Positions 1 through 64,000 of a DNA stretch of 64,000 bases are shown here, piece after piece. The stretch spans positions 19,780,501 through 19,844,500 of the forward strand of contig NC_088311.1 of NCBI RefSeq assembly GCF_910592395.1. Reading direction: 5' to 3'. Position numbers and translations under genes: made by a program. Position 1 is the stretch's first letter. The number at the start of each line of letters is the position of its first letter. The DNA is from Lineus longissimus. Lineage: Eukaryota; Nemertea; Pilidiophora; Heteronemertea; Lineidae. A model generated the notes under the pieces. The model was not told the origin of the DNA and searched no databases. It saw only the letters and a program-made list of their open reading frames with translations.

Positions 1-26
1 AAAAAAGTTCAGCTCATTTGACCTAC

Positions 27-3000
27 CTTTGTCGGCGACCTTGGTGTTGTAGCTGCATTGACTTGTTTAGGACGAGTTCCCTTCTGATTATTCTCTTCAG
101 AATCTGACTGGCTGGCCTTCCTGATTCTCCTTTCTCTCCTGAAGTACAATCAGGCAGGTGAACAGTCAGGCAAAGAGCCCCAGTCAGGGTACTGTAGCCC
201 GATCGGGCTACCTCACTCTTCACACCCATTGAAACTGGTGGATCCACTTGAAGGACCAGCCCATTCGGTCTGACAGGGCCTTACTTAGCGAGAGTGCAGG
301 GGGCAACTGCCCCAACCAGCAGACATCTCCAAAAATGTGTTTTTCATGTAGATTTGGCCCCTCTTGGGACAAAAGGGGAAATTCTACCCCCCAGAGAGCC
401 TACTTCACCAGACGACCAAAAGGTTACAGACCTGTCTGACACAAGGCTGAAGTTGAGCTGTCAATGAGCATGAGAATTTTGTCAGCTGTGACATCAAACA
501 TCATTTCTGTGGTGTAACCATGAGAACACAAACTTTCTAAATGATTCACGAAAACATACCTTTTGGCTTCGTTCTTCTCCGCCTGAGCTCTCTTTTCCTC
601 ATCGCTAAGTCGATTGAAGTCAATATGCAAGAGATTGTGGCCAAATCGTTCGTATTCTCGCCAAGCTTGGAACTCCTTCAGCAGATCATCCTGCATTTGG
701 TGCGCGACCTGGTTCATCGGCTCAAAAGGTGGCGCCACTAACACCGGCACTCTGTCGTATTCAATGTGTAACAGAGGCATTCCGAATGGGTTCAAGTCAT
801 CTTTGACTGGCGCTTCATTACGAGTTGGCACGTTATAACGGTTCACAAAGTTTGGAATATTTTCGTAAGTACCACTTCCCCGTATTTGAGAATCTTCCCC
901 CCACGCATGTTTTGACTGGAACGGAATATTTGGCAGTTTTATAGGTTCCGGATTCCTAGCACTTTGTGCACTACTCATAAATGGGTTATGATGTTGTTGG
1001 TTGTTATCCAATTGAAGTAAAGGCATCCTTGATTCAGTGTCCTGCAATGGGCCTCCATTTGCTCCTTGGTGGCTCGGGTGAGGGTTGTTCAGAATAGGGG
1101 ATGTATTCACTGACAAAAAGTTCAACTCGTGCAAAGCAGAGGGTATCACTGGTGGGTCCTGCCTTTGTCTCCTTTTTGCACGCCGCAACCGAGTCTTATC
1201 ATCTGGCATATCGAAAGCAACTCTGCGCTCAGACTCCCTACTACCGGACGACTCCGGGTTTGTTCCTGTCGACCGGACCTTCTTCTTCCCCTGGGCAGAG
1301 TTACTACTTCTGTGTGCTTTATCCTGCTGGGCATTTTCCGAATCTGCAGTTTCCGTAACGAGACTCCCAGTTGACACATCGAAGTCTGTTGCGTCATAAA
1401 CCAGATCGGCATCATTCTGGTAGTGCCGTTTTTCTTTAACTGGGGTGTTAGTACCAGCTGACGCATGCCCCGCCTCCTTTAAAGTCAGCGTAGTCTGCGT
1501 GGCAGCAGTCTGAGGAATCAGGGGGTTGTATCTGTTGTTTGACGCACCATACTCTGGGTTGCCATACGCTGCAGGCTGGAGTGCGGCCATATTGGTTCCA
1601 TCTCCATCCACCGCACCCAACATGGCAAGGACACTGCGATGCTGAATCTGAAAGCAAAGAGATTGAAATGAGTTGACTGCAATAAGGTTTGGGTTTACAG
1701 TCTGTCATTACTGCGGTAGAGGTGTCATCAGACTTAACGCTTTAATTTCTACCCAGTACCAACAATGGGCTTTGAAACCCAGGACCTCTTGACCACAAGT
1801 TGAGTGTCTGAGCCAAGAGTCCACAACGGCTCCTTCAAAGGAAGAAGACTACTATTAGGCTAGAAAAGTTAGTGGTGAATACTGATCTGAGTTTTTTTAA
1901 CACTCAGTACAACATTAATACATACCTCTACGATTCTTCGCAGTTCAGACCTAATGACCCCAGACAAGTGTTGTCCGAGGTCCTGCATGTTTGCCGTTGG
2001 TGCTGGGCCTGCACTGGGGTCCACGTGATCAGGGTTGACACCAGTCTCAGCCGATACAGCCTCTGAGGCTTTTATCTCATCCTCCTCAATGGCATCAGGA
2101 TTGAGATCATCGGAGAGTAAGCTGAAGTGAGGAAAGCGGCCAAGTCAATGAGAATATAAGCAGAAATAAAAACACTCAAGGAAAACCAAGTCTTGACATG
2201 GAGAACAGGGTATTTCATTTACCAAGTAACTGTGGAGGGGCACCTGAAAGGCCTATGTTACCTGTAATAGGCCATGTGTAACAGGCACCACACAACTGGC
2301 TAACTAGTGCCTACACAGTATATGTGCAAAACTCACCAAAATTTGAGTTATCCTCAACTGATATCCAATTTTAGCAGAGAACATATAGCACTGTCAGAAA
2401 TATTGGCATTCACTTCTCACAAGCTGGTCACTATATCAAACTTAAATTCAATGCATGAACACAACATGCTAAATGAAGAACTTCTTGCACCTGCATGTGC
2501 ACAGGCGTGTATAGTAGTCTATTGTGAACCAACATACTTAGGCTTTGTACAAATAGGCTCAGATTTGACAAAAGAATCACCGGCTTGAGTTTTATTTTCA
2601 TATAGCTATTGATTTATTATTGACAATCATAATAATGAGGTCACAGAGCATAATACACTATTTAATTCACTTTCACTGATTACTGGGTTAGTCAAGCATG
2701 ACATGACCACAGGGTGACCCAAATAGTCATAAGATATTTTCGCAAATCACAAATTTAGGAGAGAACACTTTGCGGTTTACAGTTCTATTACTGCAAAAAG
2801 GCAAGGCATCATGTACTCTCACTTTGCTGCTGGTGGATGTCAGTGCAATGCAAGCTTTTTCAAATAGAATTTCAGGTGTATATAGGTGACAGGTCAGCTT
2901 AAAGCTTGGTGAAATTGTTGATAAGCTTACCACGGGTAAGATAGAAAAGGCTGAAAAGTTACATGGATATTAAAATGAACATGAGATAAGCACCTCAACA

Positions 3001-6000
3001 AAAAGAAGTTCCTGCTAGCATTAAGCAAAAATGTGAAACATGTTGAAAATGCTGAGATGCTGGGCACATATGAGGTAAGTTGGTACACTTGATATACAAT
3101 GTAGCAATTGTACCAATTTACCTTACATGTGGATGTGGTGATAAACAATAGGCAGGTTACTGTGTATAGCTACATATAGATTACATGCAATATCAATGTG
3201 ACAACGTGTGCTCCAAGCAGAAAACACTGGCAAAGTGACCAATCTGTGATTGGTGGGGAACAGGTGCCGTAAATTGGGAAGACTCTGACACAAAAAAGAG
3301 TGAAATTAATTGACCCTTGTCGAATCATGGGCAATTTCACTCTTTCTTTCGGACAACATCATGCCTATTCCATGTCTTTCATGGTCTGATCCCCTGGGGG
3401 GGGGGGTCAAAGCAAGGACGGCTTGACCTGTGTATGTTTTTCTTCTTTACAGTCTGCCTAAGTATCCTTGGGCAAGACACCTTTAAAACTCCAAATTAGC
3501 AAATTGCTCCATCCTTTAAAAGAGGCGTAAAATTGAGGTCCTTTGTACCTGATGCCTATGGCAGGGCAAGCAAAAGACTGTGTTTGTTTAACACCCCCTT
3601 CAATCCCAGAATATTACATTCAAAGCTTTAACAGATTAACAGATCAATGACCCCATCTGGATGCCCTAGATGTGGGTCGACTTCAGTGTGAATCAACATG
3701 TTCAAAGGTTACAAGGGTCCAAAGCCAACTTATTTAGCCCTCAAGGGATAGACATGGTGTAATCCTAGTCGTAGTTAAGCCACTTCATGGTGATGTTTGG
3801 ATGGGTCATGGGATGGGAAAGATCAAGAGGGATACATATATGATATCGATGGAAGCTACAATGACACAGAATAAAAGTTCAAACCTGGCTGTCCCATTTT
3901 TGTGGGGCTGAGGTTTCCTATAGAAAATTTAAAGCAATTAATACATTTACAGTAAAATCCCATCATTTGAACTATACTCAGTCCTAGGACAAAAATGGCG
4001 GTGTCTTTGACAGTCTTTTCTAACATGTCCAGTGTTTTCACTCTACAAATAGAGTAAAAGGCCTACGCTGCCTGCGTTCAATGTATATACTTGTGGCTCA
4101 AGTAGACAGAAATAAACAATGCCATAGTGCAATAATCATGCACACAAATTTACTGAAACCTGGCATCAGTCAACACTAGTCTACAGTCCACATAATTTCT
4201 TTCTGGTGGATTCTTTTAATAATTACTACCAGGACATGTACATCAACATGTACATACAAGAATATGAAAATGCTGATCAATAGCAAAACAAGAACATTTC
4301 GCCTACCTTTCTGTGAAGTTATCACGGGAAACTCCCGTAAGTTGATCGTCAATAGTTAAGGTACTGATGTTTAGAGTACTGCTCAACAGATCTTCACTAC
4401 TGCAAGACAAGATGGGAATACTGATGTTTAGAGTACTGCTAAGCAGATCTTCACTACTACAAGACAAGATGGGAATACTGATGTTTAGAGTACTGCTAAG
4501 CAGATCTTCACTACTACAAGACAAGATGGGAATACTGATGTTTAGAGTACTGCTCAACAGATCTTCACTGCTGCAAGACAAGATGGGAATACTGATGTTT
4601 AGAGTAGGCCTACCGCTAAAAAATTAATTTCTACCTCATTTCTAAAACTACTCACCTCGCTCTTTCAATTGGAGGGCGCTCGTTCATCTTGTTGGATGAC
4701 CTTATCTGGCTGACCCGATTGTGAGGCAGCTCCGCACCAGAGAACGTAAGTTTCTTGACAAACTGCGTTGACCTTGGCTTTGGCCTCGGTGGTGTAGCTG
4801 CGACATCCACAGCCTTCTCCGCTTTCTCAACCACATCTACCCCGACTTCAGTTGGCACGTAGTCAACGGGAGAATTCTTTTTCTCTTTGCTTTGGAATCC
4901 CTTATCCCTCTTCTCAGGACTTGTGTCAATTACTCTTGCTTGTTGAATTTTCTCCACCGCTGCATCCAAGCTTCCCAACTCTAATTCTAACTCATGTGGG
5001 AATGGTTCCCTTTGTACTTTATCAACCCGTGGCTCCCACTTCGGTTTGCCGTTCACCTCGTATTTATAATCTATGAGCCAGATGCCTAACAGCACCATAA
5101 ATGGCTGTAACCGCACCCGCATTGCCGGTTGCGGTGCGCCAGTAACAGCGACCCCTCCTTCAAGTGTCACACCAAGAGCAGAGAGATTATGGTGCTTGCT
5201 AGACCATCGCATCAACCAGTCTAACAGCTGAGCTAAGTGTGGATACAACTCCCTCAGATCATCATGAAAGCCAAGGAACTCGCTCATCGGTAGTGCTGGA
5301 GCTCCTGCTTGGCTGGCCTCGGGGGCACTCGGGATCTTTGGACGGAGATCGGACAAACTAAGGCTGCGTTTAGTCTTCAAGTTGATTCTTGGTGATGTAT
5401 CCTCCGCTTCTTGAGAGACTCTAACATTTGCCACACTGCTGCTCCTCTGCAACCGATAGTGACCAAAGTAGGTGTTGTCTTCCTGACTGAAACTGACACT
5501 CCGCTGAATCTTCTTCTCTTGGCCAATTTTGTCCAAGCTGGTTTGACTGGCTGACTTCTTTTTCAGGATCGGCATGACTGGCGGTGGCTTCTCTCCTGCT
5601 GGTCTCAACTCCGAGTAGCTGTGGCTGCGCATCAAGAGCCTGGGTCTCGGTGTTCTCGGAGATGAAGGCGTCGACATGGGCGATTCCTTCAAAAGGGACC
5701 TCCTCGGTGAAGGGGGTGGCGTCCCCGTCACCTTCTCCCCAGTGTGGGGAGACGTCTTCGGGCTGTAAAGGCTCAGATTTTTGTTCTGTTGCAGACTAGT
5801 CATAATCCTATACGACAAAGAACTCAACTCTGCGTTGCATATCTCTTCTGAGAACGGAGGCAGTAGAGGTTGAGCAGGTTTCTCACGATGATGATGCTCC
5901 TCGTCTTGAAGTTTGGAAAATGCAACTGTAAACATGGTGTCAAGGAAATGCAGATACAATCCTTCAATCTCAAACGGCCTGGATCCGATGTGGAGGATAT

Positions 6001-9000
6001 CAGCCTTCAGAGGCCGATTTTTAGGATCGAAGACAAAAGGTTCGATGTGGCCGAAAGCTTTCGCGCGGCTCTTGTAGAGTTTTGGGATTCGCTGGCATTG
6101 CTGGTGGAAGTAGGAGGACAGAGTTTTGCCGCGTCGGGCCTTGACGGGTTGTTTGGAGAGGCGGGCCAGTTTGTCATCAGTGGAGACTGTGGGGAAGAGA
6201 AAACAGAGAGCATCCTTAGTACAGCATGGTATTATCAAACATTTTCAATACAAAGTGATTTCTAAAGAGGCTCAAGAGATAAGAAACAGTCTCACTAGGT
6301 AGAGCCACCTCACCACTTAATAGTTATTCGCAATAGCTTAATAACTAACCTAGAATAAAATGCCGTGAAAATTTGGTTGTTTACATACCTTGGGATGACG
6401 ACGTTTCACTTGATTCTTCTTTCTCGCCCAAGAAGATACGTTGCCACTCCTTCCGAATCCTAACAAATTTCTCCTGGACGACGCCATCTAGACTATCCTC
6501 ATCATGAAAGTACTCCACCATGATGTCGGCACTTTCTTGATTGGCCGGAAACTCGATCAGCTGCGAGAGGACGGTTTCGTACACCTCCGCTTCGCTATTG
6601 ATGAAGCGGGTGAATGGTATCATCTGAATGGACCACTGGAGGGTGCTGTAGCAGTTACGCAGCCACTGGTCCTCCTCTAGACCCTGCTCAGAACCCTGAG
6701 AGATATTGAAATGAAGACTGTATGAGTATACTGATATATCTAAAGGGAGAACGGCAAGGCTGTAGAGGAAATCAATCACGTATCACAAATACTATCAAGT
6801 TGATTTACCACAGTAATTCAGGAATTCTCCTAATAAAGGACAGCAATGTCAGTCCAAAGGGTGTCTTTAACAGAGAGGTTCAACGATATAACATACCTCG
6901 AGATAATCGGTACTCTTGAGAACTGCTGCCTTCTTCCTCAGAGATGTGGACATCTTGTCACGCGAGTGGACGAACCACAGAACCGTACACAAGTCACGGA
7001 ATGCGGAGAGAACATTCTGGATGGCTGGGTTGGTCAGGTGGGGCTCGAGGATGGAGTTGTCACCAAACGTCCCCAGAAGTTCATCAAGATCTTTGACTGA
7101 ACTCGTCGCAAGGTTCTGAAATCAAATAAGAGGTTATCAATAATCTGAACAAGAACATTCCTCTGTGTTGGGATTATTAATCCAGAGCAGTTTTAATCTC
7201 AAACTTTGAGCTGGCGATGAGAATTACTGGATAGACTAAAGAACAACTTTTCTTAATATGTATTTCTCATTGGGTCTTAAGTAAAGTTTTCTGCCTGACT
7301 TTTGAAAATTTCCCAGAAATCTTGGGACCTTGTGGAACGTAAGAATTCATACAAAATCTTACCCTGAAAGGCTCTCCTTTCGACTGTATCTTGTCAAGTT
7401 GGTGGATATACCATCTGACAGCAGGCAAAGTCGTATCCGAAGCGTTCAACACCAACAGGATGAGCTGCACCACCGATGCCACTTGCATCCTCAAGCCCTG
7501 TTCATTCTCGACATCACTGGTTGAGTGTTCCTGAGGAGTTAGAATTGAAGCAATCCAAGGGTTATTTACTTCTTTGTTGAGGATGCATAACAAAAGTTAA
7601 AGAATAGTGTCAGCGACATTCCAGGGGTTAGACGTTGTGTCGATTTCTTATTATCTCCGCGCACTCAAACATCATTGAAATACACATACCTGAAATGTAG
7701 TTGTCGGTTGTGGGCAGTACAACGGTGGAGCCGGGAGGTAGAAGCCTTGTGGTACAAGGGCTGGGAAAGTCTTGACCAATTCTTTGAGCTTGCCCACGAG
7801 GCCCTGGAGCAGCCAGGAGGTGGTGTCAGCCTGACTGATGGTGGCGGCAGTCAGAATCTCACGAATGGACTTGGTCATCTGCTCTATATTGGTGTGATCT
7901 TCATCGGGAAGGGATCCTGTAGTGAATAGGGATTGAATATCATCATCATTATCATCATTATTCAGCGCTACAACCTGAGCATTTCTTACCGATTTATACA
8001 CCTGGGTGGGGAAAGGCAAGTTGGAGAAAGAGACCAGCCTGAAGTCAACTTATGTTATTTATAAGGTTTAAAGAAAAGTATTTGTACTGACCGACGGAAG
8101 CTCTCCTCTTCAGGAGTCTTGCACCAATATTGTTGGTTCCATTTCTAGACACCTCGGGTTTCTCCACTTGAAGAAGCGCTTCCAGTTTCGACTGAAGTAT
8201 CGCCTGTGGTGTCAGGTTACTCGGGAGGTTGAGACTTTTCTTGGGCCTGAATAAAACCAAAGAAATTGAGACACAAACACCAGATTACACGTAACAGGAC
8301 ACAGTCAGTCAAGCATCCCCAATCAGTGATCAGTGGATCAAGTTGTTTTTCTCTGTAAAGGACAGATGGTACAATCTAGCATAAAACACTGTCTTACTTG
8401 AGATTCTTCTCCTCAGCAATCCTCTGATGATCCACGCACGCCACAGCCAACAGGAATGCCGACTTCCAGTCTCCCATCTTGTTTGCAAACCACACCGCTT
8501 CAGGGAGGAGGCCCGACATGAGCAGGTACTCCATTGTGCGATCCATACTCCACGCGTTGCCCAATCCATCCTGACGAACCACGGCAGCAATGGATTCATG
8601 GTACACGGGAATGATACGATCAGCTAGAAAAAGGATTCAATCATGATTTTAAGCTTTTTCAGCCAGAACACAACTGTTTGATTCTTTACTTTAATAACTC
8701 TACCCAATATCCAAAACCTGTTAAGAATGTCTAGCTCACTAAAATAGTGCTCAGTTCCTTAATCAACCTGTAGCCATTGTGAGCTGCTGAAACCTTTTTC
8801 CATGAAAATATTGACTGTTTAGTTTGATTGTGTCTGCCTGCATGGATGAGACTTACTGATAGGAATGTCTGAATAGAGTGGGGGCAGCTTTTTGGGTGCA
8901 TGCGGTGGATGGACGTATAGGCTGTGGTTACTGAAGTAAGCAGCCATGAATCTGCCCATCGTTTGAACGAGTTCTCTCGCACCGCCATATTCCGTGCTGG

Positions 9001-12000
9001 GTAGGAATAAGGAACCCTCCTGAAAAGAGAAAGAAGAATGTTCAGTGTTTCCAGTTTCCGAGAGTGTCCTATATAGTAGAGAGGATCTACTGGGAACTTA
9101 AAGGGGGCTATAAAAGCCAAGGTTTGGAACGGATGAGATGCAAAAACCTTCCTGGTAAAGATAATTCTAAGGCCGCACCGACACATACCTGTTCCCCGGG
9201 CACCTCAAAGAACATGGACAGGAATGCCCGTTCACTGTCATCCCACAGCTTGGGGTCTTGATTGTCGGGTATGCTGTGGAGAAGGGTATCCGCCATATCG
9301 AGGGCAAACTGGAGGTCTCCCGATTGGATGGAGGTGTACAAGATGGCGTGGAGGAGTCGACTAGCTTTCTTACTCTGCAGCTTGGACACTGGAAGAAATG
9401 GTTGAGAAATATTCAACATCTGATACTGGATACTTTAAGCCACCAAATTTTTGCACCTTTTTTTGCAATTGGCGAAATTTTATTATGGTGAAATACGAAA
9501 ATTTATTGGGTTTTTTCCTTACAAAAAATAATTTTTGAGATCTTTTATATCCGCAATTTAAAAATAAAATGATGAATCTTACCTGGGTATTCTGTGATTT
9601 TTTCTTTCCACATCTGCACTGCCAAATTCCAGTATCCATCTAGGTACAGGTCATCTCCTAGCCAAAAAGAAATACATGCATGAATATGCTATGAAAACAA
9701 TTTCGTCATAATGACAAATTACTATTGAAATTACCGGTACTGTTCTTGGATGTCAAACTGCTAAATTAAAGTTAATGTATGCCAGATTTGCAATTTTTTC
9801 GAATCCTACAAATAAAATGGCCGCAAGTATTTATGGGTTACCAGTATTTGGAAGCCTTTTAAACATTACCTCGATTCGGTTTCCAAGAGACAGGAGTGGG
9901 AATGTTGTACTTCAACTGGTGAAGTTTCCTCTCAGTGCGACAGAGCAGACGCCTGGCAGACATCATCACGTCGTCTGCTGCGTCAATCATCTGCAGAGTC
10001 CGGTAGTATTTGGTGACGTGGCGATACAGACGATACCAAGGCTTGCCAAATCTGAAGGAAAAATAGAAAACTTTGGCTCGATATTGATTTGAAAGTTCTG
10101 CTGCGCAAAGAAGTTGTACATGGTTTGGCATTGGTTACCTTGAGCTTCCGCTTGGTGAATCATCTCGACATACATGTGTCTGCTCCTCGACTCAAGTAGC
10201 AACCCAGGCGCACATCAGGTATGGGGACAGAAGTCTTTCTGCAAGAGTCCTTTTGAGTGACACATGCACCAGTATTGCAACAGTAATTGAACTAAATGAA
10301 AATGTTGTTTACTGAACAGCTACTTACCTTTTGGATAATATCCTCATCCCAGCCTTGCCAACAATCCTCTTCAGTGTCATATTGCAGTCGTCATGGCTCA
10401 GTACCTGAGGCTCATATTGATCCTGCCTGGGGACAGGGAACCGTCTAGCAGTGAGCCCGCTGTCCTTTCCTCTGGGAGAGAGGGCATAGATTTGATTGTA
10501 ATCCTTCTCCATGTAAGTCAACAAGGCAGCACAGGCATTGAGAACGTCAGTGCGAACCGTTTCATTATTTGGATCGCGCGTTTTCAACAGGACGTCCATT
10601 GTTCCGTACAGAAAACGCATCATCATTGGCAGGACGTTCTGCTGGACGGCATCGAAATGGCACATGGAGAGAAGAGTCCGGTAGATATTGAGGACGGTGT
10701 TGACACCTTGGGGGAAGAGAGCCTGGCGCTCCCCACGGAGAGAATCAGCGGATATCCCGTACGTGGTCTGATGCAGGATGATCTTGAACATCTTGACCAT
10801 GAGGTGTACGACATAGGATGTCAAAATCTCCATCTCGACGGTCCAGATCTCTGTGCTCGAGACGCTTATTCCCCAAGCCGCACAGAGGGAGTTGTAGGTC
10901 CAGATCATCAGGTTTTCATCAGTCTCCTCATCATCCCGTGGCATCATGCACTTGGACATCGACAGATCACTATCACCGAAGACAATCTTCCCAGCGTTTG
11001 CATCCATCACGCCAAACTGCCCAGCGTGTCCGAAACCGGATGTTTCTCCACCATCGCTATCGACGGTGTCATTCAATCGATCTTCGTAATCCTCGAATCT
11101 GAAAGACTTTGTGCTCTGTTGCAATGATAATGTGCTGCCGAAGAACGGTAAATGTTTGGCTACAGCTTCTTGTTGTGGTGTGTTTGGGCCGTCTTCGCCG
11201 GGTATGTCGCTGAACTTCAACGTATCAATCAGGGAAATATCGATGTTCTTGCGTTGTCTTATCTTCCCGAGAAAATTATTCGCATCGACGACCAACTCTT
11301 TTATTACGCGCAGGCTGTGTATGTGATCGGGGAAAGAGATGACGGAGACAAGGTAGCCATCTGAGCAAAGGATGATGGGAAAGCGTGGATGGACGGCCAA
11401 CGAGTAGCGCTGTTTCATGAGGTCGAGTTCTGACACCATTGAGCTGAGATGAGGTGAGTTGGGATCATCTGGATGGACATTTTCTTGAGATCTGTGGATG
11501 GCAAGTTATAACACGTTCGAAAACTCTATTTTGACATAATGGGTAAATAAATGGCAAATGAGAGTTGTGATAAATTAATTTAGTTATCCAATAAATACGC
11601 ACTTTTAATGGCATCTAAGAAGTTTCAAGGAAAATCTATAGAAGACCATCACATTAACTTCTAACTCTAAGGATGAAAGAATTCAAAGGTGCAAAGGGGT
11701 TCAATCAAAATTTGAAATAGTGCATAATCCTACTAACCTGACAGTTATGAGAGGATGAAGAGGCAGATAGGGGGCTGGGCCAAGTTCAACAGAACAGCCA
11801 TGTGTCTGAATGTGGACAGGTTCTCCCAGTCTCGTCAGGATGCAGAGGGAGCCATTTTTGGAGATGCAAGCCACAAACAGATCGTCTGAGGTCCATTTCA
11901 GGTCTGCTAGCCAATATGACCTGAAAGTATGGCATAAAAAAATATTTCATATCGAGGCAATAGAATAAGCATGAAATTATTTTCTCTTCTTTTCACAGAC

Positions 12001-14554
12001 AGCCCAAACTGCTCAAGTGCTCAGATTTCTTTGAAGTTTGATTTTTATTGATCTTAGCATCTCGAACAAACAGGTTTTTCTCAACAGGGTTAAATCAGAA
12101 CTTACCTTCCATATTTCTTCACGTCTTTCTGACCGCAGCCCTTGAGATCACTAACAACAATGGTATCATTCAATGGGGAGACAAACAGCATTCTAGTGTC
12201 GGACGGACGTTTTTGATTGACAGCTACGGCTAATATTGGATTCTGATTAGCATAGCAGCACAGGTAGCTACCCCTTGAGCGGACGGATTGACAGTTGGGG
12301 GTGATGGAAGCAAGTGGGTACTGGATGGATGTCCATGTAGCAGCATACCCAGGGCCACTGAAATTGACAAGGCAAGTATGAAATTTGATCTGCACATCAC
12401 ATTATATGTAGACAGATGACAGGAAAGCCTAGCAATGACGAATATTTATGACATTTAAATCACCTTTGAACGAGTGCACACTGTCCATCCGTCTTCATCA
12501 CAGTGAGAGTGGTAACAACCAAAGACTGCTCCACATTGAATACAAAAGACACCATGCACAGCTGACCAAGCACCTGAAAAATGAATTAAATCATAAGTGG
12601 AGATCAGTAGTATAGTGGTTAGAGCACCCAGCTCATGATCAGGAGGCTGTGGGTTTGACTTTCCGAAGAGCGAAGAGCAAATGAAGAAGAATTTTTTTAT
12701 TAAACGATTGCAAGAAAAGGTGTTTGCCTTCACTCCGTGTTCTTTGGTGTAAAGACAGAGGGTATTACATTTAGAAGCAATGCATTCACTCTTCAGTTAT
12801 CCTACCAAGAATCATTCACATTTATAAATTGTACTGACCTTATTCTCCATGAATGAACCAGAAACACTGGCTTCCTTGTATTCAGGGATAGGCATTTGGA
12901 CATCATCCGGCATTGCTACAAGACTCCATCTTCCTTTGACATCCCCCTTTTTGGACGCGAACATGTTCTGTCCAGGGTCAATTTGCCAGAGAAATACCCG
13001 AGATAAGCCCATCACAACCAAAATATTGGCCCCATCTTCGGACATTAACACTTTTGGTTTATGTGTCCCTAGAAGAGAGGGATCAATGATTTAGAATGTT
13101 ATCAGTCAGACAAGGCAAACTATTCGAAATAATATGGTAAACGTGTATGACCATCTAAAGAAGTGGCATCTTTGCTTTTCACAATGTTATTATTTAGGCA
13201 CACTGATCTTACCCTGTTCAAGCTATAGCCAGCCAATCACACTCACCGGATGTGACATTGCTCAAAGCCAAAACAAAAACAAAAATTAATTTCTTGCGGA
13301 ACAGACTTAAAGTGCGCCCACAGGACAGAGAAATGGTGTCCTTAACACAAAGGTGTACTGAAAGTGCACCCACAGGACAGAGAAATGGTGTCCTTAACAC
13401 AAAGGTGTACTGAACAGAGAGGTTAAATTGAATGGAGACAACCAATGTTGGTCCAAGACAAGTGTCCTTAATAGAGAGGGTGTCGTTAATAGAGATTGCG
13501 TCCTTAATAAAGGGGTGGGTCCACTCTACCTCTAGTTCCTTGTCCTCGAGCACCTCCGCTTGGCTTTGCCGTCATCATGAGATTAGCCATGCCATGGATC
13601 ATCTTCAGCATGTCTTTGTCCTTATACCACAGGAAAAGATCTCCACATTGTAATAGGCCAACTAGGTAGTGGCCTACAAATTAAGAAATGAGAAATATTA
13701 AGGAGAACTACACACAATCCAACTTGCCCAGTGGCAGTACTTTGACTGAAGTTTGATGTTTAAAGACCCATCATTACTTGAGTGCCTGGAGCCATGTATT
13801 GGCTAATGGCAATACTCATCATTCATAAGACTCGGCAATATTTGTTCAAAAGACATGCATGATGATGACCATTTAAGTCACTAAAACTAGACACCTAAAA
13901 GAGTAATATTTACCATTTTTGGTATGTGTCAGAGAGACAGCCTCCTGTAGGACATTTCGAAGCTTAGGTATCTTCTTTTTCGTCTTTCCTGATGGCAGAT
14001 ATAGCACACTCAGACGATGTGTGTCCATCATGAAAAGACTCTCATTTTCCTGAAAAATAATGCCAAAATATACAAGGCGTACAAGATCATACATATAATG
14101 TCATGTAAAGTGAAAAAAAGTAAATAAAGGCATCAAAGCTTGTAAACTAAACAACGAGCTTGGATGTGGAGATGAAACAAGAGGCAAAGCTGTCATGCTG
14201 TCTTTCGCAACATTATCACCACATGAGAGAACTTCAGCAACAGGCCAAGTTGAGAAGAAATTTGAAAGCCCTTGGCCTGTTGACAGTTCCTTCGGTTTGA
14301 CTCTATAAGGGGTCAGCCAGAAAACAACTTCAGAAAACAGATACATATAATTGTCTTTGGAATCTAGTAACTCTCACGTTTAGAAAATCAAATTATCTGA
14401 CTGAAAATTAAGTGTAATTCGAGTCCTATGTATCAACGTGACTTCTTCTTTCAGTATTTGGTGCAAAACTTACCTCGCCAAGCCAGGCAAAACTCGGCCA
14501 TGGCTTTTTCCTTTTGATTGATGTTGACGCGAGAACTTCCAACTCCAATTTCAT
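27..14554 (-). CDS. CPLANE1: CPLANE1 (C5orf42/JBTS17)-like ciliogenesis and planar polarity effector 1, 3' end outside window
   Basis: CPLANE proteins act at the ciliary base and transition zone in recruiting intraflagellar transport; human CPLANE1 mutations cause Joubert syndrome (family knowledge). Exons, 5' to 3': 14554-14474, 14049-13914, 13673-13530, 13068-12839, 12573-12464, 12357-12106, 11920-11738, 11491-10328, 10051-9870, 9657-9583, 9388-9189, 9019-8857, 8623-8398, 8246-8092, 7916-7690, 7530-7363, 7115-6897, 6695-6389, 6186-4656, 4615-4307, 2121-1926, 1647-432, 138-27 (last least sure). Phases agree throughout, giving about 2,528 residues; human is about 3,200. Recognition rests on conserved blocks: the N-terminus (STSIKRKKPWP, then GKTKKKIP), beta-propeller blocks over roughly residues 1-400, LPEAVWFANKMGDWK, YLPAPPLYCPQP and IPFTRFINSE. 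A 5' UTR exon border lies near 14584. Divergent from the FAM167-like gene. Confidence 0.95.
1755..1832 (-). repeat. tRNA-like (SINE-type) remnant
   Basis: On the minus strand there is a degenerate A-box (TTGGCTCAGA), an anticodon-like loop and a B-box-like GGGTTTCAAAGCC at tRNA spacing. It lies in a CPLANE1 intron. The stem pairs are too eroded for a working tRNA. Confidence 0.4.
3396..3406 (+). repeat. G11 homopolymer
   Basis: Run of eleven G within a CPLANE1 intron (the C-run on the transcribed sense strand). The 2.2-kb intron 2122-4306 otherwise shows no coding feature I can support. Confidence 0.9.
4364..4606 (-). repeat. In-frame 57-bp coding minisatellite in CPLANE1 exon 20
   Basis: Four full copies of a 57-bp unit (4364, 4421, 4478, 4535) plus a 15-bp partial copy. 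Read on the minus strand each unit gives 19 residues of the form SSEDLLSSTLNIS followed by IPILSC, with no stop or phase change. The host exon (4307-4615) has a consensus acceptor and donor and fits the phase of both neighbours, so the repeat is probably translated as a Ser/Leu-rich linker after about residue 1,918. Copies differ by only a few bases. Confidence 0.85.
12603..12662 (+). repeat. tRNA-derived repeat (SINE-like)
   Basis: A-box-like TAGTATAGTGGTTAGAGCA and B-box-like GGGTTTGACT at tRNA spacing, with an anticodon-loop-like CTCATGATC between. It lies in a CPLANE1 intron, antisense to the gene. No convincing acceptor stem, so a SINE head or tRNA pseudogene is more likely than a tRNA gene. 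Confidence 0.5.
13309..13413. repeat. 52-bp direct tandem duplication
   Basis: Two adjacent, nearly identical 52-bp copies (starting 13309 and 13361) containing CCCACAGGACAGAG and GTGTCCTTAACAC, in a CPLANE1 intron. Shortened, diverged versions (GTGTCCTTAATAG..) follow to about 13510. Confidence 0.8.
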
Positions 14555-15039
14555 CTTGCATGTCTTGATAACTGATTTTGATAACTGAAGAAGGAAAGAA
14601 TCACTGTTTACTTTAAAAAACCCATAGCCTAACAACACTATACAGAGGCTCAAGATGACAAGAAGAATAGTACAGACAGTAATAAGTGTAAAATAGCTGG
14701 CTAAAAAATAGCTTGAAGTCCTTCATTATTCGTAATTGATGAAATGGCATACAATATCAATAATCGGACCACTGATGTCGTTAGGCCTACTGTTTTTTGC
14801 AACGGTGCGCCGGTAAAGCCCGGTGCCATACACCCGGTAGCCTATACGGCTCAAATTTACAATCCCCGATCGGAAATGACGTAGTTTGATCGCATTCAAC
14901 TATAAATCCATTTAACAGTGGCGCTTCTATAATCAACCGATGACCTTTTTTTGGGCCATGAAAGGGGATTGTAAACTTGTTCCTATACAGACGGTACTTT
15001 CTTTGCAGAGGCGAGAGGGATACAATACAAGTACAACAC

Positions 15040-15054
15040 GTCAACAGCGGCAAC
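15040..15054 (+). promoter_or_regulatory. RFX X-box-like imperfect palindrome upstream of CPLANE1
   Basis: GTCAAC-AGC-GGCAAC: the right half-site matches the RFX consensus RGYAAC fully and the left half (GTNRCC) with one mismatch. It lies about 490 bp upstream of the CPLANE1 start codon. RFX factors commonly drive ciliary genes. A one-mismatch site can arise by chance. Confidence 0.3.
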
Positions 15055-15742
15055 TGGCGGGTGGGGGGTGATTATTTGACCCAGTTTCAAGCATGCTCTT
15101 CAACTCAGCAACAAGCATGGTCATTATGAACAACATGAACAACACCCACTTTTCATACAACCAGTACATCTTCCAAGATAGAAGCACGTCACCAATCTAC
15201 GACTATATAATATTAATAGGCCTATGCATTGCTGCATAGGCGGCCTATGCAACGATTTCATTTTCACTTTTCGTTTTTTTACCTCTTTCCACACTTTTGC
15301 ATTGTAGACTGACCTTCTAATATGAACCTATCCACATACCTATTTCATCGTTTGGTTATTATTAAAAGTAAAATATTGTAGGTATTAAGGCAAACATTTT
15401 AAACTTGAATCTGCAAGAATGTTTTGATTTGTTTTCAACGCGATTTGATACATCCTCGATGTACACATTGAAGAATGTCTGAGTTCTTCTAGTAATAACA
15501 GGTGACGCCACCATTAGTTCATGCGTTCCTATTTTTTACGCGGGAAATACGAATGCCCGGTCCACTGCATCCGGAGTGTAATCACCAGGCGCAATATGCG
15601 CCAATGCCATCTGATGGGACAAGTTGGTACCAATCTAAGAAAGGAGGGGGGCGTCTCATAGGCCATACCGACTTTGGAGCAGTGAATGTCAATCAAAAGT
15701 GTCCTCCTTTCACGTTTGATTGTCACATCGTCCCAGAAATGA

Positions 15743-15796
15743 GGGGGGGGGGGGGGCGGTCAAAATTAAATGGCAATTGCGGAGGGGGGGGGGGGG
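15743..15796 (+). repeat. Paired G14 and G13 runs
   Basis: G14 at 15743-15756 and G13 at 15784-15796, 27 bases apart. They could form G-quadruplexes and are prone to length errors in assembly. Open frames spanning them are glycine/proline homopolymer artefacts. Confidence 0.9.
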
Positions 15797-16439
15797 CGTT
15801 TTCAAGAATGGGAAGACAACCCAATAAGTGTCATACTCAAAAGATGGCCATTCTCGGTGATTTGTCCTCGGAACAGGATAGCGAAACCTCACTATTGTTA
15901 CCATAGGGCCACACAAGGTTGTGCATCACTCCCAAAATGTGGGATGGTTAGGAATATATACACCTCGTTTTAAAAAGTTTCTGCATGCAAGTTACTCTCG
16001 TGATTTCTCGTCATTACTCCCGCACACGCGTGTATCTTAAGAGCCCCTCCTAAGAAGGGGGCTTATGAAGACAATGAAGACTTCAGACATATAACACCAA
16101 CCATAGTTAATACTGCACCACTCGGAAAGCCCATTAAGGAAGAGACCAAAAGATAGTCACACTATCACACTTTATTCTTCTCCTTCAAAAGATATGTAAT
16201 CAAACACCATGAGAGGTGTCCAAGAACAAAGACACTGCTGAATAGAGATCTTACACTGGTTGGACTCAACAACAATGTGCCAGCACTAAACATCATGTAC
16301 ACAAACATTCTATAGACATGTGTTATCTATTGGGTTGAAATCTATTGTGCATGACTTAAGTTGAGCCATGTAAGATTACAATAGGTTAGGTCACTGCTGC
16401 CATTACACCATGATTAAACAGGTTTGGGGCCCAATTTGA

Positions 16440-16797
16440 TTACAAAAGAACCACAGCGGGGATTCCACCGTAAAATCGACGCAAAGTGAAATGGCGGGAA
16501 AATTTAAATCCGAGAGAAATCTGTTTCCGATACAGTGCATGGTACATGATTTCTTCAGGATGAAGCTGAAATGACTTTGGCTGAAGCTTGGTTGTGTTGT
16601 CTATGTGACATGTCTTCTTTTCAGGTTGACTGTAGGGCTTTCTCTGCTTGTTCGTTAGGTTTTCCATATAGATCAAGCTTGTACCCATCTTTGATCACAT
16701 TGAATCCCAGAGTCAGTCGTTTAATCCTCTCCTCGCACATTTTATAGCGCCGAGTGTTGCACTGAAGTTCAGGATGGATAGACCGGGAGACTCTCTT
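16440..16797 (-). pseudogene. Coding-like fragment related to 27,523-27,850; identity unknown
   Basis: On the minus strand an open frame from about 16790 reads HPELQCNTRRYKMCEER then IKRLTLGFNV and stops near 16623. An overlapping frame from the ATG at 16688 runs to 16440 and ends FYGGIPAVVLL. The first part resembles a minus-strand segment at 27.5-27.85 kb in both DNA and protein. I do not recognise the family. The two overlapping frames suggest a frameshifted remnant or misread splicing. Confidence 0.35.
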
Positions 16798-16893
16798 ATG
16801 TTCCTACCACAGCGTGTTATTTACATAAGTCAAAACACTGACTTCTCTATCCTTCTCAGGTCAAGAGATTTATAATTTCCGATCATATAAATA

Positions 16894-16948
16894 CACGTTA
16901 CTATCACCATTTATATCATAATATTATATAAATGGTGATAGTAACGTG
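16894..16948. repeat. Perfect 23-bp-arm hairpin
   Basis: Arms starting CACGTTACTATCACC and ending GGTGATAGTAACGTG pair perfectly around a 9-base AT loop. It may be a minimal palindromic MITE. No gene nearby depends on it. Confidence 0.85.
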
Positions 16949-17129
16949 ATATTATCAGGAAGGAACCCAATAAAATGGCATTTATAGCCTACTTGGTGGA
17001 AATTATGATTGAGTGTCTGGTCATAGATCATTTGTCAAGCCGGTCAGGTACTGCATTAAAGGGAGTCTTGCAGGTGTCAGGTATCAAGTTACACGAATTC
17101 GCCAATAGGAGTCTCTTCATTCTGACTGT

Positions 17130-17262
17130 ACAACGGAACTATTCACGCTTGTACGATGATTATATTTTATGCTGAATCAAACACGACCAAGTCCCCCCTA
17201 ACCGTGCATATATCAGTCAGGTGAAGATGACCGATTTGGCTTTCTAGCTCCTGCCTATACAG
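17130..17262. repeat. Dispersed repeat fragment shared with 39.94 kb and 51.74 kb
   Basis: Contains ACTATTCACGCTTGTA, AGTCCCCCCTAACC and ACCGATTTGGCTTTCTAG. Related strings recur at 39938-40037 and 51740-51812. It appears to be a decayed interspersed repeat. Confidence 0.5.
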
Positions 17263-19015
17263 CCCCACCCTCCACCCCTTTAACACGGTTTCAGTGACTC
17301 TATGCAAGTGCAACTGGTTCAAATTGGTACCACCGCACGAGTGGGTCATAACAGAAATCCGGGACAGAAATACTTTAGAGCTGACACATTGCTATTTACT
17401 TGGAAGACTACTGTTTAAAGCTACATATAAAATAACAAACATACATTTCAAACCTGCAGGCCTAAGGACCTTTATCAGAACAAGATAAGCCTCTCTCTTG
17501 ATGAATCCACACACATCCTTGTCAGACGCGATTTGACCGACACAAAACGTAATTAAATTAACCATATGGCCTACGTGCAAAGTTTTGTTACGATTTCACA
17601 ATTCAAATAGCTGACAGAAGAGAAGTCAAATTTTAGTGTCTTCTAATTAAGTGACAGACAGTCGGTTGACAGGTTGTGACAAATAAAGCTTTTAGTTCGC
17701 CAACACACCTACAAATCAAATTGTTTTCTGCATGACCAGTGACGCTGTGAAGAACTAAGAACACGTTAGGATGAAGTATTTTGAACTCCATGGGGCTTCG
17801 AATTATATTTTTGCAGTACATTCACGCTTGTAAACGAAATCATACCTTTACAACTGAGTCAAACGGGACACATATCAGCGACTGTGCAATTTTCGTCACC
17901 TCGAGAAAGACCATCAATAAGACGCCCCATATCTCCTCCCTTTTAAAGTCGTCCACAAAAGAGGGCAGGTGGTCGAGACCAAAAATTGATGGTGCCATTC
18001 GATGACAGATCAAGATACATGGGTGGCTATAGAGACCAATGACTTTCAGCGTGCAATAATAGAAAACCAAAAATTCATTTATTTCTCTTAGGGACACTTG
18101 TTCTGCAACCATATTGTTTCATCGGTCAAAGACATCCGTCGGCAACGGACGAAATTCGGCTCGGATCAAAATACAACAATTCTTCCGTCAGAAAATGTCA
18201 TGTCATCCAAAATTGTCTAAAAATAAAAGCAAGCCTTCATTTTTTTATTGCTGAATTGAATTATAGTCGAGAGAACAAATACGTCTTCGAATCACATTGA
18301 AGCGCTTAATAAACTTCGCTTTATAAAATAAATTGCCGGTGAAATTACGTTCTATAGTCAAAAGTGCGAAACATGTCAATAAGGCCTATTATGAGATGAT
18401 TGGTTCTATAGCGTAAATAATTGTTAACTATTCAGGTTGCATGTTTTTCATATCGGCTGGCCTGGTGTACATGTATTTTTATTGGCGCTATCGAGGACAT
18501 GACGTATTTGTAAGAGGCCAGAGGTCAGGCTAACAGAACTTGAAATTGTCGCTCGGGGGGTCGCGGCAAGACTTCGGCACTTCAGTTTGTACGTGAAAAT
18601 GACTTCCTATAGTTCGGCGATTAAACTTTTTTGTTGAGGCATATTTTATTCGATTAGGGACCAGTCGTGACCAACAGGCGTCTGTCATGAAACGAATGAG
18701 TCGCCGTGGTTTAAGTCGTTCTGACACCGAGGAACACTGAGGGTCCCAATATTGATAGCAGCTGTGGTTCGGCCATCGCGGGATGTTGTGATTTTTAGGA
18801 TGCAATCCCAGGATGTGTAGATTTTTTTGGAATGCTATCACCGTGACGGGATGTTGTTATTTTTTGGAATGCACATATGGAAAGGATGTGCCCGCCCAAA
18901 TATCATGAAACGAATGTGATGTCCTAAACCAGGATATTAGATGATAATTCGAATCATTAGTAACGGAATAGGTCTGTGATATTTGCTTTGCTTTTTGCTG
19001 CAGGAAGAGAACTAC

Positions 19016-22000
19016 ATGACCGATATAATTCGAATGCAGGATTCCAGTCCACCGCCGTCCCCGACTAAACGACGTCACGGGACGGTGCTAGCCCCACATA
19101 CATGTATATTCACCCAGCCAGAAATAACACAGACCTTGCCACAATTTGTTTTCTCATCGCCTGAGCCTACCCGAAAATCATATCATGGCTCAGGGGAGGC
19201 GCCGGTGAATGGATCCCGTGATGGAGGAGTCCCCCCTAATGAAGTGACAATCCAAGGGACCTCGAACGGACCTAGTCAAGGACGAGCGACTCTCTCAGGA
19301 ACATCAGCGAATAAACCCTGTGACGGCCATGTGGCGGTGACACATCCTGAAAACCGACCCAAAGACTCTTCTCCCGGGATCTCGCCCTTCTACGGACCTC
19401 ACGAAGGAAAATGTGCGTGGACACAACCTGTAAATGGATCTAATGCTACTCAAATTATCGTGACTCCGCCAACACCTACTGGCTTCTCCGCTGGAGATCG
19501 TATTGACCTCCCGGAGCGCTTCAAGCAAACATGCTTTAAAAAATCAGCCATCAGGGAGGAGATTGATAGTGTGACTGAGTTGAGAGAAAGGGAGAGAGAC
19601 CTCACCACTGCCATTGGTTGGATACGCCAAGAAATCGTAAGTAGGTTGTGGTCACAGTGTCTCACGGTAACTCGTCCTCTGATTACAATGCTTTTGCCAA
19701 AATACAAAAGGCTAGTTTCGCGCAACCTGGTCCTGTGCTACTCATCTTTGCTTAGCTGCACAGGGAATTTGGAAAATTATTTAAAAAGTATATTGTGAAA
19801 ACTAATGAAGTTGATGAAATCAAACCAACTGAAATCCAAAAGAAGTGACAGAAATTTGTGATTGACGTTGTTGAAGCTATTCAAAAACAAAAAGTGTAAA
19901 ACTTTTTTTTGTTTCGCCAATAGTACGCATATCATGATATTCCATGCTCCCATTTGGTTGTTCGAAATTAGTTTTCATGATCGAGGTGTTTTTGCTTCGA
20001 GAAAGCTAGTGTATCAATCCCCTCGTGGCCGACCATAAGTTGAATTCCTCGAATGAAATCAGTGAAAGACTCAATGAGGCAAACGTTTAGAACTTACTGA
20101 GGCTTTATAGCGTAATTTGAAATCCAAGACAGACCTTATATGTTTATAGTTTGAAGTTCTAATGTTGATCTTTTAATCGTCGACCAGGGGTTTGGTGATC
20201 TCAGGGCCAATGCCATTTGGGTGTTTGGTCGGGCCTGTTGGATTAAGCTTATGATTACGTGTCCCAATATTCGGCTTTTTTCCAGTCCTCTTGACTACTA
20301 CATGTACTAACTAAGAACTTATTTAGTTGCAACATGATGGTTAACGCATCAAAATTGCGAGGGACCTTCACCATTGTCACCTGTCACTTGCAGCTTTTCC
20401 TAGCCCAGCTTCCGTACCATTGCGGTGCACTGCAACCATCTTACACGGGTCTTGCCTCTTCTCTTACCACCAGCGTCACTCCGGGCGCTCCGGTCCTCAC
20501 TTAACCGAGACGAAAATCATCGTTGGCTGTGACAACAGACCAACCTCTGTTGTCCGGCCCACCGAAATAAAATTCTAAGTAAGCATTACGATGTTGCAGG
20601 ATTAATCATAAATGATTTTAGCCAGATATGTCTTTGTGATGATATATATAACGCGATAAACGTAAACGTATCGGAGTGTAGGCTACCCTGGAGAATATAA
20701 ATCATGAGTAATCTCCTTCGAATGACTTGATTCATGCTATTAGCTGTAATTAAGCACTCAGACTCGAGTTACCAAAATTATCCAATTAATATCAATTTTA
20801 TCAAACGAGAAATGACGCGACAAGCCTTCCGGTGGAATCGGTTCACGTTTGCTGATTTGGTATAGGATGACACCTAGGTCGAAAAACTATTAAAGTTTTG
20901 AAAATTCATACAAGTCTCAGAGACATGAGCCTTACATTACATAAGCCTTACAAAAATCATCAGCAAATATCAAAACTGGAGTGGATATAGGTGTGCAGAT
21001 TAGACAACACTGCACCTTATGCAACTCTTCTTCGTTATGCCGAAACTTTGTACCGTAAGAAAACACCTTTGTTTCAACTACATGTATAACGAGCATGACT
21101 ACGAACTCAAAATCATCATTCATCTACAACATTATTAAGACGTTTAGTGAAAGTTCGGTTTCAAAACCGCCAGCCGTTTTATAAATATCGACAGGTTTAG
21201 CTTTAAAATGATATTGGATTTGTGCCTGCATGGACGACAAAGGCTTAAAGTCCAGTACCCTGATAACTGTCGCGTGTACTATCTAACCGTAATGGATATC
21301 CGTTGTATTTTCCTTTCACCTCACAAAACCAAATGAAAAAGACGCATGTCGAACCCTTTCTTCAGCGCAACAACACTCCGCTTCACTCTAATTGCCCTAA
21401 TCAAAACTTCTTTGTTGGAAAAATCAACCTTTAGTGCATAAGTCGAGATTCCAACATAACTGTATTGTGATATGTTGACCTTCTTTTATGGGGTGTTCAG
21501 AATTTATGAATTGATGTTATTATTGCTTAAATAACTGAGAGGTAATTTTAGATCACTGCTGAAATAAAGTCGCCAATTTGCCATTCCGCAACGGGACAAC
21601 TGCTCGGCTGTACAAAGGTTATGGCGACAAGTTGCTGGCCGATGGGTATTGGCCGAAGTGACTGATTGGCTCAACCCCATGATGTAACGCTGTTTCCCGC
21701 GGTTTGGTTAGTGCTTCACAAAGTATTCGCTACATGTATATGAACACATTATATGTTAACACCATCAGCGCCGAACCACGTAGATCTACGTGGCCCAAAT
21801 CCCCCTCTTTGAGCTGCTTATCGAAGTCTCAAGGCCTTCATGAAAGAACTACGCCATCGCCACCTTCAGGGCAAGGAAGGAACTGAAAAGACCTTTTCTT
21901 GTCTTTTCAGTTTCTGCCTTGCCCTGAAGATGGCGATGGCGTAGTTCGTACATGAAGTCCCTGAGATTCCGATAACCAGCTCAAAGAGGGAGGGGATTTG

Positions 22001-22408
22001 GGCCACGTAGATCTATTTACCGCAAAGTCAAATTCTGCAATCGGCAATTTAATTATGCATTACTTGCTAAATGAAAAACCAATTAGTTCGGAACTAATTG
22101 TCCTGATCTTTTCTCCACAGCTCAAGATGAAACAAGCAGACCGAGACCTGATGAGAAAGTTTATGGAGCTGGGCACAGTGATACACACCCTCCGAGACAG
22201 TGGCACATTCAACGTCACCTCCTCCTTCGACTCGCTGGACGAACTTCTTCTCCTGGAGGAGTTCCGTGAAGTGGGGGCCTACATGCCCATCGATGAAACA
22301 CTACCAAACTTAGCTTTTAAGCTGAGGACAATGTCAACTATTGTGGAACCAACGGTAGAACATTTAACTTTGCCCGTACCGAGGAGAAAGGATTCTGCCT
22401 TTTTATGA
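19016..22408 (+). CDS. FAM167 (DIORA)-like protein
   Basis: Two coding exons, 19016-19636 and 22121-22408, join in phase to 302 residues. The upstream CTGCAG acceptor ending at 19003 implies a noncoding first exon, and the chosen start is the first ATG after it (MTDIIRMQD). Residues 1-185 are low-complexity and Pro/Ser/Thr/Gly-rich. The exon junction lies inside the diagnostic helix (AIGWIRQEI|LKMKQADRDL, then MRKFMELGTVIHTL, about 198-231), matching the FAM167 pattern AIxWLRxELxxMRxxDxxLxRQLMxLxxxIxxLK. A C-terminal Arg/Ser-rich end (RRKDSAFL) also resembles the family. No catalytic motif; FAM167 proteins are adaptor-like and their function is poorly defined. The intron carries a MITE. Poly(A) signal at 22651. 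The alternative, the helically similar LURAP/FAM89 group, fits less well. Confidence 0.7.
19637..22120 (+). other. FAM167-like intron
   Basis: 2.5-kb intron (donor CGTAAGT, acceptor CTCCACAG). Apart from the MITE at 21781-22015 I see no supported feature. Confidence 0.7.
21781..22015. mobile_element. 235-bp palindromic MITE
   Basis: Near-complete inverted repeat with arms of about 110 bp. The ends are TAGATCTACGTGGCCCAAAT and its complement, and the inner arms carry CGCCATCGCCACCTTCAGGG and its complement. It is noncoding, inserted in the FAM167-like intron. The terminal TA could be a Tc1/mariner-type target duplication, but I cannot separate it from the palindrome. Confidence 0.85.
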
Positions 22409-22650
22409 TGTTTTCTCAAATCAAATAACGTATATTCTGTCTCGGTATCTAGTCATGTACATAAAGACAATTTATTTTATCTTCAACCTGCTGGAGACAC
22501 CCTTTGCTGGGGCCAAGTCGTCAAGCAATCCTTTTTCACCTGTATACCGGACTCCTCCGAGCTGAGAGTTTGCGTCGTTTCGTTTCACACCATGCCTTTA
22601 TTGAAAGATTCTGGTTTCACCGATCCGCATGTATAAGATCAATAGCGGTT

Positions 22651-22656
22651 AATAAA
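22651..22656 (+). terminator. Poly(A) signal AATAAA, FAM167-like gene
   Basis: AATAAA about 245 nt downstream of the stop codon. It is the first canonical signal on this strand after the gene. Confidence 0.5.
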
Positions 22657-23519
22657 ATGTCGCATTATACCGCGGAGAAAACGATCTGATTTACACGGGA
22701 TTATAACCCGCATTTGTTTTTAGGTATGTCTCCTAAGGCAGCCGGCAATCCTCCTCCTCGACTCTTTGCCTCCGAACCCTTGCCTGCAATTATGGCCCTG
22801 ATTATGGGCCTACATTTACAACTTCAACCAACTAGTAGGCTATTCTTTCTTGGTATATCTACAAAGTAACGTACGGAAAGGAGGGCCAAACATCGGAGCT
22901 AAAAACGGGAACTTGTAAGGAAAAGGAGGAGGAGCATGGGCGAAACGAGGGGATGCGGTGTCGATTCATTCCTGGCATATTACATATTAATCCCCTTTAT
23001 GGCATGTTAGTCCAGGATGCCCCTTATCACCTCACACCAACCACGACCCCCTTGGATCTCGTTTTTTCCAGCCATTGTCATTCTAAAACGAACAAAGATG
23101 GAAAATGGGGTCTGGGCTCAGGGTATGGGCATGTTATAGTCATAGTCTGTGCTTGAAATTGACACCATTTGGAACGGTCGGCATGGGAGGGGGCTATTCG
23201 CTGACTAAAGTACTATTCTAATCAAAACTGTTTCCAGCAACATGCCGGCAAAACATACCGGGTTTTTAATAACTATCTTTTGCAAAAAGGGAACTTTACG
23301 TAGGGGGAAGGGGTACGCTCCCCCTGCATCCTCCCCCTATGGATCCGCTCCTGCCCCAAGCACGGGCTAGCCGCCCAATAAACCAGTCGGCTTAACTGAA
23401 CTCTCCAATTCGTCTTACGCAGTCCAAATTATTCCCGCCAAAAGACTTCTCGCCCACCAGCCTTGTTCGTCTCAGCACCGGTAGTGGCGCTCCTCCAATT
23501 TCACCAAATCGCGTTCAAC
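22657..23519. other. Short intergenic region, probable MRI1 promoter
   Basis: About 860 bp between the FAM167-like gene and MRI1, which are on the same strand. No TATA box or clear element stands out; the region just before the MRI1 start is GC-richer. Confidence 0.5.
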
Positions 23520-26487
23520 ATGTCGGCAGCAGGGAACCCCACTCGTGGCACGTTACAAGCCATCAAATATAAGCGAGGTAGCTTGGAAATTCTTGATCAA
23601 CGTATTCTTCCTCACGAGACCAAATATCTCAAGGTTGAAGTGACTCAAGATGCATGGGAAGCGATCAGAGAGATGAAGGTTTGTGCACATTTTTATTCGT
23701 ACGGCGATGAGTTGTGTGTTAGCTGTATACATTGTATACGCTTTAATGGTGACAGAGCATGTGCCATGTGGCTGAGAAGTTCAACAATATCTAAATCCGA
23801 ATCTGTTCTCCCAGGTTCCGCATTTCTGCAAAAGTACCTAGGTAGCCTTCGGTGCTGGTGCAGGATAAAAGCTTGGTTTTAAAATTGTCAACTTAAAAGG
23901 AGGTCGGTGCAGGATAAAATTGGTCTTGGTGGTTAAGAAGACTGAGGTTCCTGGAGTGCTATACAGTGCTTTTAGATCAGATTTGGGATGTAATGGGGTG
24001 TTCTGCCACACTCCCCACCACTTCCCCCACCACTTCCCCCAGAGGGCTTGTAAATGTGTAAATAGAGGCCGAGTGGATATTTTTCAGGATGGGTATTTTC
24101 TTTTTTTCTTTAGTTGATATCAACACTTCAGTACGAGGTTCGGCTCTTTCCAGGTGCGTGGAGCTCCAGCCATTGCCATCACAGGCTGTCTCAGCATTGC
24201 TGTAGAACTCGACAAAACCGAGAATAAATCTAAGGAAGAGCTATGCAAGTTTGTAAAGTCCAAGTTGGATTACCTGATAACGGCAAGGCCAACTGCTGTA
24301 AATATGAGGGATGCCGCAACTACTGTCATGATTTGGCTAGAGGCTGTGGCAGGGGATGAGAAAAAGAGCCCAGATGATGTTCGATTGTTGTAAGTAATAA
24401 TCACAGCAAGAATAAGCAATGATTGCCTATTTGTTCTTGGCATTGATGTATATATATATGTATGGGAATATCCATATGCACAATTTGTTGATATTCAAGT
24501 TATTCGCTACATGTATACAAAATTGTAAATGAAGCGTGTTAATGTCAGTCATTATAAGTCCAATAAACGTTTTCAAGTTTGTTTGGAAACCTTGTTGTTA
24601 CCCATGTAAAATGTAAAGCTGCCTTGTTGATTTCTTCCAGGTTGATTGAGTTTATCGAAAAGATGTTGGAAGATGATGTACAGTGTAATAAAATGCTTGG
24701 CCGCATTGGTGCGGATGACATCCTGAGCAGGTGCAGCCAGGTGTCTGTCGGCGTGCTGACCCATTGCAATACTGGCTCACTAGCAACAGCTGGTTATGGA
24801 ACTGCATTAGGTTTGTAATTGTAGTCATTGCACTGAACATTTAAATTCAAATTACGTGTGCTGGCTCTTGAGTGAAACCTGATGATGATGGTATAATTGG
24901 TGCCTGCATGTAACGACTAAAGTATACCATATGTTTTACAGTAGTTTCATTGCGAAGTACCAAATACTAAATTTGCATGGCATAGCGCCTACATTTGTCC
25001 CCCCTACAAATGTCCCCCGCTTAATCACAAACCTTATTGCCCATCATCTTTCCAGGTGTAATTCGCTCGCTATTTGAGAGAGGAAAACTACACCATGCCT
25101 ACTGCACAGAGACTCGCCCATACCATCAAGGATCGCGTCTGACGGCATTTGAAATAGTCTATGAACAAATTCCAGGGACGTTGATATGCGACAGTATGGC
25201 AGCTATCCTCATGAAGAAACGTGATATCTCTGCTGTTGTTGTTGGTGCTGATAGGGTCGTTGCTAATGGTGATACAGCTAACAAAATCGGGACCTACCAG
25301 TTGGCAATTTTGGCTAAATATCATGATATTCCCTTTTATGTGATTGCACCGTCCACATCGATAGATTTGAGTATGCGGACGGGCGACGAGATACAAATTG
25401 AGGAGAGACCTCCAGAGGAGCTGGTTCATATCAAGGGGATCAAAATAGCGGCAGACGGTTAGTTCAGTCTGCTAGTGCTTAGTCTTGGCATTTTAACCCC
25501 GGAAATGTCCCCTGCCTCCTAAAAAAAAAATTGATAATGTTTTTAGGCATTATTTGATATTCTGACCCATAGTCAAGGCCTTAAAAAGCCTTTTTGCTTC
25601 TTAAATCTTTATGTCCCTGTTCAGCTACCGCGGATCATGATGCACACCCCTCCCTAATTCATGAAAAATCATTAAAACACACCTCCCTGGAATTTTGAAG
25701 AGAAATGCAATGCACACATCCTCTTATTCAATCATGTGCACTCCCAGCCGTGCTTGTCATGCTTTTAATCGGCTTGTCAAAGTAATAGAAGCTCATACCG
25801 GTCCACCACAATTGAACTTTAAATGGACCACATATCATATGATCGAACGAGCCTGAATTGAACTCCAATGATACTAGTCGTAGTTCCACCTATCATAAAA
25901 CCCCGTGTTTTTTCAAGACCCGTGTCTTCGCCGTGTGTCAAAAAACCCGGGGCGCACTTACACCTATCAGTGGTGTTAGATAATGGTTAATAGTCCCGGC
26001 GACAGGTGCGCTGTAGATAGGGAGTTCTCCTGTGTTTCTTTCCCGTTTGAGGGGAATTTCGAGTGCGCAATACCGAGGCAACTACACCGCGCCATCTGTC
26101 ACCGGGTCTTAGAACTTGCAATTGCCGTGTCTATTAGATTCCACCTGTCAAAAACCCCGTGTTGAACACGGGTCTAAATTAGCCCCCGATTAGCCCCATC
26201 GAGCTCGATGGGGCTAATAGACACGGGGATTTGACACACGGGTCTATTTAGACACGGCAATTCATAGGTGTAAGCGCAAAAGACACGGGGATTTGATAGG
26301 TGGAAGTACGACTACTATGTATTGATGGTAGCTCTCTTATTTCTTGATCATTTCAGGTATAAACGTTTGGAACCCTGCCTTTGATGTCACGCCTGCGAAA
26401 CTCATCACTGGAGGAATCGTCACAGAGTATGGACTTTTCAAGCCTGAAGAAATGGAAGAACGGCTTCTGGCTGTGAAGAAGAAATAA
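23520..26487 (+). CDS. MRI1: Methylthioribose-1-phosphate isomerase
   Basis: Interconverts 5-methylthioribose-1-phosphate and 5-methylthioribulose-1-phosphate in the cytosolic methionine salvage pathway. Exons 23520-23678, 24154-24389, 24641-24810, 25056-25457 and 26357-26487 join in phase to 365 residues, close to the human length. Family signatures are intact: [18 protein letters not shown] after exon junction 1, the catalytic cysteine (about C174) in [18 protein letters not shown], and the catalytic aspartate (about D254) in [19 protein letters not shown]. The C-terminus [19 protein letters not shown] is also typical. The start ATG follows a short GC-rich leader and gives the expected N-terminus. 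Intron 4 holds a MITE. Poly(A) signal at 26707. Nothing suggests inactivation. Confidence 0.97.
25875..26314. mobile_element. 440-bp inverted-repeat MITE in MRI1 intron 4
   Basis: Terminal inverted repeats TAGTCGTAGTTCCACCTATC and complement, imperfect over about 35 bp. Internal subrepeats share ACACGGG/CCCGTGT, and there is a central palindrome GCCCCATCGAGCTCGATGGG. Noncoding; the target duplication is unclear. Confidence 0.8.
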
Positions 26488-26706
26488 CGTCTGCTGAACT
26501 TAGGGACTTCCATTATTTTTCATTTTATTAAAATTATTGGGTTTTGAAGGTGGAATAATTTATCTAGGTGAAAGTTTGGAATGGTGGTCTTACAGATGCA
26601 TGTTTCTTCTAATTATTCCTAATAATACCGCTTGTAGTAAAGTCAGTTGTTGTCTTGAGGTGCCTAATTACCTCCATTGTAATTTTATATATAGTATGTC
26701 AGAGTA

Positions 26707-26712
26707 AATAAA
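26707..26712 (+). terminator. Poly(A) signal AATAAA, MRI1
   Basis: AATAAA 220 nt after the MRI1 stop codon, in an AT-rich 3' UTR. Confidence 0.6.
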
Positions 26713-26997
26713 AAACTATTTATGAAATGAGCATAATGCCATCCTCAATTTATTTTTATCTTCATTGAAATGCTGTATTACGACTTGTAGGAATAACAGT
26801 ACGTACCATAATATCTCTGTAAACAGGGCAATTAACCCTTCACACCAAGCTAATTGGCTTAAATAAACTTGATTGCCCATGGCCAATGTAATCGTTGAGG
26901 TGTGGTAATTGGACGACTTGACTGAAACATTTAGCAGTGCCCTTATTTTTTTGTATTGGTAGTGTAGTCTGGTGGAATTTAGTAAAACTAACAACAA

Positions 26998-27206
26998 TGG
27001 GAGACGCCCGTGAACTGCGTAATGTGGCAAAATCTCTGAATTTGGGTGGAGATGATCATTTTTTCGGCTCGCTTATATATTATTGCTCTTACCTTTTACA
27101 GATGTATTGTCCGCCTGATGCTCATGATGTGATGTGTGACCTGCTCTTTAAATTAATACCAGTAGGCTCTCCACTTCAGAAACTGAGCTATACAATCATG
27201 AGCTGA
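26998..27206 (+). CDS. Small hypothetical ORF (69 aa)
   Basis: ATG in a good initiation context (AACAATGGG), reading MGDARELRNVAKSLNLGG, then a mostly hydrophobic middle with several cysteines and a stop. I recognise no family. It could be a single-exon small gene, a terminal exon, or chance. Nothing in the flanks confirms transcription. Confidence 0.2.
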
Positions 27207-27522
27207 TTGTGTGCATAGATATCTTTAAAAGGATTTATGACACATGAAATTTGCTATCTGATATCATTTGTATTGTTATTCGAAAGTAGATAGTAATTAA
27301 AAATTGTACACACAGTGCAATCAGTTGAAATCGGGACGACCTAGTACATGTAGTAATTAATACGTCATGTGGACTGTCCCAATTGTTTGACAAAATCATA
27401 AGTCATGTAAGTGGGACATATTGTGTACAAAAATGTAGATGTTGATATCAGAAATCAAAAACGTGTCAAGCCCTTGTCTGAACTTGTCAAACATATCTTT
27501 GACGTTAGTTGATCACACCCGA

Positions 27523-27850
27523 AATACTATGATCTCGTCCTCACCAGAGTATGGAACTATGTCCTCTCCAGTGACTGGGGTAAGAACATTCTTTTCATTC
27601 AGGTTAGGATACTGGTAAGCTTCGAAAGTGGTCTTGGTGTTATCGGCGAGCACTAAATAAACGGGTGCCCGGTCCCTGGCTACTGGTAAAAATTCTGATA
27701 AGATACTTCCTCCTTCCTACACCTAAAGAGGTAAAACGCGCCATACATTCTCGAATACTAGAGTCAGTCGTATGCTCCTCTCCTTGCACACGTTCCGAAT
27801 GTCGCAATGAAGTTCAGGATGCGCACCCGTAGGCCCACGACTCCGACTCT
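27523..27850 (-). pseudogene. Coding-like fragment related to 16,440-16,797; identity unknown
   Basis: Minus strand: one open stretch reads HPELHCDIRNVCKERSIRLT and ends at a stop near 27728. A second open stretch (27716-27523) reads APVYLVLADNTKTTFEAYQY then NLNEKNVL, ending at a TGA at 27523. The first stretch resembles the 16.7-kb fragment. The 30 or so bases between the stretches contain two stops and are too short for an intron, so this copy looks broken. Function unknown. Confidence 0.35.
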
Positions 27851-29555
27851 AACGTTGAGGTCAAAGTAACCAAAGTATATCAGTTGACTTGCCTCGTGAC
27901 ACGACGTTCGATTAAACTGGTGAATAGCATTCCGCGAAGTTACTATTTATAGCTCACAAGGTCATTTGAATAAGATATTGATGACGTTTTAGTCACGTGA
28001 CAGTCGGACATCGACACTTATTTCTACGCATTTGAGCTTATTTCAAAGTCAATTATCTTTGACCCTGCATTGTTTTTAGCATGAATGATACCATAGAGTC
28101 AGAGAGAGAAATATTCAGAACAGCTATGTAGTATTTCCAACACTCGGATATGTGCCAGATTGAATCTAACTGCCCTAGTTAGAAAGCCTGAATCCATTAC
28201 GAAACCGCATGTTTGTCCGACATTGCCTGTAATTCAGCGATGGGGAAATAGAGGGTAGTAGCTGCAGTGACGTCATTATCGCGGAATGCTATTGGCGGAT
28301 TGACGAACATTTACATGTGGATAAACTGCTGTATCTCTTAACTGTATGCAAATATTCGGGATTATTACGGGAGTCTGTGGTGACGGATCACCCTTGAGCT
28401 AATGTTGAACCTGAGAAGTCGCCATGCTCTTGCATGTATGTTTGTTCTCGCATCGTCGTCTGATGCCAGAGCCATCTGTGATCGAGAGAGCTAAACGAAC
28501 CGTCATCGCCCCTTTCTACAAAGTGCAACACGTGCTGATGCATTGATGAGACTTGAAACTCTATCACAATAGCTTTCCTCGCAGGAAACAATATACTTTG
28601 CCAATTCATCAACCTTTCATAGCAATCAACTGACTCTCCTTACCAATGGCAAAAACACGTTAATGTGTTCTTGGCCATGGGCATATTATATAGTGAATGA
28701 TGGAACCCACTGATGGCCTGTATTTGTATCAGTAACCCCTTCTCCCTTCTTTAAAGAACGGGTGACTCGAGTCGTTGATCATGTAAAAATACTTACAGCC
28801 CAAATCACAATTGTCATCCCTAAATCACATCATTGACGCGCTACCCAGCGCGTCGGTCGCGCGTACATAGAGAGATAAGCACGTCATTGGCGCGCAACTT
28901 GGTGAAGCAGGACGGAGGTCAGTTGTGATTTTGACTGTATAATAGACCCACACTTAAAATAGATGTGATTAGACTTTCGCACACTTTTCTTTCGATAAAT
29001 CACCATAGTCAGCGTCACACCTCTTTCCACCGAACGATTCCTCGCGCAATTAATCGGTGGCACGGCGGTCGGAAGTCGCACGACAAATCGCAAGTTGCAT
29101 CCTGAATGAAAAACCAAAAGCAGGGTCGCAGCATGTTCACTGTAGTGGGGATAGAAAAATCCGGACGGCAGAGGTGTGGTGTCGGCTGGATGCTCTGTTT
29201 GGCTCCCCTCATCATACCGACTCGCCGGCGATGAACATCAGTCCGATAGTCTCCTCCTTTTATAAGGATGGATAATACGACGCAAAACGCCAGCATATCG
29301 TCGGTATCGCGGAACAGCAATCTCGCGTATTCACAAAACAGGCAAGACTTGTTTGCCTTCCTCGCCTACATCAAACAAACTTGAAATTGAGATCGAATTT
29401 CTCCCAAAACATATAATTTCTTTCACAATTTGTCTTTCTGCATGCCCTCAAGAGATTCACAAGCGCACGTATACCTCAGTGAAGCGTAAGCCCTATTTAA
29501 TGTATTTTGGCTGAGGCCTGGAACTGATAAATATTTTTTTGTGACAAATTCTGCG
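27851..29555. other. Intergenic region upstream of the ENPP gene
   Basis: No supported gene. Several short frames on both strands lack splice signals or recognisable motifs. It presumably includes the upstream ENPP promoter. Confidence 0.55.
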
Positions 29556-32500
29556 ATGGCGAATGGATTTACTCAACAAAACCTTCCGAAAATCGATGAG
29601 TTTTGTCCGGCAGAAAGATGTATGTATCCATTGGAGGAGTGTAGCGCTGAAATACACGAGGTAAGGAGTATAGGGTGTGGGCCTGCCGGCGGTGGGGTGG
29701 GGTGGGGTGGGGTGAGGTGGGGGCTGGGAGCTTTATGCTCGTTCGTATGTAGAGGGAATACGATTGCGCACTTTTCAAAACTTAGAAATTGCTCGTAACT
29801 GCGCTTTTGACATAGATTACCAAGATTAGATAGAATCGAATCCATACTTGATATTACTAGCACCAAGCATAGATACTGGGTGATATGAATAAAGACTAGC
29901 AAATGCTTTTACTAAAACTTCCTGTACATTTATTTACACTGGGCCTTTCTGTACAAAACTGAAGTATAAGCAATTGCTAGACTTTATTCATATCACCCAC
30001 TGTATATATTACGAATCTATTCTTGTAGCATGACTATGCATGTCAAACAGGGGGGACTATGTGAGGACGCAGGATAAATTGTTGTATTCATGTGACTAAT
30101 ATGCAGAGTCGGGGGACTGGGTCGTGTTTTGTTTAGTGATAAATATATATCTGGTCTGAGCGTGAACATACTGTCGGATAAAAGAGACCCCTATTAGCGA
30201 TTTCGTGCAACTTTATCTTGCATACCTGGCTGCTGCCTATCCAGGTTGACTCCCTTCAATTGTTGAAAAGTGGGCTATATAATAAATTTGGATAATATTC
30301 ATATAAGTATATTTTATCACTTGCATTTAATTGTACCAGGCACGTCAAGTATACATGGACATGTGCATTTAAGCTGTAAATTTGCATGTAAGCTGGAAGA
30401 CTACACACACATACATCCGCATGTTCATCCAGCCCGTATTTTGATACATGCAGTCGATGGTTATACCACACATCGATCATATTTTATGCATGTACTGGTA
30501 CAGTCATGACAGTACATGTACTTAAAATTCGGCGTTGTCTGGCACGCTATTCGAGCTAGCAAATATCGGTTATAACCTGGTGTACCAGTTTTTGCTCTCA
30601 CGAGTGTCCCCAAAGGCATTCACTGCATGGTTGATACATTCATCACTAATTAGAGAATGATGTAGTAGTAATGATGAAGTAGTGTGAAGTTTTGGCTATC
30701 TTACTGATTTTTGTGACAAACACAAACTAAACAAGTCCTGCTTAAAAAGGTACTGTCATCAGTGTTGACATTGGCCGCGTGATAATCTTTAATTCGGGAA
30801 TTCATATTATACGTTATGATATATCAGCCCACCCAATGTTGTATACTAAATAGCCTGGATTTGTAATCTTATCTGGAACCGAAAAATTAAAAACCACATT
30901 TTTGCTGAACACTATAAATACATGCACCAAGTTGTCTGTACTGGACTGCGTACTGGAATGCCAAGTCGCTGTCCCGCGTTCAAGGTTACCAAGAAAGTTG
31001 GACATGTCGGAGTTTGAGACAGTGCCGATCAAAACGGTGGGTATTGCGTTCTTTTTTTGGGTTTACGTATTAACGGTCATGAATGTTTCAGTTCATGAGT
31101 GTTTCCCCTCATTATCTGGGAACTCTGAAAGATATATTGACGGTCACGTTTTCCCTGTGTTTCCCCATTTCCTCTACTCTATTGATTAAAAAGTCATGGT
31201 CTCTCAATTGTTGTCCGTTCTCCATAGGCCTGCTACACTATTATTAGGCCTATTTATTGATGTCCTTTATTGATTCTTAATCATAAATCATAAAGCACAG
31301 GGTATTGTCTGTGCCTGTGGTTGCCTCAGTGGTGATAGTCTTTTGTTTGGTTTGTAAACGGTACTTCACTGACACAGCTATGTAAAATCATCGCATTCCT
31401 TGGGTAAGACGAGTCTCTCAGTGACGCGATGAACGTTAGAGTGATAAACGTGGTCCCCCTGAATCCGAACTGGACGAACTGAACTACACGCTGAAAGGCG
31501 TTTGAGGTGTACCACTCCGGGGGATGGTCCGAACCAGCGCAAGGACGAGTTCAAGGAACTTTTAGGGCCGGTACAGAATGTGATTCAGAGTGGATTGTGT
31601 CTTAATTGACATAATAAAGGCACTACATGCATGAATTGGAAAACGAAAGACCCTTATTCAGGAGTATCTTACGTATGTGAACATGTTTGCTGTTGCAGAT
31701 TCCGGCGTCGTCTTACCACTGTCATATGGAAATACTCTACACAGGCTATACATTATACATATACTGAAACGCATGGATATGAAGGATCTTTCAAATTTTA
31801 TCCAATTTTGCAAAAACTAAAATTCTCCAATATAACTTTGGACCTACTGAATACCGAAGCTTCTGATTTGAACCTCGGAAACTATTCACATCCCCTTTAT
31901 TTCTCTGACGCGGTTTCTCAGTTTCTCAACTTTTGTTTTTCAGTCCACCATTGAATTGGTTATTAAAGATAAAAAGGTATGTAGATATGAACGAACTAGG
32001 CTTTAAATTTGGCGAATTGTCATAGTCTCGCCCTATATTCATATCGTTTTCTGCATATATTTCAACCCTCGGCTCTCTGTATTGCACATGTGCCTGCAAC
32101 ATCACACCCTCCTCCCACCCGAACAAGGGTCTAAGAGACAGTCCTAGAAGCCAGGGTGAATTTTTTGGCAATAACTGTTTTTGCCCTTAAGTATTCTGAC
32201 AGACTATATATCCTAGCCCCTTTAGGGTCAATATCTCTGGGCTATAGGATCAGTGGTGGTGGGCGGGTTGTCCTTTATACCAATACCGCAAGATCGCGTA
32301 TAGCACATACCATCTGTCGAGATATAGCTTTCGTATGTCTATTGCGTAAGGCTATTGTATTCTCGACAATTCTCTTTCGCGAAAGTGTACTAGGCCTATA
32401 GGAAGTTTTCGCGAAGCGCCCGAAACGTTCACGTGAACGCTTATCCCATTGTTCGACTTTGTTATCAGGAGGTCGAACAATGAGATAGGTGTTCACGTGG

Positions 32501-35500
32501 ACGTTCGAGGCGCTTTGCAAAAACTCCCTATAGCATCACTTGTAAAGCAAGGTCGTTTGTACACCGTCAGGATGCACCGGTATCTTAAAATGTTATAATA
32601 ATGATCGATCCATGTTTTATTGCAGCCCTGTTTAAAACCATGGATGAAAGTGCTCATCGGTTTGGGCCTACTTGTAAGTTTGTCACTTTTCTTTCCCTAT
32701 TTAGGGCCAACACATCATGGCCTAACATCTGAACATTGGATCGATTTTGTCATTTCACAAACCCGCAATATAATTTCACCATCTGAAGCATCTTCTATTG
32801 TATCTGCGCCTCATGATCATGATATATGTTCCACATCGCTGGTTCCAAAACAATTTAAGTTCACCTTACTACATGTTGTTTATAACCAGTATATATGACT
32901 CCCTGATTCTGATTATCGAATAGAAATATGACCAATCGTTTAGCGGGGGGGGGGGGGGGGGGGGAGGGGTGACTTACTGTTGTTGAGGTATTCATCTTTC
33001 TGCTTCAGGCCTTCATTTGCTTTGCCCTCGGAATTGGCATCTATTATTCGATAAATATGTGGTCAGGAATTGGCGAGTGGGTCCACACGCCATGTGCTAC
33101 AACCGATGACATCCAGTCATGCCCAGGAAGGTAAGTAAGTCGTCACTCGGAAAGCCTTAAAGTTGTCACTTGGATAGCTTTAGGGCCCATGCAGTTGAGT
33201 CTTTTTTTTTATACGAAAATGGCTTCTAACTAGACCATGACTTATCCTAAATGTTGTAAAATCACTAAACTACAAACGGTGCACTAGAACGGATTACCAT
33301 TCGGTCAAAAAGCAACCGTTGGCCTAACCTGAAACTCACAAGCCATATCCAAAACTAACTTGCCAAACTAGCAAAAATTTATTATTTATTTTAGGTCAGC
33401 TTTAGCGTGATGCTACATTTGGCGGCGCTTGCTGGCGAACAGGTGTGATGTCTTTCTGGCCACCTACATGTGCCACGCTCGAGTTGTCTCAGTATGACCC
33501 ACCTGAGTCTGACCACTTGCAAATTTCATGATTTCCTTCAGTTATGCAAAGACCCCAATCACCCTCCTAATCTCGTGCGATGGATTTCTCGCGAGTTACC
33601 TCCTGAAGAACGTCACACCCACCTTCAAGAGGTTTCAGAAGTGCGGCGTGTCTGCTCCGTATATGAGACCGGTCTACCCAAGCAAGACATTTCCCAACCA
33701 CTATTCTATAGCGACGGTAAGTGATGAGGTTTCTGAAAAAAATCAGCGAGAAGAAAAATATGGAATGAGAAACATTTACAACTACATGTGCATTCAGATT
33801 CGAGTGGCCAGAGCTTACATTTTACAATAGTTGGAGGAGGTCCGAAAGTCGGCGTTGAAGTGCGTTGACGTCGTTCGTGCACGGCCCCAAATATCACTCG
33901 CACAAAGTGCACTGAACAGGATGATGTGTGTTTTTATATCAAATGCAAACGTTCATCAATTCAGTTCTTTAAGATTTCGCTGAACGACTGTATTCAGCCT
34001 CAAGGTGACGACGGGGAGGGGGTCGAAATGACAACTTCTGTAATGATTGTGTCCCCAGTACAAATTCAACTTTTGTTAAGTATGCATGTTTGACTTTTTG
34101 CGCCCTTGTTTTCTTTTACAGGGTTTATTCCCGGCGTGGAATGGCATCACTGGCAATATCATGTTTGATAAGAAGTTGGGAAAAGTGTTCAGGCTGTCCA
34201 CCTCGGAGAAGTTCAACCCAGAGTGGTACCAAGGCGAGCCCGTAAGATAACGTAATAACTACTGGCTCGCACAAAAAAGATCATATACTTTTGATTTTGA
34301 ATAACTGCCACCAATTCCGGATAAACAATCTTGACACTGACCCTCCTCACTTTTTGGATCGACCCCGCCCACCAGTTAACATTGCCAAAATTGTAATCGC
34401 ACCATTCCAACACTTCCGACAAACGGGCACTATGCTAGTTTAATGACGATAACATCGATTGAAAATTCATCCCTTTCAGATTTGGAACACAGTCACAAAG
34501 CATAATAAAACGTCTGCCTCGTATTTTTGGGTAGGCTCTGATGTCCCCGTTGAAGGTAAGTCCACGTGATTATGTAGTTTTTTCGGCAACTAAGAAAGGT
34601 GAATTTACTATGTATGAGCTTCATGCCATTTGCAATTTCCCTCAACTTTCACATACACTCTTCAAAATAAAGGTTTTATAGCTTTTGAAAATACCTTTGA
34701 GGTTTTTCAGTAAACACGAATGTGTACCTTCTCGAGGTTTTCAAATACAATGTACTGAACTTCCAGCGGTATTGCCTCCGTAACCTCGCGTTGTCTGTAA
34801 AGCTTAGCAATGTCAATGCATTGAGGGTCAAGATATGCCATCATTTTAAAGTTAGCAGTGAACACTACATCAACGATGTAGTCCAGTCATTTCTCCATAA
34901 CGACCGGGGTCGCAGTTCGCAGTTCGCACTGTGGCACAAGGCCTTGTCCCACCACGACAGTCGCGGTTGCCAGCGAAGGAGTCTCAACAAGAATCTCTTA
35001 GATGTTAACTTGCTTTTACCTATTTTCAGGGATGTACCCGAAGTACTATAAAAACTTCACATCGTAAGCACACAAAACTTTTACGTTCAACACTTTTTAG
35101 TGCCTGATTGATTGTTAGTACGTTTCTTTGACTCATCGAGACGAATTTGTCACCTTGATTATGTTAAAGGGACACTATGGGCGGGAGCTCGAGTGTCAAA
35201 TTGGTTAACAATATTGAGTTGAGAGTTGAACATCGACTAGGACATTACTGGCTCATATAGACACTCAGGTAGGGACCGCCGCTTATATTCGCATCCGACA
35301 GACTCCCGATCATATTCATACCTTTTTTGTGAAAAAGAGGAATTTTAGTTCCCAGAATCCCGCGGGTACACCAAAAGAAAACAAGTCCTCATCCGGGCAG
35401 GATCGAACCCTGGAAAGCCAGCATTGTTAGACACTGGGCTATGCGGCACCTCGTTATAATCATTGAGCTACAATGTAACTTACGAGGAACCGTACTTCAT

Positions 35501-38500
35501 ATCAGTATCATCTTTCAGTGGAATCCCATTCGAAGAAGAAGTCGATGAAGTCCTGAAATGGATCGATATGCCTGAAGACAAGCGTCCTAACTTTATCACA
35601 ATGTACTTCAACGAACCTGATAGTGCAGGACACAGATATGGCCCAGACAGCCCGGAGGTGAGCCATGTTCTTTTCAAATTGCCTTGACTCGCGAATATGT
35701 ATGTCCATCAATTTTTATGCCGTGTCCGAGGTACATGTACAAAGAACAGCAATAGCAACCAATATTTCTGTCACCCACCTGGCGATTTTGACTTCTTCAT
35801 GTACATCATTTAAACATAAAAATGATACGAAATCGTTTCTCAATAATCTTACAGGTTAAGAAGCAAATTGAGTACGTTGACAGCATAATTGGGATGATGA
35901 TGAATGGATTGGTGGACAGGGAGATTCATAACTGTGTCAATGTCATCGTTGTGGCTGATCATGGTAAGCCAAAATGAAGACAGCCTTCTGTGATTAGGTA
36001 CTAGGGAGGTTCCGCAAGCTATACGACGAGCTACGAACGACGACGTACGAAATATGAAAATGTTATCTTTTTATTTTGTTTTGAAACGTTCCTGTATTCC
36101 TCCTATGATTTACGAATGTCGCGGAAATGGCTTGGCACATGTCTTGATGACATCACAGACGTTCGTACTTCGTCGTTCGTAACGATCACGAGACCTGCCA
36201 ATTAAGGGAAATCTTTGAAACGAAGCCCATTTCTGGCTAAAATTACTTAGAAAGTCGAAGCACATACACTATTAAAGTGTACGCTTCGCCGTCTCATTTG
36301 AAGGACAGTGGACATGTCCACGTCAGACTCCCTTTGTCATCCTTAATTAGCCTTTCTCTGGTTAGGGGACGAGGCCGATCCATTGGGTCAGGAGTGTAGT
36401 CCGAGCGTACAGAATGAAATTGACGTTTAAATGGCTATACTACACTTAAACATGAATAACCATGTACATCATAGTCCTATGGGTAGAGAACGAAATGACA
36501 TTTTGTGACACAGCAATAATTTGGCTGAGTGATTATATACCTCTGCTGCAGATGAAACTTTCTAAGGGAAATATCAACTGGATTAAATTCCGAATGAGTA
36601 TAGTAAAACATTTTTTCGCTACTTATAGGCATGGCGGAAACCTCATGTGATCGAGTAGTACTTGTGAAAGACTACGTGAACCTTACCAACATGTACGTCT
36701 ACAGTGGAACATTCGGACGGATAAACACGGAGTATTTTATTGAATCTACAACCGTTAGCCCTTTTCCCGAACCTCATAGTAAGTAATGGAGACTATATGC
36801 AGAAGCTGTGTGGGCAGATTAAGTTACATAAAGTAGCTGATAGGTGTCGCTACTACCTCGGAGTACATCAGCGCTAGTCACTTTGTTAAAGCGGATGTTT
36901 TTATCGCTTAGTCGAACCAGACCCAGTTCTTAAACTTTGCATATTTGTCAGATGGCGACCTCCAATTCGCCCACAAAATTCTATCTATTCTTCCCATTTA
37001 AAGAACGCTTAGACATGGTGTATGTACAGATAACATAAGTCAATTAGAACCATAACTTACATGGTAGAAATTGATTGGACGGTTGCAAATGTCTTCATCA
37101 TCGAAAAAATTTTCTCTCAGGGAATCAAGATGAACTCGTGAACTCACTTAGATGCGCCAACGATCACTTACAAACCCAGTTCAAGTGGGACTTACCAAAA
37201 CGCTTTCATTACGCGCACAACGATCGTATTGAGGACATCGTCATGAATGTGGATGATGGTTGGCTCGTAGGAAGGTAGGGGGAGGTGACAACAACAAATG
37301 CATATTAGAGAAGAAAAGTAAACGTCTAAAATAATAATAACCCCAAAAAATCGGATAAGGGTTAGGGTTACGTTTTTTGCGCCCGGACCAAGTTTCAGTC
37401 AGTACAGTACACGTAAGCAGTATATGGGATGTTTCGGTAAAAACGAAAAATCTTGAAGAGGTTTGATACATGTACCTCAGTCTCTTGTTAACATTTGCAT
37501 TGCAGAACGAAACCTAAAGATGCGTGTAGTTCAAAAGGGAACCATGGCTATGATGATGATTACAAAAGTATGGAGGTAGGCAAAGGGTGTAAAACTAGTC
37601 AACGACAATGCTGAAATTTAGTACATATTTACGCAACTGGAAATTTCAATTTCAATTACAAATTTCAAATGTAGGCCTTGCTTTGTGTAAATAAATAAAT
37701 AAATAAATGAATAAATAGATAAATAAATAAATGGACGTTGCATTATTCATCGAGTTAGCTAAGATCGCCTTTTCTATCAAAACTTGCAGGCACTTTTCGT
37801 TGCGCATGGACCAAGCTTCAAAATAAACTACACAGTGGAACCGTTCCTGAATATTGAACTCTATAACTTACTAACAGGTAGGAAAATCATCGGGGTTTCC
37901 ATCAAACACAAAATTATTTTATTCGGTATAGTTCATGCGTAGCAATAGTGCTTGTCGCATTCGTAGTTAATCAAATAAAATAACATCCTGAGATTCAAGC
38001 TTCCCTCAGTCGTAATCTTCAGCCATTCAGCCCGACCGATTTACCCCTCCATGAACGAATGATGGAAATGTCGCCGACTTAGGAAGTACTTTTCAAATAA
38101 ATTTTGTTGCAGTTGTGTGTATGTGTGGGCCTGTCAATTTTTACAGATGTTAGCAACATTTAAATAGTGACAATCTGTTGTTCTTTTCATTAGAGTTGGT
38201 CAACATAACCGGTGTTCCAAACAACGGCACGATGGGCAGTCTTCACCACATGTTAACAAATCCCTCGACCCTTCCACAACGAGACCAAGGGCACGCTTAC
38301 GAAAACTGCAGCTTTCCAAGTGATCCGACCGAGTACAGCAAAAGGGCTGCCGCACAAACATCGTGTACGAATTGTGCATTACCACCGGTAAGCACTAAAA
38401 TTTTGAGCATTTTCCTTAAAAAAGCTTATTTTTCCCATTTTGGGGCCATTAGTAGGTTACGGAGACTATTTGGGAATAATTTTGGAATTTCGACTCAACT

Positions 38501-41166
38501 TAGTTAAACTACAAATCCAGGCGATGACATAACAAACCAAGAACTCTAAAGGGACAACGAGGGCACAGAATTAAGGTAGCCTGTTCACAGAAAATGCCCT
38601 GTCAATGGCCACCATGCCTAAAATTTCATTTTGTGGTAAGTAAACATTTCCTAACTATATACTCTAATGTCTTCCATAGGGTGTGACAGTCAAAACCATC
38701 GACGAACAGCTTAACATTAACACAGCGGAGGCTAACGATATCATTGCATTGCACATTCCGTCCGGTGAGCCCCTTCTCCAGGGCCTGGGGACTGTCTGCA
38801 CCCTGGTCCAGCAGGATTATGTCCACGGATACTCTGAGGTCTTCCATTCTCCAATCTGGTCGGCATACCAGCTTGCGAAGGTAACCAAAACGGGGCCTTC
38901 TGATATGTTGATTAGCATGGGCTACATATAAAAACAGAACCATCTAGTACATCGCACCAATCACAATTGACATCCCCAAGTTCTTTGTATGCGTAGTGTA
39001 CAGGCATCGTACACACAACTAGCGTAGGGTTCACAACTGGAATGTACATGCACATGTTGACGTACATAACATGCATCGTTAACAAGTCGTGCCGGAGTGC
39101 AGACCATGAAGTTTTCCTCATATCAATAAATAATTAGACAGCTATCAACTTTTACTGTAAGTTGCAAATAAACAGCTCTCCATATATATTGTGACCTCTC
39201 CTCTTCTTATTCAGTCAACAGAGGCTAAAAACATGACGTCTGAGCCCTGTCTGCGTCCAGACGTCAGGCTACCTGTCGGCGCAGAAGCTAATTGTTCTGA
39301 TTTCAAGGCGGCATCGAGCGCTCAAAATATCACATCTGGCTTCCTTCATCCACCAGGTAATTAAGATGCTACATGGTCATCTCCACATATCTTGATGCCG
39401 TGAGAGATGATTTTGCTCATCTATTCAGGAGTGGGCAGATATTTTCCTGCCAATTGTCTTTTTAGGGATTACCACGAGCTCTCTTTTATTCATCATTTTC
39501 AAGAACGCCAAGTTATTTGAACCATGCTTTTGATTTGATTTTGATTATTGTAAGGTGATTTCATACTTATGTATTTTCAGAGTTTTCAACAAATGAAACA
39601 AGAAAACTAGACTCCCACATTTTATCAAACGCTGTCCCGATGTACGAGGGCTTCCGATCTGGTAGGAATCGTTTTGTTCAAAACGCATTCTCAAGTGGAT
39701 GTTTCCAACTTTTAGTTTTGTTAGTGGTCTTTGTAAGATATACTTTGCACAAAGGGTATAGAATGACTTGAAAAAAGAGAGAAAGTCTTTTGAGGAAAGT
39801 TATGTTTCCATATTACTGCATCATCTTCTTTGATTACAATAGAAAGTGTAATTATAAAAAGAAGACTATAGCCAGATCCAAGTAGGTCAAATTATTACAC
39901 AAAGTTTTGATAGGGCTCTCTCTCTCCGTATATCAAAACTATTCACGCCTGTATGAGGAGCACAATTATTGCTGGGGTAAATTATCAGGCCCTAACTGTG
40001 CATTATTGTCACATGATTGCAACCAACTAGATCCCCCTAGCACCTACTTATAGTTCTCCTTTAATAGGTTGACCATAGTTCTTCTCGAGTCAGGTATAAT
40101 GCCGAATGCAAAACACGCCTTTCTCTTACACTTCAAGGTATCTGGCAAGATCTCTTGAACATGCTTGGCAAGTGGCAGTCCAAACATGGTTCACTCTCCG
40201 TCATCAGCGGACCTGCGTATGACTACGACTATGATGGACACTATGATGACCTTACAAAAATAAAAAGGTAAAGTGATCATGAACATTCAAAACAATTTTT
40301 CAAATTTTGTGGCGCATGCATAATCGGGCCCAGATGCTTGAATACAATTGGAGGTACATTGCCTTATAATGTTATATCATCACTTGAAAGTCTTCTCTAA
40401 TCTTTCTGTTCAGGTTCATGAACGACGGCGCCGTTCCTGTACCAACCCATTATTACACGATCATCACGAAGCCGAGAGATAAATCAGAGTCAACCTATCG
40501 TAAAAATGACGTCATGGCATTCTTACTACCACATAAAAGTGAACCAACTACCTGTCAAGTAAGTGCTGGACTTGTAAATTGCAGTCTTCGGCAAATAAAT
40601 CCCGTTGAAATATGCCATAGGCGCACCATTACTTTAAGAGGGGTCGTACTCTTGCCTTAGGGAGTGGTCAACATTTGGTGCATTTCAGCATTGGAGATTT
40701 TCACGGTCAAATTCAAAGAGGGGTGGTGTTTGTACCCCCTGACCCCCATTCTCGTATAACTAGTGGTTTTCAATATACTCGCCTCTGGATATCTTGTATT
40801 AGGGGAGAAAAAACCTGAACTTCAGGAGGTGACCCTCCTCACCTACGCCTACAGGGTGACGATTCCGAGCTGAAGAAAAGATGTCTTTAAAAGTCAAAAG
40901 TGGAACCAAGGCGTAAAAAATGGTCCTATCTTAATTCTGCATCACAAACAGCTTCAAGCTCATCGATTCAATTGTTGCATAATACTTGATCCAGATTCCT
41001 TTGGTTCCAATTTCAGGCGCAAGATGTCTACCTATTTCTTCATGCGGCAAGAGTAAAAGATGTTGAGCTGCTGACTGGTTTAGAATTCTTCCCTAAATAT
41101 GACCGTTACGAGTCACTCGCGTTACAGACATATCTTATGGACGACTTATGGAGTTACGACGTTTAG
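29556..41166 (+). CDS. Ectonucleotide pyrophosphatase/phosphodiesterase (ENPP1/3-type), membrane-anchored, no somatomedin-B domain
   Basis: Predicted type II membrane ectoenzyme hydrolysing extracellular nucleotide phosphodiester or pyrophosphate bonds. Exons: 29556-29660 or 31004-31036 (alternative starts), 31944-31976, 32626-32673, 33009-33130, 33542-33716, 34122-34241, 34480-34555, 35030-35063, 35519-35657, 35855-35963, 36629-36778, 37121-37274, 37506-37575, 37790-37877, 38194-38387, 38680-38880, 39215-39356, 39581-39661, 40138-40267, 40414-40558, 41017-41166. All phases agree: 821 or 797 residues. Using the longer form: membrane segment about 53-77; metal ligands D116, D272, H276, D319, H320, H435; nucleophile T152 in YPSKTFPNHY. 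The C-terminal nuclease-like domain is present (SGPAYDYDYDGHYDD, then RVKDVELLTGL). The ENPP1/3 somatomedin-B pair is absent: the anchor exon splices in phase straight to the catalytic domain. Substrate preference is not predictable. Confidence 0.93.
29691..29728 (+). repeat. G-quadruplex-type (GGGGT)n tract
   Basis: Repeated GGGGT units starting 31 bases after the splice donor of the first ENPP exon, on the sense strand. It meets the four-G-tract rule and could affect transcription or splicing of that exon. Confidence 0.8.
29874..30004. mobile_element. 131-bp palindromic MITE
   Basis: Ends GGGTGATATGAATAAAG and complement, with arms of about 55 bp and a short centre, in ENPP intron 1. Confidence 0.75.
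30005..31943 (+). other. ENPP intron sequence around alternative exon 1b
   Basis: Besides the candidate alternative first exon 31004-31036 (MSEFETVPIKT, donor GTGGGT) I see no supported feature. Confidence 0.5.
32396..32533. mobile_element. 138-bp palindromic MITE, family A copy 1
   Basis: Ends CTATAGG and complement. The inner arms contain AAGTTTTCGCGAAGCGCC, TTCACGTGAACG and CATTGTTCGAC. A relative lies at 53141-53246. In an ENPP intron. Confidence 0.8.
32945..32964 (+). repeat. G20 homopolymer
   Basis: Twenty consecutive G in the ENPP intron 45 bp before the transmembrane exon (33009). Confidence 0.9.
35385..35452 (-). repeat. tRNA-derived repeat (SINE-like)
   Basis: On the minus strand, A-box-like CATAGCCCAGTG and B-box GGGTTCGATCC with tRNA spacing, antisense in an ENPP intron. 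There is no closed acceptor stem. Confidence 0.5.
36005..36200. mobile_element. Degenerate inverted-repeat element
   Basis: Arms ACGAACGACGACGTACGAA (36033-36051) and TTCGTACTTCGTCGTTCGT (36162-36180), with weaker pairing extending outward to GGGAGGTTCC and AGACCTGCC. Probable old MITE in an ENPP intron. Confidence 0.55.
37688..37732. repeat. (AAAT)n microsatellite
   Basis: About eleven AAAT units with two single-base interruptions, in an ENPP intron. Confidence 0.9.
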
Positions 41167-41531
41167 ATCATGAAGTGTGATTTGAATTACTAAGGGGTGT
41201 GTCGTTCGCATTCAATCGTGTGTCCGGAAAATAAAAATGCAGCTTTACAGACAATTAATGCCATTGCGCAATTATCATGCATTTTGAGTCGTTTGAATCC
41301 CGATCCTCTCTAGCTTCACCCAAGTCGCTTTTTTATGCATTTCGTTGAACCCCTCTGTATGCCTTCGGTGTGCCACATATCCCCGTGCTGTGATTTACTG
41401 CGTGCGGCGTTGCTTATCATCCAGTGTTCAGTAAGAAATCGGTAAATACAAGTTTTGTATGTCTTTGTAACTTATGGTTAGCAAATATATTTATTTGCGT
41501 GTTGCATTGTATAATTGTAGATTTTATATTC

Positions 41532-41537
41532 AATAAA
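41532..41537 (+). terminator. Poly(A) signal AATAAA, ENPP gene
   Basis: AATAAA 365 nt after the stop codon, followed by a second AAAATCAATA-rich stretch. Confidence 0.6.
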
Positions 41538-43958
41538 CATAAAATCAATATTCACGATTTATATTGCATTTGTCATTAATTTTTTGTAGAGAACGACATA
41601 TTGACAACATTTTCTTCGTTGCCCCCTTTTATAAAATCATGGTTTCTCAAGCTGTTAATTGTATTGAAACAAAGAAATATGGGAAATACTGCCAAAATCG
41701 TTACACCGGCCTGGGAGCATTTTCTTAAGAAGTGCATGGTTATAACCAGAATTTGGCAAACACAAGGCTGTAGGGTAATTTTGAAGAAATGTAGAATATG
41801 TGAATACGAACTTAAAGGATAACACCAGATCTTTTTTCTGAGGGGAATGGTTTTTGGTCTTGTAAAGAGTTGTGATTAAAGAAAATCTTAATAAAATTTT
41901 CAGAAAATCTGTCGTCTGGGATTCTGACCTCATTCTCGCTGTCGTAGGCATGGCAACGACAACCATCTATAAATTTTGTTTCAACCGTGGTTGAAACTCG
42001 ATGACCGGGTAAATCTTGGTCTGAAAGGAATGCTTCCCGAAATTGGTGGCTTGCATTGGAACTAACTTTTTCCCCCTTGTCCGTCATTAAAGGCATTCAA
42101 GTGTGTTGGTCAACCATGACTATCTCCTTTGTCCCTCCATCATAAGGCCTAGTTTCCCCTTATGACATCACTATTTCGGACATTGAGCGCCCCATTTCTG
42201 AAAAGGTGTATAAGTCCTGCACTTGGGGAGATAATTCGGGGAAGAATTACCAGATCCTTACGAACAGACCGAGAACGAAAATGAAGATAACCTTATTTTG
42301 AGTGGTCACTTCCCAGGTCGGGTGGAATTGACAACCCTGAACAACAAAAAGGATGGTCGATTGGACTCGTTTCTCCCGTAACACATATTACGAGAGTGTA
42401 ACATAGGCGAGTGGTGTCAATCCTTCGGTCACTGAGAGCTGACCTAAAACCAGTTACCATACACACAGCTTTGACAGAAATAGTTTACTCTACTAGAGAG
42501 ACACTTTTTAGAGTATAACAACCCCTGTTGGATGGCGAAGAAAGCAGTTGCCAGACACACGTCAAGCTAATTTGCTTTCACAAACATTACCGTCACCCGC
42601 TTTTAGAGCTGACCGAGATACAAGCAAGCGAGTACGCCCGTTGCCTTACCATGATAGTTCACCGATCATCGCTTCACGAGAGCCGACAGAGTTACCAATT
42701 CTGTCTCGACCCACAGCATTCCTACTCGTGCCGTTCGCGGCCTAAGTTTTACAAAACTATCGCATTTTCAAAGCTGGAGAAAAAGCGGATTATTGTTGCC
42801 GAAATATTAGGACTGTGGAGTATTGATGGCTCCATTTCATGGGCGGTGAGTAGATCTTTTTATTTTTTCGGTCCAGGATATCAATTTAAACACGGATTGC
42901 TCAAGTTGCTGTTATAGGACTACACCGTTCGTATTCAGTCATTGTATATTCTTGTGACTCAGGACTGGTAATATACATTGGCGTAAGAGCGTTTTCTTAA
43001 AACCCCCGAACCGGGTCTCGGAGCTTCTCTTCTTGTCGATGTGAATATCCCATTGTTCCTAAATCAAGTTTTCGTTGATACTATGTACCCGGTAGTGTAA
43101 AGGGACTAATACTTTAGGTGTATGGTTAGACTCCCGGAGGCAGTCCAGATGGTTTCTCATATATTCCCCTCACAACAGTGGCCTTTGTCAGCTAGGAATA
43201 TGTTGGAAGGAACAGGAAATAGGTCGTACATTTTCACATCCAAAAATGCACTTTTGAGGAAATGCATGGCGGGGTGAGGACACTCCAAACTGAAATTCGC
43301 TCAGTTATTCATGCATGTAGTTTCGCACGCCCTGACTGCAGAGCGCGTTACAAACACAACAAGTGATGAGTTTACTACGGGGATTAAAATTAAAATGGTG
43401 GCCACGAATCAATTAGCTAGATGAATTAATCTATTTTGACAGGATGGTGGTGTCCGTTGAATTGAAAATGATTAATACGTTCAGAGGGAACGATATCGAT
43501 TTTAAAACATACATAGCGATTTCAATACCGAATTCTCGGAAAACCTAAACGTGATAGGAATTTTGTACATGACAGAGATGAATCTAATATATTTCTTTCT
43601 TCACAATATTGTATCTATTAAGATGGTAGACATTCAAGTTGATATATAACCAGATTGCATGATTATATGCAGCAATACATTGATAGCTATCAATTAAAGG
43701 GAAACTACAGGTAGGAGCTGGGGAGGGCAGATTAAATGACACGAAAACACCGACATAAGTGCTTGTACCAACGAACATGAAATTGAGACAATGCCACAAG
43801 TCTTCATGTTTACAAGAGAACAGTCCTTGGGTACATTGCCTCACCATGCATATCATTGAGTCAACTGAATAGCTCCTATAGTCCCCCTTTGATGAGCGCA
43901 ATTTCTTCATGAGTTAAACCATGTTAAGTCATAATACCCGTTATACCAATAGATAAGA
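41538..43958. other. Intergenic region downstream of ENPP
   Basis: No supported gene. The longest open frame (42528-42917, plus) has no splice context or recognised motif and I treat it as chance. Confidence 0.55.
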
Positions 43959-44029
43959 CCAATCTACGGTGGCCCATTAGGGACATCATGTTTTTTTTTA
44001 GATTCAAATACGATTTTTTTTTCTCGAAT

Positions 44030-45545
44030 TTTCTCCACGGAATTAAGTATTTTCTCCGCGGAAATAACATTTATCTCCACGGAAATAACATTTATCTCCA
44101 CGGAAATAAATACTTTTCTCCACGGAAATAAATACTTTTCTCCACGGAATTAAGTATTTTCTCCGCGGAAATAACATTTATCTCCACGGAAATAAATACT
44201 TTTCTCCACGGAATTAAGTATTTTCTCCGCGGAAATAACATTTATCTCCACGGAAATAACATTTATCTCCACGGAAATAAATACTTTTCTCCACGGAAAT
44301 AAATACTTTTCTCCACGGAATTAAGTATTTTCTCCGCGGAAATAACATTTATCTCCACGGAAATAAATACTTTTCTCCACGGAATTAAGTATTTTCTCCG
44401 CGGAAATAACATTTATCTCCACGGAAATAACATTTATCTCCACGGAAATAAATACTTTTCTCCACGGAAATAAATACTTTTCTCCACGGAATTAAGTATT
44501 TTCTCCGCGGAAATAACATTTATCTCCACGGAAATAAATACTTTTCTCCACGGAAATAAATACTTTTCTCCACGGAATTAAGTATTTTCTCCGCGGAAAT
44601 AACATTTATCTCCACGGAAATAAATACTTTTCTCCACGGAATTAAGTATTTTCTCCGCGGAAATAACATTTATCTCCACGGAAATAACATTTATCTCCAC
44701 GGAAATAAATACTTTTCTCCACGGAAATAAATACTTTTCTCCACGGAAATAAATACTTTTCTCCACGGAATTAAGTATTTTCTCCGCGGAAATAACATTT
44801 ATCTCCACGGAAATAAATACTTTTCTCCACGGAAATAAATACTTTTCTCCACGGAATTAAGTATTTTCTCCGCGGAAATAACATTTATCTCCACGGAAAT
44901 AACATTTATCTCCACGGAAATAACATTTATCTCCACGGAAATAAATACTTTTCTCCACGGAAATAAATACTTTTCTCCACGGAATTAAGTATTTTCTCCG
45001 CGGAAATAACATTTATCTCCACGGAAATAAATACTTTTCTCCACGGAATTAAGTATTTTCTCCGCGGAAATAACATTTATCTCCACGGAAATAACATTTA
45101 TCTCCACGGAAATAACATTTATCTCCACGGAAATAAATACTTTTCTCCACGGAAATAAATACTTTTCTCCACGGAATTAAGTATTTTCTCCGCGGAAATA
45201 ACATTTATCTCCACGGAAATAAATACTTTTCTCCACGGAATTAAGTATTTTCTCCGCGGAAATAACATTTATCTCCACGGAAATAACATTTATCTCCACG
45301 GAAATAAATACTTTTCTCCACGGAAATAAATACTTTTCTCCACGGAAATAAATACTTTTCTCCACGGAATTAAGTATTTTCTCCGCGGAAATAACATTTA
45401 TCTCCACGGAAATAAATACTTTTCTCCACGGAATTAAGTATTTTCTCCGCGGAAATAACATTTATCTCCACGGAAATAAATACTTTTCTCCACGGAAATA
45501 AATACTTTTCTCCACGGAATTAAGTATTTTCTCCGCGGAAATAAA
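44030..45545 (+). repeat. Left-arm minisatellite of the foldback element
   Basis: About 70 units of 19-22 bp with core TCTCCACGGAAATAA, in ordered variants (ending AATAC, AAC or AAGTA; CCACGG or CCGCGG). Variants recur in a higher-order pattern of several units, which points to multi-unit duplication. Confidence 0.9.
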
Positions 45546-46261
45546 TAATTGATTCCGCTGATATGATTGGTCCTGCATTTTAGAGGACGAGGTCAAGGTG
45601 AAACTATTAACCCTTAAACCCCAACCTTGCGGTAGGCTCGGGAACCAAGCTGTACAGGCGCTGCCCGCTGGAACACGAGGCCGCTTGTCAATCCCGTTTG
45701 ACATTGTCAGATCTGACTATACGTGTATAGTGTTGGCATGAAGACTGTGGAAGATGTAAGTAACACGATGATTGTCAGATTTGATACGTTTTGAATCATA
45801 AAAATGCAGTTGGTAGCATCTTTGTAGAGTGGCCTAGTATCAGTGAAGAAAACGGTACGTGGAGACCCACTGCCGATGTTATGTATAGCTAGCTATCGCG
45901 CGCAGTAGCTAGCTATACATAACATCGGCAGTGGGTCTCCACGTACCGTTTTCTTCACTGATACTAGGCCACTCTACAAAGATGCTACCAACTGCATTTT
46001 TATGATTCAAAACGTATCAAATCTGACAATCATCGTGTTACTTACATCTTCCACAGTCTTCATGCCAACACTATACACGTATAGTCAGATCTGACAATGT
46101 CAAACGGGATTGACAAGCGGCCTCGTGTTCCAGCGGGCAGCGCCTGTACAGCTTGGTTCCCGAGCCTACCGCAAGGTTGGGGTTTAAGGGTTAATAGTTT
46201 CACCTTGACCTCGTCCTCTAAAATGCAGGACCAATCATATCAGCGGAATCAATTATTTATT

Positions 46262-46893
46262 TCCGCGGAGAAAATACTTAATTCCGTGGAGAAAAGTATT
46301 TATTTCCGTGGAGATAAATGTTATTTCCGCGGAGAAAATACTTAATTCCGTGGAGAAAAGTATTTATTTCCGTGGAGATAAATGTTATTTCCGCGGAGAA
46401 AATACTTAATTCCGTGGAGAAAAGTATTTATTTCCGTGGAGAAAAGTATTTATTTCCGTGGAGAAAAGTATTTATTTCCGTGGAGATAAATGTTATTTCC
46501 GTGGAGATAAATGTTATTTCCGCGGAGAAAATACTTAATTCCGTGGAGAAAAGTATTTATTTCCGTGGAGATAAATGTTATTTCCGCGGAGAAAATACTT
46601 AATTCCGTGGAGAAAAGTATTTATTTCCGTGGAGAAAAGTATTTATTTCCGTGGAGATAAATGTTATTTCCGTGGAGATAAATGTTATTTCCGCGGAGAA
46701 AATACTTAATTCCGTGGAGAAAAGTATTTATTTCCGTGGAGATAAATGTTATTTCCGCGGAGAAAATACTTAATTCCGTGGAGAAAAGTATTTATTTCCG
46801 TGGAGAAAAGTATTTATTTCCGTGGAGATAAATGTTATTTCCGTGGAGATAAATGTTATTTCCGCGGAGAAAATACTTAATTCCGTGGAGAAA
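46262..46893 (-). repeat. Right-arm minisatellite of the foldback element
   Basis: Reverse complement of the left-arm units, but only about 630 bp long against about 1,515 bp on the left. The arms therefore changed length independently, or the assembly collapsed one side. Confidence 0.9.
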
Positions 46894-47029
46894 ATTCGAG
46901 AAAAAAAAATCGTATTTGAATCTAAAAAAAAACATGATGTCCCTAATGGGCCACCGTACCAATCCATACTTTGTAACACGTAACATCAGTAAATTGTCTC
47001 GCATTAGCCATCTACTAGAGGAATACTCT

Positions 47030-47807
47030 CTAAAGCCTGCACCACACGGTGAAAATTTGCGTGACGCAAGTGACACGCGTGCATGTTGCGACAGGCAAAT
47101 TCTCACTGTGTGGGGTCGTTTTTTGCTGCGTATCTTCCCTCGCGAGTCGAGACGCAGCCGATCTAGCATGTTTGATATTTTCTCGACACGCGAGGAAGTT
47201 AATCACCGTGTGGGGGCTACCTGCAGCAATGTTGCGCGAGTTCGACGAATCACAACAAGCAGATCGGTCACATGATTTATAGGTCAGTCACATGATACCA
47301 AAATGGCAGCTCTGTGGAACTGGCGATACTTCATGGGGTCCTCCTCCCGCAATTCAGCAATTAGATTTGCATAGGCCCCCTTATCCTCTCTTTTCTGAAT
47401 CCATGGCCTTGTCCAAAGACTACGGTCAACGCGGCGCCGCCTCCGACGGAGTAACAGCAGGAGAATAAGGGCAATTTGGTCTTCTTGGTCCATAATACTT
47501 CTCATAGGATTTGACAGTTCCCGGGCGCTGCCATTTTGGTATCATGTGACTGACCTATAAATCATGTGACCGATCTGCTTGTTGTGATTCGTCGAACTCG
47601 CGCAACATTGCTGCAGGTAGCCCCCACACGGTGATTAACTTCCTCGCGTGTCGAGAAAATATCAAACATGCTAGATCGGCTGCGTCTCGACTCGCGAGGG
47701 AAGATACGCAGCAAAAAACGACCCCACACAGTGAGAATTTGCCTGTCGCAACATGCACGCGTGTCACTTGCATCACGCAAATTTTCACCGTGTGGTGCAG
47801 GCTTTAG
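47030..47807. mobile_element. Non-autonomous PIF/Harbinger-type element with 281-bp terminal inverted repeats
   Basis: Arms 47030-47310 and 47527-47807 are near-exact reverse complements with ends CTAAAGCCTGCACCACACGG and complement. The 216-bp centre carries the start of a HARBI1-like nuclease (separate entry). The palindromic ends hide the target duplication. It starts 71 bp after the foldback element. Confidence 0.85.
47284..47505 (-). pseudogene. HARBI1-like transposase N-terminal fragment
   Basis: 73-residue frame from ATG 47505: an acidic start, a leucine run, then RRRRRR, LWTRPWIQKREDKGAYANLI and AELREEDPMKYRQFHR. This matches the N-terminus of PIF/Harbinger nucleases (Arg-rich run, W..RPW...R...GAY..L..EL...D...F..F.R). 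After FHR the frame runs into the inverted repeat and stops, so the DDE catalytic domain is missing. An internal deletion derivative is the simplest explanation. Confidence 0.75.
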
Positions 47808-47995
47808 CTAAGCCAGATTTTGGAATGCTTCATGAGTTAATCAGGTCTTTTATATTTTGCACGTTTGGAGTTTTGGTAATAAATTTCTGGTTCAATGCCA
47901 CGCATTTACCGGCAATTGGCAATTTGTCGATCATAAAAGAAAACGTGGCTGCTGCCGCAAAGGTATTGGGTAATACCTCCATTGAACTTATCTTC

Positions 47996-48318
47996 TTAAA
48001 GCGAACTGGAACCGCCGAGCGATTTATTCAACTTTTCGACTTTCACCGCCCGAGAAAGTCGAGTTCAGATTTGTAGCTCCGCCCCCAGTGCCCGAGCATG
48101 CGCAGTTCAATTTGTTATTATTGAGAATCATGTGAGAATCACGTGAGTCATGCGATCTTTCATTCATGAATTTTCGTAGTAAATTCCATAGTAGTGACGT
48201 CACTGAATGATTGACAGCTAGGCGCCATGTTTCATTCATGCCTCGCTCTGATCACCCGATACGCGGGGAATGAAAACGAGGTCATACGAACTGGCTTGGC
48301 GGTTCCAGTTCGCTTTAA
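47996..48318. mobile_element. TTAA-flanked MITE
   Basis: TTAA at both ends (47996-47999, 48315-48318) enclosing inverted repeats AGCGAACTGGAACCGCC and complement. Noncoding. TTAA duplications are typical of piggyBac- and Kolobok-type transposition; which one is unresolved. Confidence 0.75.
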
Positions 48319-50569
48319 TATCTTCGTAAAACGTTGATATCTCGCCGGTTCTGCTCTTACATGTCACATTATTTTTGGCGCGTATACGTGTATCTTGTTC
48401 TTTTAAGTTCTCAGCATTTCTATCATATATTTAGAAAGCAAAACTAACGCGTCAGAAAAGTCTCTAATTCGTTTTGGATAGTGGGCACTTGTATTCGAAT
48501 TGGCTCTCGCAAGACAGTTGCCGTCATAAGATGACATTTTTTATTAAAATACTTCATACATCAAGAACGCTGACGAAACGATAAACGTTTAAATTGATAT
48601 TCTACAAGGCGGGCACTTATTGAAAAATTTATATTAAAACTGCAGGGCCGCATATATATTAGAATCTAACCGAGTTAAAAATAATCGGTAACTAAAACCT
48701 GCGACGATATTGCTAGTATACGACGTTGAGCTATGGCGGTTTAGAGTAATTATGCAAATGCAATAGCACAAGCTTCAAGACATAACCAGGGAATTGCCTA
48801 TTCTTCTTCCTCTGTATTCATGACAACAAAGAATTGTTGCGGATAAATGAATCCAAGTTTTCAGAATCGATGCGAAGCTCCCACTAACTGTGACAAATTA
48901 GGCGTCGTTAAGCCAACTGCTGTCGTTTAAAAAAAATATTCTCCTTTCATCCTTTGAGAAGGCGAAATGAATCTATCCATGAGACAGCGGTTGGTCACTG
49001 CATATAAGTGTATAGCGACGTGTAGGCTTGAACCGATGTTGTTGACAATCTGCTGGAATGCTCTCTCTCATGACTTGACACCCGGTCCTCGTCTTGCCAT
49101 TATATCAGAAACTAATCCGCTCGTAATGGGAAGTCAACACACGAACCACCCATCTCATTATCACAGGAGATGTACAAGGCGGCGTTATTTACAGGCTTCT
49201 CTCATTCATACAATATGTCCCTGACCGAAATAATACTCAATTTCGAAGGACTATCCGCAGCCGGAGGATTAAGGTCGTAGACGGCCATGGCCATGAATAA
49301 AAAATACAGAAAGGGGTTTCTTCTACATACATGTATATACAGACTGTTCTGTTTTCAGTACGTACTTCTTTCCGAATTTTGGGTATAAATTCCCTCCTGG
49401 TACTCATACGTACACTCTCCTGCGTACGTATAAGCAAGGAGATTGTGATGATTGACTGATCAGTATATATAGATACTGGTGTTTTAAGTCAATGGCACAG
49501 TTGATGTGTTAAATACTTAGTCATTTATTATCAATAGGAAGGATGTTTATTAAGTTGCCATTTCAAAGATTTCTCTCAATCTTCGAATAGCCCCCTCACA
49601 TGCACCGACGTCGGTTTCGATGGGAAGATATCACACAAGAAGAAAAACAAGGAGATTTTGCAAGTGGCTGGCAACTCTTACTCTTATTTGTTTGAAGACA
49701 ATGTAAAGGGCGCTTGGTAAACACGATCAAGATTCCTTCAAGATAGCTCTTGCTGCACCAGGAACACTTTTTAAATATTGAAGGTTGGGCCGACGTCTTG
49801 ACGAAGCAATTTCCGATTCGAATCGATCTTAGTTTCATGTATTATTCAGTGCCGAAAACAACAAAGCCAAGATTGGTGGTAAGATTGTTCGGTTCGTTGC
49901 TTCTCAGAAATGCGTGTGCTTTTAGAGAACCGTTAAAATCCGACAGAAGTATCGGAAAAGTCAGTTTTTCGTCTTGGTGAAAAGGCTTCTCTCCAATTGA
50001 GCATTACTGGTGTGTATAAAGTAAATGTATTTTCTATACGGGTATACAGAGGAAAATCCCTGCCATTATTTTATCCACCCCGGCGTCCCGAAAAAAAACA
50101 TTCCCCTGTAATAAGTTTTGATTGGTGATGGAATCCAGATTTAAAGTATCATATCGAGAGATGACAGTTGTATTGTTATATGCCAGTACGATCCCCACTG
50201 GGACTTCAATCATTCATGATTGATGATGTGAAATAACAACCATCAGACTCAAGTATGAGTTCACTACATGTTATTTTCTCTAGCAATTTCGCACCCTGCG
50301 GTGAAACATACATAACAGTGTTTGAGAATGAAAATTTAGATTTATTTGAAAGATGGATGTTTGCCATTAGATCGGATTTCGAGCGCTATTAAAATCGTTT
50401 GAAATACAGTTTAGTTGTGAGAAACCAGCAAGATCACAATTCACCAAATTTCTGTGCCGAATTATTGCCACACTATTGAACTACATCGGGCATTTTAATC
50501 GACTGTTTAAACTTCTTGGCGCCAAAGAAACAACGTCACCATTGTGGCGAAAATAACTTCATACTACCA

Positions 50570-50612
50570 GAGAGTCTTTCAAATATTATTTCAAATTATT
50601 TGAGAGACTCTG
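50570..50612. repeat. Small hairpin
   Basis: AGAGAGTCTTTCAAAT pairs with ATTTGAGAGACTCT across a short AT-rich loop. Possibly a MITE relic. Confidence 0.6.
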
Positions 50613-50989
50613 ATACTACCACGTAAATTTGAAATCCAAGAAAGACGACGTCTTGTCGCTGACGGGTCTGGCACCAATCCAAGAAGCAGAGGGAGGATAC
50701 CGTCCGCTACCGTCTCATCCTAATGCAATAAACACAAGGGATGTTCATATGTATCATATCCTATGATATCAGTCCATCATATCATGTTGTTATAGGACAT
50801 TCCTCTTGGGCATTTGGGCTTTATTCAATCAAAATACTACTGGGATAATGGGCATGTCTTTATCCTGTGTCGTACATTTGGGTAATGCTCTAATGAACGA
50901 CAGCGTACGATACGACAACATCCCTCGGGTGAGATTTCAGACGTTAAATATTACATACAGTCTGGGTGAAACACGTCTCGACCTGACTG

Positions 50990-51290
50990 TACAAGCAGTG
51001 GATCATAGCTGGCGGATATGCCTTAGTATGACTCCACTCGCCTTAGCTTGACGTTAGAATACACTGTCTTGTGGCAATCAGCGGGTCAATGCTGGTGAAC
51101 TTGCCACCCGCCTTCGCATGTGATAATGATAGCCCTGTGGCCAACTTCGAGGTCACAAGCAGTGGTTCAGAGCTGGTTAATATGCCAGGTGGCCAACTTC
51201 GGTGCATCAAGCAGCGGGCCAGACCTACAAGTAGCTGATGGCATGCCTGCCGCTCGCCCTAGCGTGATGTCCATCGTTAATGATAGAAGG
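50990..51290. repeat. Diverged tandem repeat
   Basis: At least four decayed copies of a motif like AAGCAGTGGATCATAGCTGG, each followed by TATGCC- and CTCGCCTTAGC-like strings, at 60-90 bp spacing. Confidence 0.55.
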
Positions 51291-51739
51291 CCAAATGTGA
51301 TTTGTAAACCAATCTGTTAATATGTTCCTTATCGGTCTATTTGTGTTTGAATGACGTGATCAAGATGCCTTCGTTGTCAGGTAGAATCGTCCCTCTAAAA
51401 ATAGACTGTGTAAATACTTCTACTTCTGCAAATCGGACCAGATGTGAAGAATTTAAGATCCCAAATGGAAAACATAATCTATTTAATGTACGAAATGCTT
51501 GAAAAGTCTGTAAAATACACTCAATGAAAAATTTGGTTGGACTAGTTCTTTTTGGGGAGGGGTAATTTATTTTCATTTCGTTTCGTTCTAAGGCCAAGGT
51601 TGGAGCACTACAAGCCAGATTAAGTTTCACGAAGTGACCGTTGGGGTCGCGCCCATCTTACTGCAGAGTGAAACTATTTACGGTTCATGTTCGAGGGTTA
51701 TACTACTTGTAGTATTTATCTCTGAATCCAACACACGAC

Positions 51740-51812
51740 ACAGTCCCCTAACTGTACTTACTTGTCACCTAAGACCACCGATTTGGCTTCCTAGATCCTG
51801 CCTAGGGCGCGA
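51740..51812. repeat. Dispersed repeat fragment shared with 17.19 kb
   Basis: CAGTCCCCTAACTGTAC and ACCGATTTGGCTTCCTAG match the 17130-17262 repeat in order and spacing. Confidence 0.5.
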
Positions 51813-52234
51813 CTATATTACTGTGCCTTGGGTATACAAGTTTCGTTGATACTAGCTTATGAGGCGATATAATTTTGGTCAGTCATACCCACTGTGGACA
51901 AGCGCGTCGCAAGCAGATAGTGGACAGAAGAACGGTCAGTGGCCACCTCCTTTTTGAAGTTGACACGTGCACATGATCTATATTATTGCCACCGATATAG
52001 AGCCGATTCAAAAACCCCACCCTTGTAGTATTGGCTTAACAACAACAGATGATCAACGTTGTACGTATCGTTATTTGTCTCTTACAATTAAGCACACCAC
52101 GAGGCCACTGAACCAGATACCAAATATCGTCTTATTGACTTCTGGTTTCCAGGAGGCCACTCTATGATCATTCAGTGTCATGCTCGATGAAAATTTTCAT
52201 CTATTTTCAACGGTTAATATGGATTCGGAAGTTC

Positions 52235-52610
52235 CATTGATTCACATGAGCTGTCAGCACTCGATAAAGATCTACTCTACTTTCACTCGAGATGTGGCAT
52301 GGGATAGTGAAAGCAACTGATGTTTTGTCCAAAGAACCCATAATGAGAATTATGGTGAGCAGGATGACTTTACTCTCGGAGAAATAGATCAAATGATTCA
52401 CTGGCTCTTGAAGAACGAAGTTGTAGATCAAGCAATTCTGACCTCGACTCTGACCTTGACACATGAAATGTCGGCATTCGATGAAGATCACGCACTTTAT
52501 ATGTGGTATGGAACAGCGAAAACAACTGTAGTTTAGTGCGGGGAACCCTGGAATCTGATGAGTTTACGCTTAAAGAACAAAGTTGCGTATCAAATGATAC
52601 GACCATTTCG
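52235..52610. repeat. Diverged direct duplication
   Basis: Two copies about 220 bp apart share order: CTGTCAGCACTCGATAAAGATC / ATGTCGGCATTCGATGAAGATC-type strings, then GTGGCATGGGATAGTGAAAG / GTGGTATGGAACAGCGAAAA-type strings, then ACAACTG and GGAACCC. Confidence 0.5.
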
Positions 52611-53140
52611 TAAGAATACAAGTCAGCTGTGTTTAGCCTAGCCCTGTGACCACTTATGCGGGAACGCCTCTGAACGCCTGGTCTACAGTCTACTTCAAAT
52701 CTACAGGATTGTCGGTGAATCAACGCCCGCCATGGGCAATATCGTGAGTTTGACAGAAGTATCCATTAGGTCAGGAACCAGCTGTCCTGATTTGATTGAT
52801 GAATTCCTACGCATAGACATAGACATACATGTACTTGCTTGGGCTTGCTTGCTTGATTTCTCAGGAAAAGCGATTACATTTCATTGATAAGTAATAGTCT
52901 AACGACAGTGTTCACTATTGATTCGCTCTGTAGGTACAGTACATTAACTGATTGACCGGAAACTGATTGGCCACACTCGAGATCCCGCGTAACGTGCTAC
53001 TGTGAAAAGACGGTCGTGACGGAATCAAGGAGGATAAAGGAAATCCCGATGATGAGAAATTATCGGAGTGATCACATCCAAATACCCTGGAACATAAATA
53101 CATGAACGACAAGAGACTAAGATGTTTCGAGATGGTACCA

Positions 53141-53246
53141 GGGAGTTTTCGCCAAACCCCCAAACGTGAAGACACCCGTCCCACTGTTCGACATCATGAT
53201 CACGATGTCGAACTGTTCGCTTTTTAGGAGCTTCGCGGGAACTCTC
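53141..53246. mobile_element. Palindromic MITE, family A copy 2
   Basis: Inner arms ACTGTTCGACATC and complement; outer GGGAGTTTTCGC against GCGGGAACTCTC. The left arm follows the order of the 32396-32533 element (GTTTTCGC, AAACGT, TCCCA, TGTTCGAC), so the two are relatives. Confidence 0.55.
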
Positions 53247-54548
53247 TCGGCTAGCAACATCGTGGAAAAATGTACGACACTGGGAGCATTCGGGAGGGAG
53301 ACGTACAGCCCGAAGGAACATAACAGCTCTATGAAGGCAAACAACGGTCTATTGTATTATCATCAAAATTATAAAGGATCATAGTCATTAATGTTTCCCG
53401 TACTTAAAAGTATAAAAAAAGAAAAAGAGGTAAATGTTGTAGCACACGTTGACGAAAAAGGGAAGAATAATAGGCTAATTAAGTTAACTAATGTGCGCTA
53501 GATACTTGGTGCTATGGTATCATGACAGTTCCTTCTTTTCACCCAGCATAAAGAAATGAAATAACTTTGCGTTATCACCCATTACGTCGACACGGAACCA
53601 TACATCATCACGAATGATAAAGAATGCAACTAATCTACGATGTGCAAAATTCATGCGAGTGACACTGTGAAAAGTTTCCATATCAATTTACGATGATTCA
53701 TGCACAATGTTCCAATCGTACACAGAGATTGTGGTTTCACGGTTACAAAATGTCTCACATGTCTGAGGCACTCCAGTTCGCTATCATTGGCGTTGTAATA
53801 TTCTATGTACTTCGCCTCGCAATTTTTTTACTGAGATTGGTGTATCGAGAGAGTAATTAGGAAGATGGTGCCGGCTCCTTTCTCTCATGAGATAGGCACA
53901 ACCTCAAAAATACGATTGAATCATGCCCGGGAATTATCGCATGGCAACACCAAAGAATAACACAGTATCCTCGCCAGGTTTAGCATGTTGTCGCGCACAG
54001 GATATTGATTCTCCGGGCAACCCCAAACATCTTCAGGATGCTCTTCTGATCTTTCGCAAACTTCTCTTGACATTTCAGCTGTCTTCAAGGATATGTCAAC
54101 ACTGTCTTTTAATAATGACATGTCAACTATACGCTGGTTATGGTCTTTCTCCCGAGAACTTTAGCATTATTTCATCATGTTCCTCCTTCTGAACCTTGCT
54201 GCGAACGACAACCATATGTGGTAATATTCTCACCTTGTCATGAAAAGCTGTCTGAGATGAGCTGATTATAGACACTTGCGTTCATTTTGGATAAAACTTA
54301 CACGCATTACATGTATCTATCCAGGAGGCGGATCGAGAGGTGCGGTTTACAAAAATTGACAAGCGCGGCCCTGGGTTCCCCGCGGATGGTGCAGCATAAA
54401 TGTTTGGATTTAAACTGCTGAGCTGAAGTCAACACTTTAGTGCGTGAAGAAAATATTGTACTCAAAGTGAAGACCAATCAAGAATCTCGAAGGGAGTGGA
54501 AACGGTTGTAAAATATCTAGTGTTCTAATGGCTAACAGATTACGCGCC

Positions 54549-55533
54549 TATGGCAAGCCAAAGCGGAATTTATTCAAGACTTTAGAATAACCATTCAAGA
54601 AGTTAAATATAAGTTCAAGAAGGAAATATATGTTCAAGACTAAAATATGTTCAACCTTGAATCAAATGTTTTCAACCTTGAATAAAATATGTTCAACCTT
54701 GAATCAAATGTTTTCAACCTTGAATAAAATATGTTCAACCTTGAATAAAATATGTTCAACCTTGAATAAAATATATTCAACCTTGAACAAAATATATTCA
54801 AGACTCACGTGACCATATTCAAGACGCACGTGACCATAAAATTGATGACGTAGAGCGTAGAATCTGTGGTACTTCTGATGCGTTCTGTTTCACGACATGA
54901 TTGATTGCCTGTATAGCCTAAACACTCAAACATGTCAAAAGACAACGAGAATCCGATACAGTGGTGTCGGCCTTAAGAATGAAAGGTGAGAGGCATTGCG
55001 CATTTGGAACCTATAATTTGCCTGATATGTCTGTGAAATATGTATCGACTCTGACATTCACTCGACATCCATGTCATGATGTGTAGGATTACAGTACATG
55101 TCAGGTGTAGGCGGCTAGGTACGTGTACAACCATGTGTCAAAACCTCGTGCGAACAATTCGAGCTCTGAAACGCAACACAAGTACCATGGGTTCGGGAAA
55201 GTCCGGACGCGGGTTCGGGAAAGTCCGTAAAGCATCAAAACATGAGCAACTACGTCATCAATTTTGTGGTCACGTGCGTCTTGAATATGGTCACGTGAGT
55301 CTTGAATATATTTTGTTCAAGGTTGAATATATTTTGTTCAAGGTTGGACATATTTTATTCAAGGTTGAACATATTTTATTCAAGGTTGAACATATTTTAT
55401 TCAAGGTTGAAAACATTTGATTCAAGGTTGAACATATTTTAGTCTTGAACATATATTTCCTTCTTGAACTTATATTTAACTTCTTGAATGGTAATTCTAA
55501 AGTCTTGAATAAATTCCGCTTTGGCTTGCCATA
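54549..55533. mobile_element. Foldback transposon, 985 bp
   Basis: Ends TATGGCAAGCCAAAGCGGAA and complement, flanked by a perfect 6-bp direct repeat CGCGCC (54543-54548, 55534-55539). Arms 54549-54853 and 55248-55533 contain tandem units of about 22 bp (TTCAACCTTGAATAAAATATG and variants). A 394-bp unique centre shows no coding capacity I recognise. The terminal pattern TAYGGYRRSCC and the 6-bp duplication match the 43965-46958 element, though the repeat units differ entirely. Confidence 0.88.
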
Positions 55534-56457
55534 CGCGCCAACAAGCTTCCTGATACTATCCACCGTATACTCAATGCAATGTTGGCGGCGTCTAACAAAC
55601 GTTTTTTTTTAGTCACAGCGTCGAAGAATTGATTGACATCGAGCTGCTATCCCGGTTAGTAAGATTTGGTTCGAGATTACACGTTGATGACGAAGTCAAT
55701 GCCATCTTAGAGATGGGAACGCATCATTCGCGTAGAACACTTTTTTCTTCTTTACTGCCTCTGTCGATTGCAAATCTGATATTCAGAAAGACATTATTTA
55801 TTTATGGGAACAGCGAGTTTGAAATAGAATCTGCATATTGATGCTTTAATCTGTTCATTATTGATGTTGGAAAGAATTATTTCAAGTCATGGTTGGTGAA
55901 ATAAGTTCAAGACACGAAATGACGTTGAGTTGCCTTCTCAGTTGGCATTTTCCATCCCCAACTTCATAACGATTGCGAGACATCGACCCGCACTTCTTTT
56001 GATCTCGATTCAAAAATCATATTCAAAAAGACGATGCAAACGTTAGAATCATCCTCCGCCCCGAGGCTACTTTTGCTATTACCATGATGAAACAGAAGAA
56101 AAAAGGACTGCAATCGGAACGGAAACACGCAATATCCAAACGGTGCTCCTCAGCGTAATGTATAAATACTATGATGTTATTCCTTGCATGTGTGCAGTCA
56201 GGTAATTCGCATTTGCCGTATGGACCCAATAACACCTTCAACGCCCGAGAGGATTTCTCAATGGCTGCCCTCGGTAATGGTTACGAGACTCTGCGTCCCC
56301 ATTGGCCACGATGCCTAACCCTTAAATAGCATCGAGCTCGGAAGAAACATGATGTTAAATTCGTTGAGAATTTTTTATTTTGTGGTTGCTACTTTGATGG
56401 AGGACCTGCCAGCAATAAGTTATAGTTGTTTTTAAGCAAACGTTGCCTGTTTTTTTG

Positions 56458-56800
56458 GGAAAACGAATCGCTCTGATTCTGAATATATACATATCCTTTC
56501 AATACGAATCGCTCTGTTTCTTAATGTGTCCACCCCTGAGGAAAAGAAAACATCGCTTTAATTCTGAATATATCCACCATTGAGGAAAACGACTATCGCT
56601 CTGTTTCTGAGTATATTAATGCTTTGGAAAAACGAATCGCTTTGTTTCTAAACATATCCGCCCTTGAGAAAAGCGAATGATAGCTCTGTTTGAGGGGAAA
56701 TCGAATCATCGCTTCTGTTTCTGAATACATCCTCTCTTTGGGCAAAAGAATCGTCACTCTGTTTCTGACTACATCTACTATTGAGGAAAACTAACCATCA
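56458..56800. repeat. Degenerate minisatellite, period about 45 bp
   Basis: Seven to eight copies of GAGGAAAACGAATCGCTCTG followed by TTTCTGAATATATCCACC-like sequence, each with scattered changes and indels. No coding frame persists through it. Confidence 0.8.
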
Positions 56801-57669
56801 GTCACTCGCCAATCATTATGGCTATGCGTATCTGAAGTAATGTGCTAGCGAGAAACAGACACTATTATCAATATAGTCAAGCGTGTCTATATAGCGAAAT
56901 GAATTGCCATTAAACTGGATAAAGTATACTTTCGTGAGTTTTTGAGACTTAGAGATTTACCAATTTGAACATAACCGCACCTTGAACATTTTAACTGTGT
57001 CATACACGAATGAGTTATTCATTAAGGATACATTTCTCGACGGCAATTTCGTATTTCTACGACATCAGGGATTCGGAAAAGCGTTTTCTGTTTTAACCTG
57101 CAGAAAGCCTTATGACACCCTGATCACCGCATAAGATATCGTCTGCAGATCCCATAATCCACGAAGCAACTAATGACCAAAGTTAAACCGAAATTGATCG
57201 CCTGTTTTTCACCCGACGTGCTCGATTCTGTCCACGTGTCTCGGATGGCGGCTAAGAAGCAATATTTCAGCTACGATAGGTTAGCCTTCTGGTATCGGGG
57301 ATCAAACTGCCAGACTTTCCCGCATAATCGGATCACCAGCCGCAATACCAGTGATATTGTAGATTCGGGGTTGAGCAGACTGTGGCTATTTCTATCGCGG
57401 AGGTGAACCACTGGTTATCCATCATATTTCGCATCGTGGGCTTTTGTAAGATGGATGGGACCGGCGTCGAGAATATCGTTCCTCCCAGGTCTCTTGAGTG
57501 TTGGCCTGGAAAACTGCAAAAGCTTTACTAAGAGTACAGTTGTGGAACAACTGCACAGTCCGTGCTGTAGCAGCGATTTTGCCATCTCTGTCGCTGTGTA
57601 CCATTGACTCCTCGGTGGAGTAGCGAGTAGGGTTAAGTGCCTTGCTGGAGGACACAAAGACGAAACAGT

Positions 57670-57722
57670 GGTGGTGCGTTCGTGAGTCGAACCCACGACC
57701 TCCCGATCATGTGCCAGCCATA
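57670..57722 (-). repeat. tRNA-like remnant
   Basis: On the minus strand TGGCTGGCACATGATCGGGA is followed by a B-box GTGGGTTCGACTC. It is a decayed tRNA-derived repeat; a full cloverleaf is not evident. Confidence 0.4.
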
Positions 57723-59167
57723 TATCATCTTTTCGATTCTGTGTGTCTTTAGTATATCGTCCCCCGCGTTTTTTGGTAAACAAACCAAGATTACTCCTAT
57801 GTCATTTGATAAACGTGATGACGTCATTGAGACGAGATTTGCTCATACAGAACATAGTTTCCTTGGGTTTTACTGTACAAGTATATGTATACATCAAACA
57901 ATCTCATCACCCTCGTTTATGCAAGACAATATCCATGCAGGTGAGACGCAGAGCTATCACCACTTTTCTGATGCTCGCCGCTGGCGTGACAGGAATTTCC
58001 AATCAAACCTTTGTACCTCAACATCGTCCCTAATCAACATCACCTTCTGGGCGGCCGGTGTTATATTCCGACGACGATTCCCACTGCGTCCTTGACGATG
58101 GCATTTTCATTCCCGCGAGAGAGCTTCGAGATGACATACAGTTTTAATGAATTTCCTGAGTGGATTTGAATTCGAATATTTCAAAAGTTCGTTATTTTTA
58201 GTTCAGTCAAAAACTTGGTCAATGTGATTGAGTTAAAAAATCCCACTTGATACCAAGGCATGACTGGCTCTCTATAAATGGTAGTTCTGATTGTTTGATT
58301 TTGATAAACAACTTAATCTGAACAATCAAAAGATAGCTTTCATGTGTCAGCTTTGAGAAGCTATATCCAGGTGGGTGGCTGGGTTGGTAAAAGTGTCCTG
58401 AGGCGTACGCAATAGAGTTATCGGTTTTCTATTAGTAGAGAGGCAGCTAGGGTTCGGAGCAGGACGAGCAGGCATTTTGCAATCAATCAGACACAATCAA
58501 ATGGCAGAGACGCTCTCATTGGGCGCAATTGCTGTTGCGCTAGAATTTCAGCCAATGAGGAGTAATGTCTCAGGAGTTTGTGTGCTTGGCCGGAGAAGCG
58601 CACATGTCCCTCTGATTTCCACGGGATGGTTCTGGGCAAGACAAAGTACTTAAGAATTTAAAGAATAATTCTGTTCAATCATCGTGGCAAGTCATGCTTC
58701 TTCGAGTACTTTTAATGACAAATTCGAGGTATTTTACAATGAAATTGTCATGAACACTCCTCCTGATGCCATTGACTAGATAATGGCTCGGATCATGGAG
58801 GCACACACAGACTTGTCCGTACTTTATGCTAAAACTGTACGATATCACACTCTGGACTCAACGGCGTCAACGGAATAATCTATCTTAGGACCATTTTGGA
58901 CATAGAACGTGATAGTATGCCACGAAACAAGATATCCTTCGTATTATATCGATTGGCTTGAACACTGGTCGAACTACGAGCAGCCCAAGCTTCTTTAAGT
59001 ATTTGCCGTGTCAAATTCTCATCTCTCGACGATATCCGCAAGCCACTTGAAATTGGTCAGTTTATCAAAGCGTCACTACAAGGAAATAGACGAAACTAAG
59101 AGTGATTGGGTGTGTTGTTGATATCATTCTACGAGTGAGTCGCTGAACACTGATCGCTGATAAGCCG

Positions 59168-59889
59168 AGGGCCGTTTAGACGACAGAAAAAAGGCCCGAT
59201 GAGATCCGATCGAATCCGAATGGGGTCTAAATTTCCCTGGTGTAAACGCAAACCGATCGGGTCTCATGTGGTCCCATCGGGTCTTCAAGTGGTTCACCTC
59301 TTTTGCTGGTTCCATCGGGGCTAATCCGGATGCATCCGGATGCATCCGGATCAAATTTGGTCGTCTAAACGCGATCGGGCCTAATGCAGTCTTATCTGGA
59401 CTAATTTTTTTACCTACACGCATGCGTATTGGATATGGTACTTCGGCAATACTTCCTTTCATTATAAACGCGTGTATTTTCGCGGGAATTAATGTCGTTT
59501 TGATTGTCAGTTTTATAGTATTTTCTCTTGGCTTATTTTCATTATTCCAATATGGTGAAGGATAAGTTCACGGACACGGTTGTTTTCGATCTCATACATA
59601 TTTGGAGCGATCAATCCATTCAGCGGAAGCTGGACAGCAGCTACCCCAAGAACGAGCTTGCCTAGTACCATTATAACCCGCATTGCGGCGCTAAATCAGT
59701 GACGCCACCGCGACATCCTGCGGATTATTGTTGGAACCAAAAGAAATTAGCCCACATCAGTCCTCATTGCTGTTAGCGTCTAAACGGGTACATTAAAATG
59801 AGACCACATCCGGTCTGGAATGGGGTTCGATCGGATTGGATCGGAATGCGGTCTTATGCGGTCTTTTTGGAAAGCGTCTAAACGGCCCT
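59168..59889. mobile_element. 722-bp non-autonomous DNA transposon with Myb/SANT-like gene fragment
   Basis: Ends AGGGCCGTTTAGACG and complement. Subterminal regions carry repeated GATCCGATCGAATCC, TCTAAACG and GATCGGGTCT motifs in both orientations, and three GGATGCATCC units near 59325. The right part carries a short coding fragment (separate entry). The target duplication is unresolved. Confidence 0.75.
59552..59665 (+). pseudogene. Myb/SANT-like DNA-binding domain, N-terminal fragment
   Basis: 37-residue frame from ATG 59552: VFDLIHIWSDQSIQRKLDSS. This fits the first helix of Myb/SANT-like or MADF domains of transposon-linked DNA-binding proteins (LIxLWxDxxIQxxL). Stop at 59663. The remaining helices are missing. 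Harbinger transposons encode such a protein beside their nuclease, which suggests a Harbinger origin. Confidence 0.5.
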
Positions 59890-60347
59890 GATGGGTAGTA
59901 GCAAATGGTTGGAAGTTGTGATTACATTGTATCTGATTTGCCCTCGCTTGGGTATCGTTGTTTATAACTGATTCATTAATATCACCAACGTAAAATAATC
60001 ATGTTTTTCTGGATAAAAATCCTGACAAATTAGTTTGGTCTCTGCTTGAAAGCACCCTATCTGTCTTCGGTTAATAACGTAGATTTTTTTTAAATCACCC
60101 ATCAAAAAACATAAAAATTGCCGTTAATTCCTTTTTACTGACTAGTTTTACAATCACGAATGGTCTGCCGCATGTTCACAAGGTCTCTGCAGCACTACAT
60201 CATAATTATTGGCTACTCCACTCTGGGTCACCCTCCGTCTGGCCCCAATCCCGCAGGGGATATTAGGCGAAACAGAATTTGCCTGCACGTCGTTACAGTC
60301 TTGGTATACTGCCCTTATAGACAAAAGACGATTACCCATCATGTGTG
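59890..60347. other. Intergenic, nothing supported
   Basis: No gene, repeat or motif I can support between the 722-bp transposon and the hairpin that precedes the intronless gene cluster. Confidence 0.5.
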
Positions 60348-60477
60348 AGAATATATGTATTGTGGTGGTAGGAATCTAGGTAATTCTAAGCTATTTTAAC
60401 AAAAGCCCTTACAGGCCTTTTTGTCTCAAATTAGCTTAGAAACCCCTAAGAACCAGACACCACAATACATATATTCT
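60348..60477. repeat. 130-bp imperfect hairpin before the intronless gene cluster
   Basis: AGAATATATGTATTGTGGTG pairs perfectly with the right end. Pairing continues imperfectly (TTCTAAGCTA, ACAAAA, GCC) to a 6-base centre CTTACA. It ends 133 bp before the first ORF. It may mark the end of the integrated element, with a terminal repeat starting AG..., or be an unrelated palindromic MITE. Confidence 0.7.
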
Positions 60478-60610
60478 ATCATTCTTCAGTGAAGCGTTGC
60501 AGTGAAATGGTAAGGGAATACCAGAGTTCAATGGGTTATTCCATTAAAATAAATGGTCTTTTTACTGTCTTCATTAACCAAAATTCAAGGAAAAAATTCA
60601 AGTAAATTAA

Positions 60611-61489
60611 ATGTATTATCCAATAGCAAATCAACATAAAAGTAAATTCACCTATGACTTCTTTAATTTAGAAGTAACTGTTAATACTAATAACTTCTTC
60701 AGACTACAAGAAACTAAGATAACACCTGGGTTTTTGAGCCTGAAAAATAAGAAAGACTGTCTGCTACTGGAAAAGAATCCATTATCGTTTTACCAGAACC
60801 AATTTAACATGGCTGTTTGGTTTGCTACAACAGGTTGTGGTATTTCAATAGACGATCACTTGAATCACAGTGACCCATTGTTAAGGTCAATTTACAGGTT
60901 TCATGTTTACTATCAAATATTGAAGATCATGAAGAATCTAGAGATACCAATTCCAGGTGAAAGTGATTTTAATGAGACAAACAATAACATTAACCGTAGG
61001 AAACTAGGAGGGTTATTGATTGAATTTGGTTTAAAAGACGAGTACGATTTCTCGGTGTTTGAAAATAACGGTGGTTGGAGGTCATGGAGTGTACCGGATT
61101 ACAACCCGAACATAACTGATCCCGGATATTACATCAATGATTCTAAAATCAATTTCTTCCTCATGCAAGTTCATGAAAATAGAATGCCACCGATGTTCAG
61201 TAAAGACTGGGATGCTGGAATGGCTAATTTCAAATATCCAGATATTTTCATCAAGGATCATGTCAGGAGACACAAGAATGTATTTGATGTAATTACACAA
61301 AATGAATGTCAAACCTATCAACAATTCATGATATTTAAATCAAATGGTTTCTCTAATCCTGGAATAGAGAGGTTGAATGATACAATAAGAACATATGTTT
61401 ACTGTATTCTGGGTGCTCAGGCGTTGACCAGAACACCAATAATTGTAATGAGTACCGGGTACAGAATTGGATGCACAGAAGGAATTTAA
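60611..61489 (+). CDS. Unrecognised protein of the intronless viral-like cluster, ORF1 (292 aa)
   Basis: Uninterrupted AT-rich frame from the ATG after an A/T-rich leader (AAATTAAATG). The protein is rich in Asn, Phe and Tyr, with no signal peptide or clear membrane segment. Noticeable strings are NMAVWFATTGCGISIDDHLN (about 77-96), YRFHVYYQILK and RRKLGGLLIEFGL; overall it looks like a folded structural protein rather than an enzyme. I know no named family. Its end overlaps ORF2 by 23 nt in the +1 frame, and its last residues after about position 284 look unlike the rest, so the true protein may continue in ORF2. It is the first of four tandem same-strand ORFs and has no introns, unlike every host gene here. 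Confidence 0.75.
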   Translation: MYYPIANQHKSKFTYDFFNLEVTVNTNNFFRLQETKITPGFLSLKNKKDCLLLEKNPLSFYQNQFNMAVWFATTGCGISIDDHLNHSDPLLRSIYRFHVYYQILKIMKNLEIPIPGESDFNETNNNINRRKLGGLLIEFGLKDEYDFSVFENNGGWRSWSVPDYNPNITDPGYYINDSKINFFLMQVHENRMPPMFSKDWDAGMANFKYPDIFIKDHVRRHKNVFDVITQNECQTYQQFMIFKSNGFSNPGIERLNDTIRTYVYCILGAQALTRTPIIVMSTGYRIGCTEGI

Positions 61490-62006
61490 CAAACTATTAA
61501 AGGATTCGATTAATCAACATCCTGATATTCCCACTTCAATTCAAAGATACCAAAAAGCAGTGAGTGACACTCATACAAGACTAGATTATGTAATATCACC
61601 AGGATTGTATGTCATAGGATCAAATATGGTACTCGTTATTGGTAAGCTGGATAACTACAATAATAACATTTTAATAGCGCCAAAAAATGCTAAACCCGGT
61701 AAGAATGACATTAACCACAAAAAGACCTTACCACCACCACTGATGGAAGGAAATAGCTCTAAGAAAATAAGAGTTAAGAGTAGCGTTGGTACTGTCAAGA
61801 CGGACAAAGTCCCGAGAGCAAAGCTCGAGACCAGTCATAAACCAAAGAGTAATGTTGATACACCAAAAACAACTGAAACCTCAAAGAATACTCCTACTGC
61901 TACTAAACTTGACACCAAAGTTGAGAAGGAGGATGATACTCATGAAACAATTAAATTCATGCTTTACTCAGTTGTTGGTACATTGATTGTTTTTATGGTT
62001 AGATAA
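61467..62006 (+). CDS. ORF2 of the intronless cluster, probable continuation of ORF1 (179 aa frame)
   Basis: The open frame begins after a TGA at 61449 and has no ATG until residue 54 of the frame (the listed start codon is TTG). It overlaps ORF1. An independent start is therefore doubtful; a one-base indel or a +1 ribosomal frameshift between 61452 and 61486 would make it the C-terminal part of ORF1. Contents: a helical segment (residues 1-40), YVISPGLYVIGSNMVLVIG, a Lys/Thr-rich linker (about 75-155), and a hydrophobic C-terminal segment FMLYSVVGTLIVFMV (about 164-178), as in a tail-anchored membrane protein. The family is unrecognised. Confidence 0.6.
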   Translation: MDAQKEFNKLLKDSINQHPDIPTSIQRYQKAVSDTHTRLDYVISPGLYVIGSNMVLVIGKLDNYNNNILIAPKNAKPGKNDINHKKTLPPPLMEGNSSKKIRVKSSVGTVKTDKVPRAKLETSHKPKSNVDTPKTTETSKNTPTATKLDTKVEKEDDTHETIKFMLYSVVGTLIVFMVR

Positions 62007-62016
62007 ATAAGTAATT

Positions 62017-63708
62017 ATGGCTGAAGGAGGTGAAAATTATGAAATGGATGATTACGATTCACAATCATCATCATCATCATCAGGAACTTTTGAACAAATT
62101 CTAGAAATGAGAAAGGATGATTTAATTAATCAATATATTCACGCAAGATACAACACAGGTGAAATCAATAGAACTTTTCAAGATGACGGCACAACATACA
62201 ACACAGGAGGTGAATATATCCAAATGGATGAGATAGATCCTAATACAGGTGAAATCAATAGAACTTTTCAAGATGCCGGCACAACATACAACACAGGAGG
62301 TGAAAATCTTACTACTGAAACTTCATTCACTAAAACTCCAGAAAGGCCAGGCACAACATACAACACAGGAGGTGAAAATCTTACTGATGAAACTTCATTA
62401 AGTACACCTCCAGAAAGAGTAAGAGGTATTGTCCCTGAATTGATGGAAAAGGAGTTAAGTTACGATACAATAGAGGATAAACTTGATACAGCATTGGGAG
62501 GATCAAACTGGAATTATGACAAGAAAAAAATGAGTAATCTTGCACCACACATTAGTTACAATGGAAACAAACTTTATTACGATCCGAAAACAAAGTATGA
62601 AGTTGATTTGATTAAAGATAAACTAGAAAACAAAAATTTATTTGAATATCCTGATAAAAATGGAGAAAAGATAAAGTTAATTCCTTTAACTAAGGATAAT
62701 GGAAGCTTCTATGCTGAAGGCACATTAAAGACTAAGTTTGGTACTAGATTTGCTAACATGATTAGAGGTATGATTGCACCTGACCCACCAGTAAGGGAAC
62801 CTACATTAGTAACCCCTGAAACACAGGCAGTAATTAATGAGGTATACAGTTCAAACCAACCAATAGATAAATTAATTGATTCTAATGATGATGAACTTAA
62901 AACACTGGGTTTTACTGAATCTGCCTTGAGAGAACTTAGAGGGTTAAAACCGGCTGGTGATGATCTAGCAGCAGTAAAGAGGGATAAGGACATGCAAATA
63001 GAAAGCCTAGAAGAAGAACTTAATAATTTAACAAGAGACTATGTAAAGTCTGTAGAAGAAGATACTGAAGATAAAGGAGAGTTGAAAAAGCAAATAGATG
63101 AACTAAATGACAAATTGTATGAGGAACAGTCAAAGGTATGGAGGTTAGACAATGACAGGGAGTCACAAACTAGAAGAATTAAACGTTTAATTGTTGATGT
63201 TCTAAAGAAACCAGATTCAACTATTCCTCTGAAGGACAGAATAAAGTTACTTTTTAAGACGTATGGTGTAACCATTAGCGCCATAATAACAGCTGTTGTA
63301 ATGACATTTACAACTCTAGGTCTTAGTATCAGTAGTGCTTTAAGTGGTGCCACTAAATCTGTAAAACCAACTCCAGGACCAGACCCAACTCCAGGACCAG
63401 AACCAACTCCTGGACCTACACCAGAACCAGGACCAAAACCATCAATACCAGATAAAGTAAAAGAAGGTCTCAAGAAGTTTGCTGAATGGCTAAAAGAACT
63501 AGCCAAGAAATCAGCTGCGGCTTTACCGGGAATCATCGGTTCTATCGTATCATTTCTCCTGAAAACAATTGGTGCAGTTGTTGGCTCTCTAGCCGAACAT
63601 CTGATCATAGCAGTTATTGCTATTGTGAGCTCCATAATTTATGGTTTAATTGGGGGTGTTAAAGCCTTAAAATCACGTAAAACAGTAAAATCACGTAAAA
63701 GGTCTTAG
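62017..63708 (+). CDS. ORF3 of the intronless cluster: repeat, coiled-coil and membrane-segment protein (563 aa)
   Basis: Starts 10 nt after ORF2. Order of parts: acidic/Ser-rich N-terminus (1-25); three copies of a repeat containing TTYNTGGE (about 59-66, 89-96, 113-120), the first two also sharing TGEINRTFQD; a mixed region (135-320); a coiled-coil-like charged helix (about 323-392); a hydrophobic segment (about 417-440); a Pro-Gly hinge of TPGPxP units (451-475); an amphipathic Lys-rich helix (480-500); two further hydrophobic segments (about 503-526, 528-546); and a basic tail KSRKTVKSRKRS. This looks like a membrane-interacting virion or morphogenesis protein, but no family assignment can be supported from sequence alone. 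Confidence 0.8.
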   Translation: MAEGGENYEMDDYDSQSSSSSSGTFEQILEMRKDDLINQYIHARYNTGEINRTFQDDGTTYNTGGEYIQMDEIDPNTGEINRTFQDAGTTYNTGGENLTTETSFTKTPERPGTTYNTGGENLTDETSLSTPPERVRGIVPELMEKELSYDTIEDKLDTALGGSNWNYDKKKMSNLAPHISYNGNKLYYDPKTKYEVDLIKDKLENKNLFEYPDKNGEKIKLIPLTKDNGSFYAEGTLKTKFGTRFANMIRGMIAPDPPVREPTLVTPETQAVINEVYSSNQPIDKLIDSNDDELKTLGFTESALRELRGLKPAGDDLAAVKRDKDMQIESLEEELNNLTRDYVKSVEEDTEDKGELKKQIDELNDKLYEEQSKVWRLDNDRESQTRRIKRLIVDVLKKPDSTIPLKDRIKLLFKTYGVTISAIITAVVMTFTTLGLSISSALSGATKSVKPTPGPDPTPGPEPTPGPTPEPGPKPSIPDKVKEGLKKFAEWLKELAKKSAAALPGIIGSIVSFLLKTIGAVVGSLAEHLIIAVIAIVSSIIYGLIGGVKALKSRKTVKSRKRS

Positions 63709-63755
63709 GTGACCTTCTATCAAAACAATGTTTAAAAAATAATTATTATGTAAAT

Positions 63756-64000
63756 ATGAATAAATACATCTCATTAAAAGACTATTATTCTAGTGAGTCG
63801 GACTTCGTCCTGAGAGCAGAGCTCGAGTGGAACAATGAGAATCTTAAAGGATACATTCGTCCTAGGGTCATGGATAGAAATTTTAGTGAAGAAAATGTCA
63901 GCAAGAATTATGACAGTGGGAAATTTGATAAGCCTACTGAGACAATCAAAGTAGTCCTGCCAAGAATGAAAGAATATGACGTCAGTACCAACACTAATGC
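63756..64000 (+). CDS. ORF4 of the intronless cluster, N-terminal part, runs off the window
   Basis: Open from ATG 63756, 47 nt after ORF3, to the window edge with no stop (81 residues visible). It starts MNKYISLKDYYSSESDFVLR; later VVLPRMKEYDV. Soluble, mixed charge, no motif recognised. Same strand, spacing and AT-rich composition as ORF1-3, which supports a compact polycistron-like or virus-like gene array continuing to the right. Confidence 0.65.
   Translation, partial: MNKYISLKDYYSSESDFVLRAELEWNNENLKGYIRPRVMDRNFSEENVSKNYDSGKFDKPTETIKVVLPRMKEYDVSTNTN

Follow-up and report, generated by a model that had tools for sequence, protein, structure and literature searches.

Polinton/Maverick elements possess terminal repeats and a 6-bp target duplication. 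Among short palindromic units, the GC clusters are mitochondrial and mostly intergenic, and the Rickettsia palindromic elements are bacterial, are inserted in frame into protein genes and are longer than the 30-nt unit described below. To our knowledge, such in-gene or mobile palindromic units are known only from mitochondria and bacteria. Adintoviruses contain an OTU-like PolB domain and a hexon match, according to the available part of their description (PMC11071296). The yeast GC clusters are flanked by AG or ACT, and the one chosen for study was 42 nt long, according to the available part of that account (PMC4478555).

In our study, a window of 64,000 nucleotides (C4:19780501-19844500) was analysed. 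The locus beginning at position 60348 is best explained as the left end of one copy of a Polinton/Maverick-type element that was recently amplified in a 391-Mb genome; the probability of this explanation as a whole, including the account of the 30-nt unit, is roughly 0.85.

Ends and extent of the element

Matching inverted repeats and the TGTGTG nucleotides were present at both ends, so the element measures 17,523 bp in the present copy, bounded by terminal inverted repeats and a 6-bp target duplication (Table 1). The terminal inverted repeats were about 190 bp long and their outer 130 bp formed a palindrome, whose DNA fold gave a z of -8.8 (0 of 200 shuffles as good) and which was found again at the right end, inside the matching inverted repeats. 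The earlier note had placed the probable left end of an integrated element at the first nucleotide of this palindrome, and the palindrome proved to be the terminus. The 130-nt palindromic terminus was present in all eight left ends inspected (the present copy included), on eight contigs and with differing flanks. The contaminant join that had been named as a danger was not found, and the same terminus in different surroundings on eight contigs speaks against it. The distance from the terminus to the first gene was 263-288 nt in five of these copies and 598-902 nt in three. The left terminus was read in eight copies, and the target duplication and both ends in one. Integrase-mediated integration with a 6-bp duplication is supported by this anatomy; the element would spread through insertion by its integrase and self-encoded replication, and virions may form.

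Five further fold-backs were present elsewhere in the window, and 27 of 1596 tiles folded at least as well as the palindrome by RNA energies. These had suggested that the palindrome was an unrelated MITE, a candidate overturned by the matching right end.

Table 1. Features of the element in window positions, followed by the genes to the right of ORF3 in their order; positions with the prefix L009 or L010 refer to those sequences
Feature	Position	Strand	Remark
Left target-site duplication TGTGTG	60342..60347	.	right copy at L010:5371-5376
Left terminal inverted repeat	60348..60538	.	reverse complement at right end, L010 up to 5370; few indels
Near-palindrome (hairpin), outermost 130 bp of terminal repeat	60348..60477	.	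DNA fold and right-end match
First gene (ORF1+ORF2)	60611..62006	+	broken in this copy, 463 aa in many others; helical domain, C-terminal hydrophobic segment
30-nt unit in first gene	61802..61826 (25-nt core)	+	8 of the 21 copies read do not have it
Second gene (ORF3)	62017..63708	+	match to no Pfam family above cut-off
Third gene (ORF4), start	63756..64000	+	390 aa, continues to L009:1928
30-nt unit in ORF4	63800..63824 (25-nt core)	+	corresponds to L009:800
ORF4 390 aa, then 283 aa, then 168 aa with hydrophobic segment			rightward of ORF3
337 aa		minus	after 168-aa protein
1044-aa PolB-like frame			after 337-aa protein
219, 89, 328 aa		minus	after PolB-like frame
Integrase, 383 aa		minus	after 219-, 89- and 328-aa frames
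ATPase, 206 aa		plus	after integrase
152, 255, 418 aa		minus	after ATPase, toward right end

Gene content and recent amplification

The earlier note had described four long frames on one strand as four genes. The frames exist and are beyond chance, as only 3 of 2000 Markov shuffles of 60348-64000 reached 184 aa and none reached 292 aa (observed, 565 and 292 aa), but the count of genes was reduced to three. ORF1 (60611-61489) matched residues 1-278 of the closest relative, the 463-aa protein P0001 (276/278 identical), whereas the frame of ORF2, which is open from 61452 with its start at 61626 and its end at 62006, matched residues 280-463 (179/184 identical). Since these are successive parts of P0001, ORF1 and ORF2 are, by alignment, one 463-aa gene, interrupted in the present copy by a short indel at their junction. 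The AT-rich composition was confirmed (GC 0.353-0.358 in 2-kb tiles from 60001 on), although it is a weak sign, because values as low as 0.364 occur in other tiles of the window. The possibility that the ORFs are exons of a host gene was not borne out, their relatives being single uninterrupted proteins, and a domesticated host gene was ruled out by the broken frame and the many copies.

In the genome of origin (391 Mb, 30 contigs), ORF1 has at least 134 matches with identities of 96-100%, a lower bound obtained from 134 scored matches among 655 candidates. In 112 of the 134 the frame was 451-489 aa without a stop, in 10, including the present copy, it was below 451 aa, and 12 contained one stop. 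At the end of the first gene, 21 copies compared over about 415 aligned columns differed by a mean of 2.3% (0 to 4.9%). Judged by the number and identity of the matches the amplification burst is young, and the small difference between copies marks it as recent.

When ORF1 was compared with 5.8 billion proteins, 32 of 262 candidates qualified as relatives at E <= 1. A search based on an alignment gave 52 at E <= 0.001 among 4,245, and the two together gave 55. Of these relatives, 39 were at least 350 aa long, and 34 of the 39 ended in a hydrophobic segment. ORF3 consists of an acidic repeat-bearing N-terminus, an alpha/beta domain, a helical hairpin, hydrophobic stretches connected through a Pro/Gly-rich linker, and a basic tail. 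Scoring was limited to the candidates sharing most words; of 7,994 scored, 84 were relatives of ORF3 at E <= 0.01. Three of these are proteins named as Mytilus edulis, one of which lies on an 82-Mb contig. An LPxIIGS-type motif was present in 77 of the 84, with a hydrophobic segment before it and another at or after it. The products of the first two genes are undescribed proteins with hydrophobic segments. They may serve as inner-membrane or entry components of a particle, the likeliest role for them, although we regard this assignment as tentative. Assemblies of Bartonella and Sulfurimonas were found among the database matches. One Bartonella assembly name carried partial proteins of both families, and the gene order was not visible there; a shared source for the two fits. 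A bacterial origin was rejected, as these matches probably come from animal DNA that strayed into the bacterial assemblies. The two conserved families (55 and 84 relatives) provide handles for finding such elements elsewhere, and the ORF3 family has a named carrier in Mytilus edulis.

As the earlier note had stated, no polymerase, integrase, ATPase or capsid gene was found in the part of the element within the window. It had proposed a search to the right for hallmark genes, within about 40 kb, and integrase and ATPase-like genes were found less than 18 kb away. The integrase matched rve (PF00665, 1.1e-11, 45.3 bits against a cut-off of 32.6) and contained a C-terminal chromodomain (Chromo PF00385, 1.2e-7, residues 342-380 of 383). 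The packaging-ATPase-like gene matched Pox_A32 (PF04665, 6.8e-15) above the cut-off, and Zot just over its own cut-off. Together with the terminal repeats and the 6-bp duplication, these two genes support the viral or Polinton-like origin that had been proposed. The 418-aa protein is a weakly supported candidate for the capsid protein (Capsid_N, 0.0033, 17.4 bits, below the cut-off of 24), and its 255-aa neighbour had no Pfam match. The 1044-aa frame contained palm-motif-like stretches, read by eye; in Pfam it matched no polymerase family, and Endonuclease_7 (21.3 bits) was under its cut-off of 23.6. No penton or cysteine protease was recognised by Pfam among the proteins scanned, with the 89-aa frame left out, and neither the window genes nor the 390-, 283-, 168-, 337-, 219-, 328-, 152- and 255-aa proteins scored above the cut-off of any family. 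In the PolB-like frame, the alignments of eight of nine alignable copies ended at L009 6215, where the ninth had 414 extra nt, and the present copy seems to be without a stretch that other copies have. With its first gene broken and this stretch seemingly missing, the present copy is probably inactive on its own.

A 30-nt double-hairpin unit in the genes of the element

The unit of 30 nt contained two mini-hairpins, GGAC-loop-GTCC and GAGC-loop-GCTC, and consists of 26-27 nt with a duplication of 3-4 nt. When up to 6 mismatches were allowed, its 25-nt core was found 20 times in the reference copy, with all six orientation/phase classes represented; 17 of these sites were inside ORFs, which indicates no preference for genes, as ORFs cover 15,943 of the 17,523 nt. 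The core was absent from 72,058 nt of host DNA examined (60,347, 4,624 and 7,087 nt) and from six shuffles of L009. The recurrence of peptides such as LCSQD, LRPES and LSGQSP in unrelated element proteins is due to a single DNA word lying in different frames. When seven unit motif peptides were tested on 139 database proteins, one peptide was present, in P0001 only.

Clean presence or absence of the unit was found at four sites. At the site in the first gene, 13 of 21 copies were filled and 8 missed exactly the unit, a ratio that is no frequency because the empty copies were selected for a shorter frame. At L009 797, eight of ten copies were filled, one was empty and one unread; at 2259 the numbers were five, four and one (n = 10), and at 5920 five, three and one (n = 9), the tenth copy, L042, not being alignable there. 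At these three sites the boundaries of the 30-nt step can be shifted by 4, 3 and 4 nt, respectively, which would be a sign of a short target duplication, though some plain deletions also give a short slide. At the first-gene site the 3-nt duplication was exact against one of the eight empty copies, and seven have A where G is needed. One copy contained a unit near L009 4843 that is not in the reference. The changes at L009 ~879-936 and 5197 were more complex than clean 30-nt steps. Since the step equals ten codons, the frame is kept on gain or loss; frames are not always kept, as ORF4 ended early (153 and 157 aa) in two of ten copies and its start string was absent from three of ten.

As read from the aligned copies, genes have acquired or lost the unit at several sites since the copies diverged. 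In this it resembles a mobile mini-element such as the mitochondrial GC clusters, here inside a nuclear virus-like transposon. We would give even odds to a stronger statement, namely that a 30-nt parasite is actively spreading in transposon genes with 3-4 nt duplications, adding ten-codon peptides in frame, so that viral proteins are rewritten by one mobile element nested in another. In the preferred explanation, the unit is a second, smaller parasite or signal living inside the element. It may be copied at hairpins by template switching during replication or repair, or inserted at breaks; either route would account for the short duplications, both orientations and the tandem runs with no dedicated enzyme needed. 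A second possibility is that an element-encoded nuclease mobilises the unit. The 30-nt step may itself be under selection, as genes would be broken by any length that is not a multiple of three.

Two other explanations of the unit were weighed. Selection may maintain it as a functional signal of the element (an origin, or a site for packaging or recombination), with presence and absence arising from loss and gene conversion instead of mobility. The many units on both strands, restricted to the element within the DNA examined, agree with such a signal, as do L009 2042, filled in all ten copies, and 5144, filled in all seven readable ones, so that mobility is not shown for every unit. We consider this explanation unlikely, because the sites lie within genes in every reading phase, near-identical copies differ in filled state and the clean sites slide by 3-4 nt. 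Less likely again is a dispersed minisatellite, in which tandem arrays expand and contract by slippage and spread by conversion; the tandem units at L009 1821-1901 (one to four per copy in 30-nt steps, ten copies) are what it predicts, whereas isolated units that have clean empty alleles at separate sites, and the occurrence of both orientations, are against it. If the unit is mobile, a nuclear virus-like element would join mitochondria and bacteria as a setting for the phenomenon, and new protein segments could arise by a simple route. With more than 100 near-identical matches, this one genome offers a natural series for following, site by site, how a minimal palindromic unit is acquired and lost in genes.

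Comparison with known systems

The size of 15-20 kb, the rve integrase, the packaging-type ATPase and the PolB-like protein are likenesses to the Polinton/Maverick elements, as given in the available part of their description (PMC4028283). An undescribed virus lineage outside the Polintons might be proposed from the lack of any Pfam family above cut-off for the window genes and eight further proteins and from the lack of any relative found in viral_contigs, but the integrase with rve and chromodomain, the A32-like ATPase, the terminal repeats and the 6-bp duplication are strongly contrary, making such a lineage very improbable. The high identity of the copies might suggest that a free virus in the sample had produced them as artefacts of assembly; this can practically be dismissed, since the flanks differ at all eight left ends and a 6-bp duplication is present where both ends were read.

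The Polinton/Maverick-type element described here differs from the known ones in that the outermost part of its terminal repeat forms a 130-bp palindrome, its capsid protein is a weak candidate and no penton or protease was recognised among the proteins scanned, its coding sequence contains mobile-looking 30-nt units, and its first gene is present in more than 100 young copies. A narrow literature search found no description of hairpin units of this kind in Polintons. With the adintoviruses it shares an rve integrase with a C-terminal chromodomain and candidate membrane-active and coiled-coil capsid proteins, as far as the available part of that source describes them (PMC11071296). The 30-nt unit is nearest in kind to the mitochondrial GC clusters and to the Rickettsia palindromic elements, the latter likened by description, not by sequence. 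The yeast mitochondrial GC clusters and the double-hairpin elements of Allomyces are likewise short GC-rich units with presence/absence variation and short flanking direct repeats, in the available part of the account (PMC4478555), whereas the present unit is nuclear, lies inside the genes of a virus-like transposon and differs between copies by a fixed step of 30 nt.

Variation among copies of the Polinton element

Comparison of the copies of the element in the same genome has shown that the N-terminal part of ORF3, its second gene (window 62017 on), was strongly divergent among the copies L011-L030, and the end of the gene preceding ORF3 was nearly identical in the very copies in which this part diverged. 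The N-terminal part of ORF3 is a hypervariable segment. The distance from the left terminus to the first gene ranged between 598 and 902 nt in the copies L003, L004 and L006 and between 263 and 288 nt in the remaining five of the eight inspected copies; the larger distance represents either an insert or a longer leader.

Element proteins in bacterial assemblies

Fragments of the proteins of this element were found in bacterial assemblies, under Bartonella sp. names (P0015, P0018, P0025, and P0033) and under the name Sulfurimonas (P0038), which suggests contamination.

Repeats and a host exon in the window

The perfect 15-nt repeats perhaps delimit a small DNA transposon as its termini, and the near-perfect palindrome is a fold-back element or an assembly artefact.

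Repeats and a host exon, with window positions
Feature	Position	Details
Host exon	25025-25459	IF-2B family match, 2.2e-45
Short fold-back repeats, MITE-like	21803-21990, 29869-30007, 32396-32533	
Near-perfect palindrome	45479-46322	two 422-nt arms, 99%, without spacer
Inverted repeat	47030-47807	293-nt arms, 98%, spacing 192 nt
Perfect 15-nt inverted repeat pair	59168-59889	~720 bp between members; left of Polinton
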